From positions 1 through 64,000 of the forward strand of contig NZ_BMPF01000007.1 in the NCBI RefSeq assembly GCF_014647455.2: DNA of 64,000 bases, read 5' to 3'. The notes beneath the pieces are model-generated. The model worked only from the letters and a program-made list of their open reading frames with translations. It did no database searches and was not told the DNA's origin. The position numbers and the translations under genes were made by a program. Positions 1 to 64,000 of the stretch are shown piece by piece (the stretch's first letter is position 1; the number at the start of each line of letters is the position of its first letter). Source of the stretch: Halarchaeum grantii (lineage in GTDB: Archaea; Halobacteriota; Halobacteria; Halobacteriales; Halobacteriaceae).

Positions 1-498
1 ACCAATCTTACAAGAGACACTCGCTACCGCTACACAACCGAGGTGTGAGGCTTAACTAAAGACGGATGGCTAGCATACCTACAGCAATTCTCCGATACAG
101 AAGCTGCGGCCAGTGCATTGGAATCACTTCAGCAAGGTCGGGTTTCACAGGAAGGGACACAGGACTTCAACACTCGAACGTGGCAGCAGATCTACTACTA
201 TCAAGATTTGACCGCAGCTGGTAGTGATAGTGGATATCTCCGGTATCGCGAAGAAGACGGTATGGTGTTCAATTCCGAAGGTGGTGTAACCCGTGAGGCA
301 AATGGTCTTTCCAAGATTGTGGGTGGAAATCGATCCGAACCAAACCTGAGTGGAGACGTTGTCTACGCCTATTTAATCCAGGCTGAAGATTGCCTCATTA
401 CTGTTTCCCCATCTTTGACGGCTTGGGGAGAACGAAAAGAAGGGACGGAAGACGTCATCCAGTACTCTTGGCTATCGTCTGCAGTTAAGTCAGAGTAA
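1..498 (+). pseudogene. C-terminal part of an unrecognised soluble protein, 5' end broken or outside the window
   Basis: The frame is open from base 1 except for one TGA at 46-48 and continues to the stop at 496-498. Protein-like, acidic sequence (GLTKDGWLAYLQQFSDTE) starts right after that TGA and has no ATG or GTG, so the gene is either interrupted by the in-frame TGA or starts at the TTG at 118 with 126 residues. No family is recognised. There is no signal peptide or membrane segment, and the sequence is rich in Tyr, Gln and Glu. The neighbour downstream converges on it. Confidence 0.4.
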
Positions 499-522
499 TC
501 TTCTTCACGCCTGTGATGGTGT

Positions 523-1098
523 TCAGCTGTTCAATCCATATTCAACAGATACCTGTATAATCAGGATCACAGTGAGCAGGACGGCCATCAGAGTACCTAC
601 GATCAAAGCACACCAGTTTACGAGGCGGGAGTCACTCTGATAGAGATTAGCCGAGACGATACGTTCGGAGAGTGGGGCGAAAGGACGAAGCGAGAGCGTA
701 CCCCGGCTGTACGCACCACTATCAACAGCGATATGTAGTAGCCACACTCCGCCGGTTGTTCCTGCGATGAATGTGGCGAGGATATCCCAAGACGGGGGGA
801 CTAGAAGCGTTTGTGCAAAGATCCGCTGTAGCTGTGCGCCCGTTCCCAAAACTAGTAGGTAGACGACTGGCACAAAGCTGATCGGGGTGAGTACGCTGTG
901 GAGTAGTCCTCGTCGCTGTAGACCAGTTAGTGTCTCAAGCGTGTTCGGTAAGGCTGCCGTCACCACACCAAGACTGAGACATCCATATAACGCGAGTATG
1001 GTAAGCAGCGTTGGTTGGACAAGATCAGCACCCAGAAGAACGATACCACCACTGGAGATTGTCGCAAGTGAAACTCCACGATGGCCCCAGTTATTCAT
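523..1098 (-). CDS. YdjM-like membrane-bound metal-dependent hydrolase family protein
   Basis: 191 residues with about four membrane segments. An HRG motif near the N-terminus, an HS pair after the second segment (RRGLLHSVLTP) and a later H-x3-D (LLHIAVDSGAYSRG) followed by RPFAPLS match the conserved histidine/aspartate pattern of the YdjM/LexA-binding inner-membrane hydrolase family (DUF457-like). The substrate is unknown; the active site is expected at the membrane face. It is alone on the minus strand, convergent with the broken gene at 1-498 and downstream of the secreted protein at 1207-2796. The ATG start fits the expected N-terminal HRG position. The family call is fairly secure, the function is not. 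Confidence 0.72.
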   Translation of the reverse strand: MNNWGHRGVSLATISSGGIVLLGADLVQPTLLTILALYGCLSLGVVTAALPNTLETLTGLQRRGLLHSVLTPISFVPVVYLLVLGTGAQLQRIFAQTLLVPPSWDILATFIAGTTGGVWLLHIAVDSGAYSRGTLSLRPFAPLSERIVSANLYQSDSRLVNWCALIVGTLMAVLLTVILIIQVSVEYGLNS

Positions 1099-1206
1099 CT
1101 ACCGCGACTTTTGAATGGACCAGCAAAAAGCCTCGCCTGAAATCGGATGTGGTTGCCGTTGTGACGGTATCCTGAGTTTTGGATCAAGAATGTGGACGTG
1201 GGAAGC

Positions 1207-2796
1207 CTACGGATTCAGTGATGTGGTTGAACCAGTTGTTGTCTCGTTCTCGGGAAGCGGATATTCTACTGGTCCGGCTACGACATCTCCCTCATACATT
1301 ATCGTGACATTAACTGGCTCGGAGGCTTGGGATGGGATAGAGACCTCGGTTGCAATCTCCCCAGTACGACTGACGGTGCTCGTATATCGCGAGAGAAACT
1401 GGAAATCTTCAGTTGATGAAGACGCCTCAACGACGAGAGGGGTTCCTGCTGCGTAGTTCGTCTGAGCAGATACTGAGATCGAATTGTTGGAATTAGATAT
1501 TGAGAGGTTGTGGATAGCTGGCTGTGACACAGTAAATGTCTTGTTAAACCTGATATGCTCTCCAGTTGGGTACGTGCGACTATCGACCTCAAGCGAGATG
1601 TTGTACGCTCCTTCCGGTAGCTGATCTGTATTCGTTACAGTACTTAAGGTATTAGCTTCGGAGGAGTAGGTCTCATTAATCGCCATCAGCGGGGAGAGTA
1701 TCTGGGTATTATTACTGTGAATCTGTAAATCAACACCCGCTCCGAGGGTACCTTGTCCAGTTAGACCATATTTGATAGTCTCCGACATCTGGTAATCTCC
1801 GAGAGATATCTGAATAGTGTCCTCTGATTCATTTGAATTTTCTACTGAATACTGGAATAGCAGTGTCTCACTTGCGTTAATGACGACAGGATTGCTAAAT
1901 TCGATAGATAGCTCTCCACTAGACGTTGTCTTATAACTGCTAACCTGTGGTTTTAGAGACCGGTCTATTATCCCATCAGAGTTCGTATCGATACCGATTG
2001 ATCGCACGAGCTGCCGACTGTGGAATGTTGGTGTCTGCTCATAGTCAAGAGTGAGTGATTGACCTCGAACTGTCTGGTTCGGTGCTGACAGTTGAAGCGT
2101 GTGCTCCGTGTGCGCCCCAGGAGTGCTATCTGACATAAATACGGCCTTCTCGCCCGGGTTTGTCGACTGGAGCGCACTTTCGATACCGCTAAGGTGGAAG
2201 TTCGCGACCATCAAATCCCCAGTAGCAACGTCCAGTGGCTCTGTAGTGTTTTGGCTCGTGTTTTCGGCAAACCGATACTCTGCGACTACAGATGCTGGTG
2301 TCTCTCCAGAGATGGTGTAACTCGTACTTCCATAGACTGTTGGTTCAGTAATCATCATTACCGATGCAATACGCGCGGAACCAGAGGTAATAATCAGGTT
2401 ATATCTTCCAGTCGGTAGCAGATCTGCCTTAACATCTGAGTTCTGGCTTGTAAATGTAATTGAGTCTTCACTTCCCCTCGTGTTGTATGCGGCTTTGGGC
2501 TGTCCTACTTTCGACGTATCCAGTTCAACTGTGACCTGCCCATCTCCATTCCCATCTCTTACTTGGAGTGTTGTAGAATAATTACCATCTGCTGACGAGA
2601 TCTGCAGACTCACCTGCTCGGTATCAGAGAACTCGAGTGGTATCGTTGCGATATCGCCCTGCTGTTCAACCGTTGTCGGGTTTGAGAAACTGACTGCTGC
2701 ATGTTGTGCCGTCGCAACCCCACCCGAAGCCGATGCGGCTATTAGACATAACACGACAAAGAGTGTCCGTTGCCCGGATTGTCCCCATCTATCCAT
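1207..2796 (-). CDS. Large secreted beta-rich surface protein with S-layer-type N-terminal domain
   Basis: 529 residues. A Sec-type signal peptide occupies roughly residues 1-30 (hydrophobic stretch ending ATAQ). The rest is Ser/Thr/Asn-rich with many N-x-S/T sequons, as in haloarchaeal surface glycoproteins. The N-terminal domain (AVSFSNPTTVEQQGDIATI) resembles the repeated BGTF/DUF7827-like domain of haloarchaeal surface proteins, and later parts repeat the pattern P-x-G-x-Y-N-[IL] (LLPTGRYNLIITSG, QLPEGAYNISLEV). It ends in an N-glycosylatable tail (ENETTTGSTTSLNP) without PGF-CTERM or transmembrane helix, so it is probably soluble, or held by the S-layer lattice. It lies 600 bp from the S-layer gene on the opposite strand. 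Confidence 0.65.
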   Translation of the reverse strand: MDRWGQSGQRTLFVVLCLIAASASGGVATAQHAAVSFSNPTTVEQQGDIATIPLEFSDTEQVSLQISSADGNYSTTLQVRDGNGDGQVTVELDTSKVGQPKAAYNTRGSEDSITFTSQNSDVKADLLPTGRYNLIITSGSARIASVMMITEPTVYGSTSYTISGETPASVVAEYRFAENTSQNTTEPLDVATGDLMVANFHLSGIESALQSTNPGEKAVFMSDSTPGAHTEHTLQLSAPNQTVRGQSLTLDYEQTPTFHSRQLVRSIGIDTNSDGIIDRSLKPQVSSYKTTSSGELSIEFSNPVVINASETLLFQYSVENSNESEDTIQISLGDYQMSETIKYGLTGQGTLGAGVDLQIHSNNTQILSPLMAINETYSSEANTLSTVTNTDQLPEGAYNISLEVDSRTYPTGEHIRFNKTFTVSQPAIHNLSISNSNNSISVSAQTNYAAGTPLVVEASSSTEDFQFLSRYTSTVSRTGEIATEVSIPSQASEPVNVTIMYEGDVVAGPVEYPLPENETTTGSTTSLNP

Positions 2797-2888
2797 ACTT
2801 GTACTACTCTAGTTATGGGTAAGTACTTTCTGTCGTTTGGCTTCCTCAATAGTTGCTCAATCTGTTTTGGTAATCCGATTCCAGCTCT

Positions 2889-3063
2889 AGTGGATCCGGC
2901 GTACACCTCGCAGATGGGCCACTCGTGCCATCGTATCGGTCGGCGAGATTCGCTGCCGAGTTTCGGTATCCACACGGCGACTGTCACGTTTCGACGCTTT
3001 AGGCCGACATCAACGCTACGGCGACTATCGTACGACGGGTTAATCCATGGGGAGAGAGCGTCC
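2889..3063 (+). pseudogene. tnpB: Relic of IS1341-type TnpB C-terminal region
   Basis: The translation contains DPAYTSQMGHSCHRIGRRDS, nearly the same as the zinc-finger region of the tnpB relic at 12137 onward, and continues with strong DNA similarity through GERAS. The zinc-binding cysteines are largely lost (the matching FRCPHDDCH is garbled), there is an in-frame interruption at the nucleotide level and the rest of the gene is absent. No hairpin end is visible after it. It is a dead fragment. Confidence 0.7.
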
Positions 3064-3398
3064 CACTTCTTAGACAGACACGCGCACGCGAAGCATCCGC
3101 GTATCCATCATCAAGTTTTGGTTCTGCCTGCTACCATTCTCAGGAAACCAGAACCATCTTTAGCTGCTTATCACTTATTGGTACTCTTCCCTTTAGAGGA
3201 TTTCAATACCACCAGGACAGTACTGAAATGCGACATACGTTAGCACTCAAAACACACAAAGCATTTACTACTGCTACCCGTTGTTATTGACGTACCCCTA
3301 CCATGCCGGCAACAGCAAGTACACCACACAAATCCGGAACCGGTATCGGATCCCTGCTGGTAGAACGCTAGCGCTGGCGACTGCAACAATAACAAAAA
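3064..3398 (+). promoter_or_regulatory. Gene-free stretch and leader region upstream of the S-layer gene
   Basis: 335 bp without a credible gene. It separates the tnpB relic from the S-layer gene and must hold that gene's promoter and leader. An A/T-rich tract (AAAACACACAAAGCATTTACT) lies about 140 bp before the start codon, suggesting a long 5' leader as known for other haloarchaeal S-layer transcripts. The bases just before the ATG are ACAATAACAAAAA, with no Shine-Dalgarno motif. Confidence 0.4.
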
Positions 3399-6185
3399 AT
3401 GTCAGACACACGTCTTAAGGTTCGCAGCCTGTTCCTGGTTGTGCTGATGGTCGGCTCCGTCTTCGGTGCCACCGTCGCATTCACCGGGGGTGCCGCTGCA
3501 GCCACTTCGAACGGTTCCTCTATTTCACCGACTACGGTGGACTCGGGGACCACGGAAACGCATAACGTTTCAATTAACGCAACCATGACGCCTGACGGTA
3601 GCTCGGACTCGGTTACGATCAACCTGCCGAGCCAGGCGTCTATTACTGGGAATTCGCTTTCGCTTGACACGAACAGCTCCCAGTTCAGTAGTGCCGGTAC
3701 CAGTACCTCGAACGACCAGTCCGATCTGGTCTACACGATCTCTGACTCCAGTAACGGGAACGTCAGCTACATCAACGTCTCTGGTACTGTCACTGTCGAC
3801 TGGGACTCCGTCAGCTCCCAGCAGACTGAGACGGGTTACCTCAACGTCACTGACTCGAACGGTAATGCCGTGAGCAAGTCGGTCTCGTTCACGCTCAACG
3901 CGAACACGAGCTCGAGTACCGACTCTGCACGTACCGAAACGCAGGACTGGACGTATGTCCACGACGACGAGGCCGTCTTCCAGGGTGAGGAGGATGTTCG
4001 CTTCGGTACGCCGAGCGACTATGAGAGCTCCCTGATCGGTGTGTCCGGCAACGGTGAAGGTGACACACTCGAGTCCCCGATCCCGCAGGACCAGGCAACC
4101 GGCCTGTATGACGCCAACGGTCCTGACAGCTACCGTGACGGCGTCATCGGTGTGAACGTGCGCCAGCCGCGCGTCAGCACCTTCGAGGTCCGCCTGGACC
4201 AGGACTCCGATGACATTAACGGTGGCAGCGTCACGAGCGACAACGCCAATCTCTCCGTCTACGTCCAGTACAACTACGGCGATGCGGAAGATGCTGAAGT
4301 CTCCGTAATGGACTCGTCCGGCACGGAGATTTCCAACGAAGTTATCAACGGTGACGCCACCGTTGAGAACGGTAGCGGCTACGTGAACGTTGACATCAGC
4401 GACGAGGACGCCGGTGAATACACCTTCACGGTTGAAGGTTCCGACGACCTCGACTTCGGTAGCGCTACGCAGTCCACCACGGTCGAGCTCACCGGCGAGA
4501 AGGAACTCGGTCTGAGCCTTGACCAGACATCCGTCACCCGCGGTACCAACGTCCAGTATGAGGTTACTGGCGGTACTGACGGTAGCTACCACGTCGTGAC
4601 GATCGGCCAGAGCGACTTCCAGGATGACCTCTCCGAGGCGAACGCGGAGAAGATCTTCCGTAACATCGGCGACACGGACACGACTGGCATCGTCACCTCC
4701 GATGGTGACATCCAGTACGCGTACGCTGTCGTCGAGATTGATGGGACGACCGGTGTTGGCTCCATCGAGACGCAGTACCTCGACGAGTCCGACATTGACG
4801 TGAACGTCTTCGATACGGACGTTCCGGAAGATGCGAGTGCCTCTGGCGGCGCGGACGACGTGACGCTCGAGGTTACTGAGGGTGACGTCACGCTCAACTC
4901 GCCTGAAGACTCCTACGTCGTCGGCTCTGAAGTCGACGTGAATGGTACGGCAACGAGCTCCGAGAACATCGCACTCTACGTCCGCGACGGCGGTGACTGG
5001 CAGCTCCTTACGCTCGACGGTGACCGTCAGCTTAACGTTGAGTCTGACGACACCTTCGAGAAGGAAGATGTTGTGCTCTCCAACGGTGACGGTCAGGGGA
5101 ACAACATCCTATCGCTGCCCGGCACCTACCGTGTCGGCGTGATTGATGCTGCTGATGCAGACATCGATGGCGACGACACCGTGGATGACTCGATTACCAC
5201 GTCTGAATTCAACAGCGGTAGCAGCACCAGTAGTTCCCTCCGCGTTGTTGACGGGAACCTGACTGCGTCTATCACCACGATTAACGGTCAGATTGCGGAA
5301 TCCGATGGCTCCCTTGAGATTACCGGTACTGCTTCCGGTCAGGACGAGGTTGCCGTCGTGATGGTGGACCAGCGTGGCAACACGCAGTATCAGTCGATTT
5401 CCGTTGAGGACGATCAGACGTTCAGTGAGGAAGACGTGACCATTCCTGAGGAGTTCTCCCAGGGCAAGGTCTCCGTTCACGTCTTCTCGATGGGTCGCGA
5501 CAACACCTTCGGCGACGGTGACATCGCGAACTTCGACGAACTCAGTGACTTCGTCACGCAGCTTGAGGAAGATTCGCTGACCGGCGAGCAGGTTCGTGAG
5601 CGGCTGACCGATAAGACGACTGAAGCGGTCGCCAGCGACGACCTGATGGTCACGAAGACCTTCCGTCTGGCGGACGGCTCCACGACCGTCGACTCGGTCT
5701 ACCCCGAAGGCTCTGAAGCCTCCGGTATCAACCCTGTCGCCACGGGTGACACGATGGTCGTCAGCGGCCAGACGAACCTCCAGCCCGATGACAACACGAT
5801 TACCGTCGAACTCCTCGATGAGGACGGGAACTCTCAGAACCTCGTCAGCACTGACGAGTGGGGTACGAACGGTACGTGGTCTGTCACGCTGAGCACGGAC
5901 GATCTCGAATCTGGTACCTACACCATCGAAGCGGACGATGGTGACAACTCGGACCAGGCTGAAGTCGAGATCGTGAGCGAGTACGCCGGTACGACTACGA
6001 CGTCCACGGACGACGAAACGTCCACGACGTCCACGACGTCCACGACGTCCACCACGACGTCCACGACGTCCACGACGTCCACCACGACTGGGACGACGAG
6101 CGGTGGCACGCCCGGCTTCGGTGCCGGCGTCGCCCTCGTCGCTCTCGCCGGCGCTGCGCTCCTCGCACTCCGCCGCGACAACTAA
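3399..6185 (+). CDS. csg: S-layer glycoprotein with PGF-CTERM anchor
   Basis: 928 residues, typical for haloarchaeal S-layer glycoproteins. The N-terminal signal peptide is about 35 residues (SLFLVVLMVGSVFGATVAF ... GGAAAA). The mature part is very acidic with immunoglobulin-like beta domains and many N-x-S/T sequons; KELGLSLDQTSVTRGTNVQY and the following ~60 residues are typical of Halorubrum-like S-layer proteins. Near the C-terminus comes a Thr/Ser linker of about 40 residues (expected O-glycosylation), then the tripartite PGF-CTERM signal: GGTPGFGAG, a hydrophobic helix, and RRDN. By analogy, archaeosortase A would cleave it and attach an archaeal lipid. The codon bias (C/G-ending) is clearly that of a highly expressed gene and differs from the AT-rich neighbours. 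Confidence 0.93.
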   Translation: MSDTRLKVRSLFLVVLMVGSVFGATVAFTGGAAAATSNGSSISPTTVDSGTTETHNVSINATMTPDGSSDSVTINLPSQASITGNSLSLDTNSSQFSSAGTSTSNDQSDLVYTISDSSNGNVSYINVSGTVTVDWDSVSSQQTETGYLNVTDSNGNAVSKSVSFTLNANTSSSTDSARTETQDWTYVHDDEAVFQGEEDVRFGTPSDYESSLIGVSGNGEGDTLESPIPQDQATGLYDANGPDSYRDGVIGVNVRQPRVSTFEVRLDQDSDDINGGSVTSDNANLSVYVQYNYGDAEDAEVSVMDSSGTEISNEVINGDATVENGSGYVNVDISDEDAGEYTFTVEGSDDLDFGSATQSTTVELTGEKELGLSLDQTSVTRGTNVQYEVTGGTDGSYHVVTIGQSDFQDDLSEANAEKIFRNIGDTDTTGIVTSDGDIQYAYAVVEIDGTTGVGSIETQYLDESDIDVNVFDTDVPEDASASGGADDVTLEVTEGDVTLNSPEDSYVVGSEVDVNGTATSSENIALYVRDGGDWQLLTLDGDRQLNVESDDTFEKEDVVLSNGDGQGNNILSLPGTYRVGVIDAADADIDGDDTVDDSITTSEFNSGSSTSSSLRVVDGNLTASITTINGQIAESDGSLEITGTASGQDEVAVVMVDQRGNTQYQSISVEDDQTFSEEDVTIPEEFSQGKVSVHVFSMGRDNTFGDGDIANFDELSDFVTQLEEDSLTGEQVRERLTDKTTEAVASDDLMVTKTFRLADGSTTVDSVYPEGSEASGINPVATGDTMVVSGQTNLQPDDNTITVELLDEDGNSQNLVSTDEWGTNGTWSVTLSTDDLESGTYTIEADDGDNSDQAEVEIVSEYAGTTTTSTDDETSTTSTTSTTSTTTSTTSTTSTTTGTTSGGTPGFGAGVALVALAGAALLALRRDN
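5997..6084 (+). repeat. Tandem 9-bp repeats encoding the Thr/Ser linker of the S-layer protein
   Basis: About nine near-perfect copies of TCCACGACG (some with an extra ACG) encode the T-T-S repeats just before the PGF-CTERM motif. Perfect reading-frame-preserving repeats of this kind can expand or contract by slippage and so change the linker length. Confidence 0.85.
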
Positions 6186-6573
6186 CACTAACAACGACTG
6201 ACCGGCGGTACCGGTCATTTCGGTTCGCGGTCCTTTCTTTTGGAGTGACCTCGTAGCAATACGTCACTAGCCAGGCAATCAAGTACAATTGTAGCCTAGC
6301 TACGGCACTGCTGTTGTGTGTCGCTCTTCTTCCGGTCCACTAAGGCCATACTTAGTAGCAGTGGCTCTATATCGCGTCGTCGCCCTCCATTCGCCGTGCT
6401 CCCTGCAACAGCAGTCCCTTCCACGTCAGCCTGTGCTTCTTCTTGATTCGCTTCAACTCCTCATACCGCTCGTCGTCTTCGACCTCAATGTAAACAGTAT
6501 GTCGTTCACTCCATGCAAACCCAGTAGTAAAACAAGGGTTACAACGGTTAAGGGTCTACACGCTGGTACGGCG

Positions 6574-7868
<1,295 letters not shown>

Positions 7869-7950
7869 GGTGGGGAAACTTGCCTCCGGGGAACCGGCAT
7901 AGCCGAAATCCCCATCGGAGGAATCCCACCCCTTCAGGGGTGGGAGGAGG
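7869..7950 (+). ncRNA. Right end of the IS1341-type element / possible reRNA (omega RNA) 3' part
   Basis: Directly after the tnpB relic sits a perfect 8-bp stem, CCCACCCC (7925-7932) with GGGGTGGG (7937-7944), followed by AGGAGGTCAA. This hairpin plus GGAGG tail is the usual right end of haloarchaeal IS200/IS605 elements and in live elements belongs to the guide-bearing RNA overlapping the tnpB 3' end. Expression here is unknown. Confidence 0.6.
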
Positions 7951-8018
7951 TCAAAGTTTGGAAACTATTGGGCATCTCGAGTGGTGAGTTCACACCAATC
8001 GCTGTGTCCCGACAGAGG

Positions 8019-9236
8019 TTAACGCTTTCTCAGCAGGCTACGTAGACGGTGTCGGTGTCCGACAGCACCTCCAGCTGCCAACCCACCAAATAGTAGGCCG
8101 ATACTCGTTAGTGACATGCCATTAAGGATCCCACCTAGACCAGTTGAGCTCTTAGACTCTACCCCGGTACTAGAAGCGTCTAGAGCGTCTCCTTGAACAG
8201 TCTGGGTAATATACTGATTCTGACTACCGACCGTATAGGAGACGTTTAGTGCCAGTGATGATGCTGAGGTTCCAGTAGGAACTGTAGTTGTGGCCGTTGA
8301 TGAGGCATTAATAGTATCGAACGATGCCCTTGTGAGGTCTGCATTAGATCCCTCCCCTGAAATTAGTACGTTATGAATCGGAGCGTTACCTGCATTTGTG
8401 ACCTGATACTGGATAACGTTAGTCCCGTTATTGGTGGTCATTACTGCATCGATAAAGATGTCATCTTGAACTGGGACGACATCTACTGTACGGGTAACCT
8501 GCGTACTCCCGCTATCGTACTCAACTGTTGCATTGAGATCTAGTTCGCCAGGAGATGTCGGAGTCACATCGAACACAAACGTCGACATATTCCTTGCCGA
8601 CAGAATTGGCTGTAGTTTCGTCTGTGTCTCTATCTGGTCACCAGCGCTTGAGAGATGGACAGCCACATCCGAGATCTCCGAATCACGGCTATTCGATACC
8701 GTAACGCGAACTGGTGTTGATGTTCCGGAAACCATCGTGTCAGCATTAACTGAGACCTGCGGTTCTGCTTCCGGGGTAGGATCGGATGGAGCACTCACAT
8801 CAACGTAAACCGGGTATTCTACGCTTTCAACTGATTTCACCGTCCCACTAGAGTTCACAACGTTCCCTCGAACGCGTACTGTAAGATGTTTTTCTCCTGC
8901 CTCCTCAAAGGAGGTCCGAAGTGGTACTTTAAGTGAGTCACCAGCACCGATTGTTCCGAGATTGTTCACTTCTACAAGTCGCGTTCCATCTGAAGTGACT
9001 AATACAGCTTCAGTTACTTGGAAACCACCGTTTCCAGCGGACGAATGCAAGATCGTAGGTGTGATTGTTACTGGATTCCCGGCGACCGGTTCATCTTCGG
9101 ATACCGAAACTTGAGAAATAGAGATATATGAGACATCTGCAGAGGCAACACCGACACCTGCTATAACTACTGATCCAACCAGTATTGTGATGATTATTGC
9201 ACTAACGAACCCTACACCGTGTATTTGTCGCTGCAT
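8019..9236 (-). CDS. Membrane-anchored surface protein with CARDB-like repeats
   Basis: 405 residues when started at the ATG at 9236 (MQRQIHGVGF), which places a hydrophobic signal segment (FVSAIIITILVGSVVIAGVGVASA) at the N-terminus; an upstream TTG/ATG would add 22 unlikely residues. The ectodomain has three or more beta-sandwich repeats of the CARDB/NPCBM-associated type (ADTMVSGTSTPVRVTVSNSR; TNNGTNVIQYQVTNAGNAPI). It ends in a transmembrane helix (GGILNGMSLTSIGLLFGGLA) and a basic cytoplasmic tail HRHRLRSLLRKR. It is a single-span, outward-facing cell-surface protein; the ligand is unknown. It lies in the same envelope block as the S-layer gene. Confidence 0.65.
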   Translation of the reverse strand: MQRQIHGVGFVSAIIITILVGSVVIAGVGVASADVSYISISQVSVSEDEPVAGNPVTITPTILHSSAGNGGFQVTEAVLVTSDGTRLVEVNNLGTIGAGDSLKVPLRTSFEEAGEKHLTVRVRGNVVNSSGTVKSVESVEYPVYVDVSAPSDPTPEAEPQVSVNADTMVSGTSTPVRVTVSNSRDSEISDVAVHLSSAGDQIETQTKLQPILSARNMSTFVFDVTPTSPGELDLNATVEYDSGSTQVTRTVDVVPVQDDIFIDAVMTTNNGTNVIQYQVTNAGNAPIHNVLISGEGSNADLTRASFDTINASSTATTTVPTGTSASSLALNVSYTVGSQNQYITQTVQGDALDASSTGVESKSSTGLGGILNGMSLTSIGLLFGGLAAGGAVGHRHRLRSLLRKR

Positions 9237-9902
9237 CACGTCCCCATGATATAATTGCAGCAGTATAACTGCTCTGGCTAAGGTTGGCCTAAAACAGAAC
9301 ATTTGGTACTCTTTTCTGAACTCAAAAAGTATATTCTGATCTATACTTATTTAATGCCCTGCTAGTTCAGTAACCCCCAATCGATATCGTCCTAGTAAGT
9401 AATATCGATAATCTCGACACTGTCTAGATGGGCGAACTTCAGCGAGCGACTGTCACAACATTGAACTGCACACCCGAAGTCGGACGACGTTCGTAACTAC
9501 GCTGTTGATGACCGGTCTCCGTTATTCGTCCTGAAATTAACGGGATCTACTTCTCCGAACTCTTCCCTGCCACTCAATCAGACGAAATCGACTAATATGG
9601 CTCAACTAGACTGTATCATAGTTTCCACTGGCTAAGTTTGCTAACCAATCAATACGCGGACAATTGACTAACTACCTTGAGCTTGTATTTCCCTTGAGAC
9701 AAAGTGAACCACCTCCGGGTTAAGTCCCGAAGCACTCAGCCTGCTCCACCTGTAGAACTGCGAGGCCGAGTCAGGATTTTGTCGATCAAATGCCGCAACG
9801 TCGATAATCAATCTCCTCTCAATTCGTTATTAGTTTTAAAGGAGTCTATTCAACTACGAATACCTCCAACAATAGTAAATATGGCTACGTCTAATTGAGG
9901 CT
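9237..9902. other. Intergenic region with a coding remnant
   Basis: About 660 bp between divergently placed genes. A short open stretch near 9514-9594 reads VIRPEINGIYFSELFPATQ before a stop and may be the tail of a lost gene. Otherwise it is AT-rich with no RNA gene recognised. It must hold promoters for both flanking genes. Confidence 0.35.
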
Positions 9903-10634
9903 ATGAAAATCAGCGAAGAGGAGTTAATTAACGAACTCAAGAGGTTGGCACGTAATCATTCATGTCCTCCAACTCTACAGGAGTTACGTGAACACGGAAA
10001 GTACTCTGCAACGACATATTATAATCGGTTTGGATCTTGGAAAGAAGCATTGGCTGAGGCAGGTTTTAGCCCACGAGATCCGCAAACAGAAGCTAGTGAA
10101 GAAGAATTAATTCAGTCACTAGTTGATCTTGCTGATAGACTTGAAGAAACACCTACTGTTGATCAGATGGACGAAGAAGGGGATTATTGGACTTCAACCT
10201 ACCGTAACCATTTCGGTTCGTGGGATGTAGCGCTTGAAAAGGCAGGATTAGAAAGGACAGAAGACAAGATATCAAAAGAAGAACTAATATCAGAGCTGAA
10301 GCGTCTGGGTGAGGAACTAAGTAGCCAACCAAGTCGGGAACAAATGTCTAATCTTGGAAAATATAGCGAGTCAACGTATCGTCGTCAGTTTGGTTCATGG
10401 ACTGCTGCCTTACAAGCGGCAGGATTTGATGAGCGGCCATCGGTAGGTGGTTCCAGAATCCCTGATGACAAACTACTATCTGACTTACAAGACCTAGCTG
10501 AAAAACTAGATAAGAAGCCAACAATGGACGATATGAATGAGCACGGACCACATTCACCAAATACATATGTTCAGAGATTTGGATCTTGGTCAGCTGCTAT
10601 AGAGATTGCGCTGAATCAAGAAGATTATGAATAG
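9903..10634 (+). CDS. Protein made of four HNH/homing-endonuclease-associated repeats (probable DNA-binding)
   Basis: 243 residues consisting of four repeats of about 60 residues (roughly 1-56, 62-116, 122-177, 186-236). Each follows the pattern ELI-x2-L-x-R-LA...PT-x2-Q[ML]-x4-GKYS-x2-TY-x3-FGSW-x2-AL-x2-AG(F/L), which is the homing-endonuclease-associated/HNH_repeat (HARE-like) small helical domain. No HNH or other nuclease motif is present, so this is a stand-alone array, probably binding DNA through its four units. The DNA is much more AT-rich than the surrounding coding sequence, suggesting foreign origin. No neighbour on the same strand shares an operon with it. Confidence 0.72.
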   Translation: MKISEEELINELKRLARNHSCPPTLQELREHGKYSATTYYNRFGSWKEALAEAGFSPRDPQTEASEEELIQSLVDLADRLEETPTVDQMDEEGDYWTSTYRNHFGSWDVALEKAGLERTEDKISKEELISELKRLGEELSSQPSREQMSNLGKYSESTYRRQFGSWTAALQAAGFDERPSVGGSRIPDDKLLSDLQDLAEKLDKKPTMDDMNEHGPHSPNTYVQRFGSWSAAIEIALNQEDYE

Positions 10635-10763
10635 ATGTCGAGTGTTTATCAGTAGTCACTCCTGATACCGATATTTGGTAGAGGTGTACAGTAGATATTG
10701 AGCATTAGGAGGAGAAGAGCTGTGCGGGAAGACAGTTTGGTGTTGGTGATAGAGTGAGTATGA

Positions 10764-11310
10764 CGCTACGACAACTACTGTGTTACCAATAAGTCAAAGA
10801 CCGAGAAAGCCCAGTACGACGAGTTGTGTGAGGAAACCAGCCACACAGCAAACCTCGTCCAGAAAGGTATCCGACGTGCCATCGAAGTAGTTGATGCTGA
10901 TGTTGAAAAACTAAAAGAGGGGGAGAAAACCAGTTGGCCTGAGCTCGACTCGTGGAGTGTCGTCGACGACAAACGCTCCGCGTCGTTCAACGACGATCAC
11001 GCCACGCTCTCCACGTCGAACGGCAGAGTTACTGCCGAATACATGTTCACACCTGACGACGAACATGAGGGCACGCCGTTTACCCGGTACTACGAGATTG
11101 AGACTGGAATGCGTCGAGTGCCACGCTCCAATACGACGAGCATGACGACACGTTCTACTTGCATGTCACGCTGAAGAACCCCAACTACGAGGGTGACGGA
11201 ACAGAATGCCAAGAAGCCAGTCACGATGATGACGCCACCGGAAACGGAGTGATTCTCGGCATGGGCTTGAACGTGACTGGCGCGTTCGCCGTTACCAGCA
11301 CCGGAGGTTA
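10764..11310 (+). pseudogene. tnpB: 5' two-thirds of an IS1341-type tnpB, frameshifted and truncated
   Basis: The frame opening at 10764 reads KSKTEKAQYDELCEETSHTANL and VQKGIRRAIEVVDADVEK, characteristic of the N-terminal half of a haloarchaeal TnpB family. After a frame change near 11115 it continues as SATLQYDEHDDTFYLHVTL and ends GVILGMGLNVTGAFAVTSTGG followed by a stop, i.e. at the first RuvC motif (normally GVDLNVTG, here GMGLNVTG, the catalytic Asp lost). All C-terminal catalytic and zinc-finger parts are missing. Confidence 0.82.
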
Positions 11311-11370
11311 GAATAGGTGTCCACACGAAAGTCTCTAGGTCGTTCGAGACGGCAAGCTGTTTCGTGATAG

Positions 11371-11413
11371 CGAGACGCCAAAGGCGTCTCGAACCACTTA
11401 GCCCTGAGTGGTT
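11371..11413 (+). ncRNA. Double hairpin of an IS200/IS605 right end
   Basis: Two adjacent perfect stems: CGAGACGCC (11371-11379) with GGCGTCTCG (11383-11391), and AACCACT (11392-11398) with AGTGGTT (11407-11413). Placement 60 bp after the truncated tnpB fits the element's right end/reRNA scaffold. It survives although most of tnpB is deleted. Confidence 0.5.
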
Positions 11414-12080
11414 AACTTTGTAGCCAGTCTCCGCGTGTCATTGCTCAATATTCATTGTCTGGTAGCGCGGGGTAACATTCAATATATAGTAGCGCTATAA
11501 TATGAATGCGAGCAGTTGTACGTAGACTGCTGGCATGTCATCCGATGGAGCAGGAGATCGACACGCTTAGTTGGAGGCTAAGTAGTGTCTTGGAATTGGA
11601 TCCTGTCCTTCTGCTCCACTAAATGACTCAGGCTATACTCGAAGAGTCAGAATTGATAGGGTATTTCTATCCCATCTGAATATGTCGGAATAATATTAAG
11701 TGGGCAGTATCTGTATTGGAATAGCCGTTAGGTAGATTTTCGAATTGAACGGTCAGCGGAGATTACTGTTCGGCAACCGAGTGATCCGGAGGACCTAGCA
11801 GGTCTCCGATTTCCTCGCAGTCGGCGGGGTCAGGATCCGACCAATGGGCCGCTCAAAGACTTTTGATCGAGCTTTCGTCAGAGGCAGTGATGCCATCGCA
11901 CACCAACTGGTCATTCTGGACTTTCTTTGTCGAAGGCACCGAACGACCTCTTTGCCTCGATTCGTGGGTGTTTTCCACACTTGGATATCTTTTTTCAAGG
12001 CGAGAATCCCGCCGTTCACGGCGGGCGTGAAGCCGACAACTGCCTCACGTTCCACCGTCGGTTGCAGGCCGAATACCCTA
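11414..12080. other. Gene-poor stretch with mobile-element debris
   Basis: About 670 bp with no credible gene. Near 12010-12027 a hairpin CCCGCCGTTCACGGCGGG, preceded by GGCGAGAATC, is an IS200/IS605-type terminal palindrome. The minus strand near 11770-11870 reads a peptide ending SDPDPADCEEIGDLLG, which could be the tail of a lost protein, but stops interrupt it. Confidence 0.35.
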
Positions 12081-12460
12081 CGACTGCAAGGGCGCATTGA
12101 GGACAAGGCGACGGAAGCGGGCATCCCGGTGAGTACGTGAATCCGGCGTATACCTCGCAGATGTGCCACTCGTGCCACCGTATCGGTCGGCGGGACTCGC
12201 AGGCTGAGTTTCGGTGTCCGCACGACGACTGCCACGTTTCGACGTTTCAGGCGGACATCAACGCTTCTGCGAATATCGCACGACGGGTTGACCCGTGGGG
12301 AGAGAGCGTCCCGCTTGACAAGGCGGAACGCGATGACTCGCTTCGAGATGGGAGCCGTAGTGGCACGGCCACGATTCACTGTGAGACGAGCGATACCTTC
12401 GCAGATGATACTCACGGAGTTTCAAGAGTCGAAACCCTCTACCAGCGACCACTGACAGGT
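12081..12460 (+). pseudogene. tnpB: C-terminal third of an IS1341-type tnpB with frameshift
   Basis: From 12081 it reads RLQGRIEDKATEAGIPV, then after a one-base deletion near 12127 continues in another frame as VNPAYTSQMCHSCHRIG and FRCPHDDCHVSTFQADINAS with the zinc finger (C-x2-C...C-x4-C) and the last RuvC motif Asp (QADINASANIARR). The upstream two-thirds are missing. It closely resembles the relic at 2889-3063, so both derive from one family. Confidence 0.82.
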
Positions 12461-12462
12461 AT

Positions 12463-12496
12463 TTCCCATGCGTGGGAAGCCTCGCCGTTTACGGCG
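12463..12496 (+). ncRNA. Hairpin right end of the tnpB relic
   Basis: TTCCCA/TGGGAA (12463-12468 with 12473-12478) and CGCCGT/ACGGCG (12483-12488 with 12491-12496), followed by AAAAGGATGTCAC. The second hairpin and its GGATGTCA tail recur at the other tnpB loci in this window and mark the element's right end. Confidence 0.55.
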
Positions 12497-12719
12497 AAAA
12501 GGATGTCACAGCAGATCGGGAAATTTCCCCACTCCACCATATACATAATTCATCAACCTAATCTACCTACCTAATGAATTTGGGTGATCCGGGATGTAGT
12601 GAGGATTAAACCAGACACGATCCAGATCATCCTACTACATCAGGCATACAGATTATGTACATACCTCATCCAAATGTCTGGCATACTTTTATCACTCAAA
12701 TGGCCTATGTAGGGAGTGT

Positions 12720-13631
12720 ATGCCCATCACCTATACCATCTACTCAGAGTCTGGAGGTATCCACAAGACCACGTGGACAGCCAATCTCGCTGAAGCCCAT
12801 GCTCGTCAGGGCTTCGACGTCCTCGTAATCGACCTTGATCACCAAGCCGCAAACCTCACCTACCTCTTCGACGTCGAGAAAGAACGCGACAACCCTGAAG
12901 CTGATAATCTCGTTCGACACGTCCTCGGACGGCCAAACGGTAACTTCGACGATCTCATTCGCAGCACCAAGGAAGGAGTTGACGTACTCCCCGCTCACGA
13001 TATGCTCGAAGAATTCACCGAGCTTCTCCTCCAGCGTGAGCAGTTTGAAGAGAATATGGGTGATGAGTTCAATCGCTACGAGCAACTCTACAAGGTCCTC
13101 TGGGAGAAGAACAACGTTCAGAAGGACTACGATGTTGTCATTGTTGACCCAAACGCACGTGCCGAGATTATGCTCTATAACGCGATTTATGCTACTCGGA
13201 CGCTTGTCGCGCCAACCAAGCCCGCAGGAAAGGGCAATAAGAGTCTCGAAGGGCTCGCTGGGCTCCTAGAAAGCATGAGTGAGAATCTCGGCATTGACGT
13301 TGGCGTTGCCGCCGTCATTCTTTCTGGGGCCAGTTCGACGAGCACCCACAAACGGTATATCGACGAAATGGAAGAAGAGTACGGCGTCGCGGCAACCGTG
13401 GGAAGCCGTGAGAGTATGATGGACGAGATGTGGGATGCCCAAGGAACAGCCTTCAAAGTCGTCGAGGAAGGCTGGCACAACGGCGAACCCGGTGCACGGC
13501 GGCTCCGTGACCGCGAAGTCGAGACACTCGAAACCATCCTAGAAATCGCGGACTACATCGTTGACGAATTCGACGTCGAACCGCCCAAAGAACCGTCGCT
13601 CAATATCGAGGAGACGGAGGTGACGTCCTAA
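12720..13631 (+). CDS. parA: ParA/Soj-type partition ATPase with divergent Walker A
   Basis: 303 residues. A P-loop lies at residues 9-18 (SESGGIHKTT), followed by DVLVIDLDHQAANLTYLF, the ParA switch-like/Walker A' region, and DVVIVDPNARAEIMLYNAI as Walker B. ParA proteins normally read KGGxGKT[TS]; here the signature Lys is Ser and the Gly before the catalytic Lys is His15, while Lys16-Thr17-Thr18 are kept. It should segregate a replicon with its partner. The partner overlaps it (TAATG at 13629-13633), so the pair is translationally coupled. Plasmid or second-replicon partition is the likely role; DNA binding may need the downstream protein. Confidence 0.82.
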   Translation: MPITYTIYSESGGIHKTTWTANLAEAHARQGFDVLVIDLDHQAANLTYLFDVEKERDNPEADNLVRHVLGRPNGNFDDLIRSTKEGVDVLPAHDMLEEFTELLLQREQFEENMGDEFNRYEQLYKVLWEKNNVQKDYDVVIVDPNARAEIMLYNAIYATRTLVAPTKPAGKGNKSLEGLAGLLESMSENLGIDVGVAAVILSGASSTSTHKRYIDEMEEEYGVAATVGSRESMMDEMWDAQGTAFKVVEEGWHNGEPGARRLRDREVETLETILEIADYIVDEFDVEPPKEPSLNIEETEVTS

Positions 13632-14167
13632 TGGGGGGACTGAAGAAGGGAACTGGCGGTCTCAATCTTACTGAGGACTCCGACCAGGAAGATGCCGAGG
13701 AGGCCGAAGCAGCAGCCGAGGTCGAATCCGAGGCCGAGACTACGACCGAGGTAGAAGCCTCAACAGCAGACACAGAGACTGACGCAGCGGAAGAGTCTCC
13801 AGCAGAATCGCTAGACGAGTCGGAGCCCGACTCGAGTGCAGAGAGTGAGGATGAGCAATCCGCAGACAAAGCGTCTTCTACACAGGCTCAGGCGGGAGAT
13901 ATCGACATGGACGGTCTGCCCTATCTCGTGCAGCGCCAGATGCGTGGGGCATCTGTGAACGCTGACCGGACAAAGCAGCTCCTCCTCGAGGTTCGTCCCT
14001 TCGTCAAGAACGGTGAGGAGGACTTTCTTGATGATCTGGAGAACCTCGTCGCCGGACCAGTCTACAAGGGGGATGCGCGCGAAGCCGCAATGATGGTTGC
14101 CCACGAACACCCTGAACTCGTCGCCGAAAAACTCCGCGAATGGGGTATCGAATACCTCGATAAGTAA
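13631..14167 (+). CDS. Acidic ParA-partner protein (ParB-like role inferred)
   Basis: 178 residues. The ATG overlaps the parA stop. Residues ~15-95 are a low-complexity Glu/Ser/Ala/Asp tract, certainly disordered; residues ~97-178 form a compact helical domain (GLPYLVQRQMRGASVNADRT ... REWGIEYLDK). A flexible acidic N-terminus plus helical C-terminal domain downstream of parA is the usual arrangement of haloarchaeal plasmid partition partners. No ParB/Spo0J or RHH motif can be seen, so DNA binding is inferred from context only. Confidence 0.6.
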   Translation: MGGLKKGTGGLNLTEDSDQEDAEEAEAAAEVESEAETTTEVEASTADTETDAAEESPAESLDESEPDSSAESEDEQSADKASSTQAQAGDIDMDGLPYLVQRQMRGASVNADRTKQLLLEVRPFVKNGEEDFLDDLENLVAGPVYKGDAREAAMMVAHEHPELVAEKLREWGIEYLDK

Positions 14168-14349
14168 CTGGAAAGATGTATTGAAATTTAATTTTTATAC
14201 CAATATATAGTGAATTAATTAAGTCATCGCTCGTGGAGTCGGTAATCGGTCGAATGTCTTCAAGTAGATTGATTAATTCGGGTATATGGATGTTCTCAGA
14301 GATCGTCCCGAGTTCTTGATGGGAACACATCGATTGAGGTGGTCTTAGG

Positions 14350-14640
14350 TGACCTCCTTCTCGCCGTAAACGGCGAGGCTTACCACGGTACTGCGCCGCT
14401 AGGTTGGGATATTTGCTTGTTTGTAACCTAGTCGGCATGACGGGCTACTGGCGGGGCCACACCGCCGTTACTCTTATCCCCGGCAGGGGGACTCGGAGTT
14501 ATCCTGTCCGAGACACCACAGCGGTTCGAGAGAGTGTCTCGAACGTTCTGGGTCTCGGAGTCCCGATACTGTGCATTCAAGTGGGCGGTGTGAGTCGCCT
14601 CGGTGTACGTCATACTATGGCGTATTGGCACTTACATATC
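14350..14640 (-). pseudogene. tnpB: 3' end of an IS1341-type tnpB on the minus strand with its hairpin
   Basis: Read on the minus strand, this matches the 3' end of the uninterrupted tnpB at 47220-48422: SPPAGDKSNGGVAPP corresponds to SPPTGDMSNGWLAQP there, followed by a similar ATATCCCAACC spacer and then the hairpin CGCCGT/ACGGCG (14362-14375) and an AGGAGGTCAC tail. Upstream catalytic parts are absent. A further terminal-like motif, GACGGGATTCTCTCCTCGAA, lies at about 14700-14719 on the plus strand. Confidence 0.65.
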
Positions 14641-14811
14641 CGCGTCAGCAGCAAAACATGGTTTGTGTAAGTGTTGGCGGATTCACTCCCTTCCTGAACG
14701 ACGGGATTCTCTCCTCGAATAAGTATAGTATTATTTCTATAAATAATTTTATATATAGGTGATAATGTGGAAACAAAAAAATTACTAGATTCTCTACAAT
14801 AGCTAGTCAAT

Positions 14812-15414
14812 ATGAGCGATTACACACCCGACGAATTCGTGAACGTCGATGAGACAGCCGGTAACGGCTGGAAAGCTGAGACGACTCCCTACGAACGTGT
14901 TCGCCACGTCATTGCACAGACATACACGTCTATACCGGCTGCTGACATCGCCGAGGACGCACTCACTTCACCGAAAACGGCGCGCAAGCACCTAAAAGCG
15001 CTTGCAGACGAGGGGTTCGCCGTCACAAGTGCTGGTGAACACGGCAGAATGACCTATCGTCGATCTCCTGAATCACTTGTTGTTGAGCAGGCAGTGGATA
15101 TCCTTGAACACGCTTCGACGGACGAACTCGTTACGCGTATCGGTGAGATGCGTGACCAGCTCAACAACTATCGCGCCAAGTATGGAGTTAATTCTCCCGA
15201 AGAGCTGGCCGTTGAGCGGACAAACCAGATGTTCGCGGAATCCGAATCTGATCATCAAAATATTGATTCAGAGACTGTTCAGGAGTGGCAGATGCTACGC
15301 CGCAACCTCGCATTCACAAACGCCGCCCTCTCAATTGCGAACGCCGAACGCTTCGTCGATGACGATCTACACTCGATGGAGACGTTCTCGCCTAACCTAT
15401 CTCTTTTCGAGTGA
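14812..15414 (+). CDS. Winged-helix transcriptional regulator (haloarchaeal DUF7342-like)
   Basis: 200 residues. A winged-helix domain spans about 25-90 (YERVRHVIAQTYTSIPAADI, SPKTARKHLKALADEGFAV, a wing ending MTYRRS), followed by a helical, coiled-coil-prone region with EMRDQLNNYRAKYGVNSPEE. The same architecture occurs in the minus-strand gene at 21925-22443 (MRTTITDWQTTYGVETPGEL), so the two are paralogues. This family often sits beside small toxin-like or nuclease genes in haloarchaea. Here it is alone on its strand, convergent with the integrase. An AT-rich stretch 50-100 bp upstream probably contains its promoter. Confidence 0.68.
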   Translation: MSDYTPDEFVNVDETAGNGWKAETTPYERVRHVIAQTYTSIPAADIAEDALTSPKTARKHLKALADEGFAVTSAGEHGRMTYRRSPESLVVEQAVDILEHASTDELVTRIGEMRDQLNNYRAKYGVNSPEELAVERTNQMFAESESDHQNIDSETVQEWQMLRRNLAFTNAALSIANAERFVDDDLHSMETFSPNLSLFE

Positions 15415-15441
15415 TCAGAGTTGGTAGATGTTTCTGCGGTC

Positions 15442-16704
15442 TTAGAGGTACTCATCGAAGAGGTCTGCAAACTCCTGTTGAATAAGCTCCCGCATGGCGT
15501 CAGCACGAGCCTGCCGCCGAGTTCGTTCGTCGAGGTAGTTGCGCTCGGAGACGGAGGCGTCACGACTCCCCTGTGAGGCCGCGACGGCGGCCGTTCCAGC
15601 CTCGATGTTCGGGCGTTGCTGGCGGTAGAGCCGGTACCACGTCCGACGCCCCATTTTCGGGAGCGGATGGCTCCTATCAACCTCAACGTCCGCTCGCTCG
15701 CCGAGGTCGCGGAACCAACGGCGCGCCGTCTGTGTGGACATCGGCCGACTGATTGACTGACCGGGGAGGAGGTAGCCGGTCCATTCCTCGTCTTCGGCGA
15801 GAATGTCGATACGCTCGCGGACGGCGTCGACGCCGACGAGGAGCTCGACCGTATTGCGGGTGCGGCGGGCGTTCTTGCGTTGGCCGGCCTCGAACTCGAT
15901 ATAGGGCACATCGCCCTCCTCTGGATCGAGTTCGAGTTGGTCGACGTGCAACTCACAGGCCTCGACGGGTCGGAGTCCCCAGCCGGCGAGCGCGAGCAGC
16001 AGGAAACGTTCGTCAGCATTCGCGACGTCAAGGAGTGCCGCGACGTCGTCGCGTGAGAGCGCCGGGTGGTCGTAGCGTGGGTCTTCGTCCCAGCCGAAGC
16101 GATTCAGCAGATTCTCGGCCGGGTTGTAGAGACCGCGCCCCATCTCCTCGAGGAACGTGTACCAGTTTTTGACTGCCGAGACGTACTTCTTCTTCGAGGC
16201 AAGCGTTCCCAGCTCGTCGTCGAGCACACGGAAGGTGTCTCGGACACGCGCGATCTCGTCGGGTTTCGCCGTCTCGTCCAACAGCGGCGAGAGCAGATTG
16301 CTCGTCTCGTTCACCTCGCGATAGGTCGTGACATACGTCTTTAGTCGCGAGCGCCGCGGCTTGATGGTCGTCGCGGCACGGCCACGGTCGCGCTCCAACT
16401 CCTCAAGGTAGTCCTCGAGTCCACGAATTGTCGGCTCGTGGTCGATACCCCACTTGCCGTCCGTCTCGTCAGGGTTTGGAGGGAGGCCGACTTCGTCGTA
16501 GAACTCGCTCGGTGAGCAGTCGTAGTCCCGGCGGAGGCGCTCGACGAACCCCGAATAGTTGCTCTTTAGCCACGCGTACGTCGGCGTCTCACTATCCGGG
16601 TCGACGTCGATGTCCGGGTCAGCCCGGATCGCGGGTACGATTTCCTCGCGATAGAACTGGGCGAACTCCTCGAGGCCGTCGAAGCGAGCGTAGGTTGCCT
16701 CCAT
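15442..16704 (-). CDS. Tyrosine recombinase / phage-type integrase
   Basis: 420 residues. An N-terminal SAM-like core-binding domain (about 115-215, with KKYVSAVKNWYTFLEEMGRG) is followed by a catalytic domain with R in GWGLRPVEACEL, a H346-x7-R354 box (HPLPKMGRRTWYRLY) and the nucleophile Tyr390 (SERNYLDERTR). It would integrate, excise or resolve a replicon. It starts 3 bp after the vapC stop, so AbrB, PIN toxin and recombinase form one minus-strand run. No tRNA or attachment-site direct repeat was found near it. Confidence 0.85.
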   Translation of the reverse strand: MEATYARFDGLEEFAQFYREEIVPAIRADPDIDVDPDSETPTYAWLKSNYSGFVERLRRDYDCSPSEFYDEVGLPPNPDETDGKWGIDHEPTIRGLEDYLEELERDRGRAATTIKPRRSRLKTYVTTYREVNETSNLLSPLLDETAKPDEIARVRDTFRVLDDELGTLASKKKYVSAVKNWYTFLEEMGRGLYNPAENLLNRFGWDEDPRYDHPALSRDDVAALLDVANADERFLLLALAGWGLRPVEACELHVDQLELDPEEGDVPYIEFEAGQRKNARRTRNTVELLVGVDAVRERIDILAEDEEWTGYLLPGQSISRPMSTQTARRWFRDLGERADVEVDRSHPLPKMGRRTWYRLYRQQRPNIEAGTAAVAASQGSRDASVSERNYLDERTRRQARADAMRELIQQEFADLFDEYL

Positions 16705-16707
16705 CAG

Positions 16708-17142
16708 TCACTCCGGCTGGTAGGGGTTGGTTGCAGTTTCGAGGCGGTAGACGTCGTCAGTGGCGTCGAAATCGTCGTCAAACGCGTAGAGGTAGCCGAG
16801 CCCCTCAGTCTGCATGTAGGCGACGATGCACGCATCGACGAACGAGAAGCGTTCGTACTGCCGAAAGAGCGCTTTCGCGGTCGCAAACGCATCACTGGAC
16901 AGCGACTCCAGGTGGAACCGGGCGTTCTCCTCGATGCGGTCGAGGAAATCCGTCGCTGCGTCGTGGCCCGCGTGCGTCGTTAGTCCGTTCAGCGTTTCGG
17001 CGAGTACGTAGTCAAGAACGACCGCTTCCGGGAGGTCCGCAGTATCGACGCCCTGGAGGATCGGGAGGGCGGCGTCGTGACGACTGTCTCGTCGATACGC
17101 AGCGGCGAAAAGCACGCTCGTGTCGATGAGTGCGCGCGGCAT
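16708..17142 (-). CDS. vapC: VapC-type PIN-domain ribonuclease toxin
   Basis: 144 residues, normal PIN length. The acidic active-site set is visible: Asp7 (ALIDTSVLF), Glu49 (VLAETLNGL), Asp103 (FSFVDACIVAYM) and Asp122/124 (LYAFDDDFDA). VapC toxins cut tRNA or rRNA when free of their antitoxin. It begins next to the antitoxin gene (stop at 17143) and abuts the recombinase downstream, as in a stabilisation module of a mobile element. Confidence 0.88.
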   Translation of the reverse strand: MPRALIDTSVLFAAAYRRDSRHDAALPILQGVDTADLPEAVVLDYVLAETLNGLTTHAGHDAATDFLDRIEENARFHLESLSSDAFATAKALFRQYERFSFVDACIVAYMQTEGLGYLYAFDDDFDATDDVYRLETATNPYQPE

Positions 17143-17391
17143 CTACTCGACGTCGACGCCCCACGCGTCGTGTTCTGACGTTACGTCGGTTTTCTTGTCG
17201 CCGCCGTAGCCCTCAAAGTCGCTGAACGTCCCGCTTCGCTGTTGGACGACCTGTACCCGTAGCGTCCCGCCGTCTTCGATCTGCCAGCGAAGTCTGTCGC
17301 CGTCGTCGATGTCGAGTTCGCGGCGGATACGGGCGGGAATGTTCGCTTGATTCCCCGAGACCTTGCTTTCCGAATCAACGCTCTCACTCAT
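17143..17391 (-). CDS. vapB: AbrB/SpoVT-type antitoxin (VapB)
   Basis: 82 residues from the ATG at 17391 (MSESVDSESKVSGNQANIPA); a longer reading adds 37 residues that do not look coding. The swapped-hairpin AbrB fold is recognisable in VSGNQANIPARIRRELDIDD followed by GDRLRWQIEDGGTLRVQV. The acidic C-terminal tail (about residues 50-82, ending AWGVDVE) would bind and block the PIN toxin encoded immediately downstream. It probably autoregulates the operon by binding its promoter, as is usual for VapB. Confidence 0.83.
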   Translation of the reverse strand: MSESVDSESKVSGNQANIPARIRRELDIDDGDRLRWQIEDGGTLRVQVVQQRSGTFSDFEGYGGDKKTDVTSEHDAWGVDVE

Positions 17392-17888
17392 ATTCCATAC
17401 GAGGAGGGCGACGCCTATAAGCCTAGTGTGCGACCACACTACCCTGCGCCTGTCGCTGAGTTCGGTGGCGCTGCGACGATAGTTTACTTCGCAGACCGGC
17501 ATTGTAGTCGGCCTGCTCGGTGGTATGGCGATTCTAAGGGTGCGGTTTTCGTTGGATAGAGCGATACAATCTGATTTCTTAGCATTTGTGTTTCATGGTT
17601 GTCCCGGCCAGACAACCAGACAACACAGAATAGTAGCCGAAACTCTCGGGTCACGTGTAAATTGCATATCGCTATATCGAACTCACTGGTGGATCGGGTC
17701 CGAATGTGCACGAGAATTCGCCGGAATGAGGCTCGACTGGCCCGATTTCGACCAGAAATTCACTCAGTCAGTCGTCGATGACGACCGAGAATCAGACTCT
17801 CCTCGGGACTGGTGTCGACAGAGCCAAACTCGCCAAGATTTCGACAGCGACGCCTCTCCGAACCGCATGCGGTCCCGACTGAGAGCGA

Positions 17889-19556
17889 TTACGGCGGTGG
17901 ACCCCCAAGCAACGGTTGCTCAACGAATCCGAGGAACCGCTTCGCCGTAATCCGTGGCCCGTCCTGCCGTTCGAGACAGTCCAGACTCACTTCCACGACG
18001 AACTCGACGAGCAACCACATATCGTAGAGCAACACGGCGAATCCGAAGTAGAAATACCGAATCCGGAAGTTCGAACTCGTCGTCCACGCCAGAAACTCCT
18101 TGATCGACCGATAGCTGCTCTCGATACCCCAGCGACGGCTGTAGCGATTAATCCAGCCTTTCGTCTCCTCCCGATCGAGGCGAATCTCGTCGTCGATATC
18201 GAGGTTCGTCGCGAACGTCGCAACTCCCTGCTCGTCCTCATCATCGCTCTCAGTCTCGTCTTTCGCTTCGTCATCGCGTCTTTTCGGAACGAACGCCATC
18301 GTCGTTTCGACACGTGTGTCTCCAGGCTCTCCTGCAACTGGGCCGTACAGCGCCCAGTCTGTCACTTTCACGTCGTTCGACATTCGCTGCACCTCCCGTT
18401 TCAACCGTTTCCGCTGTGGCACTGCGATGATGTATTTTGAGCCAGTTTCGTTCAACGTCCGGATTACGTCCGCGCTGTAGAACTCACGATCAGCGTACAC
18501 CATCTTAATCGAGACGTGTTCGCGAGCCTGCCAGTAGAGCTTGCGAACTACCTCTCCTATCGTCTCACCCTTCTTTATGGGCCGCATCGCCAGCGTGAAT
18601 TTCACATTCTCGCCGACGATGCTCGCCGTCGCGAATCGATAGCGACTCCCGTCATCTTCTGGATCCCTCGTCCCCATCGCCATCTCTAGCTCTCGGTGGT
18701 CGCCAGGAATCTCGATACTCGTTGCATCAATGGCAAGCTCGACCGGCCGCTTGAACTCGAGATGGCGCTTCGCTTGCTCAAGCATCGCCTCGACCCCGTC
18801 TGTCACGAACGCCGTAATCTGGTCAGCCGAGAGTTGCTTGATGTAGTGGAGATGCGTGTCGGCGTCCGGCGCGTTCTCCGTGCCGTCGCGATCCGCGAGA
18901 AGGTCACCGCCGTTCTCTGCGGCGACCTCGTTGAGACTGAGCAGTGATTGAAGCGTGAGGAATGCGGCGTCCTCGTACCGTGTACCCGAATCGGGACGAT
19001 CCAAGTCTAGCTGTGGGAACACGAGTTCGCGCATTTCGGTCGTCACCTCTCGGGACTTCTCGCGGATAAAACGCTCCTCGGTCGCTTTCGAGAGGTCGCT
19101 ATTCTCCGCAGGTTCGAGTGCTCGCAGCCCGAGTGGATTCCCTCGGTCGTGAGCGTGTTCAAGTATCCACTCCGTTCGGCGCGTGATGAACTCGTGGAGG
19201 TCGTCGCCGAAGCGGTCACGCCACGCGCGGCCCAGTGTTGTTCGGCTTGGAGCCGTCGCGTCGGTCGCGAATTTCTCGGAGTCGAAGCCGAGATCAATAG
19301 CGTACTCCTGAAGTTCAGCGTGGAGGCGGCTCATCGACCACCCCATCAGCTCTCTCCAGAAGAGTGCACGGACAAGCGGCTCAAGTGCGTACTTGTAGTG
19401 CCAGTCTGCCGCGTGGTCCTCGTAGATGTCGAGAGAGTGGAGCGGGAGGTCTCGAATGACCTCGAACGAGGTGGCTCCGTCTTCGATGAGGTCGATTGCG
19501 TCTTGTTCGAACGTGGTCAGTACGGTTGTGTCGTGAGTCGAATGTGGGTTTGACAA
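17889..19556 (-). CDS. IS4-superfamily DDE transposase, apparently intact
   Basis: 555 residues with no interruption. DDE residues are recognisable: first Asp in ELAIDATSIEIPGD, second in MVYADREFYSADV, and the YREK signature Y-x2-R-x3-E-x6-K in YSRRWGIESSYRSIK. The N-terminal third is a helical region (SLDIYEDHAADWHYKYAL). It is a diverged relative of the broken transposase at 38944-40682 (same order; RYEDAAFLTLQSLLSLN versus RYSDECIFLMQSYLSL). Terminal inverted repeats could not be identified on either flank, so element borders are unknown. Confidence 0.85.
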   Translation of the reverse strand: MSNPHSTHDTTVLTTFEQDAIDLIEDGATSFEVIRDLPLHSLDIYEDHAADWHYKYALEPLVRALFWRELMGWSMSRLHAELQEYAIDLGFDSEKFATDATAPSRTTLGRAWRDRFGDDLHEFITRRTEWILEHAHDRGNPLGLRALEPAENSDLSKATEERFIREKSREVTTEMRELVFPQLDLDRPDSGTRYEDAAFLTLQSLLSLNEVAAENGGDLLADRDGTENAPDADTHLHYIKQLSADQITAFVTDGVEAMLEQAKRHLEFKRPVELAIDATSIEIPGDHRELEMAMGTRDPEDDGSRYRFATASIVGENVKFTLAMRPIKKGETIGEVVRKLYWQAREHVSIKMVYADREFYSADVIRTLNETGSKYIIAVPQRKRLKREVQRMSNDVKVTDWALYGPVAGEPGDTRVETTMAFVPKRRDDEAKDETESDDEDEQGVATFATNLDIDDEIRLDREETKGWINRYSRRWGIESSYRSIKEFLAWTTSSNFRIRYFYFGFAVLLYDMWLLVEFVVEVSLDCLERQDGPRITAKRFLGFVEQPLLGGPPP

Positions 19557-19860
19557 CGAAACAGGGCGGAGGCAGACTGCGGTTCATGGATGTGTACTGT
19601 TGGAGACAGTTGAGTTGCATTCATGGTGAGTCTGCTAGTGGTTGTTCACGTCGTCTCGTCATTATCCTCCGAGACTGCGGTCTCTTCGCTCACGATCGTG
19701 TCCTCGAGACTACGTTGGAGCGTAGTTGTGTGGTCGATTGAGGACAGTTGAGAGTATGGATCCCGGACGTGTCCAGTGCCTGTCGTTGGAGGGTTAACTA
19801 CCGAATACAGTCTTTCAGCTATCCTAAATCTATCTTTCTGGCCGCTTTTGTGAAGATTCA

Positions 19861-19925
19861 GCTCTGTTGAAATCCTATTAGTTCGACACGACACCCGTTG
19901 GAACAATTGTTAGGAAGGTCTGCGT
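19861..19925 (-). repeat. 64-bp mobile-element-end repeat (copy 1)
   Basis: Reverse complement of a nearly identical block at 32056-32120 (about six mismatches over 64 bp); both begin GCTCTGTTGAAA and end TGTTAGGAAGG on the same strand. CTGTTAGG is also the start of the inverted repeat of the IS5-like element at 42665-43723, so these look like internally deleted IS derivatives (MITE-like). A poorer third copy lies at 21131-21183. Confidence 0.7.
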
Positions 19926-19927
19926 AT

Positions 19928-20158
19928 TTATCGACCCTCTTCTCGTAGAGTTGCCATCCGCTGTTGTGCGTCGGCAATCGCTTCCACGGCGACCATACCT
20001 CTCCACAGGAAGTACAGAAACACGAGTACAAACCCTGGGAGAACTCCAAGTAACAACTGCCCCGCGATGAGCAGTGAATATGCGAGGAGGAGTATGTAGA
20101 ACACCACTATTGCAATGAGCCAGTTACGTGGAATTGATGGTGGGGACCAGTCCGTCAT
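19928..20158 (-). CDS. Small double-spanning membrane protein
   Basis: 76 residues from the ATG at 20158 (MTDWSPPSIPRNWL), giving a better start than seven codons upstream. Two membrane segments (LIAIVVFYILLLAYSLLIAG and LLLGVLPGFVLVFLYFLW) are followed by a short charged tail VEAIADAQQRMATLREEGR. No family recognised. It lies directly beside the 64-bp repeat. Confidence 0.5.
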   Translation of the reverse strand: MTDWSPPSIPRNWLIAIVVFYILLLAYSLLIAGQLLLGVLPGFVLVFLYFLWRGMVAVEAIADAQQRMATLREEGR

Positions 20159-20472
20159 ACATTTTCGATTATCTGTCACTGATTTAGTGATTACGCTACA
20201 AGGGTGATAAGTAGCTCATTTGTAGTTAGCAGTTGATCACCGCATCGGGGGAAATAGGAACACCACCAGCTCAATGAAGTAATCTGCGTCGTCGCGGTCC
20301 CTCCTATGATACAAAATACAGATCCTGTCTGACTTCGAAGATGATCTTACGCTTTCGGCCCTCCGAGCGGTTCAGTATCTCAGTGGTTTTCGTCGTGGGC
20401 GTCCACAGCGAATCATCCGAGAAGACGAGGAGCGTAGATGCCGTTCTAATTTCCCTGTTGAAAATAAACGGT

Positions 20473-20652
20473 TCAACTCTGCAGGAACCGTCCGACCTGC
20501 AGAACACCGTTTAGGAGACTCAGAACGAAAATCGAGGTCACTCCGAACTGGAATAGCATATCGTCATTGGAAGCGTGTCCAAACCATGTTACTCCCAGTG
20601 CGAGGATAACCAGGACAGCTAATCCCAAACTCAGTTTGTTAAACGTTTTCAT
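20473..20652 (-). CDS. Very small double-spanning membrane protein
   Basis: 59 residues from the ATG at 20652 (MKTFNKLSLGLAVLV). Two hydrophobic segments (LSLGLAVLVILALGVTWFG and FGVTSIFVLSLLNGVLQVG) are joined by a short acidic loop. An AT-rich stretch (TATTCGTATAAATACG) lies about 25-35 bp upstream, fitting a TATA box with a nearly leaderless start. No homologue recognised; function unknown. Confidence 0.45.
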   Translation of the reverse strand: MKTFNKLSLGLAVLVILALGVTWFGHASNDDMLFQFGVTSIFVLSLLNGVLQVGRFLQS

Positions 20653-20753
20653 AGTGACGTTATATTCTATTCGTATAAATACGTTCTCGAATATCGTCAC
20701 TTTATCACTCGTTATTGACCGATAGGTGAAGGGGAAGGTACCACTTAGATAGA

Positions 20754-21077
20754 TTACACTACTGCTCGATATGCTTGCCCACCACGAATAATACCGACGA
20801 TGGCGAGAAGCACATATAGGATAGTTAGCGTGACAAAACCCTGGTTCAGATAACCGACAACAGCGAAGATAAGAGAAAGGACTCCCGCTATCAACAGAGT
20901 AATTGAGTACGCTTTCTGCCTCTGTAAAAGCAAGAACGCACCAGCGACAGCGACTAGCAGTAGGAGTCCACTTGCGAGATATGCTCCTAACTGAACGACG
21001 GTATAAATTGCTCCGAGGAGACCCACAAGAATGAGTCCAACGCTGGTGAGGTTCCACCGTAATTCTTGGTTGCTCAC
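20754..21077 (-). CDS. Four-helix membrane protein of unknown function
   Basis: 107 residues if started at the GTG at 21077 (VSNQELRWNLTSVG), which removes an Arg/His-rich, non-haloarchaeal-looking N-terminus. Four evenly spaced membrane helices fill the protein, with a basic loop (LQRQKAYS) in the middle. It belongs to a row of small minus-strand membrane genes between 19.9 and 21.1 kb. No domain recognised. Confidence 0.55.
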   Translation of the reverse strand: MSNQELRWNLTSVGLILVGLLGAIYTVVQLGAYLASGLLLLVAVAGAFLLLQRQKAYSITLLIAGVLSLIFAVVGYLNQGFVTLTILYVLLAIVGIIRGGQAYRAVV

Positions 21078-21213
21078 ACAGGGAGGATGATGCCTGACAC
21101 GAAAAATAGTTCGGACTATACGCACCCCTACCTAACAGCTGTTTCACCAGACAAGATGTCTAACAAATGACATTTCAACAGAGACTTACATAATGTCTGG
21201 GTAGAATGAACCT

Positions 21214-21391
21214 ATGAGTCCGAAATACGAGGGATGGGAGAGACAGTACACTCTCGCCCTTGTGGCAGGCCTTGTCCATTTCGTATTGGGGTTCAGTGTT
21301 GATCGCGCTTGTGGCGGTGGCCGGTGTCGAATTGCTCAGTAAGATCGCTGGACGGAGACTACTTGGGACAAAGCCTCATCTCCGTGATTGA
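21214..21391 (+). pseudogene. Small membrane protein gene, probably frameshifted
   Basis: From ATG 21214 the frame reads MSPKYEGWERQYTLALVAGL VHFVLGFS, then protein-like sequence continues in the +2 frame as LIALVAVAGVELLSKIAGRR LLGTKPHLRD before a stop at 21391. Joining the two would give a protein of about 60 residues with two membrane segments. The uninterrupted frame stops after only 43 residues. Either a frameshift or chance; no homologue recognised. Confidence 0.35.
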
Positions 21392-21480
21392 GGGGGACTC
21401 ATCTGATGAACGATTCGCACGGTTGATCCAGCATACCGGCCAATATCCATCGCTGTTCGGATGCAGTACTCAGCGACCCC

Positions 21481-21921
21481 TTAGCTGTCAGTAAGGTCGG
21501 GAAGTCGCTCGTCGAACAATCTGTCGAGTGCTGTCCAGAGGACCTCCGTCGGGAGTTCCTTCTCGAAGTTGGCACGTTCGTGCTTATTCCCGCCTGTGAC
21601 CGGATTCTCGTACTGGAAGTGAACGGGCCCGAGTTCGGGATGATCGTCGTCGCGATGCCAGCCGCAGTTGAACCCCGTGTTTGGGTCCGCGTAGTGGATG
21701 CGGTAGTACTGGTCGTCTGTGGTGAAGCGCCACTCGACGTCGAGTGTTGGTGCGTCTGGGCCGGTTGGAGGGAACACGCGGTTCGGGTCGACCTGTGCAC
21801 GGAGAAATTTCTTGACGATGCTGTCCGGCTCGTAGGCGACTGTCGTGACAGTCGGATAGCGCCGGAGGACGTCCTTTAGCCCCTCGTAGACGGAGCTATC
21901 GATAGTTCCGGAGAGACCCAT
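21481..21921 (-). CDS. TumE-like (DUF6516-type) toxin candidate
   Basis: 146 residues. The core (VEWRFTTDDQYYRIHYAD, FNCGWHRDDDHPELGPVHFQ, then HERANFEKELPTEVLW) matches the pattern of small beta-strand proteins with a His-Asp-rich H-x-D/H-P-E centre found in TumE/DUF6516 toxins. Its gene follows the winged-helix gene at 21925-22443 with a 3-bp gap, the classic order antitoxin/regulator then toxin. Biochemical activity is not shown by the sequence. Alternative: an accessory protein of the regulator. Confidence 0.5.
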   Translation of the reverse strand: MGLSGTIDSSVYEGLKDVLRRYPTVTTVAYEPDSIVKKFLRAQVDPNRVFPPTGPDAPTLDVEWRFTTDDQYYRIHYADPNTGFNCGWHRDDDHPELGPVHFQYENPVTGGNKHERANFEKELPTEVLWTALDRLFDERLPDLTDS

Positions 21922-21924
21922 TCG

Positions 21925-22443
21925 TCAGACGGAGATCGTGTCGCGTTCGGTCGCCCAGTCGTACTCGGTAAGGGCTGCCTGAACGACGGGGATGCGGTCG
22001 TCGAGATGCTCCCACTCGCTCGCGACCTCGCGGCGCTCCTCGATCTCGTCGGCGTCGTCGAGGTCGGCGATGCTCGCGCGAAGCTCGCCGGGAGTTTCGA
22101 CGCCGTAGGTTGTCTGCCAGTCGGTGATTGTGGTCCGCATCGATTCGAGGGCAGACGTGAGCTCCTCGCGACTATGTTCGCGTTGGAGGGAGGCGACTTC
22201 ACGGTAGGTCGCCATGAGTTGGTCGACGCAGTAGAGAGTCTGGTCGCCCTGCTCGATCTTCCGGAGGACGTTGTCCGCGACGAGCTGGTCGAGGTACTTC
22301 TGTGCGGTCTTCACCGAGACGTCGGTCTCGTCGGCGATCCAGGAGGCGGTGCGCGGCGTCCGGAGCGTGCGCGCGGCGGCGCGAACCCGCTCGCCGCGCG
22401 TCATCGACGCACGCTCGTCGTCGCGTTCTGTGTCGTCGGCCAT
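21925..22443 (-). CDS. Winged-helix regulator (DUF7342-like), likely antitoxin of the downstream gene
   Basis: 172 residues. The winged helix lies at about residues 14-75 (RVRAAARTLRTPRTASWIAD, VSVKTAQKYLDQLVADNVLR, YCVDQL). A coiled-coil-prone region and TTITDWQTTYGVETPGELRA follow, as in the gene at 14812. It ends 3 bp before the TumE-like gene, so both are co-transcribed. The composition (highly GC-rich, acidic) fits the resident genome rather than the AT-rich neighbours. Confidence 0.68.
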   Translation of the reverse strand: MADDTERDDERASMTRGERVRAAARTLRTPRTASWIADETDVSVKTAQKYLDQLVADNVLRKIEQGDQTLYCVDQLMATYREVASLQREHSREELTSALESMRTTITDWQTTYGVETPGELRASIADLDDADEIEERREVASEWEHLDDRIPVVQAALTEYDWATERDTISV

Positions 22444-22640
22444 ACTCCACCTACGAGTTTCTAGAACATATATCCAAAGGGTTAGAGATATAGTTCCCTA
22501 ATGCACGGATGCTGTCGGTGCGTTTCTCAGTACTCATCATCGTGTGAGGAAGGAACGGTCTTGTTCGCCGAATTTTCCAGAGTATGACCGCTATCTCGTG
22601 CACAAATTCTGTCGTTCGGGACTACTGCACTGGTGGAGAA

Positions 22641-22700
22641 GTTGAGACCGGCCGTCTCAATGCATACGGTTCTTGAACCGGCTCGTGACTCTGGATGAGG
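22641..22700 (+). repeat. Intergenic hairpin repeat, copy 1 (second copy at 40881-40925)
   Basis: GTTGAGACCGGCCGTCTCAA forms TTGAGAC/GTCTCAA with a 5-base loop, followed by TGCATACGG and, after a variable stretch, CTGGATGAGG. The same succession with small changes is found at 40881-40925. It lies in a 400-bp gene-free gap (22444-22842) where nothing else was recognised. Confidence 0.55.
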
Positions 22701-22842
22701 TACTCCTTCGACCTCTCATCGTTTTCACTTCTAACAATAGGCGAAGCAGGAGGGCTGCTCGCTCCTCGGAAACTAGTATATTTAGCTAATGTTGAAGTCG
22801 TGAATGGACGTGCTAATACTGGTCCAATCGCAAAAATTTCTT

Positions 22843-23409
22843 CTACTCATTCCACGTAAGCTGGCCAACGGTTGGAAACTCAACCTTGGCCGTTTGGGGT
22901 GGGTTGTAGTATCGTGACTTGATGTCGTAGTATCCGAATTCGGGAGGGATACGAGCGCACGCCTTTGCCAGATTTTCGTCCGCTGTGTGGGTGATCACAT
23001 GAATTCGGGCATTCGCATCGAACAATCGAACTGCCAACGCGACCAACGCCGCATCCTGCCAGTTGTTCGTCTCTGGATACTTGCTCTGCTGGTTGAGAAA
23101 CTCATCTGCAACGAACCGTGCTTTCTCAACTGGTCCAGCGCTCCTATCGAACCCCTGGGTGCGATCACCTGGCAGTGATGGAGCTACCCGAAGCCACCCT
23201 TCTTCGATAGCCGCATCGAGGTACGGATTCGTCGGCGAGTCGGCACTCCCGGTATCTGCCAGCTCGTGGTAGACCGCTGCTGGCACCCAAATTTCGGTTC
23301 CGGCGTCTTCTACGGCTGACTTGAGATTCTGTAAGTGCGGACTCGGGTGTTTCCCCAAGTTCCGAAACATCACCGTGTCTGCAATGTTCGCAGTATACAT
23401 CCTCGTCAC
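22843..23409 (-). CDS. PIN-like ribonuclease toxin candidate
   Basis: 188 residues from the GTG at 23409 (an ATG at 23400 is also possible). A PIN-like acidic quartet can be placed at Asp11 (ANIADTVMF), Glu49 (AVYHELAD), Asp119 (NNWQDAALVALAVRLF) and Asp144 (ITHTADENL). It follows the HTH gene at 23415-24038 with a gap of 5 bp, so the two form a regulator-toxin-like operon. It is longer than ordinary VapC and lacks clear similarity to the VapC at 16708. Confidence 0.62.
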   Translation of the reverse strand: MTRMYTANIADTVMFRNLGKHPSPHLQNLKSAVEDAGTEIWVPAAVYHELADTGSADSPTNPYLDAAIEEGWLRVAPSLPGDRTQGFDRSAGPVEKARFVADEFLNQQSKYPETNNWQDAALVALAVRLFDANARIHVITHTADENLAKACARIPPEFGYYDIKSRYYNPPQTAKVEFPTVGQLTWNE

Positions 23410-23414
23410 TCAGT

Positions 23415-24038
23415 CTACTTGTCAGCGTATTCCTCGAGAAGCCCGTCTTCATCCTCATCGAAATCATCCGGTGTGTACGTCGTCGGGGTCGACTCGTCGT
23501 CTCCAAGATCGAGGATCGAATAGAGCGCTTCGACGAGGTCATACGTCGTTCCAGGAGATAGATCTGTGAGGCTCGCGATTTGCCGGATTGTAACATCGCC
23601 CTCACTGTGTGCCTTCACGAGGTCGTATGCGAGTGCGAATGTGACGATTCCGTGGTCTTCGAGGACCCGTTCGATCGCTGGGTACTCGTTCTTCTGGGCG
23701 ATCACCTCGATAATCTTGGGGGTGATCGAGACTTCCGTCTCGCGGACTGTCAACGTTAGCTCGAATTCCTCAGCGGTGTATACGGCAGTCCCGGCCTCGT
23801 TACCAACCTTGCTGATCAGGCCCGCTTGCTCCAGTTTATGCAGGTAGTCGTACACCGTCTTTTTGGAGACAGTCGTTGTTTCGACGAGTTCGGGGGCTGT
23901 TGCAGTCTCTACCCGTTTAATCGACGTGTAGAGGTCAGCGAGGGACGGGTTCTCAAGTAATTCTGCGAACGTCGGAATTCCAGTGATCGTTCCCGGAGTG
24001 TCCCCCGCGTTTCGCACGTGTTCTGTATCGTAGCTCAT
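23415..24038 (-). CDS. HTH transcriptional regulator / antitoxin candidate
   Basis: 207 residues from the ATG at 24038 (MSYDTEHVRNAGDTPG); the start is supported by a TATA-like element about 30 bp upstream. One winged helix lies near residues 40-95 (SLADLYTSIKRVETATAPEL, VSKKTVYDYLHKLEQAGLIS), and a second HTH-like block near 150-190 (DVTIRQIASLTDLSPGTTYD). It ends in a very acidic tail DEDEDGLLEEYADK. The overall layout is common among haloarchaeal two-HTH regulators encoded next to PIN-like proteins. Confidence 0.65.
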   Translation of the reverse strand: MSYDTEHVRNAGDTPGTITGIPTFAELLENPSLADLYTSIKRVETATAPELVETTTVSKKTVYDYLHKLEQAGLISKVGNEAGTAVYTAEEFELTLTVRETEVSITPKIIEVIAQKNEYPAIERVLEDHGIVTFALAYDLVKAHSEGDVTIRQIASLTDLSPGTTYDLVEALYSILDLGDDESTPTTYTPDDFDEDEDGLLEEYADK

Positions 24039-24064
24039 CTTGTATAGAGTTACGAAACTAGAAA

Positions 24065-24071
24065 CCATAAA
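24065..24071 (-). promoter_or_regulatory. Probable TATA box of the HTH/PIN-like operon
   Basis: TTTATGG on the minus strand, centred about 30 bp before the ATG at 24038, consistent with a leaderless or near-leaderless haloarchaeal transcript. Confidence 0.45.
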
Positions 24072-24464
24072 CGTTTGCCACGGAAACGGGACGCTGTAAT
24101 ATTCATAAACGAGGACAACCACAGGGATAGCTCTGTTACGTGCCTTAACTACACGATACTCGCTCCCCCAACGGCCATTAAGTAGATACGCACACCGATT
24201 TTTGCTGCGCTCACTCGCTTCGCTCGTTCGTGGTCCCTCCGTCTTCTGTACTTACCCTTCCTCGACAGGCTGTCACAACTGTTTAATGACGCACTCTACC
24301 CAGGTATTCGGTAGCCGGTATCCGAGAACTATCATAGAGAGTTCAGATAGTTCAAGCCGGATCGGCCACTCTTGTAGGGGGTCGTATTGAGCAAACGGCT
24401 CATGTGAGCACAACCTTCCCGCAACAAAGCTGAATTCTTGCGGTTGTGGTTCTTTCTTCGGTGT

Positions 24465-24815
24465 CTACATGGCCGAGGGAAGCACTGAGATGTTGCGATG
24501 CCGAAGCCAGTACTCACCGCCGGCTAGGAGGGCATAGCCGACGAGATATATCGGTGCCCAGACGAACACGAAGAGGAATCCAGGCGAATCACCTTGGCCA
24601 CTTCCAAACGGGGGGATATAGACGGGAACGTGCCAGAAGAGGAGAATACCCACCAGCAGCACTCCCGGACTGCGAATCTTATATCGGAGCCAGAGCAGGA
24701 CAGGAACCCCGATCGTCCCGAGCCCGAACACTGTCGATAATACAAGGGCATGCCAGAGCGTCCCCGAAATCGAGACGTTCGAAGAGGGAAGAAGACTGTA
24801 CCCGAACACGACCAA
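24465..24815 (-). CDS. Polytopic membrane protein, start uncertain
   Basis: 116 residues from a TTG at 24815. At least three membrane helices (ALVLSTVFGLGTIGVPVLLW; GVLLVGILLFWHVPVYIPPF; FLFVFVWAPIYLVGYALLAG). The frame stays open and membrane-like upstream of the TTG (LAISLAVTILYS) without an ATG or GTG, so the true start may be further 5' or the 5' end is damaged. No family recognised; isolated on its strand. Confidence 0.45.
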   Translation of the reverse strand: MVVFGYSLLPSSNVSISGTLWHALVLSTVFGLGTIGVPVLLWLRYKIRSPGVLLVGILLFWHVPVYIPPFGSGQGDSPGFLFVFVWAPIYLVGYALLAGGEYWLRHRNISVLPSAM

Positions 24816-25056
24816 TGAATAGAGAATAGTGACCGCGAGGCTGATTGCGAGGGGGTCGGTTCCATGCAGCCGACAACGGTGACCACCGTTGGAGGGTCGC
24901 CATATCGGACTATGGTGCGTTTGTCGCCATAATTCCGTCCACTATGCCGACCTGTGGGGACGCAAGATCCAGCATCTGAGAGGCTTTCACTACGATTGGG
25001 GGATCAGTTCGTTGTAGGTGTCATCTCTCGAGATTCACGCCAGTCAACACCTCCAA

Positions 25057-26022
25057 ATGAGTGCGGACTCACCATCCGGTATGGTCCCGACTCGCCGACG
25101 TTTCCTCCAAATTGGCGGGGCAACAACGTTGACGGCACTCGCCGGCTGTACGAGCGATCTCCTCGGCTCGAAGGATACTTCCTCCGAGTACAGCCTCACC
25201 GTCGACTCAATCGACGCCCCGCCGGTCGAATACGCCCTCTACGAACCTGACGATGGGGCGCTATTCGGAGAGCCAGCACGGACTGCACTTGACAACGTTC
25301 TCCCGGACGGACGACACACGTCGTACGGGTACAAACCGCTCCCGAGCGACGCCTACGTGGCTCACGAGGGGTCGTACTACCAGACGAAACACGTCATCAC
25401 CGGGCGCACACGGATGGAGCGCCAGCTGGTTCGTGTCGACCCCGTTCCCGAAGAGCAAGTGCCCAACGACGCAGTCCTGATCGACACACTCGAACAGCCG
25501 AGCGCACGCGCACTCAAAATCCTCCACAGCTACACCCACACTAATGGCGAGACGAGTACGGCCGAGTTGCTTCGCGGTGATGCCTACGTCCTGCGCCGGC
25601 CATCGGAACGCGAGAGCCGGCTTGCGACCGGCGATCTCGACGGCCGAGTTGTGACGATGACCGAGAGCGGAACGTGGGCGTACCGCGTCCGTGTAACCCG
25701 CGAGCAGATTGTCGAGACGGCGTACACGGCACTGGCCATCGAGGTCGCTGACTCGCGTGCCCAGTTCCGCGATGTCGTCTTCGGCTCGCGGATCGATGCT
25801 GAACTCACCCCAGCAACGCTTCCGACCGATGCACAGGAGATCCTCGATCAGGCAATCGCACGGGAGACGTACACGGAGACGGCTCCACTCTCAGAATCGT
25901 TCGACACGGTGCTCGACGCCCTCGGCCTCGGCGCCGTCGACACGGACGTAACCGGCAAATTGCTCTGGTACGACGAGGGGTTCTATCGCTACGCGCTGTA
26001 CGTCAATCCCCCCGCGGCGTAG
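25057..26022 (+). CDS. Tat-exported lipoprotein of unknown function
   Basis: 321 residues from ATG 25057 (MSADSPSGMVPTRRRFLQIG); an ATG at 25081 would start right at the twin-arginine motif. The signal is RRRFLQIGG...TALAGC, a Tat signal with a lipobox (LAGC), so the mature protein is lipid-anchored outside the cell. The acidic mature part has no recognised domain; it may form two similar alpha/beta halves (VEYALYEPDDGALFGEPART; FYRYALYVNPP at the end). It lies head-to-tail 56 bp upstream of the next membrane protein, possibly one transcript. Confidence 0.6.
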   Translation: MSADSPSGMVPTRRRFLQIGGATTLTALAGCTSDLLGSKDTSSEYSLTVDSIDAPPVEYALYEPDDGALFGEPARTALDNVLPDGRHTSYGYKPLPSDAYVAHEGSYYQTKHVITGRTRMERQLVRVDPVPEEQVPNDAVLIDTLEQPSARALKILHSYTHTNGETSTAELLRGDAYVLRRPSERESRLATGDLDGRVVTMTESGTWAYRVRVTREQIVETAYTALAIEVADSRAQFRDVVFGSRIDAELTPATLPTDAQEILDQAIARETYTETAPLSESFDTVLDALGLGAVDTDVTGKLLWYDEGFYRYALYVNPPAA

Positions 26023-26078
26023 CGTGGCGAGCTGTTCGATAGGGAATAACTTTTCAGGTCGCCGATGGAATCCCCGAT

Positions 26079-26876
26079 ATGGCTGTCCTGAATGCCCTCC
26101 GCCGGACGCCGAGCGCCCTCCGCCGAAATCCGATGCTGCTCGTTCCAGTACTCGCCCTGTCATTGATCCAGGTACCACAGTTGGCCCTCCAGGCGGTCGA
26201 TCCATTACTCAGCAGTATCGTCTCACTCGGTATGTCGCTCGTCTTTCTCGTCGTGATGCCGTTCTTCCACGGTGGGTTGATCGCGATGGCCGACGAAGCC
26301 CTCGATGGACGAACGGCACTACAGACGTTCGTCGACGACGGGAAAGCCAACTACGTCTCGCTGCTCGTCGCGTATCTCGCCCTGATGGCCGTCAACTTCG
26401 CCCTCGGGATGGTCGCGTTCTTCGTCGCTCTGTTCGGTGGCATCTTCGTCCTCGGCGGCGGTGGCCTCGAATCAGCGAACCTCGCTGTTCTCGCTGCCAT
26501 CGGAATCGTCGTCGCAATCGTCGTCCTCCTGTATCTCCTGGTGCTCTTTTTCCTCCAGTTCTACGGCCAGGCAATCGTGCTCGAGGACATGGGCGCGGTC
26601 GACGGGCTCAAACACAGCGCGTCGGTCGTTCGCCACCACCTCGTGAGTACGCTTGGCTACTCCGTCCTCGTCGGTGTCCTCAGTGGCGTGTTTGGTGGTG
26701 TGTTCGGCGTGCTCTCGCTGTTGCTGTCACCGCAATCAGCGACCACGCTTGGACTTCCCGAGCCATCGCTCCCGATTATGGTCGTCGTCGGGCTCCTCAT
26801 CCTCGCGGGTGGAACGTTGTTCGGCGGCTTCTTCGCGGTGTACTCCGTGTCGTTCTATCGAGAACTCACGCGCTGA
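26079..26876 (+). CDS. Polytopic membrane protein (haloarchaeal DUF7847-like)
   Basis: 265 residues. An Arg-rich amphipathic start (NALRRTPSALRRNPMLLVP) is followed by about six membrane helices with Gly/Leu/Val-rich sequence and a central cytoplasmic loop carrying AIVLEDMGAVDGLKHSASVV RHH. This loop motif (D/E-G-x3-A-x-R..S) is typical of the widespread haloarchaeal membrane proteins related to the glycerophosphoryl-diester-associated GlpQ membrane domain. No enzymatic residues visible. Function unknown. Confidence 0.65.
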   Translation: MAVLNALRRTPSALRRNPMLLVPVLALSLIQVPQLALQAVDPLLSSIVSLGMSLVFLVVMPFFHGGLIAMADEALDGRTALQTFVDDGKANYVSLLVAYLALMAVNFALGMVAFFVALFGGIFVLGGGGLESANLAVLAAIGIVVAIVVLLYLLVLFFLQFYGQAIVLEDMGAVDGLKHSASVVRHHLVSTLGYSVLVGVLSGVFGGVFGVLSLLLSPQSATTLGLPEPSLPIMVVVGLLILAGGTLFGGFFAVYSVSFYRELTR

Positions 26877-26889
26877 TTAGTACGGCTGA

Positions 26890-27486
26890 TCAGTACCCGT
26901 CGAAACGGTCTCCGAGGTCGAAGCGGCCAATATCAACGGACGCTGGAGACTGATCGGGGGGTTCGGTTTCCGTCGGACGAACGTACCCAACTCGGAGGTC
27001 ATCGGTCGCCTGCACCCAGAAGTTCTCTACAGATGCGTGTCCAGCCAGCGGAAGGTCGTTGAACGCATCACGGCGAGCCTGTGCGTGCAGGTGATCGCCA
27101 TCTTCGGTTATCGGCCCAAGCTTAACGTTGTACTTCACCTGGCCGAACTCGGTAGTCAGATCGTCGTGCGTCTCCGATGAAATGGTGACCGACGCGTCAT
27201 CGACGGCCCCCTCAACGTACTCCCGATCGAAGCCACCGAATACCTCGTTTTGCTCACGGTCGAACTGTAGCCCGAGGACCTCGGTCCAAACAGAAGAGTC
27301 CGCTTGAGTGAGTTTGACTTCCACTGCCTTCTGCCAGACCAGCCCACTCACTGACTGTATCATCTCCGGTGTCGTCGTACTTTGCGTGTCGTTCGATGAG
27401 TCAATCGCTCCACACCCTGCAAGAGAGGAAACACTTCCAGTGGCACAGAGCGCCAGGAATCGACGACGCGAGGATGGAGGACTCAT
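26890..27486 (-). CDS. Tat lipoprotein, DUF6517-like
   Basis: 198 residues from the ATG at 27486 (MSPPSSRRRFLALCATGS); longer readings add non-coding-like residues. It has a Tat motif SRRRFLAL and lipobox SSLAGC. The mature protein is an alpha/beta domain with VWQKAVEVKLTQADSSVWTE, LHAQARRDAFNDL and VENFWVQATDDLRVGYVRP, resembling small haloarchaeal lipoproteins of the DUF6517 type. It converges with the 26079-26876 gene. Role unknown. Confidence 0.58.
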   Translation of the reverse strand: MSPPSSRRRFLALCATGSVSSLAGCGAIDSSNDTQSTTTPEMIQSVSGLVWQKAVEVKLTQADSSVWTEVLGLQFDREQNEVFGGFDREYVEGAVDDASVTISSETHDDLTTEFGQVKYNVKLGPITEDGDHLHAQARRDAFNDLPLAGHASVENFWVQATDDLRVGYVRPTETEPPDQSPASVDIGRFDLGDRFDGY

Positions 27487-27719
27487 ATCGAACCAAAATG
27501 TCTCCATGAGTGTATATTTTCCCACCCGTGAATTTGAACTGATAGACACCCAATCCCACACAGCGGTTAATTCACACTGTCCTCTCTGAAAGGACTGCTG
27601 TGGGGCTTTCTACGACACGCTCGGCGATTAGAGATACATCCGACTCGTCCGTTGGCGATATTGATGGAGAGCGGGGAGATAGTCGACACATCCATACGGG
27701 GTTCGACTCGATTTTACAT

Positions 27720-28469
27720 ATGGTCCTCGGATTCTCCGGGAGTCAACTGTTCGGCGTCGGTCTCGCCGTTATCGGGATGGTCGTCCTCGCGTTCAGTGGG
27801 CGGTACGTCTGGCGTGCCACCGGCATCTACCGGGCAGCGGCCGTCTCGACGCTCGGAGAGACAACTCCCGGGACGCTCGTTCGCATCTCTGGAACGGCCC
27901 AACAGGGCGAAGCCGACCTCCTGAGCGCGCCCTTCAGCGGGAGGGACTGCCTCGCCCTCCGGTACGCCGTCGAAGAACGTCGTCTGAGTCCGGTCTTGCT
28001 CCCTTGGTTCGTGACGATACACGAGCTGGCGGGCTCGGATACGTTCCGCCTGCGGACATCCGAAGCCGACATCGATATTGTCGAACCGGCACACACCGTA
28101 ACACTCGAACGCAATATCGTCGCGACCGTCCCGCCGAGCGACGACCCACCTGAACGCATCGAACGGTTTGAGCGGGGCGCCGCGGCCGTTCCGGTGACGA
28201 CGTACTGGCGCGAACCTCCATCGCTCTTGCAACCGATCACGAGACTTCTCTCGATCGGAACCCGCCGCTACAGCGAACAGCGTGCGACGCCCGGAGACGA
28301 CCTCACCGTTGTCGGTCGCGTCACCGAAAGGAGAGATGGCGTCAATCCCCTCGTCGTCTCCGACCGGCCACCGAGACAGACGTTCCTCCGGATGACCAAG
28401 ACATCGCTCGTTGGCCTCTGCATCGGTGTGTTCGTCGTCGTGCTCGGGCTCGTGCTCGTTTTGCTCTGA
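27720..28469 (+). CDS. GIDE-domain-like membrane protein
   Basis: 249 residues from the ATG at 27720 (MVLGFSGSQLFGVGLAVIGM); the longer frame prepends 40 polar residues with no start support. It has one N-terminal helix, a soluble domain of about 180 residues beginning TPGTLVRISGTAQQGEADLL SAPFSG with RDCLALRYAVEE, and a C-terminal helix. The G-x-A...L.aPfSg...C.a.ry pattern is that of the GIDE/MUL1-like domain found in many prokaryotes without the RING finger. It is followed 50 bp later by another membrane protein, probably co-transcribed. Confidence 0.6.
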   Translation: MVLGFSGSQLFGVGLAVIGMVVLAFSGRYVWRATGIYRAAAVSTLGETTPGTLVRISGTAQQGEADLLSAPFSGRDCLALRYAVEERRLSPVLLPWFVTIHELAGSDTFRLRTSEADIDIVEPAHTVTLERNIVATVPPSDDPPERIERFERGAAAVPVTTYWREPPSLLQPITRLLSIGTRRYSEQRATPGDDLTVVGRVTERRDGVNPLVVSDRPPRQTFLRMTKTSLVGLCIGVFVVVLGLVLVLL

Positions 28470-28519
28470 ACGGCCCGAAATCAGAACATCTACGCCGACG
28501 GTTCGTCTACGTCCTATCG

Positions 28520-29176
28520 ATGCCCTCCTCCACAGACGAGATCGATCGATACTCGGACGCGGTCGATGTCGCACGACGATACCAGCGACTCGAACGGCCG
28601 CTCAGCTCCGCGGTTGCGCTTCTCGTGGGGCTCGTCGTCGGCGCTTCGTTCATCCTGTTCTCACTGGTAGAGGCGATTCTCGTCGGGCTGGTCCTCGGTG
28701 CGCTGGTTCGTGTTCCGGTATTCCGAACCAGCGGCACCGCTCGACTGGTCACCGACGCCGACCCTGGCGCAGTCCGGGCCGAGTTCGAGGGTGAAACGCC
28801 GCCCCCGCTTGCCTTCCAGTGGGGGGTCGCCGATGACGTTCGCTCGACAGACGACGGCGTGACCTACGAGTTCTCGTACCTGTTCGGATTGCGTTCCACC
28901 GAGATGACTGTCGAGACGCGTTCGAATGCTCCCGATGCAGGGGTCGACGGCGATCTCGAACTGATCGTAACGGCCGGCGGCCGATCGTGGGCGACGTACA
29001 CAGTATCGATACAGCGAGGCGGCGACGACACGGTCGTCGATGTCGAGTGGGCGTCGGACCGTCGGTTCGGTCTTCGACGGCTTCCACAGCAGTTCGTTGC
29101 CGACCGATATCGGGCCGACGCATTCGCCGTGCAGGGCTACCGCGTCGCTGACCGTGAGACATCGCTATCGCTCTGA
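28520..29176 (+). CDS. Membrane protein with N-terminal helical hairpin and soluble domain
   Basis: 218 residues. A charged start (TDEIDRYSDAVDVARRYQRL) is followed by two close membrane helices (AVALLVGLVVGASFILFSLV, EAILVGLVLGALVRVPVF). The remaining 145 residues form a beta-rich domain ending in basic residues (DRRFGLRRLPQQFVADRY). No family recognised. Its position behind the GIDE-like gene and ahead of another single-domain membrane protein suggests a local envelope cluster. Confidence 0.55.
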   Translation: MPSSTDEIDRYSDAVDVARRYQRLERPLSSAVALLVGLVVGASFILFSLVEAILVGLVLGALVRVPVFRTSGTARLVTDADPGAVRAEFEGETPPPLAFQWGVADDVRSTDDGVTYEFSYLFGLRSTEMTVETRSNAPDAGVDGDLELIVTAGGRSWATYTVSIQRGGDDTVVDVEWASDRRFGLRRLPQQFVADRYRADAFAVQGYRVADRETSLSL

Positions 29177-29230
29177 CGCTTCGAAGCTACTCGACCGCTC
29201 GCCGTGGAGACCTGCTTCCAGTCCCGCCCG

Positions 29231-29734
29231 TCACTCTATGTCGAACCCGCGCTCGTCGAAGGCATCGACTGCACGCTCGAACGCAGCGTCACCATCGTCC
29301 GTATAGAGAGACGGCAGGTTCACTCGGCACTTGTAAGTCGATCCAGCATCCGTGTACGTGACAACGAGTCGTGAGCGTGTCAGCCCCTTCGCACCGCGCG
29401 TCGCGGAGACATCCTCGATATCGTCAAGCGAAATGCGATCGGGTGATCGGAATCCTCGAACGTAGTTCACCACCAAGAGGACGACGAGTAGACCGAGCAC
29501 TCCCGCGAGGAGAAGCACGTCACCCGAGTGAATCGCACTTGCGAGCCAGCCAACGGCGAACAGCAGTCCGAACACGTAGCCGACGAAAATCGTCTTGCGC
29601 CCCCAGCGTTCGTTCTGCCAGTACCCCTGATAGAGCGAGCGGGCGTACTCGCTGACGGACTCCTCGACGAGGACGGCGTCGTCTGTGAACCGCACGACGC
29701 CGCGCTTCGTCTTGAACGACTCGATGGAGGGCAC
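29231..29734 (-). CDS. Membrane protein with PH-like halves
   Basis: 167 residues from a GTG (PSIESFKTKRGVVRFTDDAV). Two membrane helices (TIFVGYVFGLLFAVGWLASA; VLLLAGVLGLLVVLLVVNYV) sit between two short beta domains; the second (DRISLDDIEDVSATRGAKGL TRSRLVVTYTDAG) has the strand pattern of bacterial PH (YdbS/bPH) domains. No catalytic residues. It converges with the gene at 28520. Confidence 0.5.
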   Translation of the reverse strand: MPSIESFKTKRGVVRFTDDAVLVEESVSEYARSLYQGYWQNERWGRKTIFVGYVFGLLFAVGWLASAIHSGDVLLLAGVLGLLVVLLVVNYVRGFRSPDRISLDDIEDVSATRGAKGLTRSRLVVTYTDAGSTYKCRVNLPSLYTDDGDAAFERAVDAFDERGFDIE

Positions 29735-30020
29735 GTGAGAATATCGATGCCGCCTCGTTGTGGGTATTGTGGTATTCCGAACTCCCTCTGGATGACAGCT
29801 GCCTCATACGAGAAGCAACGGTCGATGAGTACAGTGTGGACGTAATGGACAGACAGATATCTGATAACGAGTATCGTAGGACTCTTCCCACGGTATTATT
29901 TCAACTATTTCGACAGTAAACACGCCGGTACGTAGGTCTGCCTATCAATCGGTCCCCGTAGAAATACACGAATTACGAACCCCCATAGGTTCAAATATCT
30001 AAATCCTATATCATGTTATA
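29735..30020. other. Gene-free gap
   Basis: 286 bp without a gene. It separates two divergently transcribed genes and should carry both promoters; the plus-strand side is AT-rich just before 30021 (AAATCCTATATCATGTTATA). Confidence 0.4.
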
Positions 30021-31028
30021 ATGGAGGCCTCACGTCGGGACGTACTTGCGGCAGTCACTACAATAGTGTGCACCGCGAGCGGATGTCTCGGCTCTGGTCG
30101 ACGGTCGTCGGACGTGGTTTCGCAGAGCCCGGCTGGCGTAGCCACTGTGGAGAGCGGGACGGCGTATTTCGGCACTATCGAGGACGTCCACGCTATCGAT
30201 GTGGGGACGGGCGACTCCGTCTGGACGTACCAGAACGCGTACGGAGAAATCGACCAGCCGCCATCAGTCACTGAGGACACTGTGTATGTGAGCGAAAACG
30301 CAGGAGGCGGTGTCCACGCGATTTCAGCGGGCGAGCGCAAGTGGTACTTTGACGACCTCGTGGGCGACGCGAGTCAGCCAGTCCCATTCAGAGACGTCCT
30401 CTACGTGAACGCTGGCGGGACCCTCTACGAGCTCGACCGGGCGTCAGGACAGGTGCGTCGTGAACGGACGCTCAAGAACACGTTCCCCTCGACGCCAGTC
30501 ATCCGAGACGACGCGATATATCTCGTCACGGATGGCGAACTCTGGGCGCTCGATCGCTTGACGCTCGACCGTGACTGGACGCATCCAGTCGCGCCGTCGA
30601 GCGAGGTCATAGCCCACCAGAACACCCTATTGGTCTCCTCACAGGAACAGACTGGCTTCGTAGCGCTCAATCGAACCGATGGCACACTTGCCTGGGACAC
30701 GGACCTGAGAGCCACAGAATGTGCGGTCATAGCCGACGGGAACGTATATGCGAGCGAGCGAGACGGCACTCGAGTCGGTGCGTACGCTCTTGACGGACGG
30801 AAGCAGTGGATGAGCGACGACGCCGGGACACCCTCTGTCCCCGCAATCGGATCTGACGCAGTCTTCGTCGTGGACCACCACAACAGCAAACTCCTCGCGC
30901 TTGACAGAGGGACTGGGGACAGAAGATGGACATTCAGGATCGATGCAGGGCTACGACACTGGCCGACGAATGCATCGGACCGCGTGTTCATTCCCACCGA
31001 CGAGGGACTGTACTCAATTGAGAAATGA
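30021..31028 (+). CDS. PQQ-type beta-propeller lipoprotein
   Basis: 335 residues. The N-terminal signal has SRRDVLAA and lipobox-like ASGCLG, so it is an extracytoplasmic lipoprotein. The mature protein is a chain of propeller blades, each with a variant of A-x-D-x3-G-x2-W (VHAIDVGTGDSVWTY, LYELDRASGQVRRE, LWALDRLTLDRDWT, FVALNRTDGTLAWD, LLALDRGTGDRRWT), the PQQ/BamB-like repeat. Such proteins are often scaffold-like rather than enzymatic; no PQQ dehydrogenase active site is seen. It is a distant paralogue of the gene at 32162. Confidence 0.82.
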   Translation: MEASRRDVLAAVTTIVCTASGCLGSGRRSSDVVSQSPAGVATVESGTAYFGTIEDVHAIDVGTGDSVWTYQNAYGEIDQPPSVTEDTVYVSENAGGGVHAISAGERKWYFDDLVGDASQPVPFRDVLYVNAGGTLYELDRASGQVRRERTLKNTFPSTPVIRDDAIYLVTDGELWALDRLTLDRDWTHPVAPSSEVIAHQNTLLVSSQEQTGFVALNRTDGTLAWDTDLRATECAVIADGNVYASERDGTRVGAYALDGRKQWMSDDAGTPSVPAIGSDAVFVVDHHNSKLLALDRGTGDRRWTFRIDAGLRHWPTNASDRVFIPTDEGLYSIEK

Positions 31029-31120
31029 ATCGGCTCTATCGAGGTTCGGTTCAGAAGAAACCTATCGTTCGGTATTTTCTCTATACCTAACGAATGCAAT
31101 TTTGACAGAGCTACCCCGTG

Positions 31121-31444
31121 CTATATCTCCATCCCAAGTCCAACCCCGACAAGACCGATCCCTATTGTAAGTAAGATGAGCGTGGTTCGAAGTCCGTTAA
31201 GTGGGAGATTGGGATGGATACCAAACATAGGTATTATAGTCACAAGCAGAATAAGCGCGAAACTGTGCAGCTTGTTAGCTTCTCGTAATTTGCTACTATT
31301 TCTGGCTAATAGCCAGCCACTTAGAGTCCAAATAACGCCCAGTGAGAGTAGAACCTCTGGGAACCACCTTCCATCTAAGTACTCTACTGCAGCTACGGCA
31401 CTACCTATAGTAATGCCAACGAGAACTGGCTTATAATCTGTCAT
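31121..31444 (-). CDS. Four-helix membrane protein
   Basis: 107 residues, ATG start. Helices: PVLVGITIGSAVAAVEYL, PEVLLSLGVIWTLSGWLLA, LHSFALILLVTIIPMFGI, TLILLTIGIGLVGVGLG, joined by a basic loop RNSSKLREANK. No family known. A run of twelve G residues on the coding strand lies 10 bp before its start codon, inside or at the 5' end of its leader. Confidence 0.5.
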   Translation of the reverse strand: MTDYKPVLVGITIGSAVAAVEYLDGRWFPEVLLSLGVIWTLSGWLLARNSSKLREANKLHSFALILLVTIIPMFGIHPNLPLNGLRTTLILLTIGIGLVGVGLGMEI

Positions 31445-31453
31445 AATATGTCT

Positions 31454-31465
31454 CCCCCCCCCCCC
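31454..31465. repeat. C12/G12 homopolymer run in a gene leader
   Basis: Twelve consecutive C residues on the plus strand, 10 bp upstream of the minus-strand gene at 31444, with an AT-rich promoter-like region on its far side. Such tracts slip during replication and are also hard to sequence. Confidence 0.7.
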
Positions 31466-31542
31466 TAGATTTAAAAATCTTATCTAGTTTTTATTATATG
31501 AATATGACACTGAATAGCTGTACTGGTGCGAGGTGTGATATC

Positions 31543-31743
31543 TTATTCTGCATCTACAGGATGCTCAAATAGTCTCTTACCAGTTTCTTCACAAGAAATA
31601 ACAGCAACTTCTTGCGAAGAGCAGCATGACTCAATTGTCTCCTTACTCATTGTAATCTGGCCACCAGTTGTTGGACAGGTTTTTAGGAACAGACGGAGGC
31701 TATGTAGGATCGTACCCTTCGTACTGGGTTCTAAGTTTCCCAT
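31543..31743 (-). CDS. Small Cys-rich protein, possible zinc-binding
   Basis: 66 residues. The ATG lies inside the end of the upstream gene (overlap 31731-31743), so translation is coupled. Cysteines occur at KTCPTTGGQI, ESCCSSQEV and VISCEETGKRLF; the last segment S-C-E-x-T-G-x-R-L-F resembles the second half of a zinc ribbon. No certain family. Confidence 0.45.
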   Translation of the reverse strand: MGNLEPSTKGTILHSLRLFLKTCPTTGGQITMSKETIESCCSSQEVAVISCEETGKRLFEHPVDAE

Positions 31744-32027
31744 TCAGTTGCCCAGTGATTAAGCACTCTTGAGGCAGCAATATCAGCAATAAGTGCATCT
31801 CGAGATGGCCACTGACCAAGAATTCCATCCTCAGTCGCTAACGCTCGAGCATCATCGTGTATCTCGATCTCATACTCTGTATTCGCGTCTTGAATCCCGA
31901 GTGTGGTTGCGATGTCATTGCCATCAATTTTCGACTCTGCTACTTTTGATATTTCGCCAGCCCATTTCTGTTCAAATGATTCACTTAAGCAGGTGCTGTC
32001 TAGTTGAGTCAGTTTGGGAACGCGCAT
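31731..32027 (-). CDS. Small acidic protein of unknown function
   Basis: 98 residues, ATG start at 32027. Acidic and helical (ALATEDGILGQWPSRDALIA, DIAASRVLNHWATEWET), without signal or membrane segment. Its last 13 bases contain the start of the small Cys-rich gene, so the two form an operon. Upstream it borders the 64-bp repeat copy at 32056-32120. Not recognised. Confidence 0.45.
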   Translation of the reverse strand: MRVPKLTQLDSTCLSESFEQKWAGEISKVAESKIDGNDIATTLGIQDANTEYEIEIHDDARALATEDGILGQWPSRDALIADIAASRVLNHWATEWET

Positions 32028-32055
32028 ATCGTGGAATTCCTTGTAGAGAGATGCT

Positions 32056-32120
32056 TGCAGACCTTCCTAACAGTTGTTCCAGCGGGTGTAGTGTCGAGCT
32101 AATAGATTTTCAACAGAGCC
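32056..32120 (+). repeat. 64-bp mobile-element-end repeat (copy 2)
   Basis: Inverted relative to the copy at 19861-19925 with about 90% identity; ends CAACAGAGCC. It lies between the divergent genes at 32027 and 32162, immediately upstream of the promoter of the latter, so it could affect its expression. Confidence 0.7.
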
Positions 32121-32129
32121 GTAAGAAAG

Positions 32130-32136
32130 TATTTAC
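32130..32136 (+). promoter_or_regulatory. Probable TATA box of the PQQ-propeller gene at 32162
   Basis: TATTTAC centred 29 bp before the ATG at 32162, just inside the flank of the 64-bp repeat; spacing fits a leaderless transcript. Confidence 0.45.
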
Positions 32137-32161
32137 CGGTATGGTGAAATTTACGGGTTGT

Positions 32162-33382
32162 ATGCCCTCCAACACACAGACACGCCGTGGCGTTCTTGCT
32201 GCTGTCGGTTCAACTGGGCTCGTCTCCCTGACGGGCTGTATCGGTCGTGTTGTCGCCGGCGGCGAGCGCGTCCATAAGCGGGACGCACCTGTTGGCGACG
32301 TCCGTGGTGCGTGGCCAACCTACCAGCATGACTTCGCGAACACCGGCGCCACGAACGAGAGTGGTCCGTCGGATACCGCGACCGCTAGGGGTGTCACGGG
32401 CGGGACCTCGGCTATCGCCACGTCCGTCGCACTCGCGGACGGACGCGGAGTCGTCGGCTACAGTGACGGAGATGGAGACGCTGGCGCGTATCGCGGCTTC
32501 GAACTCGGGGAGTCGGACGCGTCGTGGACGGTTGACTACCCGCTGGGGAAGTCGACGCCGACGCTTGCCAGTGACACGATGTTCGTCTCGACGGCGGAGT
32601 TCCTCGCTGCATACGACGTCCGGAATGGAGAGCTATGCTGGCGGATGAATACGGGCGGCTATGGTGCGGCGTCAAACTCGCCCGTACTCGCCGCCAACAC
32701 TCTTCTCGACGCTGATGATGAGACAGTGTACGGCCACGATCCCGTGACTGGCGAGGGGCAGTGGCAGTACGACACTGGAGGATCAGCCGCTGCACTCGTC
32801 GCTCGCGATAGCGTGGCGTACACAATCGTCGGTGAAGATCACGAGAATACCGGCGTCGCCGCCATTGATCCGGCGACCGGCGAAGAACGCTGGCGGCGTG
32901 ACGACCTCCCGGAGTGCGTTGTTCCGCTCGTCGCCGGCAGCGACCATCTCTACTACGCTGCACATTGTGGTGACGTCTACGCGCTCTCGCTCGACGACGG
33001 GACGACACAGTGGACGGCGTCACTTCCACTGCCGGAGGACGGGAGTGCGTATCTCGCCGTCGCGGACGGGAGACTTCACGCCCAGTCTCCGGACGCCGCG
33101 CTCGCAGCCTTCGACACTGAGACTGGAACCAACGTATGGCAGCGGACACTCGATATTGGCTCTCTCGGACCCGGACCACGACCTCCGGTCATCGCCGGAG
33201 ACACGCGCTTCGCGCTCTGTGGAGACGCCGTATATGCCCTCGACTCCGCGACTGGCAGAACCCGATGGTCACTCACTCTCGACATCCAACCAGCACTCAT
33301 GAGTGCGCCGTCCGTCCGTGACAATGCGATTTACTACGCGGGTCGCGGCCGCGACTATGCCGTCGTGCGCGTCTCTGACTGA
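32162..33382 (+). CDS. PQQ-type beta-propeller lipoprotein, second copy
   Basis: 406 residues from ATG 32162 (MPSNTQTRRGVLAAVGSTG). The start is chosen because the Tat motif TRRGVLAAVG and lipobox SLTGCIG follow at once and a TATA box sits 29 bp upstream; the frame extends another 123 codons 5' through the repeat and is not coding there. The mature part begins with a DVRGAWPTYQHDFANTGATN motif, the usual first blade of haloarchaeal BamB-like PQQ propellers, followed by repeats ending in W (GENLCWRMN-like, VTGEGQWQYD, ATGEERWRRD, DDGTTQWTAS, ETGTNVWQRT, ATGRTRWSLT). Anchored outside the cell; function unknown. Confidence 0.85.
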   Translation: MPSNTQTRRGVLAAVGSTGLVSLTGCIGRVVAGGERVHKRDAPVGDVRGAWPTYQHDFANTGATNESGPSDTATARGVTGGTSAIATSVALADGRGVVGYSDGDGDAGAYRGFELGESDASWTVDYPLGKSTPTLASDTMFVSTAEFLAAYDVRNGELCWRMNTGGYGAASNSPVLAANTLLDADDETVYGHDPVTGEGQWQYDTGGSAAALVARDSVAYTIVGEDHENTGVAAIDPATGEERWRRDDLPECVVPLVAGSDHLYYAAHCGDVYALSLDDGTTQWTASLPLPEDGSAYLAVADGRLHAQSPDAALAAFDTETGTNVWQRTLDIGSLGPGPRPPVIAGDTRFALCGDAVYALDSATGRTRWSLTLDIQPALMSAPSVRDNAIYYAGRGRDYAVVRVSD

Positions 33383-33588
33383 CTGCGACCGATCACCCAG
33401 TAGACGATTGGGAGGCAGACAACGAAGGCAACCGGCCACAAGAGTATCTGCGTGACCGGGTCTGGCGGCGCGACGATTGCAGTCACGATGAACCCCCCGA
33501 AGCCGGCGGTCGCGATGACTCGTTTCGGCGACTTCTGGCACTGCGTGAGACCGAGTACTATAGTCTGGATGGCAGATGTCGTACGCCT
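33355..33588 (-). pseudogene. TatC-like C-terminal remnant
   Basis: The minus-strand frame without a start codon reads SPKRVIATAGFGGFIVTAIV followed by APPDPVTQILLWPVAFVVCL and ends about 20 residues later at TAG 33355-33357. The A-P-P-D-P-x-[TS]-Q-I-L-L signature between two helices is characteristic of the last part of TatC. It overlaps the 3' end of the propeller gene by 28 bp and has no 5' part, so it would be a decayed fragment. A chance resemblance is possible. Confidence 0.35.
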
Positions 33589-33834
33589 CGGTTACGGCGA
33601 TGTGCGAGCTAGGCGTTGACGGTCGTATCTGATCGGGATCGTCAAGCGCCGCTTCCGCGACCCGCTGCACGCCACATTCGCATCCGGCTCGAAAGAAACC
33701 GCCCGCACGTGATCGACCGGGACGGCGTCGATCACGGGGGCAGTGGCGCACGCGTCCGACCCTCACTCTGGGTCGAAGCGGCGCCCGGTCGGGAACGTAA
33801 TTCCCGTCTGTTCAGGACGTAGCAATCGATCCGC
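33589..33834. other. Unassigned gap
   Basis: About 245 bp. High GC and open in several frames, but no start, family or RNA gene was recognised. It may be further remnant of the region that carried the TatC-like piece. Confidence 0.3.
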
Positions 33835-34661
33835 CTACCCGCACCGGGGGATTGCCAGGAACTTCTGAGGGACCGGGTTCCACCAACGAGCGGTGTAGAC
33901 TTCCCAGACCCAGTTGCCGGTCGAACACGCGTTCAGCCAGTCTGCGATACCCATCTCGATTGCCTGCTCGAGGGCACATCCTGCTGCAGCAGGCTCGACA
34001 GCGGGCAGGAGGACGTCGTCAATGACACCAACACCGGTCACGTCGTCCGCAGGAATCAGAACCGCTGCGGCACCGATTACCGTGCAGGCTTCTTCAGTAT
34101 CGTAGACACCATTGCACTTGTATCCGGGGGTGATATCCGAGTACTGACAGCCGCTTCCTAGGGCTCTGATCGCTTGCCCCCCTGTGGAGAGGTCGACGCA
34201 GAGATCGTCGAGGCGGACTCAAGGTTCTGGGCAGCCGCGGGCCCCGAGTCCGAGCGCTCGTCTGCCAGACCCTCGTATCGAGCAACAATGTCCACCTCGT
34301 CGATATCAGAGTTGACATGGGCATGAAGCCCTTCAGTCGCCGACACCGGATCGAACGATTCTGCGCCCTGAATCGGGACGGCGAGTTTGTACGAGTCACC
34401 CTCGCCCTTCTTCCGGACTGTCTTGGCGCGGTCGAAGTTGAACAGATTGGCCCGCCTCGGCAGATCGCCGGTGATGTCCTGATACGGGCTGGACTGTCTG
34501 ACTTTGTTTACTTCCTGTGAACTGGATTCGCTTACCTCGAACTCGCCACTCTCTTGTCCAGCTGGCCCATCGTGGCTTCGTCGCCTCGCTGCAGCAGTTC
34601 CGAGACCAGTCAGGGCTACTCCACTCGTTACTCCTATTTTCAGTATTTGTCTTCTCTTCAT
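33835..34661 (-). pseudogene. Tat-exported Cys-rich peptide precursor (halocin-like layout), frameshifted
   Basis: Starting at ATG 34661 (MKRRQILKIGVTSGVALTGL) is a Tat signal (KRRQILKIG) followed by about 145 mostly charged residues. A single missing base near 34210 shifts the frame: the first frame runs out as SASTSPQGGKRSEP, while the other continues SLDDLCVDLSTGGQAIRALG with seven cysteines to the end AIPRCG at 33835. Restored, it would be about 275 residues: Tat signal, propeptide, and a Cys-rich, partly hydrophobic C-terminal part, the same plan as the halocin C8 precursor. No residue-level identity to HalC8 can be claimed. The small membrane protein upstream could be a partner. Confidence 0.55.
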
Positions 34662-34775
34662 TTTCTCCAACTCCAATAGGTTACATTACGGGATAGATTT
34701 TATACCTCATTCAACTGGCAATAATTGATTGGAATAAAAGTGCAGCTAACGACGGCAGCGGGACAAAGAATACAG

Positions 34776-34991
34776 TTATGAATCGCTCAGGTAGAGGAAG
34801 AGGCCACCGAGGAGAAGAACGACCGCGGCGATCAGTAAGCCGCTGCTAAGGACACTCTCAAGTGAATCGGACAGACCGGGATCGCTGACGAGGCCGAAGC
34901 TGCCCTGAAAGACTATCAATTGGATGACAAGGGCTAGCGCTCCGATTTTCAGTAACAGGGAGACCTTGCTGGTATTCAGGATGCTTGCCAT
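34776..34991 (-). CDS. Small double-spanning membrane protein
   Basis: 71 residues from the ATG at 34991 (MASILNTSKVSLLLKIGALA), favoured over ATGs at 35009 and 35000 because it lies 28 bp from a TATA-like TTTATATTT. Two helices (SLLLKIGALALVIQLIVFQG; SGLLIAAVVLLLGGLFLYLS) are separated by an acidic loop. It is transcribed toward the frameshifted Cys-rich precursor and could be its immunity or export partner, but this is context only. An IS5-like element ends 15 bp upstream of its TATA box. Confidence 0.45.
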   Translation of the reverse strand: MASILNTSKVSLLLKIGALALVIQLIVFQGSFGLVSDPGLSDSLESVLSSGLLIAAVVLLLGGLFLYLSDS

Positions 34992-35014
34992 ACTGGCCAT
35001 TCGCTCCATCCAAA

Positions 35015-35023
35015 TATAAATAT
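35015..35023 (-). promoter_or_regulatory. TATA-like element next to the IS5-like insertion
   Basis: TTTATATTT-type sequence on the minus strand, 28 bp before ATG 34991 and about 15 bp from the terminal repeat of the element at 35036. Confidence 0.4.
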
Positions 35024-35035
35024 TTTGCTATTTTT

Positions 35036-35962
35036 GGCTCTGTAGTTTCGGTACACAGCGGTTGATTTCACGGATATCTCACGCTCCGGCGGAGGTTGTA
35101 GACGGTAGCTTTGAGCAGCATTTCATGGAACTCTAACCACCAGCTTCGCGCACGCACGGCTGCGCCGAGCGTGCGCTTGATCGAGGAGAAGACGGTTTCT
35201 GACATGGAGCGCTGGTGGTACCGATCACCGTCCATGCGGGTGTTGTGGGCGTGATCGAGCGGGTTCATGATACGGTGTTTGATCAGCGGTCGGACGCCGT
35301 TTTCGCGGAGTTCGTCACGGAAGGCTTTCGAATCGTAGCCTCGATCGGCGGCGAGGCTCCGCAGGTCGCCGGCGTTACGCCGGGCGACCTGCGGGCCGAT
35401 CTTCGCATCGTGTTTCTTGCTTGTTGTGGAGTGGATGTCGGTGATGTACAGCGTTTCGACATCCACGAGTGCGGTGACTTTCAGCGCTCGAACGCGGTAG
35501 TTAGTGCGGTTGGCGTAGTGACGGCTGGGCTGATCGCGGTCAAATACCGGTTGAATCGATGGCAGCGTGGCCAGTGCGTTTCTCGGTTGACGCGCCGAGA
35601 AACGCACGCCACGTCTGCGTCGGAATCCGCGCAAACCACGTGCGGAGGACGGTATAGTGCGGAAGTCGCGTGAGGCCGATTTCGTCGAGGACGCCGGGCA
35701 TCTCGCTGAGCAAATCCACCGCAACGCGGTAGGATTTGCCCAGTTCGATGCGAAGCGCGTGTAGCGTAAGCATCGCCCACTCGGCGAACCCGCCACCCCC
35801 TTCGGGGTCGGCGGGTTCGTCAGGATTAGCGACAACTGATTTAGCCTTAGCGACCGTAACACGAGTGAAGAGACGGATCTCGGATGTCAAACCAATCTGT
35901 CTCTTCGCTTTCTACGGCAATAACGCAGTCGTAGCCGTTACGTCTAGCGAAACTACAGAGCC
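35036..35962 (-). mobile_element. IS5-family insertion sequence with perfect 15-bp inverted repeats
   Basis: GGCTCTGTAGTTTCG at 35036-35050 is exactly inverted at 35948-35962 (CGAAACTACAGAGCC), giving a 927-bp element around one transposase gene. Flanks do not show a clear target duplication. The element cut the 3' end of the gene starting at 36133 and landed just upstream of the 34991 gene. Confidence 0.88.
35068..35890 (-). pseudogene. IS5-family transposase with one frameshift
   Basis: The frame beginning at 35890 reads through VDLLSEMPGVLDEIGLTRLP to HAAIDSTGI and stops; the rest continues one frame over from FDRDQPSRHYANRTNYRV to the end at 35068. AIDSTGFDRD is the expected first DDE motif, so an extra T near 35545 broke it. 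The second Asp (LAADRGYDSKAF) and the last Glu region (QRSMSETVFSSIKRTLG) are intact. Unless frameshifting occurs, the transposase is inactive. Confidence 0.85.
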
Positions 35963-36133
35963 CTCGATTTTTACCAGCTCGAAAACCTCGCCAGTAACTC
36001 GGTTGAAGTAGAGTACCTTGTTGTACACGCCCTCGAAGTGTTCTTCTGGAAGCGGAACCCAATCGTATTGGTCATGGTCGCCCAGTTGGGTGAATGCTCG
36101 TTCGAGCCCAGTTTGTGAGTTTTCAGTGCTCAT
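35912..36133 (-). pseudogene. Small protein truncated by IS insertion
   Basis: ATG at 36133 (MSTENSQTGLERAFTQLG). The native reading frame goes through DWVPLPEEHFEGVYNKVLYF NRVTGEVFELVKIE and enters the element at 35962, picking up element-encoded residues until a stop at 35912. About 58 native residues remain; the original C-terminus is lost. No family recognised; it is soluble and acidic. Confidence 0.5.
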
Positions 36134-36237
36134 ACTACAAGCGGAAACCGTACCTAAACTGAATTGAATTGAATTCTTGCCTATCATAGTCGGGTTTGGG
36201 GCGATGTTTTTTGACCAACCCGGAGAATGTTAACACG

Positions 36238-36972
36238 ATGGCACTCCCGAGAAGTGAACTTCTTAGCGTGAAATTGGAACTGTGGCATCCCGACTGCTGG
36301 ACTGTCGAAGTCATGGAGGAGACGGGTGCCGGCGTTCTCGGGCATGGTAGCGTTATGGACGGGCGGCAGGCTTTCGAACGATGTACGATCTACGGGGATT
36401 CGTCGGATCATGTGAGGGAAGCCGTCCAGACCGCGAAGGACTCAACTCGAATCAGTTGTGTTCAGGAGGTACAGTCTACACCAACGGAAAGCATTGCGCC
36501 TGAGTCAGCTATCGGAATGTTCTCACAGGACGTCTTCATTGAATACGAGTTCACTGAGGGCATCGGTCCGGCGTTCTTCTCTCGGGGGTTCGTACTCGAC
36601 GGGCCGTCACAGATGGAAGAAGGCCGGGAGGTTTGGCCGCTCTTAGTGCAGATGGACCGTTCCGCTCTCGGTCGGCGGATAGAAGAAATTCAGAAGGAAT
36701 ACGATGCGAACATCACGCTTAATCAAGTCACACCTGCCGACCAAGATCGAACTCAATCGTCGTTCCAAGCCCAGCTTGACGAACTCACACCACGCCAACG
36801 CCAAGCGTACGAATTAGCTCGTGAAAACGGCTATTACGAATGGCCGCGAGAAACGAGCGTCCAGGAACTTGCTGACGATCTGGGCGTCTCGAAAACGACG
36901 TTCCTCGAGCATCTCCGTTCAGCTGAGAACTACCTTCTTGACCCGCCTGAAACTCAAAGCCCCTCTGAGTAG
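36238..36972 (+). CDS. Bacterio-opsin-activator-type HTH_10 regulator
   Basis: 244 residues from ATG 36238 (MALPRSELLSVKLELWHPDC). The N-terminal domain (about 1-180) is the ligand- or partner-sensing half typical of haloarchaeal Bat-like regulators, starting with K-L-x-L-W-H-P-D-C-W. The C-terminal HTH_10 domain is clear: LTPRQRQAYELARENGYYEWPRETSVQELADDLGVSKTT split over residues ~193-232, then FLEHLRSAENYLL. It is the first of four plus-strand genes (methyltransferase, azlC, azlD) and is a candidate regulator of them. Confidence 0.82.
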   Translation: MALPRSELLSVKLELWHPDCWTVEVMEETGAGVLGHGSVMDGRQAFERCTIYGDSSDHVREAVQTAKDSTRISCVQEVQSTPTESIAPESAIGMFSQDVFIEYEFTEGIGPAFFSRGFVLDGPSQMEEGREVWPLLVQMDRSALGRRIEEIQKEYDANITLNQVTPADQDRTQSSFQAQLDELTPRQRQAYELARENGYYEWPRETSVQELADDLGVSKTTFLEHLRSAENYLLDPPETQSPSE

Positions 36973-37087
36973 CTATCCCCACCCGACTATAGTAGGGTGA
37001 GAGCCTTGCGGATTCTCTCTCTATCTGCCTCATACAGTCAGGAGCACTTCGCTCACTGAACTAATCCACACGACTAATATTGCATCT

Positions 37088-37774
37088 ATGACAGAATACA
37101 CCGGCAAGCAGTGGACTGAACTGTATCATAAGAACGCGAACGAAGAGGAACCCCTAATGCCGTCGGAACCGCTTCCGTTCGTGGACGAGATTACGGCGTA
37201 TCTGAACGAATATGACCACGAAACCATCTTAGAGGCGGCCGCGGGTGAGGGTAGGAACAGCCAACGGTTCGTTACGTCCATCCCCGACCTCCACGCGTGC
37301 GACATTAGCAAAGAGGCATTGGAGGTCTGCACCGAGAGAACTGAGGGGGAGGTCACGACACGGGAGACCGATCTCCGGAATCTTCCCTACGACGATGGGC
37401 AGTTCGATGCAACGATTATGCTTGACGCGCTCACGCACTTGCGGGAAGTCGAGCTCGTCCTCCGCGAACTCATCCGGGTGACAACAGAAGGCGGCCATGT
37501 CATCTTCAATATGCCCGTCGAGGGCGACGACGCCGAGTCCACCAGTGAACTCCTTGCCGACTGGGGGGCGCTCAAAGAGTACGAGTATAGGAAGGAAGGG
37601 CACGAGGTGACGTATATGTTCATCGGGGAGCAGGATCGATTCACGACGCTACTGTCCTCTTTCGGACTTCAAATTGCGCAGGTCACGACGTGGGAATGGC
37701 GTGACCCACCTCACCCGCAGTATCGGCTTGAAGAACACGACCACAAGAACATCGTCGTCTACGCGCGGGTATAG
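37088..37774 (+). CDS. Class I SAM-dependent methyltransferase
   Basis: 228 residues. Motif I is ETILEAAAGEGRNSQRF (E-x-G-x-G variant AAAGEGRN), the acidic end of strand 2 is LHACDISKEALEVC, and motif III-like sequence is LPYDDGQFDATIMLDALTHL. This is the Methyltransf_11/25 type. The substrate is not predictable. It starts 115 bp after the HTH_10 gene and ends 17 bp before azlC. Confidence 0.8.
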   Translation: MTEYTGKQWTELYHKNANEEEPLMPSEPLPFVDEITAYLNEYDHETILEAAAGEGRNSQRFVTSIPDLHACDISKEALEVCTERTEGEVTTRETDLRNLPYDDGQFDATIMLDALTHLREVELVLRELIRVTTEGGHVIFNMPVEGDDAESTSELLADWGALKEYEYRKEGHEVTYMFIGEQDRFTTLLSSFGLQIAQVTTWEWRDPPHPQYRLEEHDHKNIVVYARV

Positions 37775-37791
37775 AAACAGCGGAGCGAACT

Positions 37792-38502
37792 ATGGAAGAA
37801 CACAATCAGTCAGAGGAGACGGAGTTTAGTCGGGAGGGCCTGTTTGCAGGAGTCCGACAAAGTACCCCTATCGCACTGGGTGTATTCACCTACGGCATTG
37901 TCTTCGGGGTTCTCGCACGGCAGTCGTCACTCGGACTCAGTGAAGCTGTGTTGATGAGTGCCTCGGTCTTCGCCGCGTCCGCACAGTTCGTCGTCCTCGA
38001 TCTCTGGGAGTCACCACTTCCGGTCATCGCTATCGTAGTCACAACGGTCGCGGTGAATCTTCGCCACCTTCTGATGGGCGCGTCGATTCAACCGTGGCTC
38101 AAACGCCTCACTCCCAAGAAAACCTACGGGATGCTGTATTTCCTGAACGACGAATCGTGGGGGCTGACGATGCGTGCCCGGTCGAACGGCGAGAACGACG
38201 CCGCATTCCTCCTCGGAAGCGGCCTTATCGTGTTCGTCGCATGGGTCAGTGCAACCGTCCTCGGCGTCTCCGTTGGCGGGCTCATCGAGAACCCCGCTAA
38301 ATACGGGCTGGACATGGCGTTTATCGCCGTCTATATCGCGCTCTTGGTCGGCGTGTGGGATGGGCGTGAGGATGCCGTTCCTGTTGGTATCGCAGCGTTG
38401 GTCGCGCTCGTCGCGTCTGTCATCATTGCGGGGAACTGGCACATCATCATCGGCGGCCTCACAGGAAGTATCGCCGGAGTCGTCAGGGATGAATATGCCT
38501 GA
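37792..38502 (+). CDS. azlC: AzlC-family amino-acid exporter, large subunit
   Basis: 236 residues with about six to seven membrane helices. The AzlC hallmark region is present: GVRQSTPIALGVFTYGIVFG, SASVFAASAQFVVLDLW and VAVNLRHLLMGASIQPWL. AzlC with AzlD exports branched-chain amino acids or analogues in bacteria; the same role is inferred here. The azlD start overlaps its last 14 bases, so the two subunits are translationally coupled. Confidence 0.88.
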   Translation: MEEHNQSEETEFSREGLFAGVRQSTPIALGVFTYGIVFGVLARQSSLGLSEAVLMSASVFAASAQFVVLDLWESPLPVIAIVVTTVAVNLRHLLMGASIQPWLKRLTPKKTYGMLYFLNDESWGLTMRARSNGENDAAFLLGSGLIVFVAWVSATVLGVSVGGLIENPAKYGLDMAFIAVYIALLVGVWDGREDAVPVGIAALVALVASVIIAGNWHIIIGGLTGSIAGVVRDEYA

Positions 38503-38815
38503 GATGCAGGTGAATATGGTTGCATTCGTCGCTATCGTTGGAATGGCTGTCGGAACGTATTTTACCCGGATTGGGGGCTATTGGTTAGTAAGCCGGGTTG
38601 ATTTGTCCCCTCGGTTCCAAGCGTGGTTGAGCTACGTTCCAGGTGCAATCTTGGTGTCGCTCATCGTGCCCGAACTCGCAAAAGGTGGTCCCGCCAAGTG
38701 GGGTGCCGCGCTCGCCGCGCTCGTCGTCGCGTGGCGCTCCGGGAACATCCTCTACGCGATGCTCGCGGGAATCGGAATTGTACTACTCCTCCGTCATCTG
38801 CCAATGGCCGCGTGA
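38489..38815 (+). CDS. azlD: AzlD-family small exporter subunit
   Basis: 108 residues from ATG 38489 (MNMPEMQVNMVAFVAIVG); further ATGs at 38495 and 38504 are alternatives. Four helices with YFTRIGGYWLVSRVDLSPRF and a LSYVPGAILVSLIVPEL segment, the conserved core of AzlD. It completes the AzlCD pair begun by the overlapping upstream gene. A longer open frame 5' of the chosen start is the shadow of azlC. Confidence 0.85.
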   Translation: MNMPEMQVNMVAFVAIVGMAVGTYFTRIGGYWLVSRVDLSPRFQAWLSYVPGAILVSLIVPELAKGGPAKWGAALAALVVAWRSGNILYAMLAGIGIVLLLRHLPMAA

Positions 38816-38894
38816 TGTCGACTCTCTCACTTCATAACACGCTACACAAGAGCGTACATGAAATCTTTCTTTAGCTCATCTCTATATGAATACT

Positions 38895-40785
38895 CTCCCT
38901 ACGGCTTAAGTACCGACAAGTAAGATATGTAAACAATGAGACGGTGCCACCCGCTCCTTGCGACGCTGACGGCAGGCGGCCTGCCCTCGCAGAGCGGGTG
39001 GTCCAGCAAGCCAGCGACCTCTGTGAACACGAAGACCACCTCACACGAGTCGTTGCTGGTCTCGATCTCCCGCTCGTAGAGATTGACGACCAGTACGAGC
39101 GGACGCCGAGCCACGGCTACAACCTTGTGCCGATGCTGCGGCTGTTCCTTTACAAGTATGCAGGCGACTACAGCGACAACGAACTTGCCGACCGTCTCGA
39201 CTCGTGGCAGTATCTCGAACTCCGCTTCGACCTCGACGGTACGCCGACGCAACAGACCCTCTCGTACACGTGGCGTTATCGCTTTGACGCCGACCTCTGC
39301 GAGCTGATAGTCGTCGCTGGCAAGGCCCTCCGACAGGAAGCCATCGAGCACGGCGTTATCCGCGACGACCGCGCGGACGCCGAAGTCGGGACTAGCCACG
39401 AGTTCGAGACAGGCGAGATTCCCGATAACCTTTCAGAGGCAAAAATCCGTGAGACAGTGCGGGCCGCCCGCCAGCACGTTTTCCCCGCGTTCGATACTGG
39501 ACGTGCCTCGAACGCCCGATACAGTGACGAGTGCATTTTCTTGATGCAGTCCTACCTCAGTCTGGCGAACTGTGGGACTGCACAGGGAACGAAGCGATTC
39601 GCACGGATGAGCCGCCGCGACGAGACCCCACACAGCGACACCCATCTCCGGGCGATCAAGAAACTCGGGAAGCCCACCGGCTGCCAATCCACACTTACCG
39701 AGTACCGTGGTACTGGGCGCAAGTATCGGACTGAACCGTGGCAGCGCGTTTCCGAGGAGCTACAGGACGGCTTCAGCACGGCAGTCGGGAACACGATTGA
39801 CACGATTCGGGACACGAAGCCGTTCCGCGAGCCAGTCGTCGCAGCCATCGACATCACTGACACGGCGTTCTACCCTTCACCGTGGGAAGACTACGACGAG
39901 GGCATAGCGAGAGACGACTTTCCAGCGCCCGTGAACGGCCTCAAAGAGCGAGGCAAACGCGGCTATCAGTTTTCGACGCTCACCATCGTTGGCGACAACA
40001 TCCCACTCATCCTCGCCGTCGAACCGATTCGGGATGCATCCTACTGGGAGGATGACGACGTGGAGACGCGAAGCCGCGCTGAGGTCGTCGTGTGCTGTTG
40101 GAAGAAGCGAGCAAGCACGTGGACGTCCATCTCGTGATGGCTGACCGCGAGTTCGATGGCCATGACGTCCTCCACACGCTCGACAGCCACGACATCACCT
40201 ACCTCATCCCCAAGCGCAAGTACGCCGACGATCTGGAAGGCGTCGCGAGGGTTGACGACCACCCGGTTGCGGACGTAGGTGTGGAACCCGACGTGGAGTT
40301 GGGCGTCGACGGCGAGGTGAGCCACGAGGTGAACTTCATGTACGTCCCCTCGACCGAGAAGGACGGCGATTATGCAGTGTTCCTGACGAACCGCGACGAC
40401 GTGGTTCCCGAGGACGTTCGAGGGCTGTGTAACCGCTATAGTCGTCGGTGGGAGATCGAGAACGAGTACAAGCAGATCAAGAAGTTCCTCCCAACGATGG
40501 CCTCCACAGACTACCGCGTTCGGTGTTTCAACTTCCTGTTCGGGTGCCTGCTGTACAACGTGTGGCGGCTTGCAGACTATTTGTTGAAGTTGGATGTCGG
40601 GAAGCCGATTCGTGACGAGCCCGTGCTGACGACAGGTGAGGCCATTGAGTTGCTCGCCTGTTTCCTCGTTCCATACGGATAGCCGACGCTGGGTTCCTCT
40701 CGTGTTCTAGTCGGGTCCATAGCGATAGCTGTCGCGTCCGCTCTCGTTTTCGCGCCTTCCTGTTGACCTCTGAATAAGTAGGGAG
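38895..40785 (+). mobile_element. IS4-superfamily element (borders tentative)
   Basis: CTCCCTAC at 38895-38902 is inverted at 40778-40785 (GTAGGGAG) around the broken transposase. Eight bases is short evidence; the element body is certain, the exact ends are not. Confidence 0.45.
38944..40682 (+). pseudogene. IS4-superfamily transposase with one frameshift
   Basis: The first frame covers the N-terminal helical region and the first DDE Asp (VVAAIDITDTAFYPS) up to SRAEVV near 40085, then slips; the second frame continues from LLEEASKHVDVHLVMADREF with the second Asp, through YSRRWEIENEYKQIK (Y-x2-R-x3-E-x6-K), to the stop at 40682. One lost or gained base near 40090 inactivates it. Overall about 545 residues if repaired, a diverged relative of the intact transposase at 17889-19556. 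Confidence 0.85.
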
Positions 40786-40880
40786 CTACACTCACTAGTT
40801 GCCTCACTTCGTCGTCCCTGAATCACCCGCGAGATCGCCTGCTTTCGTTTGTAGATTCGCTATCCTCCGAAGTTGTGGTA

Positions 40881-40925
40881 GTTGAGACCGACCTTCTCAA
40901 TGCATACGGGCTCATCTGGATGAGG
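40881..40925 (+). repeat. Intergenic hairpin repeat, copy 2
   Basis: GTTGAGACCGACCTTCTCAA then TGCATACGG and CTGGATGAGG, matching 22641-22700 with a deletion in the middle and a weakened stem. It lies in the 300-bp gene-free gap between the IS4 relic and the 40994 gene, where nothing else was recognised. Confidence 0.55.
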
Positions 40926-40993
40926 TGTGAGCTTTGATTCAGGAATGTCTGAGTGAATGTGCTGTTCGGTAGACTGTTGGAGTGTAACGGTAG

Positions 40994-41182
40994 CTACTCT
41001 GGCTCGGTTGAAGAGATCCTGCTCATTCCAACGTAGAAAACTACTGTTAACACGATAGCCAGAACCAATCCTGCAACTATGGGGAAAATACCTGTCGGGT
41101 CTGGGCTGAGTATGAACGCACCTGAAAATCCAACGAACAACCCAAGTAAGATGGATACAAGACCCCGAACAAGCTGATGCAT
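40994..41182 (-). CDS. Small double-spanning membrane protein
   Basis: 62 residues from the ATG at 41182 (MHQLVRGLVSILLGLFVG). Two helices (LVSILLGLFVGFSGAFIL; IVAGLVLAIVLTVVFYVG) with a short DPTGIFP turn and an acidic tail SRISSTEPE. No family recognised. Isolated on its strand. Confidence 0.45.
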   Translation of the reverse strand: MHQLVRGLVSILLGLFVGFSGAFILSPDPTGIFPIVAGLVLAIVLTVVFYVGMSRISSTEPE

Positions 41183-41607
41183 ATTCCCCAATCGCGTCGA
41201 ATATCAGATAAGGCTATTGTCCCAGATAATTCGTCGCCCTTCGATATAACATACTACTGAATCTACCGGACATACCAGACACTCATCACTCTACCAACAT
41301 AAGTCTTCGTCCGTACCGCTTCGAGTGTCACTCCAAGTGATTGCAGCCAGCTGGTCAAGTAGTCCTGTACCAGTTGCAACACCGGTCTGTGTTCCGGTGG
41401 GTGATAGTACCGAATTAGCGTAGTGTAGTAGAATGGATAGACGGCAATTCTATCCTCTTTACACCAATAATACCGACAAGTTCCGATAGTTTGGATACTA
41501 CTCATACGATAGGCGGTCCGCCAATATGAGCGAATATCGAGATAGTCCCTCTTCCGTCGACATTTAAGTTCTTCGTTGACGCAGAAGACGACGAGAGGCC
41601 CTCCACA
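41183..41607. other. Gap with a doubtful ORF
   Basis: About 425 bp. The minus strand is open from 41506 to 41263 (MSSIQTIGTCRYYWCKEDRI) but the product is basic and Tyr-rich, unlike resident proteins, so it is not called as a gene. The region before 41608 should hold the promoter of the CARF-like gene (CATTTAAGTTC at about 41560). Confidence 0.35.
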
Positions 41608-42360
41608 ATGCAGACGATCAACGAAATCCATATTGCGCCGCTGCGTTTCGAGTATGATCGCGTCCTCGGCGCCGCTGAACGCTATGGAATTGATACCATT
41701 TACCTACTTGAACACGAGGAGCGGGATACGGAACAGCCGGCGTACCACTCAGAGCTCGTCGACGAACTCAACGATATGGGGGTTACGGTGCGAACTCGAA
41801 CAATCAACCTGTTCGACGTCTACGACGTGCTCGGTAGGGTTACGACACTCATCACCCAGCACGCCGACGACATTGTCCGTGTGAACGTCTCGAGTGGATC
41901 AAAACTCTCGGCGGTCGGTGCGACAATCGCGTGTATGGCGACGGACGCGACAGCATACTATGCATACCCGGAAACATACGCACACGACGGACGTGAGGAG
42001 CCAGTAAGCCACGGCTACGCCGAAGACGAAGTCCTCCCCTCGTATCCGATCGAATCACCAACAACCGACCAAGTCGCCGTGATGTCGTTTCTCGACGAGA
42101 CGAATACAGGCGTCCATACTGCCAAGAAAAAAGACATCATCGAATACGCGGAAGAGAGCGCTCTCTCGTTCATCGCGGACAATCAACCAGCGAATGACAA
42201 AGCAAAGTTCGCGCTGTTGAACGCGAACGTCGTCGACCCACTCGTCGCGAACGGCTATCTCGCAATCGAGCGCGTCGGTCGACAAAAGCAAGTTTCACTC
42301 ACTGAAACTGGCGAGGCTGTACTTCGCGCGTTTGAGCACAAACTCCGCTGTTTCGATTGA
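41608..42360 (+). CDS. CARF-like / DUF6293-type regulator (HFX_2341 family)
   Basis: 250 residues. The N-terminal ~140 residues form a Rossmann-like CARF-type domain: EIHIAPLRFEYDRVLGAAER, NLFDVYDVLGRVTTLI and VRVNVSSGSKLSAVGATIAC, the last being the phosphate-binding S-x-G-S/T-K loop typical of CARF proteins. The C-terminal ~100 residues are a winged helix (TAKKKDIIEYAEESALSFIA ... RVGRQKQVSLTETGEAVLRA). CARF regulators sense nucleotide ligands (cyclic oligoadenylates in type III CRISPR signalling); no CRISPR array or cas gene is in this window, so the ligand here is unknown. Confidence 0.78.
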   Translation: MQTINEIHIAPLRFEYDRVLGAAERYGIDTIYLLEHEERDTEQPAYHSELVDELNDMGVTVRTRTINLFDVYDVLGRVTTLITQHADDIVRVNVSSGSKLSAVGATIACMATDATAYYAYPETYAHDGREEPVSHGYAEDEVLPSYPIESPTTDQVAVMSFLDETNTGVHTAKKKDIIEYAEESALSFIADNQPANDKAKFALLNANVVDPLVANGYLAIERVGRQKQVSLTETGEAVLRAFEHKLRCFD

Positions 42361-42664
42361 AGGCATCTCGGTAATATTGGCGCTGGCTACAGTACCGATA
42401 TCGAAGTATTGAACACCTGATGGGATTGTACCCTTGATGGGGTAGCGCAGTCCCTGCTGACCGCCCTCCCTCCTGATCCACTTCGCACAAGCTTGGCTAA
42501 AGCACCTGGTCAGTGGGCATTCAGAGGGAGCGCACGAACTACACTCTAAAAATCCATAGACGTTACCGACAATCAGTAGGCAACCAACGATAACAAGCTC
42601 CTCTAGCTGAAATACCCGGATCTGTTAAACTCCTATCTGATAGATATCTTTCCCGGTAGAACAG
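42361..42664. other. Gene-free gap
   Basis: About 300 bp after the CARF-like gene and before the IS5-like element. No gene or RNA recognised. Confidence 0.4.
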
Positions 42665-43723
42665 CTGTTAGGTAAACTTGTGAACTGTTCGACAACTGTG
42701 CTCTAGGATGATCATCAAAGATTAATAAATCTTGAATAACAGACGTGAGTTATGGAAAAGCATCCGAAACCACAACAAGGGACGAACGAGATGTGATCTG
42801 GCACCGGGTAGGGGCATACTGGCTCTGTTGAAATCCTCAGAGAGTTACAGGTTCGCCCGGTAGTTTGACCGAATGCAGGCCCTCCCGAAGTCGCGGTTAC
42901 TCCGGTTTGTTGAGCAGGCGTATCACTTGGCTCGGCGAGCTGTCGCTCGGTACTCCTCGAAGTTCTCGAAACGCCGGTACACACTCCATCAGCACATCGT
43001 TCTGCTGTGTCTCAAGGTTCGGAAGAATACAACGTACCGGACGCTTCTCGACGAACTCATCGAGATGCCCCGGATTCGGAGCGCCATTGACCTTGAGGAA
43101 ATCCCGTCGCCCTCGACGCTGTGTAAAGCGTTCAATCGACTCAAAATGGCTGTTTGGCGAGTTCTTCTCAATCTCTCGGTCACACTCCTCCCGACCAACG
43201 GGGTCATCGGTATCGACGCCTCCGGGTTCGACCGGAGTCACGCCTCGAAGCACTACACGAAGCGAACGAAGTTGACGATTCAGCAGTTGAAAGTCACGCT
43301 TCTCGTAGACACGAGGTCGAATGCGGTTCTCGACGTACACGTGACGACGACGCGAAAACACGATTCGCGGATTGCGCCGTCGCTCATCAAGCGAAACACT
43401 GGAGAAGTAGCGATTCTCCTCGGCGATAAGGGATACGACGACCAGAAGGTTCGTGCGTTAGCTCGTGAGACTGGTGTTCGTCCGCTCATCAAGCACCGCG
43501 AGTTCTCGTCGCTTCACAAGGCGTGGAACGCTCGACTGGACGCCGATCTCTACGGACAGCGCAGTCAGAACGAGACCGTAAATTCTCGCCTCAAACGCAA
43601 GTACGGCGCATTCGTCCGCTCACGGCGCTGGTGGAAGCAGTTCCGTGAACTCGTTGTCGGTTGTCTCACTCATAACATCGACAAGGCACTCTGAACGTTA
43701 GATATGCTAGCTTTACCTAACAG
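42665..43723 (+). mobile_element. IS5-like insertion sequence with perfect 12-bp inverted repeats
   Basis: CTGTTAGGTAAA at 42665-42676 is exactly inverted at 43712-43723. The transposase gene lies close to the right end. A GGCTCTGTTGAAATCC motif at 42821 inside the element, also seen at 62165 and in the 64-bp repeats, suggests an older element end or a nested element; borders could therefore be 42821-43723. No target duplication is obvious. Confidence 0.65.
42873..43694 (+). CDS. IS5-family transposase, intact
   Basis: 273 residues, usual length. DDE motifs: VIGIDASGFDRSHASKHYTK (first Asp), AILLGDKGYDDQKVRALARE (second Asp), RSQNETVNSRLKRKYGAFVR (Glu with downstream R/K). N-terminal helical region KRRYTLHQHIVLLCLKVRKN. 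Same superfamily as the broken transposase at 35068-35890. It appears able to make a full-length transposase. Confidence 0.9.
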   Translation: MQALPKSRLLRFVEQAYHLARRAVARYSSKFSKRRYTLHQHIVLLCLKVRKNTTYRTLLDELIEMPRIRSAIDLEEIPSPSTLCKAFNRLKMAVWRVLLNLSVTLLPTNGVIGIDASGFDRSHASKHYTKRTKLTIQQLKVTLLVDTRSNAVLDVHVTTTRKHDSRIAPSLIKRNTGEVAILLGDKGYDDQKVRALARETGVRPLIKHREFSSLHKAWNARLDADLYGQRSQNETVNSRLKRKYGAFVRSRRWWKQFRELVVGCLTHNIDKAL

Positions 43724-43912
43724 GAGTTTCGGACTTTCTTCAGGATAAAGAAACTGTGGACCGCACAACTACTATCGATTAATACACGAATAGTTTGCTG
43801 AGCTCGCTTAACTGGACAGTCCCCTTTCAGTCATACTTCGTCCGTATTAGTGGAGTCGCCAGTACTCGGTCAAAGCAGATGGCTTAACCCAGCAGCGTCT
43901 CTTAGCGCGACT

Positions 43913-44368
43913 ATGACCTACGAGAACCTCGACGCCGAGCTGATAAATGCCCTTCTCGGTGACGGACGGGCAAGCCTCCGGAGTCTCTCAGAGCAGTTGG
44001 ACGTGTCAGTCACAACGATCTCGAACCACACAGACGATCTCGAACAGGATGGAATCATCACGGGTTACTCCCCAGTAATCGACTATGGGGAGCTTAGCTA
44101 CGATGTGACGGCGGTCTTGCAGCTGAAAGCAGCGGGTGGAGCACTCCCCGATCTCGCCGAACGACTTGGTGCGCACGATCAGATGATCTCTGTCTATGAG
44201 GTAACAGGCAATTACGACATCATCGCCATCGGGAAATTCCGCGATACCGACCACATGAACGCGCTCATCAAGGAACTCCTCAGCGACGCCGCCATCGAGC
44301 AGTCCTCCACAAGCGTCGTCCTCAACGCCGCCGCCGAAAACGAGCAGTTCGAACTCGACGTCGAGTAA
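43913..44368 (+). CDS. Lrp/AsnC-family transcriptional regulator
   Basis: 151 residues from ATG 43913 ([20 protein letters not shown]); the frame upstream is not coding-like. N-terminal HTH at about 10-55 ([38 protein letters not shown]), then the RAM/AsnC effector domain with [20 protein letters not shown] and [15 protein letters not shown]. It binds DNA as an oligomer and may sense amino acids or act as a global regulator. It converges with the histone-fold gene 26 bp away. Confidence 0.88.
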
Positions 44369-44393
44369 CGCCTGAAAGCCTGTGTGAACCGAT

Positions 44394-44561
44394 CTAGAGG
44401 TCGCGGGGCTGGACGGTCTTGCGACCGTTCGCCTCAGCACGTGCGGCGGCCTCCTCGAGGAGTTCTTCGACCTCCTCATCGATCGCCTCGTAGAAGTCGC
44501 CGGCGACGTTCTTCTCTGCTAGTGCGTCCTTGACTGCGGCTTTGACGACAAGATCCGACAT
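44394..44561 (-). CDS. Small histone-fold protein (DUF1931-like)
   Basis: 55 residues from the ATG at 44561 (MSDLVVKAAVKDALAEKNVA); the longer frame adds nine non-conserved residues. Three helices: VKAAVKDALAEK, AGDFYEAIDEEVEELLEEAAARA, TVQPRDL. A long central helix ending A-x-A-N-x-R-K-T-V-Q-x-R-D is characteristic of archaeal histone-fold proteins of the haloarchaeal DUF1931 group. It may bind DNA or serve as a dimeric scaffold, but is more acidic than DNA-packing histones. Confidence 0.75.
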   Translation of the reverse strand: MSDLVVKAAVKDALAEKNVAGDFYEAIDEEVEELLEEAAARAEANGRKTVQPRDL

Positions 44562-44686
44562 ACAGCGTCGGGTTCGCACGTCTCCCACTTATAACGAGGG
44601 GCAGACAGGGGGAATAAGAGTGAATCAGCTGATAAGAATACGAAGAGGGTTAATCTGCCGCTCGAGTACTATTGGACGAACCCTCC

Positions 44687-45165
44687 CCCCCCGTCATCGA
44701 TGTGTAAATCGAAATGAGGTGAGGGGTTTCTCGTAGTAGAAACACCAATAGAAGTCGTTAACTCCTCTTAGGAAGCAAGAGAGTAACCAAGAAGGGATAT
44801 TAGATATTATCTCCAAAGAGATTATTGTCTGACGAGGATTTAAGTAAAAGGGAGGGTTACCAAACCCGTAATGCAGATAATGAATATAGAAAGTTCAAAG
44901 AGAATTCTGTTGTTAGATATAACTACCTCCTAGGCCAGCTAGTCGTGTTTAGCAATAGACTGCATGGTGCAGCCTCTCCTCAGCTGATTACCCTCGTCTG
45001 TAATTTAGTCGCTCGCCCTCTAATTCTTGTATATCCCATCGATTTACACATCGATGGCGGGGGGGGAGGGGGAATCCTTCGCCCTCCCATCTTCTTCCAA
45101 GTACTGATACAGATCCCTCAAGACACTCCCTGTGCCCTCACAGTTTACACATCGATGACGGGGGG
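44687..45165. other. Replication-origin repeats (ORB-like) downstream of orc1/cdc6
   Basis: Three copies of the 22-bp element CCCCCCGTCATCGATGTGTA AA: plus orientation at 44687-44708, minus orientation at 45043-45064 (GGC instead of GAC core) and 45144-45165. They have the form of haloarchaeal origin recognition boxes with a G/C string at one end. The 45166-45189 gap leads directly into the orc gene's stop. No gene is credible in this stretch. Confidence 0.8.
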
Positions 45166-45189
45166 TGGGTGAGGAAAAGATCGAGCTCG

Positions 45190-46650
45190 CTAGCTATTCT
45201 GGAACTCTCTCAGTTGTGCATTTACAACGGATCGCAGCAGGTCCGTCTGGCTCGAAATCGCCTCCAGTCGAGTATCCTCGACGATCCGGTCCATAATTGC
45301 GACCGGATCACCGGTAAATGTGAACTCCATATACATCCCACCACCGCGACCACGACTTTTTCTGGAAGTCGACACTAAACCATATGTCGAGAGTTCTTTG
45401 ACGTACTTGACGTACGTTTCCCGAGTCATCTGATCCGCGTCTAACTCATCCGTAACCCACTGGTAAATCTTGAACCCGACTGGACTCGGCACGGAACTTC
45501 CCGTCTGCTTCGAGTACCGCGTCACAGCAGCGGTTGAGTACAGCGATATCTTCTTCTGAGTCGTCAGTCCCTCCACGAGCTTCAGGGATCGATCCTTGTC
45601 GATTTCTTCCTGTGACTCACGAACGTGGTCTTCACTGACTGCGTCATCGCCTCGTTCGTCGGCTAAGTCCCCCGCACCTCGGAATAGATCAATGGCTTTT
45701 CGAGCATCGCCGTGACTCTGGGCAGCAAATGCAGACACCAGGGGAATCACGTCGCCTTTGAGTGCGTCCTTCCGGAATGCGTCTTTTCGATTCTTGAGAA
45801 TTTCACGGAGCTGGTTTGCGTCATAGTCCGGGAAGTAGACGTCGCGAGGATTGAATGAACTCTCCGCACGACCGTCGATGTCCTCCATGAATTTCGGGTC
45901 ATTCGTCAGAGCCGCAACAGACACGCGCCCCTCAATCTCGTTCGTATTGCTCGCCCGTGAAAGCTGATAGAGTAATTTCGAGTATGCGGGTTCATCGTTC
46001 GCTCGCCGTCCCACCAACAAGTCGATTTCGTCGAGAATGAAGATGACCGAGTCGTAATTCTCGTTGATGAGCTCGTAGAGCCGACGGTACTTCCGCTTTG
46101 TGGACACTCCAGTCTCAGGAACGCCAACCTCTGAGTTCGTATTGCTCGCGACGGTTTGCACTAACTCGTAGACTGCTTGGTCAAGCGTGTTGATCGGCTG
46201 GCAGTTGATGTCTATGACCCCGAAACGTTCACCCTTCGACTTACAGAGGTCGATAATCTGGTGTGTTACTGCTCCGATTATGAGTGACTTTCCAGTCCCA
46301 GCGGGCCCGTACAGTAGCATATTCGGCGGCCGGTTGCCTTGTAGAGTCGGCTTGAGGTAGCTGACGACGGATTCGAGTTGCTCGTCGCGTCCGACAATCC
46401 GTTCTTCGTCGATGATTGTATCCGGCTCAACGAGATCCCTGTTGACGAAGACTGATTCTCTTCCGTCCTCATCGAACATCTCTCGTATCGTCCGCTGGCC
46501 GCTCTCGTCGGAACTCTCTTCCTCACCCCGCTTCTCTTGGGTCTCTGCTTCTCCTTCTGCAATCTCGTCAGTTCTCTGCATTCCACTGGGCGAGTCCTCG
46601 CTACTCTCTACTGTAGATTGATTTGCCCCACTGGAATCGCTACCGACCAT
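45190..46650 (-). CDS. orc: Orc1/Cdc6 replication initiator
   Basis: 486 residues from ATG 46650 (MVGSDSSGANQSTVESSEDS); a TATA box 26 bp upstream supports this start. An acidic, disordered N-terminal extension (~1-65) is followed by the AAA+ core: Walker A GPAGTGKS at 115-122, Walker B VIFILDEIDLLVG with Asp207-Glu208, sensor-1 VAALTNDP. A C-terminal winged helix follows (about 395-470: GFKIYQWVTDELDADQMTRE, SRKSRGRGGGMYMEFTFTG). It binds the flanking origin repeats and loads MCM. The long acidic extension is usual for haloarchaeal plasmid or secondary-origin Orc proteins. Confidence 0.93.
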   Translation of the reverse strand: MVGSDSSGANQSTVESSEDSPSGMQRTDEIAEGEAETQEKRGEEESSDESGQRTIREMFDEDGRESVFVNRDLVEPDTIIDEERIVGRDEQLESVVSYLKPTLQGNRPPNMLLYGPAGTGKSLIIGAVTHQIIDLCKSKGERFGVIDINCQPINTLDQAVYELVQTVASNTNSEVGVPETGVSTKRKYRRLYELINENYDSVIFILDEIDLLVGRRANDEPAYSKLLYQLSRASNTNEIEGRVSVAALTNDPKFMEDIDGRAESSFNPRDVYFPDYDANQLREILKNRKDAFRKDALKGDVIPLVSAFAAQSHGDARKAIDLFRGAGDLADERGDDAVSEDHVRESQEEIDKDRSLKLVEGLTTQKKISLYSTAAVTRYSKQTGSSVPSPVGFKIYQWVTDELDADQMTRETYVKYVKELSTYGLVSTSRKSRGRGGGMYMEFTFTGDPVAIMDRIVEDTRLEAISSQTDLLRSVVNAQLREFQNS

Positions 46651-46670
46651 ACCCTCCGTGCAGGTCCAAG

Positions 46671-46680
46671 GCATAAAAAG
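46671..46680 (-). promoter_or_regulatory. Probable TATA box of orc1/cdc6
   Basis: CTTTTTATGC on the minus strand, centred 26 bp before the ATG at 46650, consistent with a leaderless transcript initiating at or next to the start codon. Confidence 0.55.
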
Positions 46681-46799
46681 GTTCACCTACTTCGATGTAT
46701 TTATAGCCAGTATAAGCCCCCAGATACCGGTATTTCTGTATATCTTCTTCTCTGTATCCAACCTCCAACGAAGTGACTCTCTGCCCACTACTCCACACA

Positions 46800-47064
46800 C
46801 CCCCCGTCATCGAAGTGTAAACCAACCCCTCACCTGTTCGCATCTTATTGAGTCAACTACATATTGTGAATACAGCATCTAATTCCACACACCCCCCGTT
46901 ATCGATGTGTAAACGTTCACCTTCATATTAGAACTCTATCTAGTTAGCTGGGTCGTTAAGCTCTGCCATCTCTCTCAGCACACCCCCCGTTATCGAAGTG
47001 TAAGCAGACCCCTGTCATCGATGTGTAAATCGATATACGACACCCCCCGTCGTCGATGTGTAAA
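46800..47064 (+). other. Replication-origin repeat cluster upstream of orc1/cdc6
   Basis: Five copies of the same 22-bp box, all in plus orientation: 46800-46821, 46892-46913, 46983-47004, 47009-47029 (short C run, CCCCTGTC) and 47043-47064. Consensus ACACCCCCCGT[CT][AG]TCGA[TA]GTGTAA. The AT-rich stretch 46915-46975 between copies 2 and 3 is the best candidate for a duplex unwinding element. Together with the downstream copies and the orc gene this is an autonomous replication origin. Confidence 0.85.
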
Positions 47065-47099
47065 ACCTCCCTATAACGCTCAAAAACCATCTAACTGGT

Positions 47100-47219
47100 T
47101 GTTTCACTCTGCAACAGGGTCGAAGACCGTATCGAGGAACACAGCGAGGACGTTCAGTTGAAGCAATCAACCTTGGACGAGACGTACAACCGCCGCACTG
47201 GAGTCGAACGAACCAACGA
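47100..47219 (+). pseudogene. Short remnant of a transposase-like gene
   Basis: The frame ending at TGA 47221-47223 reads RVEDRIEEHSEDVQLKQSTL and DETYNRRTGVERTNE, a segment typical of the C-terminal YNRRTxVER region of DDE transposases. No start and no further conserved sequence; it abuts the 5' edge of the tnpB gene, marking a junction between two elements. Confidence 0.4.
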
Positions 47220-48422
47220 ATGAACCACAGTCAGATTCGTGACGACCTCAACCAGTGCGGGCACTCCGCATCTAAACTGTGGAACGTCGGACGCTACTAC
47301 ATCCAACAACGGTGGGACGACGACAGTGAGATACCCGATGAAGCCGAGTTGAAATCGGAGTTGAAAGATCACGAACGCTATAGTGACCTCCATTCACAGT
47401 CAAGTCAGCGAGTTCTCGAAGAACTTGCTGAAGCGTTCACCGGCTGGTATAACTCCGACGACGGCAACAACCAGCCGGGCTACCGGAAATGTGGTGACCG
47501 ACACCCACGCTCCACCGTCACGTGGAAGCAAAAGGGCATCAAGCACGACACGAAACACGGCCAACTCCGTCTCTCAAAAGGATTCAACCTGAAAGACGGA
47601 CGGTCGGACTTCATCCTCACGGAATACGAAATCCGCCCCGACGTACAGGTAGAGAATATCCAGCAGGTGCGTGCCGTCTGGAACGGCGACCGTTGGGAAC
47701 TCCACCTCGTCTGCAAGAAAGAGATTCCCGTCGGGGATGCACCCGGCGACAATACGGCAAGTATCGACCTCGGCATCAGCAACTACCTCGCCATCGACTA
47801 CGAGGATGGTCCTTCGGAGTTGTATCCAGGGAACACCCTCAAAGAGGACAAACACTACTTCACTCGTAAGGAGTATCTGACCGAGAGCGAGAACGGGCCA
47901 TCGAAACGTGCGTTGAAGGCTCGTCGGACCCTCTCCCGGCGCAAAGACCACTTCCTTCACACTCTCTCGAAACACATCGTTCAGCGGTGTGTCAGCGAAG
48001 GTGTGGAGAAGATTGGGGTTGGCGACCTCAGCGGCATCCGTGAGGACGAGAACGGCGACTCGCGGAATTGGGGTCGGTCAGGCAACAAGAAGTTGCACGG
48101 ATGGGAGTTCAACCGGTTCACAAACCTGCTCGAATACAAGGCCGAGGAACACGGCATTCTCGTTGACCGGGTAGACGAGGAGAACACCTCGAAAACGTGT
48201 TCGTGTTGCGGGCAGATTCGAGATGCGAACCGCGTGGAGCGTGGGTTGTACGTCTGTGCGTCGTGCGAAACGCCGATGAACGCAGACGTGAACGGCGCAG
48301 TGAATATTCGGAGAAAGATAACTCAGAGTCCCCCGACTGGGGATATGAGTAACGGCTGGTTGGCACAGCCTGGAGTCTTCCTGTTCGACTGCGAGAGCGG
48401 CTGGTTCACACCGAGAGCATAG
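47220..48422 (+). CDS. tnpB: TnpB of an IS1341-type element, uninterrupted but 5'-short
   Basis: 400 residues. RuvC motif I at Asp183 (ASIDLGISNYLAIDYE), motif II region EKIGVGDLSGIRED (Gly268-Asp269 where many TnpB have Glu-Asp), zinc finger C327-x2-C330 / C346-x2-C349, motif III Asp356 (MNADVNGAVNIRRK). TnpB proteins are RNA-guided DNA nucleases using the transposon-end RNA. Relatives begin about 20 residues earlier (before QIRDDLNQCGHSASKLWNVG); here that part is replaced by the remnant at 47100-47219, so the gene is probably 5'-truncated. It has no tnpA and lies beside the origin repeats. Confidence 0.85.
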   Translation: MNHSQIRDDLNQCGHSASKLWNVGRYYIQQRWDDDSEIPDEAELKSELKDHERYSDLHSQSSQRVLEELAEAFTGWYNSDDGNNQPGYRKCGDRHPRSTVTWKQKGIKHDTKHGQLRLSKGFNLKDGRSDFILTEYEIRPDVQVENIQQVRAVWNGDRWELHLVCKKEIPVGDAPGDNTASIDLGISNYLAIDYEDGPSELYPGNTLKEDKHYFTRKEYLTESENGPSKRALKARRTLSRRKDHFLHTLSKHIVQRCVSEGVEKIGVGDLSGIREDENGDSRNWGRSGNKKLHGWEFNRFTNLLEYKAEEHGILVDRVDEENTSKTCSCCGQIRDANRVERGLYVCASCETPMNADVNGAVNIRRKITQSPPTGDMSNGWLAQPGVFLFDCESGWFTPRA

Positions 48423-48490
48423 GCAGACTGCAAACCCTAATATCCCAACGCTCGGGATTCCTCCGCCTGAAGGCGGAGGAGGATGTCAAT
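48423..48490 (+). ncRNA. Right end / reRNA hairpin of the tnpB element
   Basis: Perfect 9-bp stem CCTCCGCCT (48460-48468) with AGGCGGAGG (48471-48479), then AGGATGTCAA, which is the element border and would adjoin the guide sequence in an active reRNA. The preceding ATATCCCAACGCTCGGGATTC is shared with the relic at 14350-14640. Confidence 0.62.
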
Positions 48491-48759
48491 GAGCGTGCAG
48501 CAAACTCTCGCTACCAGCAGATCGACCAGTATGCTGACGCGATGTCGAGTGAACCGTCGACCGATTTGACGAGCTCCTCTTCATCAGTAGAGAGCCTGTG
48601 TAGTCGGTAGTATCTTACTTGATATACGGAGCATACTGTGGCAATTGTGTCACGTACCTTTCGACTGAATGTTTATTTATCTACTAGAGAATTAACAGAA
48701 GATATTTATTTTCGCTTCGGCTATGATGGCGCGGATGCACTGTCCACGGGCCCGCTGTC
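48491..48759. other. Region before the conjugation-like operon
   Basis: About 270 bp. A short open tail (SRYQQIDQYADAMSSEPSTD) ending at a stop near 48611 may be the remnant of a lost gene; the AT-rich sequence at 48660-48715 (TTTATTTATCTACTAGAG, AGATATTTATTTTC) is the likely promoter of the downstream operon. Confidence 0.4.
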
Positions 48760-49299
48760 GTGCGCTTCTCCCCCAGTCAGACAGGACTTGGCGACGTGGC
48801 CGTTCCCCAGAACCGCCCATCCGTTGCGTCCACCCGGCAGTCACCAGTGGTCCGTCACTATCAGCCCCTACTCCACCAATCCGTGTTTGACGCAGGCTCC
48901 CCCGCTGACGACCAGTCCACGACGAATCACGCATTACTGTCGAAGCTCCTCCCACGCCGCACTGCGATTGGCTTGGTTCTCCTCTGCCTTCTCGCTGTTG
49001 AGCCTGCGGCCGCTCAGCAGTCGGCAGTCTGTAACGCGGACAAACTCCCGAGCATGATTGAGGGGTTCTTCCAGCTCACGACGGCGCTGGGCATTATTGG
49101 GCTCGCCGTCGTCTGGCAGGCGAACTCCCTGATCGATATGTTCACGCTGAGCCCCGACCAGAAGAAGGGGTTGAAGCGGCACAAACGCTCGGCGCTCAAA
49201 TCCGCCGTCGTGCTCGTCGTTCTCGGCCCACTTTACACGGTCGCCGGGTCGATGATGGGCCTCCCGCTCGCCCAGTGTGTGAATCTCGTCCCCTGGTAA
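48760..49299 (+). CDS. Small membrane protein with VirB2/TrbC-like topology
   Basis: 179 residues from a GTG at 48760; the first ~60 residues look poorly conserved and the real start could be another GTG near 48847. From there: a signal-like segment RRTAIGLVLLCLLAVEPAAA Q, a short polar part with one Cys, helix 1 (IEGFFQLTTALGIIGLAVVW QANS), a basic loop (SPDQKKGLKRHKRSALK) and helix 2 (SAVVLVVLGPLYTVAGSMMG). Signal plus two helices with a basic loop is the topology of VirB2-type pilins. It heads the conjugation-like operon, 24 bp before the next gene. Confidence 0.55.
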   Translation: MRFSPSQTGLGDVAVPQNRPSVASTRQSPVVRHYQPLLHQSVFDAGSPADDQSTTNHALLSKLLPRRTAIGLVLLCLLAVEPAAAQQSAVCNADKLPSMIEGFFQLTTALGIIGLAVVWQANSLIDMFTLSPDQKKGLKRHKRSALKSAVVLVVLGPLYTVAGSMMGLPLAQCVNLVPW

Positions 49300-49323
49300 C
49301 CCACACTCGCCCTCCACTCGACG

Positions 49324-51057
49324 ATGTCCCACTCGTATGCGGTTCCAATAGCGGTTGCCAGCGTTCTCCTGCTCGCCACAGCTGCGGGACTTGCCTCTGC
49401 AAGCCCACCCCAACCAGGGACGGAGGGGAACGGGCTTACGGAGAACGAGTCTGCGACCCTCTGGTCGCACGACACGGACAACTACACGAGCGAATCTGTC
49501 TATTCCCAGCGGTACGGCGAGCACCGCACAGCGATCCAGCAGGTAGCGAACGGCACGGACATCACGTTCACCAGACCACCCAAGACCGCCGCGACGTGGA
49601 CACGGCACGATTTCGACGACCTCCACGCCGGCGGCCTACACACGTCGAACTATCCCGAGAACGCGAATCTCGAGGATAGCGTACTCATCGCAGACGCTCA
49701 CGCAACGATTTTCGCCGCGCAACCGTCGACACGAGCACATCTCGCGTCCGGCGAGACGCGCACGTATCTCGCACCAGACGGCACATTTCGTGGCCTCGTG
49801 GACTACCGGGTTCGCTACCCGAACACGACGACAGCGAACGCGACGCTCGGAAACACGAGCACGGACTGGTCACTCGCGAGCCACCAGATTTCGCGCGTCT
49901 GGCTTACACAGGACGGTGAGACGCTCGCCTCCAGTTCTGGCACACACACGCCGACGCTCGACTACCACCTGCAGAACGACCGGAGTACGACGCTGACACT
50001 CCACGCACAGATCGAGGTTCGCGTCCAGCAGACCGTAGAGCTGAACGGCAACGTCATTAACGCGACGACGCGGACTGACTCGATTACGGTCAGTGACTCA
50101 CTCGACGGATCAGTCTACGATCTTGCCGCGTACCCCTACTACGCGACGTATCCGAACGGCGATGCGGGCGTCGCAATCTTCCAGTCGCGGCCGTGGCAGG
50201 GCTACACGCTCACCAGTAATGGGAGTGAGCGTGTGCGCGGCGTCTGGCGGTCCTACACTGCCCGCCACACGAACTGGGACACGCTCGTCTCCTCGACACG
50301 TGACGGCGAGACGCGCACTCAACCGGACGCTATTCCCGTCTCAGTTCACGCGTATCCGTCGCGGATCGGGCCAGTCGCTGAGCCCGTTCGAACCGGCCCA
50401 TCGGTCGTCAAGACGTGGGGGATTAATCGATCGTCGCCTGCGTCGACACTCGGCGAGAATGTCCACATCGACGTCGTGAACCAGTCCTACAAGACGTCCT
50501 ATGGGGTCGCCGTTCGCACCGACGATGTCGACCGGCAAGCACTCCACGTCGGGGGAATCGTCCGCGGCGTGAACGCGACCATCATCCAGCCACAGGAGGG
50601 ATCGACGCGACACCTCCGAGAAAGTAATCTCACAGTGAGTGTTCTCTCGCAGAACGATTCGGCCGCAGTCGTCCGTCTCGAACTCCGGGACAACCAGACG
50701 GGTGCGCCAATTGATCTCTCGAAGAGCCAGCGTGGCCGTGCGCTCGCCCAATCGGATGACGGCTACATCGCGATTGCTGGCCAACACGTCCAGACGAACG
50801 CCTCTGGAGTCGCCGTCGTCACGTTCACGCAGCCCGGCATCTACACGGCGCAGTACCATCCCGAATCGTGGCTCGGCGCGAATCCCGCCTACGTACGTGA
50901 CCGGGCGAGCGTCCGCTGGCACCCGCTCGGCACGATACAGGGGTGGTTCGACCTCGCGTTCACGACTGGGTGGAAGCTCCTCCCGTTCGTCGTGATGTTC
51001 TACGCCGGTACGCACCTCCTCCGCCTCTTCGACCTCCACCGCTTCCAGAACCCATGA
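49324..51057 (+). CDS. Large surface protein anchored at its C-terminus, conjugation operon
   Basis: 577 residues. Signal peptide at about 1-26 (VPIAVASVLLLATAAGLASA), a long extracellular part rich in N-x-T/S sequons and beta strands with an Ig/invasin-like final domain (GVAVVTFTQPGIYTAQYHPE), then a C-terminal helix (GWKLLPFVVMFYAGTHLLRL) and a short basic tail. It is expected to face outward at the cell surface, possibly for mating contact; no named family is recognised. The stop overlaps the start of the next gene (ATGA at 51054-51057). Confidence 0.62.
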   Translation: MSHSYAVPIAVASVLLLATAAGLASASPPQPGTEGNGLTENESATLWSHDTDNYTSESVYSQRYGEHRTAIQQVANGTDITFTRPPKTAATWTRHDFDDLHAGGLHTSNYPENANLEDSVLIADAHATIFAAQPSTRAHLASGETRTYLAPDGTFRGLVDYRVRYPNTTTANATLGNTSTDWSLASHQISRVWLTQDGETLASSSGTHTPTLDYHLQNDRSTTLTLHAQIEVRVQQTVELNGNVINATTRTDSITVSDSLDGSVYDLAAYPYYATYPNGDAGVAIFQSRPWQGYTLTSNGSERVRGVWRSYTARHTNWDTLVSSTRDGETRTQPDAIPVSVHAYPSRIGPVAEPVRTGPSVVKTWGINRSSPASTLGENVHIDVVNQSYKTSYGVAVRTDDVDRQALHVGGIVRGVNATIIQPQEGSTRHLRESNLTVSVLSQNDSAAVVRLELRDNQTGAPIDLSKSQRGRALAQSDDGYIAIAGQHVQTNASGVAVVTFTQPGIYTAQYHPESWLGANPAYVRDRASVRWHPLGTIQGWFDLAFTTGWKLLPFVVMFYAGTHLLRLFDLHRFQNP

Positions 51058-51905
51058 CTGACAGCTCACCACCCATCGACCGTCGTACCGCCCTTCGAGC
51101 ACTCGGTAGTCTCACTCTCGTCGGCATCGCCGGCTGTACCGGCGATCAGAGTACGGGGCCGTCGAGTTCCTTGACGACCACCACTGCTGGGCCGTTCGCG
51201 AACGTCGGCGTCCAGGGGACGACGCTCGTCGTCGACCTCGTGAGCGATACCGACATTGAGCATGTGAACCTCGTGAAGCCGAATGGATCGCTCTTCGGGA
51301 CACGCGACGTCGCGCAGGGGGCAAGCCGCGTCTCCTTCGACGTCGGCACCACCTACACCCCTGGCGAATACGAGCTCGTCGCCGTCACCGGCGACCAGAC
51401 CGTCGGCACCACGACACGGACGCTCCGTCCCGACCTCCAAATCATCGAGATGGGGATTGGACGCAATCAGCCCGAGAAGATGTGGAACGGATCCAAGCAG
51501 GAAATTGCAGACGAGGCGTATGTAGTGGTCCGGAACGGTGGGAGTGGGCCAGTCTCGGTTACACAGCTGTTGTTCCTTGGAATGGCGCCCTATCCGAGCG
51601 GAGAGAACGGCACCGGGTACGCCGATGATCCGGACATAAGTGGGATATACGACCCACAGTCAGACTCGGAAGCTTCGAAGGTCACCTTCGGTCCGGGAGA
51701 GCAGAAGACGCTCTATAGCTCTCGTTCTCCGTTCGCCTTCGTCCCCGGTAGTGGGACGACGTGTACGGATAGTGTTCAGCAGGGAACGTTCACAGTATCG
51801 CTCGAAACCGATCCCGATGCATCCTCGACCTCGAAGATGTACGATATCCGCTACTCAGCAGCTGAGAAGTTCAACAACTGTACGCTCACGATCGGAGGAG
51901 AGTAA
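51054..51905 (+). CDS. Tat lipoprotein of the conjugation-like operon
   Basis: 283 residues from the overlapping ATG at 51054 (MTDSSPPIDRRTALRALGSL). Tat motif DRRTALRALG and lipobox GIAGC, so it is a lipid-anchored extracytoplasmic protein. A beta-sandwich domain (TLVVDLVSDTDIEHVNLVKP ... YTPGEYELVAVTGDQTVGTT) is followed by a second one ending with two cysteines (SGTTCTD; KFNNCTLTIGGE). It may cooperate with the surface protein upstream. The N-terminal extension seen in the longer open frame belongs to the upstream gene region and is not used. Confidence 0.65.
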   Translation: MTDSSPPIDRRTALRALGSLTLVGIAGCTGDQSTGPSSSLTTTTAGPFANVGVQGTTLVVDLVSDTDIEHVNLVKPNGSLFGTRDVAQGASRVSFDVGTTYTPGEYELVAVTGDQTVGTTTRTLRPDLQIIEMGIGRNQPEKMWNGSKQEIADEAYVVVRNGGSGPVSVTQLLFLGMAPYPSGENGTGYADDPDISGIYDPQSDSEASKVTFGPGEQKTLYSSRSPFAFVPGSGTTCTDSVQQGTFTVSLETDPDASSTSKMYDIRYSAAEKFNNCTLTIGGE

Positions 51906-51907
51906 CG

Positions 51908-52966
51908 GTGGTCGATCTGATCGGCGTCGTCCTTCAAGGGTTCAAGGACGCCGTCAACTGGTTCACCGGCCTGTTCATGCAGGGCCTCACGAAGGGGTAT
52001 ACGCAGCTCTCGACCGCTATGTTCGGGACGCCAACCCCGCAGACGGACGGTGCGTTCGTCTTTGGCCAACCAACGAACGCTCCGTGGCAGTCTATCCATC
52101 ACGCCCTGATTGGTGGCGAGATCATGGTCGTCTCGCTGCTCCTGCTCGTAATCTGCGTGCAGGGCCGCCACCTTATCCGTATCTTCAACATTGGAAGCAC
52201 GTATGAGTCTCGGCGGACGCGTAAGACCGCGTGGGTCGGTGCCTTCCTCATCATCACGTGGTACTGGGTCGCCGTACTTACGCTCTACCTCGTGAATGGA
52301 TTCACAATCGCACTCCTCCCGAGCCTCAGCGCCCTCGGCGCTGCGATGCTCAATTTCCTTGAGAGAACGTTGAGCAATCCTGGCCTCTCACTGGTTTTCG
52401 CGCTTCTTGGTGGGCTCTCGATGTGGGCGCTGGAGGCACTCTACTACATCCGGGAAGTCCTCCTCTACGTCTATATTTACGGGATGCCGATCGCATTTGC
52501 GCTCGCCTACGGGAATGTCCCGGTCCTCTCGGACGTCGCGATGGGCTTCGCGAAGCGCTTCGTCCCGCTCGCCATCCTCCCACTTCCCGCCGCTGTCGTG
52601 TTCAAAGGCTACGACTTACTCTACTCACAGCACGCGCTCTCGCCGGGCAGTCCGTTCCTCAAGTATCTCGTCGCCGTCTCCCTCCCACTCGTCGCCTTGG
52701 TGGTGACGTGGAAGACGTTCCAGTACGCGACGCCGCTGACCGCGAAAGCCATCGGCACCGCGACGCGCGGTGCTGCACTCGTCGGTGGTGTTGCAGCAGG
52801 CGCCTACGTCGGTGGGGCGAGCGTCGCGACGACCGCTGCCCGCTGGGGCCCGAAAGCCGCTGCTGGACAAGCTGTTGCTGAGCACGCCAGCCGTCGCGCT
52901 TCAGAGGAGAGTGAGGAGTCTATGCCGTCGTATCGCCGCACAGAGAACGACCCACAGACACGCTAA
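51908..52966 (+). CDS. VirB6/TrbL-like polytopic membrane protein
   Basis: 352 residues from a GTG, 2 bp after the previous stop. About seven membrane helices, an amphipathic N-terminus (LQGFKDAVNWFTGLFMQGLT) and a cytoplasmic Ala/Gly-rich then charged tail (AARWGPKAAAGQAVAEHASR ... RRTENDPQTR). This matches the size, topology and position of VirB6/TrbL-type inner-membrane components just before the PrgI/VirB4 genes. Sequence identity to bacterial VirB6 cannot be judged here; assignment rests on topology and context. Confidence 0.6.
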   Translation: MVDLIGVVLQGFKDAVNWFTGLFMQGLTKGYTQLSTAMFGTPTPQTDGAFVFGQPTNAPWQSIHHALIGGEIMVVSLLLLVICVQGRHLIRIFNIGSTYESRRTRKTAWVGAFLIITWYWVAVLTLYLVNGFTIALLPSLSALGAAMLNFLERTLSNPGLSLVFALLGGLSMWALEALYYIREVLLYVYIYGMPIAFALAYGNVPVLSDVAMGFAKRFVPLAILPLPAAVVFKGYDLLYSQHALSPGSPFLKYLVAVSLPLVALVVTWKTFQYATPLTAKAIGTATRGAALVGGVAAGAYVGGASVATTAARWGPKAAAGQAVAEHASRRASEESEESMPSYRRTENDPQTR

Positions 52967-52972
52967 CCCAGT

Positions 52973-54091
52973 ATGTCCACAGATCCAGACGCTGCCGCCC
53001 GACGCATCATGAATCAGTTCGGCGAGGAGAGCCGCATTCCCTACCTCAACATCGAGGAGGGAGATGTTGGCGTCCTCATCGCCTTCCCCATCATCGGCCT
53101 CTTCCTCGCCGCCCTCACCGGTATCGACTCACTCGCCCTTCCGTTCGTCGCAGGTGGGTTCGGCCTCGGTGTCGCCATCATCTACGTCTCCCCACGCCAC
53201 CTCACCGCGTGGACGTGGGCAACCGACGTCTACCAGTACCTCAAACGCCCCCGAATCACCTTCAGCGCACCAGCCGAACCAGAATCGGGGACGAACGAGA
53301 CGGTTCGGAACGAAGGCGGATTCGCGAATTACACGCCCTTCACGCCGGACGAGCGGACGCAGGACCTCACCAATATCGAGCGGGCGTGGCCCGGCGCCGG
53401 CGCGATCCAGCGCTCGGACGGCACGATGGAAGCCTTCGTTGAGGTTGACCCGGACAACATGGATTTCGCGATGTCCGAGGACTGGGCGCAACTCCAGGAG
53501 GCGGGCGCGGAGTTCGCGAACAAAGAACTCGACTCGAAGCTCAAACTCCACGCCACCACGCGTGCATTCCCTGTCGAGCAGGTTGTCAAGAACATTCAGG
53601 ACCGCCTCGACGACGAGGACGTCCAAGCGAACCCGGTGTTCCACGAACTCCTTGAAGAATACCTCGAGACACGCCCACGCGAGATGCGCGAGCGTGGCAT
53701 CCAGCAGATCCGCTACTACATCGGCGTCGAAGTCTCCCCGATGGACGTCTACGACCGCTATCGCGACGAATCGACGCCCGCCGAGAAACTTACCGAGATT
53801 CCCGTGGTCGGCTTCCTGTTCAACCCGTTCGTCACACGCCGCGAGAACTTACAGGCGGTAGAGCAGCGGGCGCGGATGTTCGAGACGCTCGACGACCGCG
53901 TCGCTGCCGTCCGGAGCGAGTTCATCCAGCAGGCGAGTGGGTGGTCGGCACGCCGGCTCAGCACGGTCGAACTCTTCACGCTCGCGATGGATTTCTGGAA
54001 CGGCCACGAACACGACGTCGACGACCCCGAATCGGTCATCCGCCAACAGCCAGCGATGGATCAGCAGGCACGGGAGGATGCCGATGCATAA
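52973..54091 (+). CDS. PrgI/VirB3-like plus VirB4 N-terminal-like protein
   Basis: 372 residues. Two helices at about 35-75 (VGVLIAFPIIGLFLAALTGI; LALPFVAGGFGLGVAIIYVS) preceded by RIPYLNIEEGD form the PrgI/VirB3 module. A soluble domain follows with GAIQRSDGTMEAFVEVDPDN MDFAM and EVSPMDVYDRYRDESTP, which resembles the N-terminal, non-ATPase half of VirB4/TraC proteins. No Walker motifs. Its last 8 bases overlap the start of the VirB4-like ATPase, so the two are made together and probably form one complex. Confidence 0.65.
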   Translation: MSTDPDAAARRIMNQFGEESRIPYLNIEEGDVGVLIAFPIIGLFLAALTGIDSLALPFVAGGFGLGVAIIYVSPRHLTAWTWATDVYQYLKRPRITFSAPAEPESGTNETVRNEGGFANYTPFTPDERTQDLTNIERAWPGAGAIQRSDGTMEAFVEVDPDNMDFAMSEDWAQLQEAGAEFANKELDSKLKLHATTRAFPVEQVVKNIQDRLDDEDVQANPVFHELLEEYLETRPREMRERGIQQIRYYIGVEVSPMDVYDRYRDESTPAEKLTEIPVVGFLFNPFVTRRENLQAVEQRARMFETLDDRVAAVRSEFIQQASGWSARRLSTVELFTLAMDFWNGHEHDVDDPESVIRQQPAMDQQAREDADA

Positions 54092-56273
54092 CGTCGTCCT
54101 TCCGGCGGCAGTCGGGTTCGGCGAGCAGCTCTCACAGTGGGCACTCAACCCAACGACGCCCGGCGGTGTCCTCCTCTACCTGCTCGTCGCGGTCGTCATC
54201 GTCGCTAGCGGGGTTGTCGCGTGGACGCGCTCGCAGGCACGTAGCGACGAGCCGACTGTCGAGTTCGCGGACGTTCTTGACGAGGGGACGCTCGAAGAGG
54301 GGCAGGCCGAAGGACGGCTGCTCGACGAAATCGCCGAGTCACACAAGACAGCGATTGCGCCAGCCGCCATCGAGTGGGAGACACGCGCGGCACACGTTGG
54401 CGAGCAGTGGACGTCGACGCTCTATATCGCGGAGTACCCTGACCATCCGACTGATGGCTACCTCAGCGACCTCTTCGAGCTGACCGATGTCGAGTTCGAC
54501 CTCACTGCGCATGTCACGCCGAAGAACCAGGAGCGCGCCCGCACTGAACTCGAAGAGATCGCTGACGACCTCCAAGTGGATGCAGACCTCGAGCAGAGCG
54601 TTCGTGGTGCGTATCTCCAAGAGCGCGCTGACGAGGCCGCAGCCACGTACAAGGCCGTTGAGAGCGGTGCGAACGTCTTCGACCACGGGCTGTTCATCAC
54701 GGTGCGCGCCGACGAGAAGGACGACCTGCAGGACGCCGTCCGCACCGTCAAGAGCACCCTTCGCGACGACCCCGCAAACCTCACACCGAAAACCGCGATC
54801 TGTCGGCAAGATGTTGCCCTCCAGTCCGCCGCACCGATCGGCGACAACGAGTTCGGCCGCGAGTCTATCGCCCTCGGTGGCGCCGTCGGCGCCCTCCTCG
54901 CGTCCCCCCATAACGCGACAATCCTCGAGGAGGGTGGCGTCGAGTTCGGCATCCACAAGGACAACCAGAGCCCCGTCGTCATCGACCCGTTCGACCGTGA
55001 CAACGGCTATGCGATGTTCACCGTCGGGGACACCGGCTCCGGGAAGTCGTTTGGCTCGAAGCAGAACTTCATCCGCTCGATCGAACAGGACCGCGACCGC
55101 ATCGGCATCGTCCTCGAGCCGCTCAACAACTGGGCGGGTGTTTCGGAAGCGCTCGACGCCCAGCGAATCACTGTGGGTGGAACGCTCGGCCTGAATCCCC
55201 TCGAAATCCGCCAGACGCCTGAGCACGCGCAGCGGGCGATGGGTGAGGACGCGAGTCCATTCAACGAGAAACTCGACGACGCGATGAGCTTTCTCACCAA
55301 CTTCTTCGCCCTACGGGGGATTTCGCTTGGTGACCGGCGGACGACGCTCGAACTCGGACTACGGACTGCGTACGCCCGACAGGGTATCACCGACGACATC
55401 ACGACGCACGATAATCCGAGTCCGACGATTCGGGATATGCTCGACGTCTTCGAGGAGATGGTTGAAGCCCCCGAGGAGTTCGTCGTCCGCTCCGAATCTG
55501 AGGCCGAAAAACTGCAAGCCGACGCGACGTGGCTCCTTGACCAGCTCCGGCCCTTCGAGGCGGAAGGCCGGCACGCGAATCTTGGGAAGGAGTCTGCCTT
55601 CGACATTCGGGATGAGAAGACGATCTATCTCGACCTCGCCCAACAGGAGGGGAGTGTGGACTCCAGTACAGCACTCACGATGCAACTCCTCATCTCACTC
55701 GTCTACGAGCGCGCAAAGGAGACCGAGAAGGAGGTCGTGTTCGTCATCGACGAGGCCAGATATATCATGCAGGATGCCGCGAGTCTCGCATTTCTCGAGA
55801 CGGTGTTCCGCCATCACCGCCACCACGATCTCTCGATTCGCCTCGTGACGCAGACGGTTGACGAGTTCTTCGAGCACACCGAAGCCGAGGCGATTCTTGA
55901 TCAGTGTGCGGTCAAGCAGTTCCACCGCCTTGACGGAATGGACGAGGAGTGGGCCGACGAGTTCGGCCTGAACTACGCGCAGATGCGCTACGTCCAGGAC
56001 GCCGTTCCCGGCAACGAAGATGCTGGGTTCTCCGAAGCACTCGTCGGCGTCGACGGCGAGTGGCGCGGTATCCAGGTCGAGGCGATGCCCAAAGAGAAGC
56101 AGGTCATCGACTTCGACCCCACCACCCAAACTCGCGACGAACTCCCCGGCGCGACCAGCGACGAAGCTGATTCAGAGCTGGAGTCGATCCAGCAGCGACT
56201 CGCCGAGAAAACTGGCAACTCGACTGACGACGCAGAACAGGTCGCGGAGACGGACGGTGGTCGCGATGAGTGA
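54084..56273 (+). CDS. VirB4/TraC/HerA-type conjugation ATPase
   Basis: 729 residues from ATG 54084 (MHNVVLPAAVGFGEQLSQWA); the GGAGG at 54073-54077 is well spaced for it, better than for ATG 54078. One N-terminal helix (VLLYLLVAVVIVASGVVAW), a VirB4 N-domain-like segment, then the ATPase: Walker A GDTGSGKS (about 315-322), Walker B VVFVIDEARYIM (Asp556-Glu557), and an LVTQTVDEFFEH stretch. It should energise assembly of the transfer machinery. Translation is coupled to both neighbours by overlaps (54084-54091 and 56266-56273). Confidence 0.85.
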   Translation: MHNVVLPAAVGFGEQLSQWALNPTTPGGVLLYLLVAVVIVASGVVAWTRSQARSDEPTVEFADVLDEGTLEEGQAEGRLLDEIAESHKTAIAPAAIEWETRAAHVGEQWTSTLYIAEYPDHPTDGYLSDLFELTDVEFDLTAHVTPKNQERARTELEEIADDLQVDADLEQSVRGAYLQERADEAAATYKAVESGANVFDHGLFITVRADEKDDLQDAVRTVKSTLRDDPANLTPKTAICRQDVALQSAAPIGDNEFGRESIALGGAVGALLASPHNATILEEGGVEFGIHKDNQSPVVIDPFDRDNGYAMFTVGDTGSGKSFGSKQNFIRSIEQDRDRIGIVLEPLNNWAGVSEALDAQRITVGGTLGLNPLEIRQTPEHAQRAMGEDASPFNEKLDDAMSFLTNFFALRGISLGDRRTTLELGLRTAYARQGITDDITTHDNPSPTIRDMLDVFEEMVEAPEEFVVRSESEAEKLQADATWLLDQLRPFEAEGRHANLGKESAFDIRDEKTIYLDLAQQEGSVDSSTALTMQLLISLVYERAKETEKEVVFVIDEARYIMQDAASLAFLETVFRHHRHHDLSIRLVTQTVDEFFEHTEAEAILDQCAVKQFHRLDGMDEEWADEFGLNYAQMRYVQDAVPGNEDAGFSEALVGVDGEWRGIQVEAMPKEKQVIDFDPTTQTRDELPGATSDEADSELESIQQRLAEKTGNSTDDAEQVAETDGGRDE

Positions 56274-59200
56274 GTACCTCTGTGTGACGCCGACCACGGA
56301 GGCAGTCGCCCCAGCGGGAGTTCCACGAATCCTTGAGAGCCTCCACAAACTCACGAATGAGGACTCAGGACTTGGAGCAAAGCTGAATCCGCTCTCGTCG
56401 TCGACGCCGCCGCGTTTCGAGTTCCTCGCGCTCAGCACGGGCGACGATGCACCAGTCGAGTTCTACTACAGCGCCGACGACTACCTCGACACTCTCGAGG
56501 AACGCCTACAGTCCGTCTATCCGGAGACATTCGACGTCGAACCCGTTGACCTCAACGTTGAGTCGCGGCTCATTCAGCCAGTCGAATACGCCCGTGCGGA
56601 ATTCATCGACGCCTACCAGCAGGACGCCCTCCAGTACGAATTCTCCGAGAACGAGCAATACACACTCACCGAAGACGGCGGGATTGAGGCACCGAGTGTC
56701 GATGTGACTGCGGACAGCGTGGTGTCGATCGACGATATCGCGCTCGAACTCGCGACTGGAGACGAGACGCCGATTGAGAAACCGACGCTAACGGAGGAGG
56801 GCACGATTCTTGCGCGTCCGGCAACCGATGCTGTCTCTCCATATGGTGTCCGCTGGCGGGGATCGGCGAGCCGGAAAGAGGACTGGATGACGTCCCTCGC
56901 GCCATTCACGGACGGCGAGGACGAGGAATCTCTGTCAGCGGTCGACCAGCCGGGTGCAGCGCTCGCGTCCCTCATCGACCACGTGAACGACGCGACGGAG
57001 CCACTTGCCTTCCAAGTGGTGTTCGAGCGGCGTGCGAACTGGCAGTCCGACGCCGATGTTCGGAAAGAAGATCTGATCGACGGCCGCGACACACTCGCTC
57101 AGCGACTGGTTGGTGACCTGCTTGCGTACGATCCGGAGTACGAAGACGAGCGACCGGACAGGAGCGAACTGAGTGATCGTGTCGTCCGGCGGCTCGACGC
57201 AATTCGGGCGACGAATCCACAGCGCTCGTTCACCGCCAACATCCGCGCAATCGGCGTCCCGACCAGTGACGACGGACAGGAATCGCTTGACGAACGACTC
57301 GCGTCGCTCGCTCCCGTTTTCGACCCACTCGACGGCCCCTTCTACCACGTCGACACCGAGCGGCTCCGCGAGAGTGGCTTCCGCCAGGCGAAAAAAGAGC
57401 AGAATGCACGAACGGCACTCCAGCGCCTCCTTGATGCGGAGCTAGTGACTGGACGTGGGAAGACACGTCCGGACTTCGTGTTGAGTGGGCGCGAACTCGC
57501 ACACTTCCTCCTCGTCCCCTCGTCCGAACAGCTCTCAATCGAAGGGTCGCGTGGGACGCGCGCCGAGCAGCAGAGTCGGAATCCGCTCGCCCGCCCGGAC
57601 CCCGACCTCATGAGCGAATTCCGCGAGGGGATGGCAATCGGCCGTGCACTCGACGACACCGGCACGCCCGAGGATACCCCGACGCGGCTCCCGCCGAGCC
57701 TTCTGCCAACTCACTATGGCCGGTTCGGGACGACCGGGGCCGGGAAGTCGAAGGCCCTGATCAATGACCTGCTCTCCCTCTACGCGAATACCGACGGGCC
57801 GACAATCCTCATCGACCCGAAGGGCGACGGGATGTCCGAGAACTATATGCGCGCCCACGCCGCCCGCTACGGACTCGACGACCTCGAAGAGAACGTCATC
57901 CACTTTGCCATCCCAGAATCGCTCCCCGGATTCTCCTTCTTCAATATCGAACCGGCTCTTGAGAACGGCGAGCGGCGTGCAGATGCCGTGCAGAAGAAGG
58001 CTGACCACTACGAGGAGATTCTCAAACTCGTCATGGGCCAGGAGCGCTACGAGCGCGCGACTGTCGCACCCGGCCTGATCAAGACGCTCATCAAGGCGCT
58101 CTTCGACGAGGAACACGGTCGTGAGAACGGCGAGTATCGCGAGTCGGAGAACTACTTCGCCCACCGCCAACTGGAGAACGCCCTTGACCAGCTCTGGGAG
58201 GCCGGCCCGCCACAGCCCGACCTGAGCGCGGCACCACAGTCGAGCGACGACGCGGTCACGCGCTCGCTACGCCGACAGCTGCAGGCGGACAAGACGACGT
58301 TCTCAAACATCATGGGCGGCGTCGGCAACCGTCTCTCGATGGTCTCGGACGACACGAACCTCCGCCGTATCTTCAACAACACCGAGCCACAGTTTGATTT
58401 CCGCGAGATTCTCGACGAGGATACGGTCGTCCTCTTCGACCTCGGCAATCTTCGCGAGGACGCCGCCCGTATCATGACGGGTGTCATCCTCACCAATCTC
58501 GAAGCCGCGCTCCAAGAGGAGAACCACGACGCCGCACGACGCCCGGAGGACTACGTGGTTAACCTCCTGATCGACGAGGCCGCCTCCGTCGCCGTCTCCG
58601 ACATCATGAACAACCTCCTCGAGCAGGGACGGAGTTTCCGTCTCTCGGTTGGGTTGTCGATGCAGTTCCCCGAGCAGATGAAGGCCGAAGGCGGCCGGCG
58701 CGCCTACCTGAACGTCCTGAACAACATCGGCAGCCCCCTCGTCGGGAAGATTAGTGTTGACCGAGAACTCGCGCAAGCGATGGCTCACGAAGAGATGGAT
58801 CCGGAGGCGTTCGCAAACCGGATTCGCTCACTCCCACGTGGGGAATGGGTTGCGAACCTCCCTAGCCCCGTCTTCGGTGAGACTGGGCCGTATCCGTTCA
58901 GTCTCGCCCCACTCCCAATCCCGGACGGCCACCCTGAGAGTGACCAACCGTTGACTCCGGACGAGGAGGCACGCTTCGAGGACGTGCTCACGCGAATCCA
59001 CGACAACGTTGAGGAGACCTATGGCGTCACCGAGGACGAGACACCGACGACGCAGCCGCCCGCGGAACTCGGCGAGCTGCTTGACGTCACGGACGGTGAG
59101 TTGGACGTTGCGCTCGCGAAGATCGTGCGCAGCGTCCAGTTACGAACGAATCGCCGCGACGGGAACGACTGGGTGGCGGTCGAAACCGTCGACGACGAAC

Positions 59201-60543
59201 TCCGTCGCCTCTTCGAGGACGCTGATGCGGACGCACCATCCTACGACGAGCTCTCGGCGGTGCGTCAGCGCTCGCGTTTCCTCGAGACGACCGTCGATAT
59301 GGACGCCGACGAGCTCGTCATCCGTCTTACCGAAGACGGCGAAGACGTCGCGACGCCCGAAACAGGGTCGGTGCAGTCTGCTGGCAGTGAGAAACACGAT
59401 ATGGCCCTCGAGCAGATCGAGCAAGAGTTGACCGCACAGGGATTCACCGTCTCGATCCTCACACAGGACGGCAGTGAGAAGCCAGACGCACGGGCAACCC
59501 ATCCTGACTTCGAGGAGCCGTTCGCAATCGAGGTTGAGACGACGACGCCCGGAAAGCCAGCGAAGGTACTCACGAACCTCCGCAAGGCACAGGAAGCCGG
59601 CGAAATCCCGCTCTTCGTCGTTCGTTCTGACGAGTCGCAGACCTACTGGGCCGAACGTGTTGAACAGACCCTCACCGAGCCTACGCGCGAACTCGAGTCG
59701 GGGGAGACACGCTTCTACACGACCGATGAGAGTATCACGTTCAACGGCGGCGCGACCGAAGATGGCGGCCTCACCGCTGTTCGTCCGGTTGGCGATAGCC
59801 AGCAGAACGTCTGGGCAGAGCGTGACGGGCAGGTCGTCTTGATTGATGGGGAGGGAACAGAATATCTCCGGGTTGACTCCGTTGATGACGTGTCGAAAGC
59901 CCGAGTACCGGCAGTCTACAGCTACGACTCGGCAGCCGACGAGTACGTCGTCTACGACCAGGATAGCCAGCGTGTCTATAGCACCAAAGAGGCGTTCTCC
60001 GACGACTGGACGAAGATCAAACGCCCGTTCGTGCCAGCTGATGATCTTCTGATACCCGAAATCCAGCCAGCCCATTACGCTATCCTAATCCTCTCGACAG
60101 AGGGCGAGTCGTTCGTCTATCGCGATGGGGAGATGACGCCGCTTGATGGTCTCTCACAGCTAACTCTCACGACTGAGCCCGCTGAGAATGCCTCACTATC
60201 CGAGGAGAATCTTCCTACAGAACAGTCGGTGCAGTCTAGCGAGACCGAGCACGTCGAGAAGCTAAGTGAATCGGAAATCGCGGACTTGGAAGGGAACCCA
60301 GATGAGGTGGTCGCGTATTTCGCGCGAACCCACCTCACGGAATCTCCGAATGCGTCTGAACGATCCGAGCGAGTCTACAATGTGTATCGGTCGTGGGTGG
60401 AAGATGCAGGACTCTCCCCGGACTCGAAGCGCTGGTTCACGCGACGGCTGAGGAACCACATCAACTTCGAGAGCATAGTCAAGAAACAGGGAGATGAAAC
60501 GGTTCGCCACTACGACGGGATCGAACTCACAGAGGCGGATTAG
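56266..60543 (+). CDS. VirD4/TraD-like coupling ATPase with nuclease-like C-terminal region
   Basis: 1425 residues from ATG 56266 (MSEYLCVTPTTEAVAPAGVP), overlapping the VirB4-like stop. The first ~450 residues are an N-terminal alpha/beta region. The motor domain follows: Walker A FGTTGAGKS (487-495), TILIDPKGDG, Walker B VVNLLIDEA (Asp770-Glu771), then the QFPEQMKAEGG sensor region, all as in VirD4/TraG/HerA coupling ATPases. Around 1055-1125 there is a restriction-endonuclease-like pattern (KPDARA, Asp1074; IEVETTTPGK, Glu1089/Glu1091), and the last ~90 residues form a helical domain. No transmembrane anchor is seen. It would bring DNA to the secretion channel; the nuclease-like part could process DNA or be degenerate. 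Confidence 0.8.
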   Translation: MSEYLCVTPTTEAVAPAGVPRILESLHKLTNEDSGLGAKLNPLSSSTPPRFEFLALSTGDDAPVEFYYSADDYLDTLEERLQSVYPETFDVEPVDLNVESRLIQPVEYARAEFIDAYQQDALQYEFSENEQYTLTEDGGIEAPSVDVTADSVVSIDDIALELATGDETPIEKPTLTEEGTILARPATDAVSPYGVRWRGSASRKEDWMTSLAPFTDGEDEESLSAVDQPGAALASLIDHVNDATEPLAFQVVFERRANWQSDADVRKEDLIDGRDTLAQRLVGDLLAYDPEYEDERPDRSELSDRVVRRLDAIRATNPQRSFTANIRAIGVPTSDDGQESLDERLASLAPVFDPLDGPFYHVDTERLRESGFRQAKKEQNARTALQRLLDAELVTGRGKTRPDFVLSGRELAHFLLVPSSEQLSIEGSRGTRAEQQSRNPLARPDPDLMSEFREGMAIGRALDDTGTPEDTPTRLPPSLLPTHYGRFGTTGAGKSKALINDLLSLYANTDGPTILIDPKGDGMSENYMRAHAARYGLDDLEENVIHFAIPESLPGFSFFNIEPALENGERRADAVQKKADHYEEILKLVMGQERYERATVAPGLIKTLIKALFDEEHGRENGEYRESENYFAHRQLENALDQLWEAGPPQPDLSAAPQSSDDAVTRSLRRQLQADKTTFSNIMGGVGNRLSMVSDDTNLRRIFNNTEPQFDFREILDEDTVVLFDLGNLREDAARIMTGVILTNLEAALQEENHDAARRPEDYVVNLLIDEAASVAVSDIMNNLLEQGRSFRLSVGLSMQFPEQMKAEGGRRAYLNVLNNIGSPLVGKISVDRELAQAMAHEEMDPEAFANRIRSLPRGEWVANLPSPVFGETGPYPFSLAPLPIPDGHPESDQPLTPDEEARFEDVLTRIHDNVEETYGVTEDETPTTQPPAELGELLDVTDGELDVALAKIVRSVQLRTNRRDGNDWVAVETVDDELRRLFEDADADAPSYDELSAVRQRSRFLETTVDMDADELVIRLTEDGEDVATPETGSVQSAGSEKHDMALEQIEQELTAQGFTVSILTQDGSEKPDARATHPDFEEPFAIEVETTTPGKPAKVLTNLRKAQEAGEIPLFVVRSDESQTYWAERVEQTLTEPTRELESGETRFYTTDESITFNGGATEDGGLTAVRPVGDSQQNVWAERDGQVVLIDGEGTEYLRVDSVDDVSKARVPAVYSYDSAADEYVVYDQDSQRVYSTKEAFSDDWTKIKRPFVPADDLLIPEIQPAHYAILILSTEGESFVYRDGEMTPLDGLSQLTLTTEPAENASLSEENLPTEQSVQSSETEHVEKLSESEIADLEGNPDEVVAYFARTHLTESPNASERSERVYNVYRSWVEDAGLSPDSKRWFTRRLRNHINFESIVKKQGDETVRHYDGIELTEAD

Positions 60544-60544
60544 T

Positions 60545-60880
60545 ATGAATTCTAACACCGATATTCCAGGTGTACGCCGTTGGCAATCTGCTCTATGGCG
60601 TATTCGCCGTAGGCAGCCAGTAGAAGCCGGGAAACGATACGTTACGACAGGTTACGATAGAATGACCCAACGTTACGACAGCGGTTACGACAGAATTCGG
60701 GCAGTAGAAGATATTCAACGTCCAGCTCGAGGGAGTTCGGGTACTCCGTTACGACAGAAGGCGACTAGTATAGATAGGGGGGTAGCCGTCGGAAACCGTC
60801 TTTGTCGGGCTTGGCGAGACTGGGAGAGTTGTTTGAACTCTGAGAGTGGTGTGAGTATGCAGGTGACCGGCGATGAGTGA
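60545..60880 (+). CDS. Doubtful ORF over the iteron cluster
   Basis: 111 residues from ATG 60545 (MNSNTDIPGVRRWQSALWRI). The product is very basic (Arg-rich), unlike resident proteins, and its middle is simply the translation of the GTTACGACAG repeats (YDRMTQRYDSGYDRIRAVED). It overlaps the primase-like start by 8 bp. It may be a real small DNA-binding protein, but a non-coding control region is more likely. Confidence 0.25.
   Translation: MNSNTDIPGVRRWQSALWRIRRRQPVEAGKRYVTTGYDRMTQRYDSGYDRIRAVEDIQRPARGSSGTPLRQKATSIDRGVAVGNRLCRAWRDWESCLNSESGVSMQVTGDE
60641..60757 (+). repeat. GTTACGACAG iteron-like direct repeats
   Basis: Five direct copies of GTTACGA[CT]AG at 60641-60650, 60651-60660, 60672-60681, 60684-60693 and 60748-60757. 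They lie between the coupling-ATPase gene and the primase-polymerase-like gene. Spacings of 10, 21, 12 and 64 bases are irregular, but all copies face the same way, as in plasmid iterons or a relaxase/initiator binding site. Confidence 0.75.
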
Positions 60881-62084
60881 GGAGTTTGATGTCGAGGTGG
60901 ACGACCTGCCAGCTGTGTTGCGGGAGCGCGAGCAGTGGGTTGGGTGGCGGGTCGAGGAGCGTGGTGGGAAGGCAACGAAGGTACCGGTGAATGCAGAGAC
61001 GGGTGGGTTTGGGTCGGCGACGGATGCGGTCACGTGGGCGGACGTGGCGACGGCGATTGGTGCGGTTGAGTCAGGGGAGGCAGATGGGATTGGGTTCGTC
61101 TTCACCGATGATGATTCGCTTGTCGGCGTTGACCTGGATGACTGCCGTGACCCTGAAACGGGCGCGGTTGCGGAGGACGCGCGGGACATCATCGAGCGGT
61201 TGGATTCGTATACGGAGGTTTCGCCGTCGGGGACGGGTTTCCACGTGCTTGTGGAGGGTGAGTTGCCGGCGGGGCGGAATCGGCGTGGGAGTGTGGAGTG
61301 CTACGAGACGGCGCGCTTCTTCACCGTGACCGCCGACCACGTTGCGGGGACGCCGACGCGGATTGCGCGCCGGCAGGACGCCCTACGGGGCATTCACCGT
61401 GAGTACGTCCAACCCGACGATGAAGGTGCGTCGACGGCTGATAACGCGACGTCGGAGACGGCAGGGGACGCAACGCCGCCGAGCGACGTCGACTTGGAAG
61501 ACGAGGAGTTGGTGGAGAAGGCGATGGCGGCGTCGAATGGAGCGAAGTTCGAGCGGTTGTGGAACGGCCGAATTGGTGGGTACGACAGTCAGTCGGAGGC
61601 GGATATGGCGTTTTGTTGTCTCTTGGCGTTCTGGACGGGTGGTGATCAGGCGCAGATGGATCGGCTCTTCCGCGAATCGGGGTTGCTGCGTGAGAAGTGG
61701 GATGAAGTCCACTACGCGGACGGCTCGACCTACGGCGAGAAGACGATTGAGCGCGCCGTCCAGCAGACCTCCGAGTTCTACGAACCCGAGACAGCGCAGA
61801 CGGACGAGCGGACAACGTCGAGCAGGCAGCGCGCGTCGTCACGTGAGGAGCGCGGGGAGGCATACCTCCGGGAGAAGAATCGGGTGTTAGCCGACCGTGT
61901 CGAGACGCTCGAAGCGACGCTTGAGGAGAAAGACGAGCGCATCGCGGAGTTAGAGGCAACGGTCGAAAACCTCCGAGACGAGTTGGAGGAAGCGAGGACG
62001 GACGCAGATACCGAAGCGGACTCTGGGGAGGAGCCAGCGTCGTCGATGTGGAAGCAGACGAGAAACTGGTTCGGGTCGAACTAG
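60873..62084 (+). CDS. Primase-polymerase-like replication protein (NrS-1-like AEP)
   Basis: 403 residues. The N-terminal ~160 residues form an archaeo-eukaryotic primase-like domain: DLPAVLREREQWVGWRVEER, the catalytic GVDLDDC (Asp87, Asp89), SPSGTGFHVL with His124 and ARFFTVTADHV. Residues ~205-310 (KFERLWNGRIGGYDSQSEAD, YGEKTIERAV) match the helical domain that follows AEP in phage NrS-1-type polymerases. A coiled coil (about 325-385) ends the protein. There is no helicase domain. It could prime replication or the complementary strand after transfer, in keeping with its place behind the conjugation genes. Confidence 0.75.
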   Translation: MSEEFDVEVDDLPAVLREREQWVGWRVEERGGKATKVPVNAETGGFGSATDAVTWADVATAIGAVESGEADGIGFVFTDDDSLVGVDLDDCRDPETGAVAEDARDIIERLDSYTEVSPSGTGFHVLVEGELPAGRNRRGSVECYETARFFTVTADHVAGTPTRIARRQDALRGIHREYVQPDDEGASTADNATSETAGDATPPSDVDLEDEELVEKAMAASNGAKFERLWNGRIGGYDSQSEADMAFCCLLAFWTGGDQAQMDRLFRESGLLREKWDEVHYADGSTYGEKTIERAVQQTSEFYEPETAQTDERTTSSRQRASSREERGEAYLREKNRVLADRVETLEATLEEKDERIAELEATVENLRDELEEARTDADTEADSGEEPASSMWKQTRNWFGSN

Positions 62085-62164
62085 TCACGTACAGGCTCAC
62101 ATGAGTGTGACTGAGCCTGATTCTCAAACACCGAATTTCAGTTGGAGCAGCATTCGATGACAAG

Positions 62165-62182
62165 GGCTCTGTTGAAATCCTT
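62165..62182 (+). repeat. Orphan IS terminal sequence
   Basis: GGCTCTGTTGAAATCCTT, the same motif as at 42821 and in the 64-bp repeats at 19861 and 32056. No matching second end is present within 1 kb, so it is a left-over end. Confidence 0.5.
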
Positions 62183-62270
62183 ATCCACTACAAGATTGAG
62201 GAGATATTCGTTAGATACAGGAACGACTGGACCACGGATTCGACCACGATCGATATCGTTCGCGCTCTAA

Positions 62271-62441
62271 CTCGACTACTCCGGCAGTTACTGGGTGACG
62301 AACGAACAGTTCGAGACAGCGTTAGAGTGTATCGAACTGCACGAGGTGGGAATGTCGTGGCGTCAGATCGAGGACGAACTCGCCATCAACAAGGATACCG
62401 TTTGCCGGATTTACGGTTCCAGACGGACCTTGTGGGGTTGA
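62271..62441 (+). pseudogene. HTH fragment of a mobile-element protein
   Basis: After an in-frame TAA at 62268 the frame reads TNEQFETALECIELHEVGMS followed by WRQIEDELAINKDTVCRIYG and stops at 62441. This is a recombinase/transposase-type helix-turn-helix. Neither a start nor a catalytic domain is present. The opposite strand is used as the false C-terminus of the 62322-62789 gene. Confidence 0.45.
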
Positions 62442-62789
62442 AGCACGCCAGCACTTGTTCGTGTTCTCGTAGGGTGTGCCGTCGCGGAGCTCGTAGCCCT
62501 CGCCGAGAATACGGTAGTGGAAGCCACGCGGCTGGATTTCGGGCTCGCCCTCCTGCTCGTAGATGTCGGCGAACCACTCGGCCTTCTCACGGTCTGCGTT
62601 CGAGATGTAGGCGGTGTCGTTCTGCCGGGAGAGCGCGAGCGAGTCCTCTACGTTCGTGTCGCCGCCGTCGCGTCGGTCCGCGGCGGCAACCTCCTTCAAC
62701 TGCTCGCGGAGGTTGAGGAGGTCGCGACCGTCCTCGATTAGGTCGCCGAGGCTCGACGTCGCGATGTCGAGGCTGGTGGGGTCGGACAT
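62322..62789 (-). pseudogene. N-terminal part of a topoisomerase VI-A/Spo11-like plasmid protein, truncated
   Basis: ATG at 62789 (MSDPTSLDIATSSLGDLIED). A helical start is followed by SNADREKAEWFADIYEQEGE and RGFHYRILGEGYELRDGTPY ENTNKCW, the HTH-like block seen at the front of haloarchaeal plasmid proteins with a Spo11/TopoVI-A-like core. After this, at about 62460, the frame runs antisense through the HTH remnant and ends at 62322, so about 110 native residues remain and the toprim core is lost. Confidence 0.5.
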
Positions 62790-62850
62790 ACGCAGATGGA
62801 CGTCCTCGCGGCCTATAAGCCCGCCCTCAAAGTCAACGCTAACCGGGTAT

Positions 62851-63672
62851 TCAAGTGGATGCGCGATAGGGTCCGTCGCGACCGAATCCGAGATTTCGAG
62901 CGGTCTCCGCGCTCAATGTTACCGCATATTCGCTAACAGTCACTGTCCCACCACCGAGCTGCTCAAAGAACATGGCGAGCTCCTCTCGATACGCGTGACT
63001 CCGCTCCTCCTTAACAACGATGCTGTCCTTGTCAGTCTGTTTAAGTCCGCGATTCAGGAGGTAGACTTCGACCCACTTGTACTGGACGGAACGCGGTGCT
63101 ACCTCAAGCGCATTAGGAAGGGTAACGTCCCCCTCACTCTTAGCTCCGTGTGGGAGGCCGAGTGACACCAGACATCGTCCAAGGAGACTTTGGTGCTCTG
63201 CCGGCGCGATCTCCGTCGCACGACTGTCGTCATCCGTGTGGATGTGGCGGTGCCCACATCGTAGCACATCTAGAGCGTGTTCGATGTGTTCAGTGATGCG
63301 TGGGTCATCAATGGCGAACCGTGGGACATAGGTCCCCGTCGTGATACTTCCCCCCGAAAGTACGGCGGCGGAGAGCAGGAGGAGTGCACGGCCGGTCGCG
63401 TTCGTTGCTGTAGCGTCAAACCAACCAAGATTGTCTGCCACTCCGATAGCGCGAACTGCGTCTGGTTTCGCTCCCTCCATCCATGGCCGGATACGACTTC
63501 GTGGGAGGTTGAGTGCGGTCGCGGCGGCGCTTGACCCACTCTCAGGATGCTGGCTCGCCCAGCGTTGTACACGTCGGTAATCCTCAACGCTCTCGTATGG
63601 GTCCGCATACGACGGCGGCGAGAATGTCTGGGCCAGCTCTTCTTCAGAGAGAATGGTTTGAATCCTATGCAA
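62851..63672 (-). CDS. Possible LAGLIDADG-like DNA-binding or homing-type protein
   Basis: 273 residues from a TTG at 63672. An HTH-like start (SSAAATALNLPRSRIRPWME) precedes two regions that resemble a LAGLIDADG pair: ALLLLSAAVLSGGSITTG followed by SLLGRCLVSLGLPHGAKSEG, LPNALEVAPRSVQYKWVEVY LLNRG, and a third block AYREELAMFFEQLGGGTVTV. Catalytic acidic residues cannot be assigned confidently. It starts 16 bp after the pilin stop, so it may be co-transcribed with that gene. Confidence 0.4.
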   Translation of the reverse strand: MHRIQTILSEEELAQTFSPPSYADPYESVEDYRRVQRWASQHPESGSSAAATALNLPRSRIRPWMEGAKPDAVRAIGVADNLGWFDATATNATGRALLLLSAAVLSGGSITTGTYVPRFAIDDPRITEHIEHALDVLRCGHRHIHTDDDSRATEIAPAEHQSLLGRCLVSLGLPHGAKSEGDVTLPNALEVAPRSVQYKWVEVYLLNRGLKQTDKDSIVVKEERSHAYREELAMFFEQLGGGTVTVSEYAVTLSAETARNLGFGRDGPYRAST

Positions 63673-63688
63673 CGTTATGGGGGCGTTG

Positions 63689-64000
63689 TTAGCTTGGGAC
63701 TGTGCCGTCGGTTAGGATGGCTGTCTTATCTCCACCAGAGGCGCTCCAGACGAGGCTAACGTCGTCATCTGCCTCGAACGTGTGGGCGTTGGAGTCAGCA
63801 TCGGTGTACTCGGCGACAGTCACACTACTCCCAGCAGTTGCCTTATCCTCTGAGAAGGCAGTGTCGACACCGTTATTTGTGTCATCTCCGAGTCCAGTGA
63901 TTGTGTCATCGCCGACGTTAATCTTGAGATTGCTGACGGTTACGGCATCGCCACCCTCATGAGAGATTGTGATTTTGTCACTGTCGACAGATGCTGTGCT
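63689..64000 (-). CDS. Archaeal type IV pilin, 3' end (runs off the window)
   Basis: The minus-strand frame is open from the window edge to TAA at 63689-63691 (103 residues visible, no start in the window). It reads KITISHEGGDAVTVSNLKIN VGDD, then AGSSVTVAEYTDAD and DDDVSLVWSASGGDKTAILT DGTVPS. H-E-G-G-D-x-V followed by a beta strand, and V-x-L-V-W-x-[SA]-x-S-G-D-x-[ST]-x-[IL]-L near the end, are the hallmark of the C-terminal beta domain of haloarchaeal type IV pilins (DUF1628/pilin_N family). The class III signal peptide must lie beyond 64000. Confidence 0.82.
   Translation of the reverse strand, partial: STASVDSDKITISHEGGDAVTVSNLKINVGDDTITGLGDDTNNGVDTAFSEDKATAGSSVTVAEYTDADSNAHTFEADDDVSLVWSASGGDKTAILTDGTVPS

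Follow-up and report, generated by a model that had tools for sequence, protein, structure and literature searches.

A haloarchaeal conjugation-type coupling ATPase with a fused domain of predicted PD-(D/E)XK type and an invariant acidic triad

How does a conjugation-type system that lacks a recognisable relaxase begin to process the DNA it exports? Very few relaxases, if any, have been recognised in surveys of archaeal elements, which suggest that unknown ones exist (PMC3158045, PMC9905601). The locus considered here lies in a 64-kb stretch of DNA (the window) within a 68.5-kb contig of a 3.0-Mb haloarchaeal genome. The original prediction held that the very large coupling ATPase of this locus contains a nuclease-like region and might itself nick or process DNA, in a system where no relaxase was recognised. 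The latter premise extends to the genome, as searches with PF03432, PF08751, PF02486 and PF13814 gave nothing above cut-off. The best genome-wide match to PF13814 (Replic_Relax), at 13.6 bits, is found elsewhere, and this model matches neither of the two kinds of coupling ATPase tail described below, type A and type B.

Judged by its sequence, the product of 56266..60543 (P0001; all coordinates are on the forward strand of the window) is a coupling ATPase of the VirD4/HerA type that belongs to a haloarchaeal type IV secretion system of the conjugation kind and has a predicted role in transfer. The stop-free translation is 1425 residues long, about twice the usual VirD4 size as originally stated. 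An alternative in-frame ATG at 56020 would extend it to 1507 residues, but homologues start at 'MxEYLRVTPTSE', which favours 56266, a start that overlaps the end of the VirB4 gene (56273). The predicted motor is likewise present at residues 458-850 (57637..58815), with a Walker A motif, GTTGAGKS, at residues 488-495 (57727..57750) and a Walker B motif, LLIDEAAS, at residues 767-774 (58564..58587). It matches the Pfam models DUF87/HerA (2.6e-6) and TrwB_AAD_bind (3.5e-5) above cut-off and T4SS-DNA_transf just below it, and the NCBIfam model SXT_TraD at 2e-8, under that model's cut-off. P0001 has no match among phage records. The Walker motor and the three Pfam matches are shared with the VirD4/TraG/TrwB coupling proteins of the FtsK-HerA superfamily. 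Unlike these, the haloarchaeal protein, at ~1425 residues, carries a fused winged helix, a PD-(D/E)XK-type domain and a primase-type C-terminal winged helix; together with a beta-rich domain and a long N-terminal part, they account for its double size.

The genomic setting is also that of a VirD4/TraG/TrwB protein, since the gene lies directly behind VirB4 in an operon with TrbL. The set of TrbL/VirB6, VirB4, coupling ATPase and downstream primase is conserved among haloarchaea, and the order is unchanged in the Haloferax and Natrialba loci. The TrbL/VirB6 membrane protein (51908..52966) matches PF19590 at 2.2e-135, and the VirB4 ATPase (53937..56273, with a true start later than that of the open reading frame) matches PF03135 and NCBIfam VirB4-type models down to 1.6e-35. 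Between them lies a conserved operon protein that belongs to no family (52973..54091), found at loci L006-L008, L010 and L011 and, at 90%, at L239. Conservation also marks a surface-type operon protein (49324..51057) and a lipoprotein-like one (50943..51905, start uncertain). A possible VirB2/TrbC pilin at 48760..49299 is conserved in L006-L008, L010 and L011 and has a weak PF04956 match (E 0.0094) that falls short of the cut-off. In the order as a whole, 195 of 293 genomes match the coupling ATPase, although the weak ones among these matches may represent different ATPases of that class; 178 of the 179 plasmids with a homologue are typed as non-mobilizable and one (NC_014299) as conjugative.

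The tail of the coupling ATPase ends in an RFX/Pox_D5-type winged helix (residues 1335-1421; 60268..60528), assigned from Pfam Pox_D5 and from Foldseek matches to 8zjr (4e-4) and 1dp7 (1e-3). The last 80 residues match positions 685-757 of the 772 in the phage primase family phrog_1829 (E 0.0018), and the downstream gene (60873..62084), an NrS-1-like primase-polymerase half that is conserved in L006-L011 and matches PF22763 at 3.7e-32, covers the first 341 positions of the same family (1.4e-91). It looks as if the two ends of a viral-type primase-helicase have been split between neighbouring genes, with the coupling ATPase replacing the helicase. A conjugation-linked primase would suit single-strand transfer. 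In the AlphaFold model of the tail (mean pLDDT 86), the remainder consists of a winged-helix region of helix-helix-helix-beta-beta order (residues 945-1021; 59098..59328), the nuclease-like domain (residues 1036-1140; 59371..59685) and a beta-rich domain formed by predicted strands (residues 1148-1292; 59707..60141), to which no function is assigned.

The nuclease-like domain is predicted to have the order a-b-b-b-a-b-a, with a helix at 1042-1057, strands at 1061-1064, 1075-1078 and 1086-1090, a helix at 1098-1110, a strand at 1114-1120 and a final helix at 1127-1137. This is the element order of the PD-(D/E)XK enzymes, so that the restriction-endonuclease-like fold is borne out at the level of a prediction. 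The motifs originally singled out are correctly numbered, KPDARA beginning at residue 1072 and IEVETTT at 1088. Asp 1074 (59485..59487) is placed just ahead of the second strand, whereas Glu 1089 (59530..59532) and Glu 1091 (59536..59538) sit at the end of the third. The PD-(D/E)XK signature is represented by an invariant Asp and an invariant first Glu, and the position usually held by Lys is an invariant Glu, as in BamHI. None of the Pfam and NCBIfam models matches the domain, and Foldseek with the whole type A tail, that of the window protein, returned mostly matches to the C-terminal winged helix and no significant match to a PD-(D/E)XK enzyme. On the combined evidence of predicted element order, profile comparisons and conservation, we are confident in assigning the domain to the PD-(D/E)XK type, in an E-x-E variant and with a predicted fold.

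Conservation bears directly on the three acidic residues, which the original prediction had named in advance. In a first set of 56 homologues all three are invariant, as are His 1044, Gln 1067 and Asn 1104, while Lys 1100 (59563..59565), on the helix that follows, is Lys in 54. Since 16 of 89 columns are invariant in this set, the chance that three pre-named residues would all be so is ~0.005. When the alignment spans the phylum (71 copies, among them coupling ATPases from other families), Asp 1074, Glu 1089 and Glu 1091 are the sole invariant columns in residues 1036-1145 (71/71 each), with the rest of the domain diverging to ~30% identity or lower. Lys 1100 is Lys in 57 of these copies, Gln in ten and Arg in two. 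The far relatives include coupling ATPases of 840-897 residues from other families of the phylum, and both of the two checked are encoded directly behind VirB4.

The same genome encodes four further copies of the coupling ATPase. Two (L002 and L003, both cut by contig ends) have the type A tail and two (L004 and L005) lack it. The latter pair, along with 17 other coupling ATPases without a type A tail, carry instead a type B tail, consisting of a winged helix followed by H..D..E-x-E..D-Y-D-K, for which AlphaFold predicts the type A element order. Every coupling-ATPase reading frame examined in the first locus set is of one type or the other, and stand-alone type B proteins (open reading frames of 263-326 codons) exist too. 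With small sequence sets, hhalign gave no significant match of A to B, nor of the nuclease parts to the MOBC relaxases discussed below. Enlarging both alignments made the A-B match clear, with an E-value of 1e-5 for the full profiles and 5.9e-5 for the nuclease parts alone; none of 60 column shuffles reached it, and the H, D and E-x-E positions are in register. These profile comparisons indicate that types A and B are homologous and that type B is a diverged second version of the domain.

Both types were also compared with archaeal PD-(D/E)XK nucleases. Type B matches the NucS/EndoMS profile (E 3.5e-4, 0/60 shuffles) with its E-x-E aligned on E-x-K. The match of type A to Hjc is marginal (equalled by one of 60 shuffles), with PD on PD and EVE on EVK, as are its direct matches to NucS or Hjc generally. 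Foldseek with the type B model gave weak matches (E ~0.05 and above) that include NucS/EndoMS, YaeQ, FokI and Cdn1. Although the PD and E-x-E/K motifs are in register, NucS/EndoMS and Hjc retain E-x-K, act in repair or on junctions and are not fused to motors.

The two kinds of tail occur on nearly identical machines. A second contig of this genome (C4) encodes a VirB4 and a TrbL that are 92% and 91% identical to those of the window. The coupling ATPases of the two contigs are ~71-85% identical over the first 450 residues and 34-65% identical over the motor, whereas beyond approximately residue 920 their sequences are unrelated. Variation in the motor-tail half alongside a constant channel would fit a substrate-recognition module. 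In addition, each tail has its own winged helix, and this, together with the exchange of tails between near-identical systems, suggests sequence-specific recognition.

A winged helix joined to a PD-(D/E)XK-type domain is the make-up of the MOBC relaxases (PMC12857230, PMC5714925); mutagenesis placed their active site in the restriction-endonuclease class (reviewed in PMC12857230). MOBC proteins (pAD1 TraX, pAM373, PF13814) and the haloarchaeal tails share this succession of domains as well as the order H, D, E-x-E, the haloarchaeal side being predicted; E-x-E is present in all eight aligned MOBC relaxases. These are separate small proteins (~230-315 residues in the eight used), but in Paenibacillus and B. 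licheniformis the coupling-ATPase gene begins at the very next base after the MOBC gene. CloDF13 MobC was left out of the comparison because its record contains no intact mobC reading frame. Type A has no match to the MOBC profiles, and the match between the nuclease parts of type B and MOBC was equalled by 1/60 shuffles. The full-length score of type B against MOBC was rejected as proof of kinship, since it comes mainly from the winged helix (z 9.2 alone, compared with 2.8 for the nuclease part). No relative turned up when viral contigs were scanned with the relaxase of pAM373. The resemblance of the predicted architectures is thus suggestive, and we do not claim membership of the MOBC family.

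What, then, might the tail do? We lean towards a catalytic role in which the coupling ATPase would itself nick or process the DNA it transfers, much as if relaxase and coupling protein were united in one chain. The winged helix would bring the nuclease-like domain to a site in the element, where a centre formed by Asp 1074, Glu 1089 and Glu 1091 could bind metal and nick or cut one strand. Next, the ring ATPase would pump this DNA along the channel formed with VirB4/TrbL, and the primase encoded alongside may aid rebuilding of the second strand in the recipient. As to the type of cut, we would guess at site-specific nicking of a single strand rather than double-strand cutting or end trimming. 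A bolder version, which we regard as possible but doubtful, is that the relaxase missing from archaea is the tail itself. It would be a nickase of a MOBC-like, non-covalent kind built into the coupling ATPase; the A and B tails would serve as exchangeable origin-recognition modules on near-identical machines, and in the recipient the split viral-type primase would complete the strand.

A catalytic tail could also act without site specificity, trimming or resecting DNA moved by the motor and so making single strands for export, as in end-processing by NurA-HerA. That pair has been proposed to make single-stranded DNA in archaeal transfer (PMC9905601), and transjugation in Thermus pairs a HerA-like ATPase with a nuclease resembling NurA and also involves a restriction enzyme (PMC5365140). 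Like these systems, with their relaxase-free DNA donation, the haloarchaeal protein couples a nuclease-like part to a pump of HerA type, and its motor matches HerA. However, the nuclease of NurA-HerA and of Thermus TdtA is encoded by a separate gene, and the NurA fold is RNase-H-like (PMC9905601), unlike the one predicted for the tail. Possession of a separate winged helix by each tail and the difference between tails in near-identical systems also speak against it, and we consider indiscriminate trimming unlikely.

Alternatively, catalysis may have been lost and the domain kept as a DNA-binding clamp or an oligomerisation part of the coupling ATPase. The usual Lys is absent, Lys 1100 is incompletely conserved, and the original prediction had allowed that E-x-E in place of E-x-K could mean an inactive site. 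We do not favour this. In BamHI the catalytic residues are Glu 77, Asp 94, Glu 111 and Glu 113, and the E113K mutant cleaves poorly (PMC8845596), so a Glu where Lys is usual need not prevent catalysis, and the aligned MOBC relaxases have E-x-E as well. Glu 1091 is as invariant as Asp 1074 and Glu 1089, which argues against decay, and a clamp would not need three acids as the only fixed positions amid such divergence. Substitution of Lys 1100 by Gln or Arg indicates that the helix Lys is not strictly required. Loss of catalysis appears quite improbable.

A separate nickase, for example an initiator of the Rep_trans type (Rep-Arvir/DUF7845) or a relaxase not yet recognised, would leave the domain free to destroy competing DNA or control entry, for instance. 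Integrative and conjugative elements of archaea do carry Rep-Arvir initiators (PMC13107129), and both the motor and VirB4 weakly match a MADS defence ATPase model. We nevertheless give this reading little credence. The genome has no match to Rep_trans PF02486 (a model that may miss Rep-Arvir), and the subset of window reading frames scanned contains no initiator-type endonuclease family. A defence role was set low because the MADS match is generic to ATPases of this kind and the locus is a secretion operon.

Our literature search found no paper that describes a fusion of a nuclease-like domain to a coupling ATPase, a fusion that is present in many haloarchaea and in other families of the phylum. 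How conjugative transfer starts in archaea is an open question, and an invariant triad fused to the coupling ATPase makes it directly testable. If the domain does cut DNA, it could supply the missing first step of haloarchaeal conjugation.

The genome of Halarchaeum grantii carries a second transfer system on contig C4 (locus L239), whose VirB4 and TrbL are 91-92% identical to those of the system at 48700-56270 of the window and whose coupling ATPase has a tail that differs from that of the window copy. At a further locus, on contig C8 (L240), the VirB4 sequence 5' of the coupling-ATPase copy matches only piecewise (46% and 78%), which suggests that the C8 copy may be degraded or recombined. 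In the window itself, a TnpB/IS605 OrfB-type gene (47220-48422) lies immediately upstream of the transfer operon, and a protein of four homing-endonuclease-associated repeats (PF18780, 2.5e-83) is encoded at 9903-10634.

Five haloarchaeal loci (L178, L179, L180, L181 and L187) encode stand-alone proteins with a winged helix and a nuclease domain resembling type B, the diverged form of the tail. Their open reading frames span about 270-326 codons, a size similar to that of MOBC relaxases, and Pfam holds no family for them. At L187, a relative of the window's primase is encoded nearby. Among the 179 plasmids with a homologue, MOB-suite typed only NC_014299 as conjugative (MOBP), a call that may be a false positive.

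Within the window coupling ATPase, a beta-rich domain (59707-60141) separates the nuclease-like domain from the C-terminal winged helix and is kept among type A tails. This winged helix (60268-60528) and the downstream primase (60873-62084) match opposite ends of phrog_1829, a viral primase-helicase family; judged by these matches, the arrangement looks as if a phrog_1829-type protein had been split, with the coupling ATPase in between.
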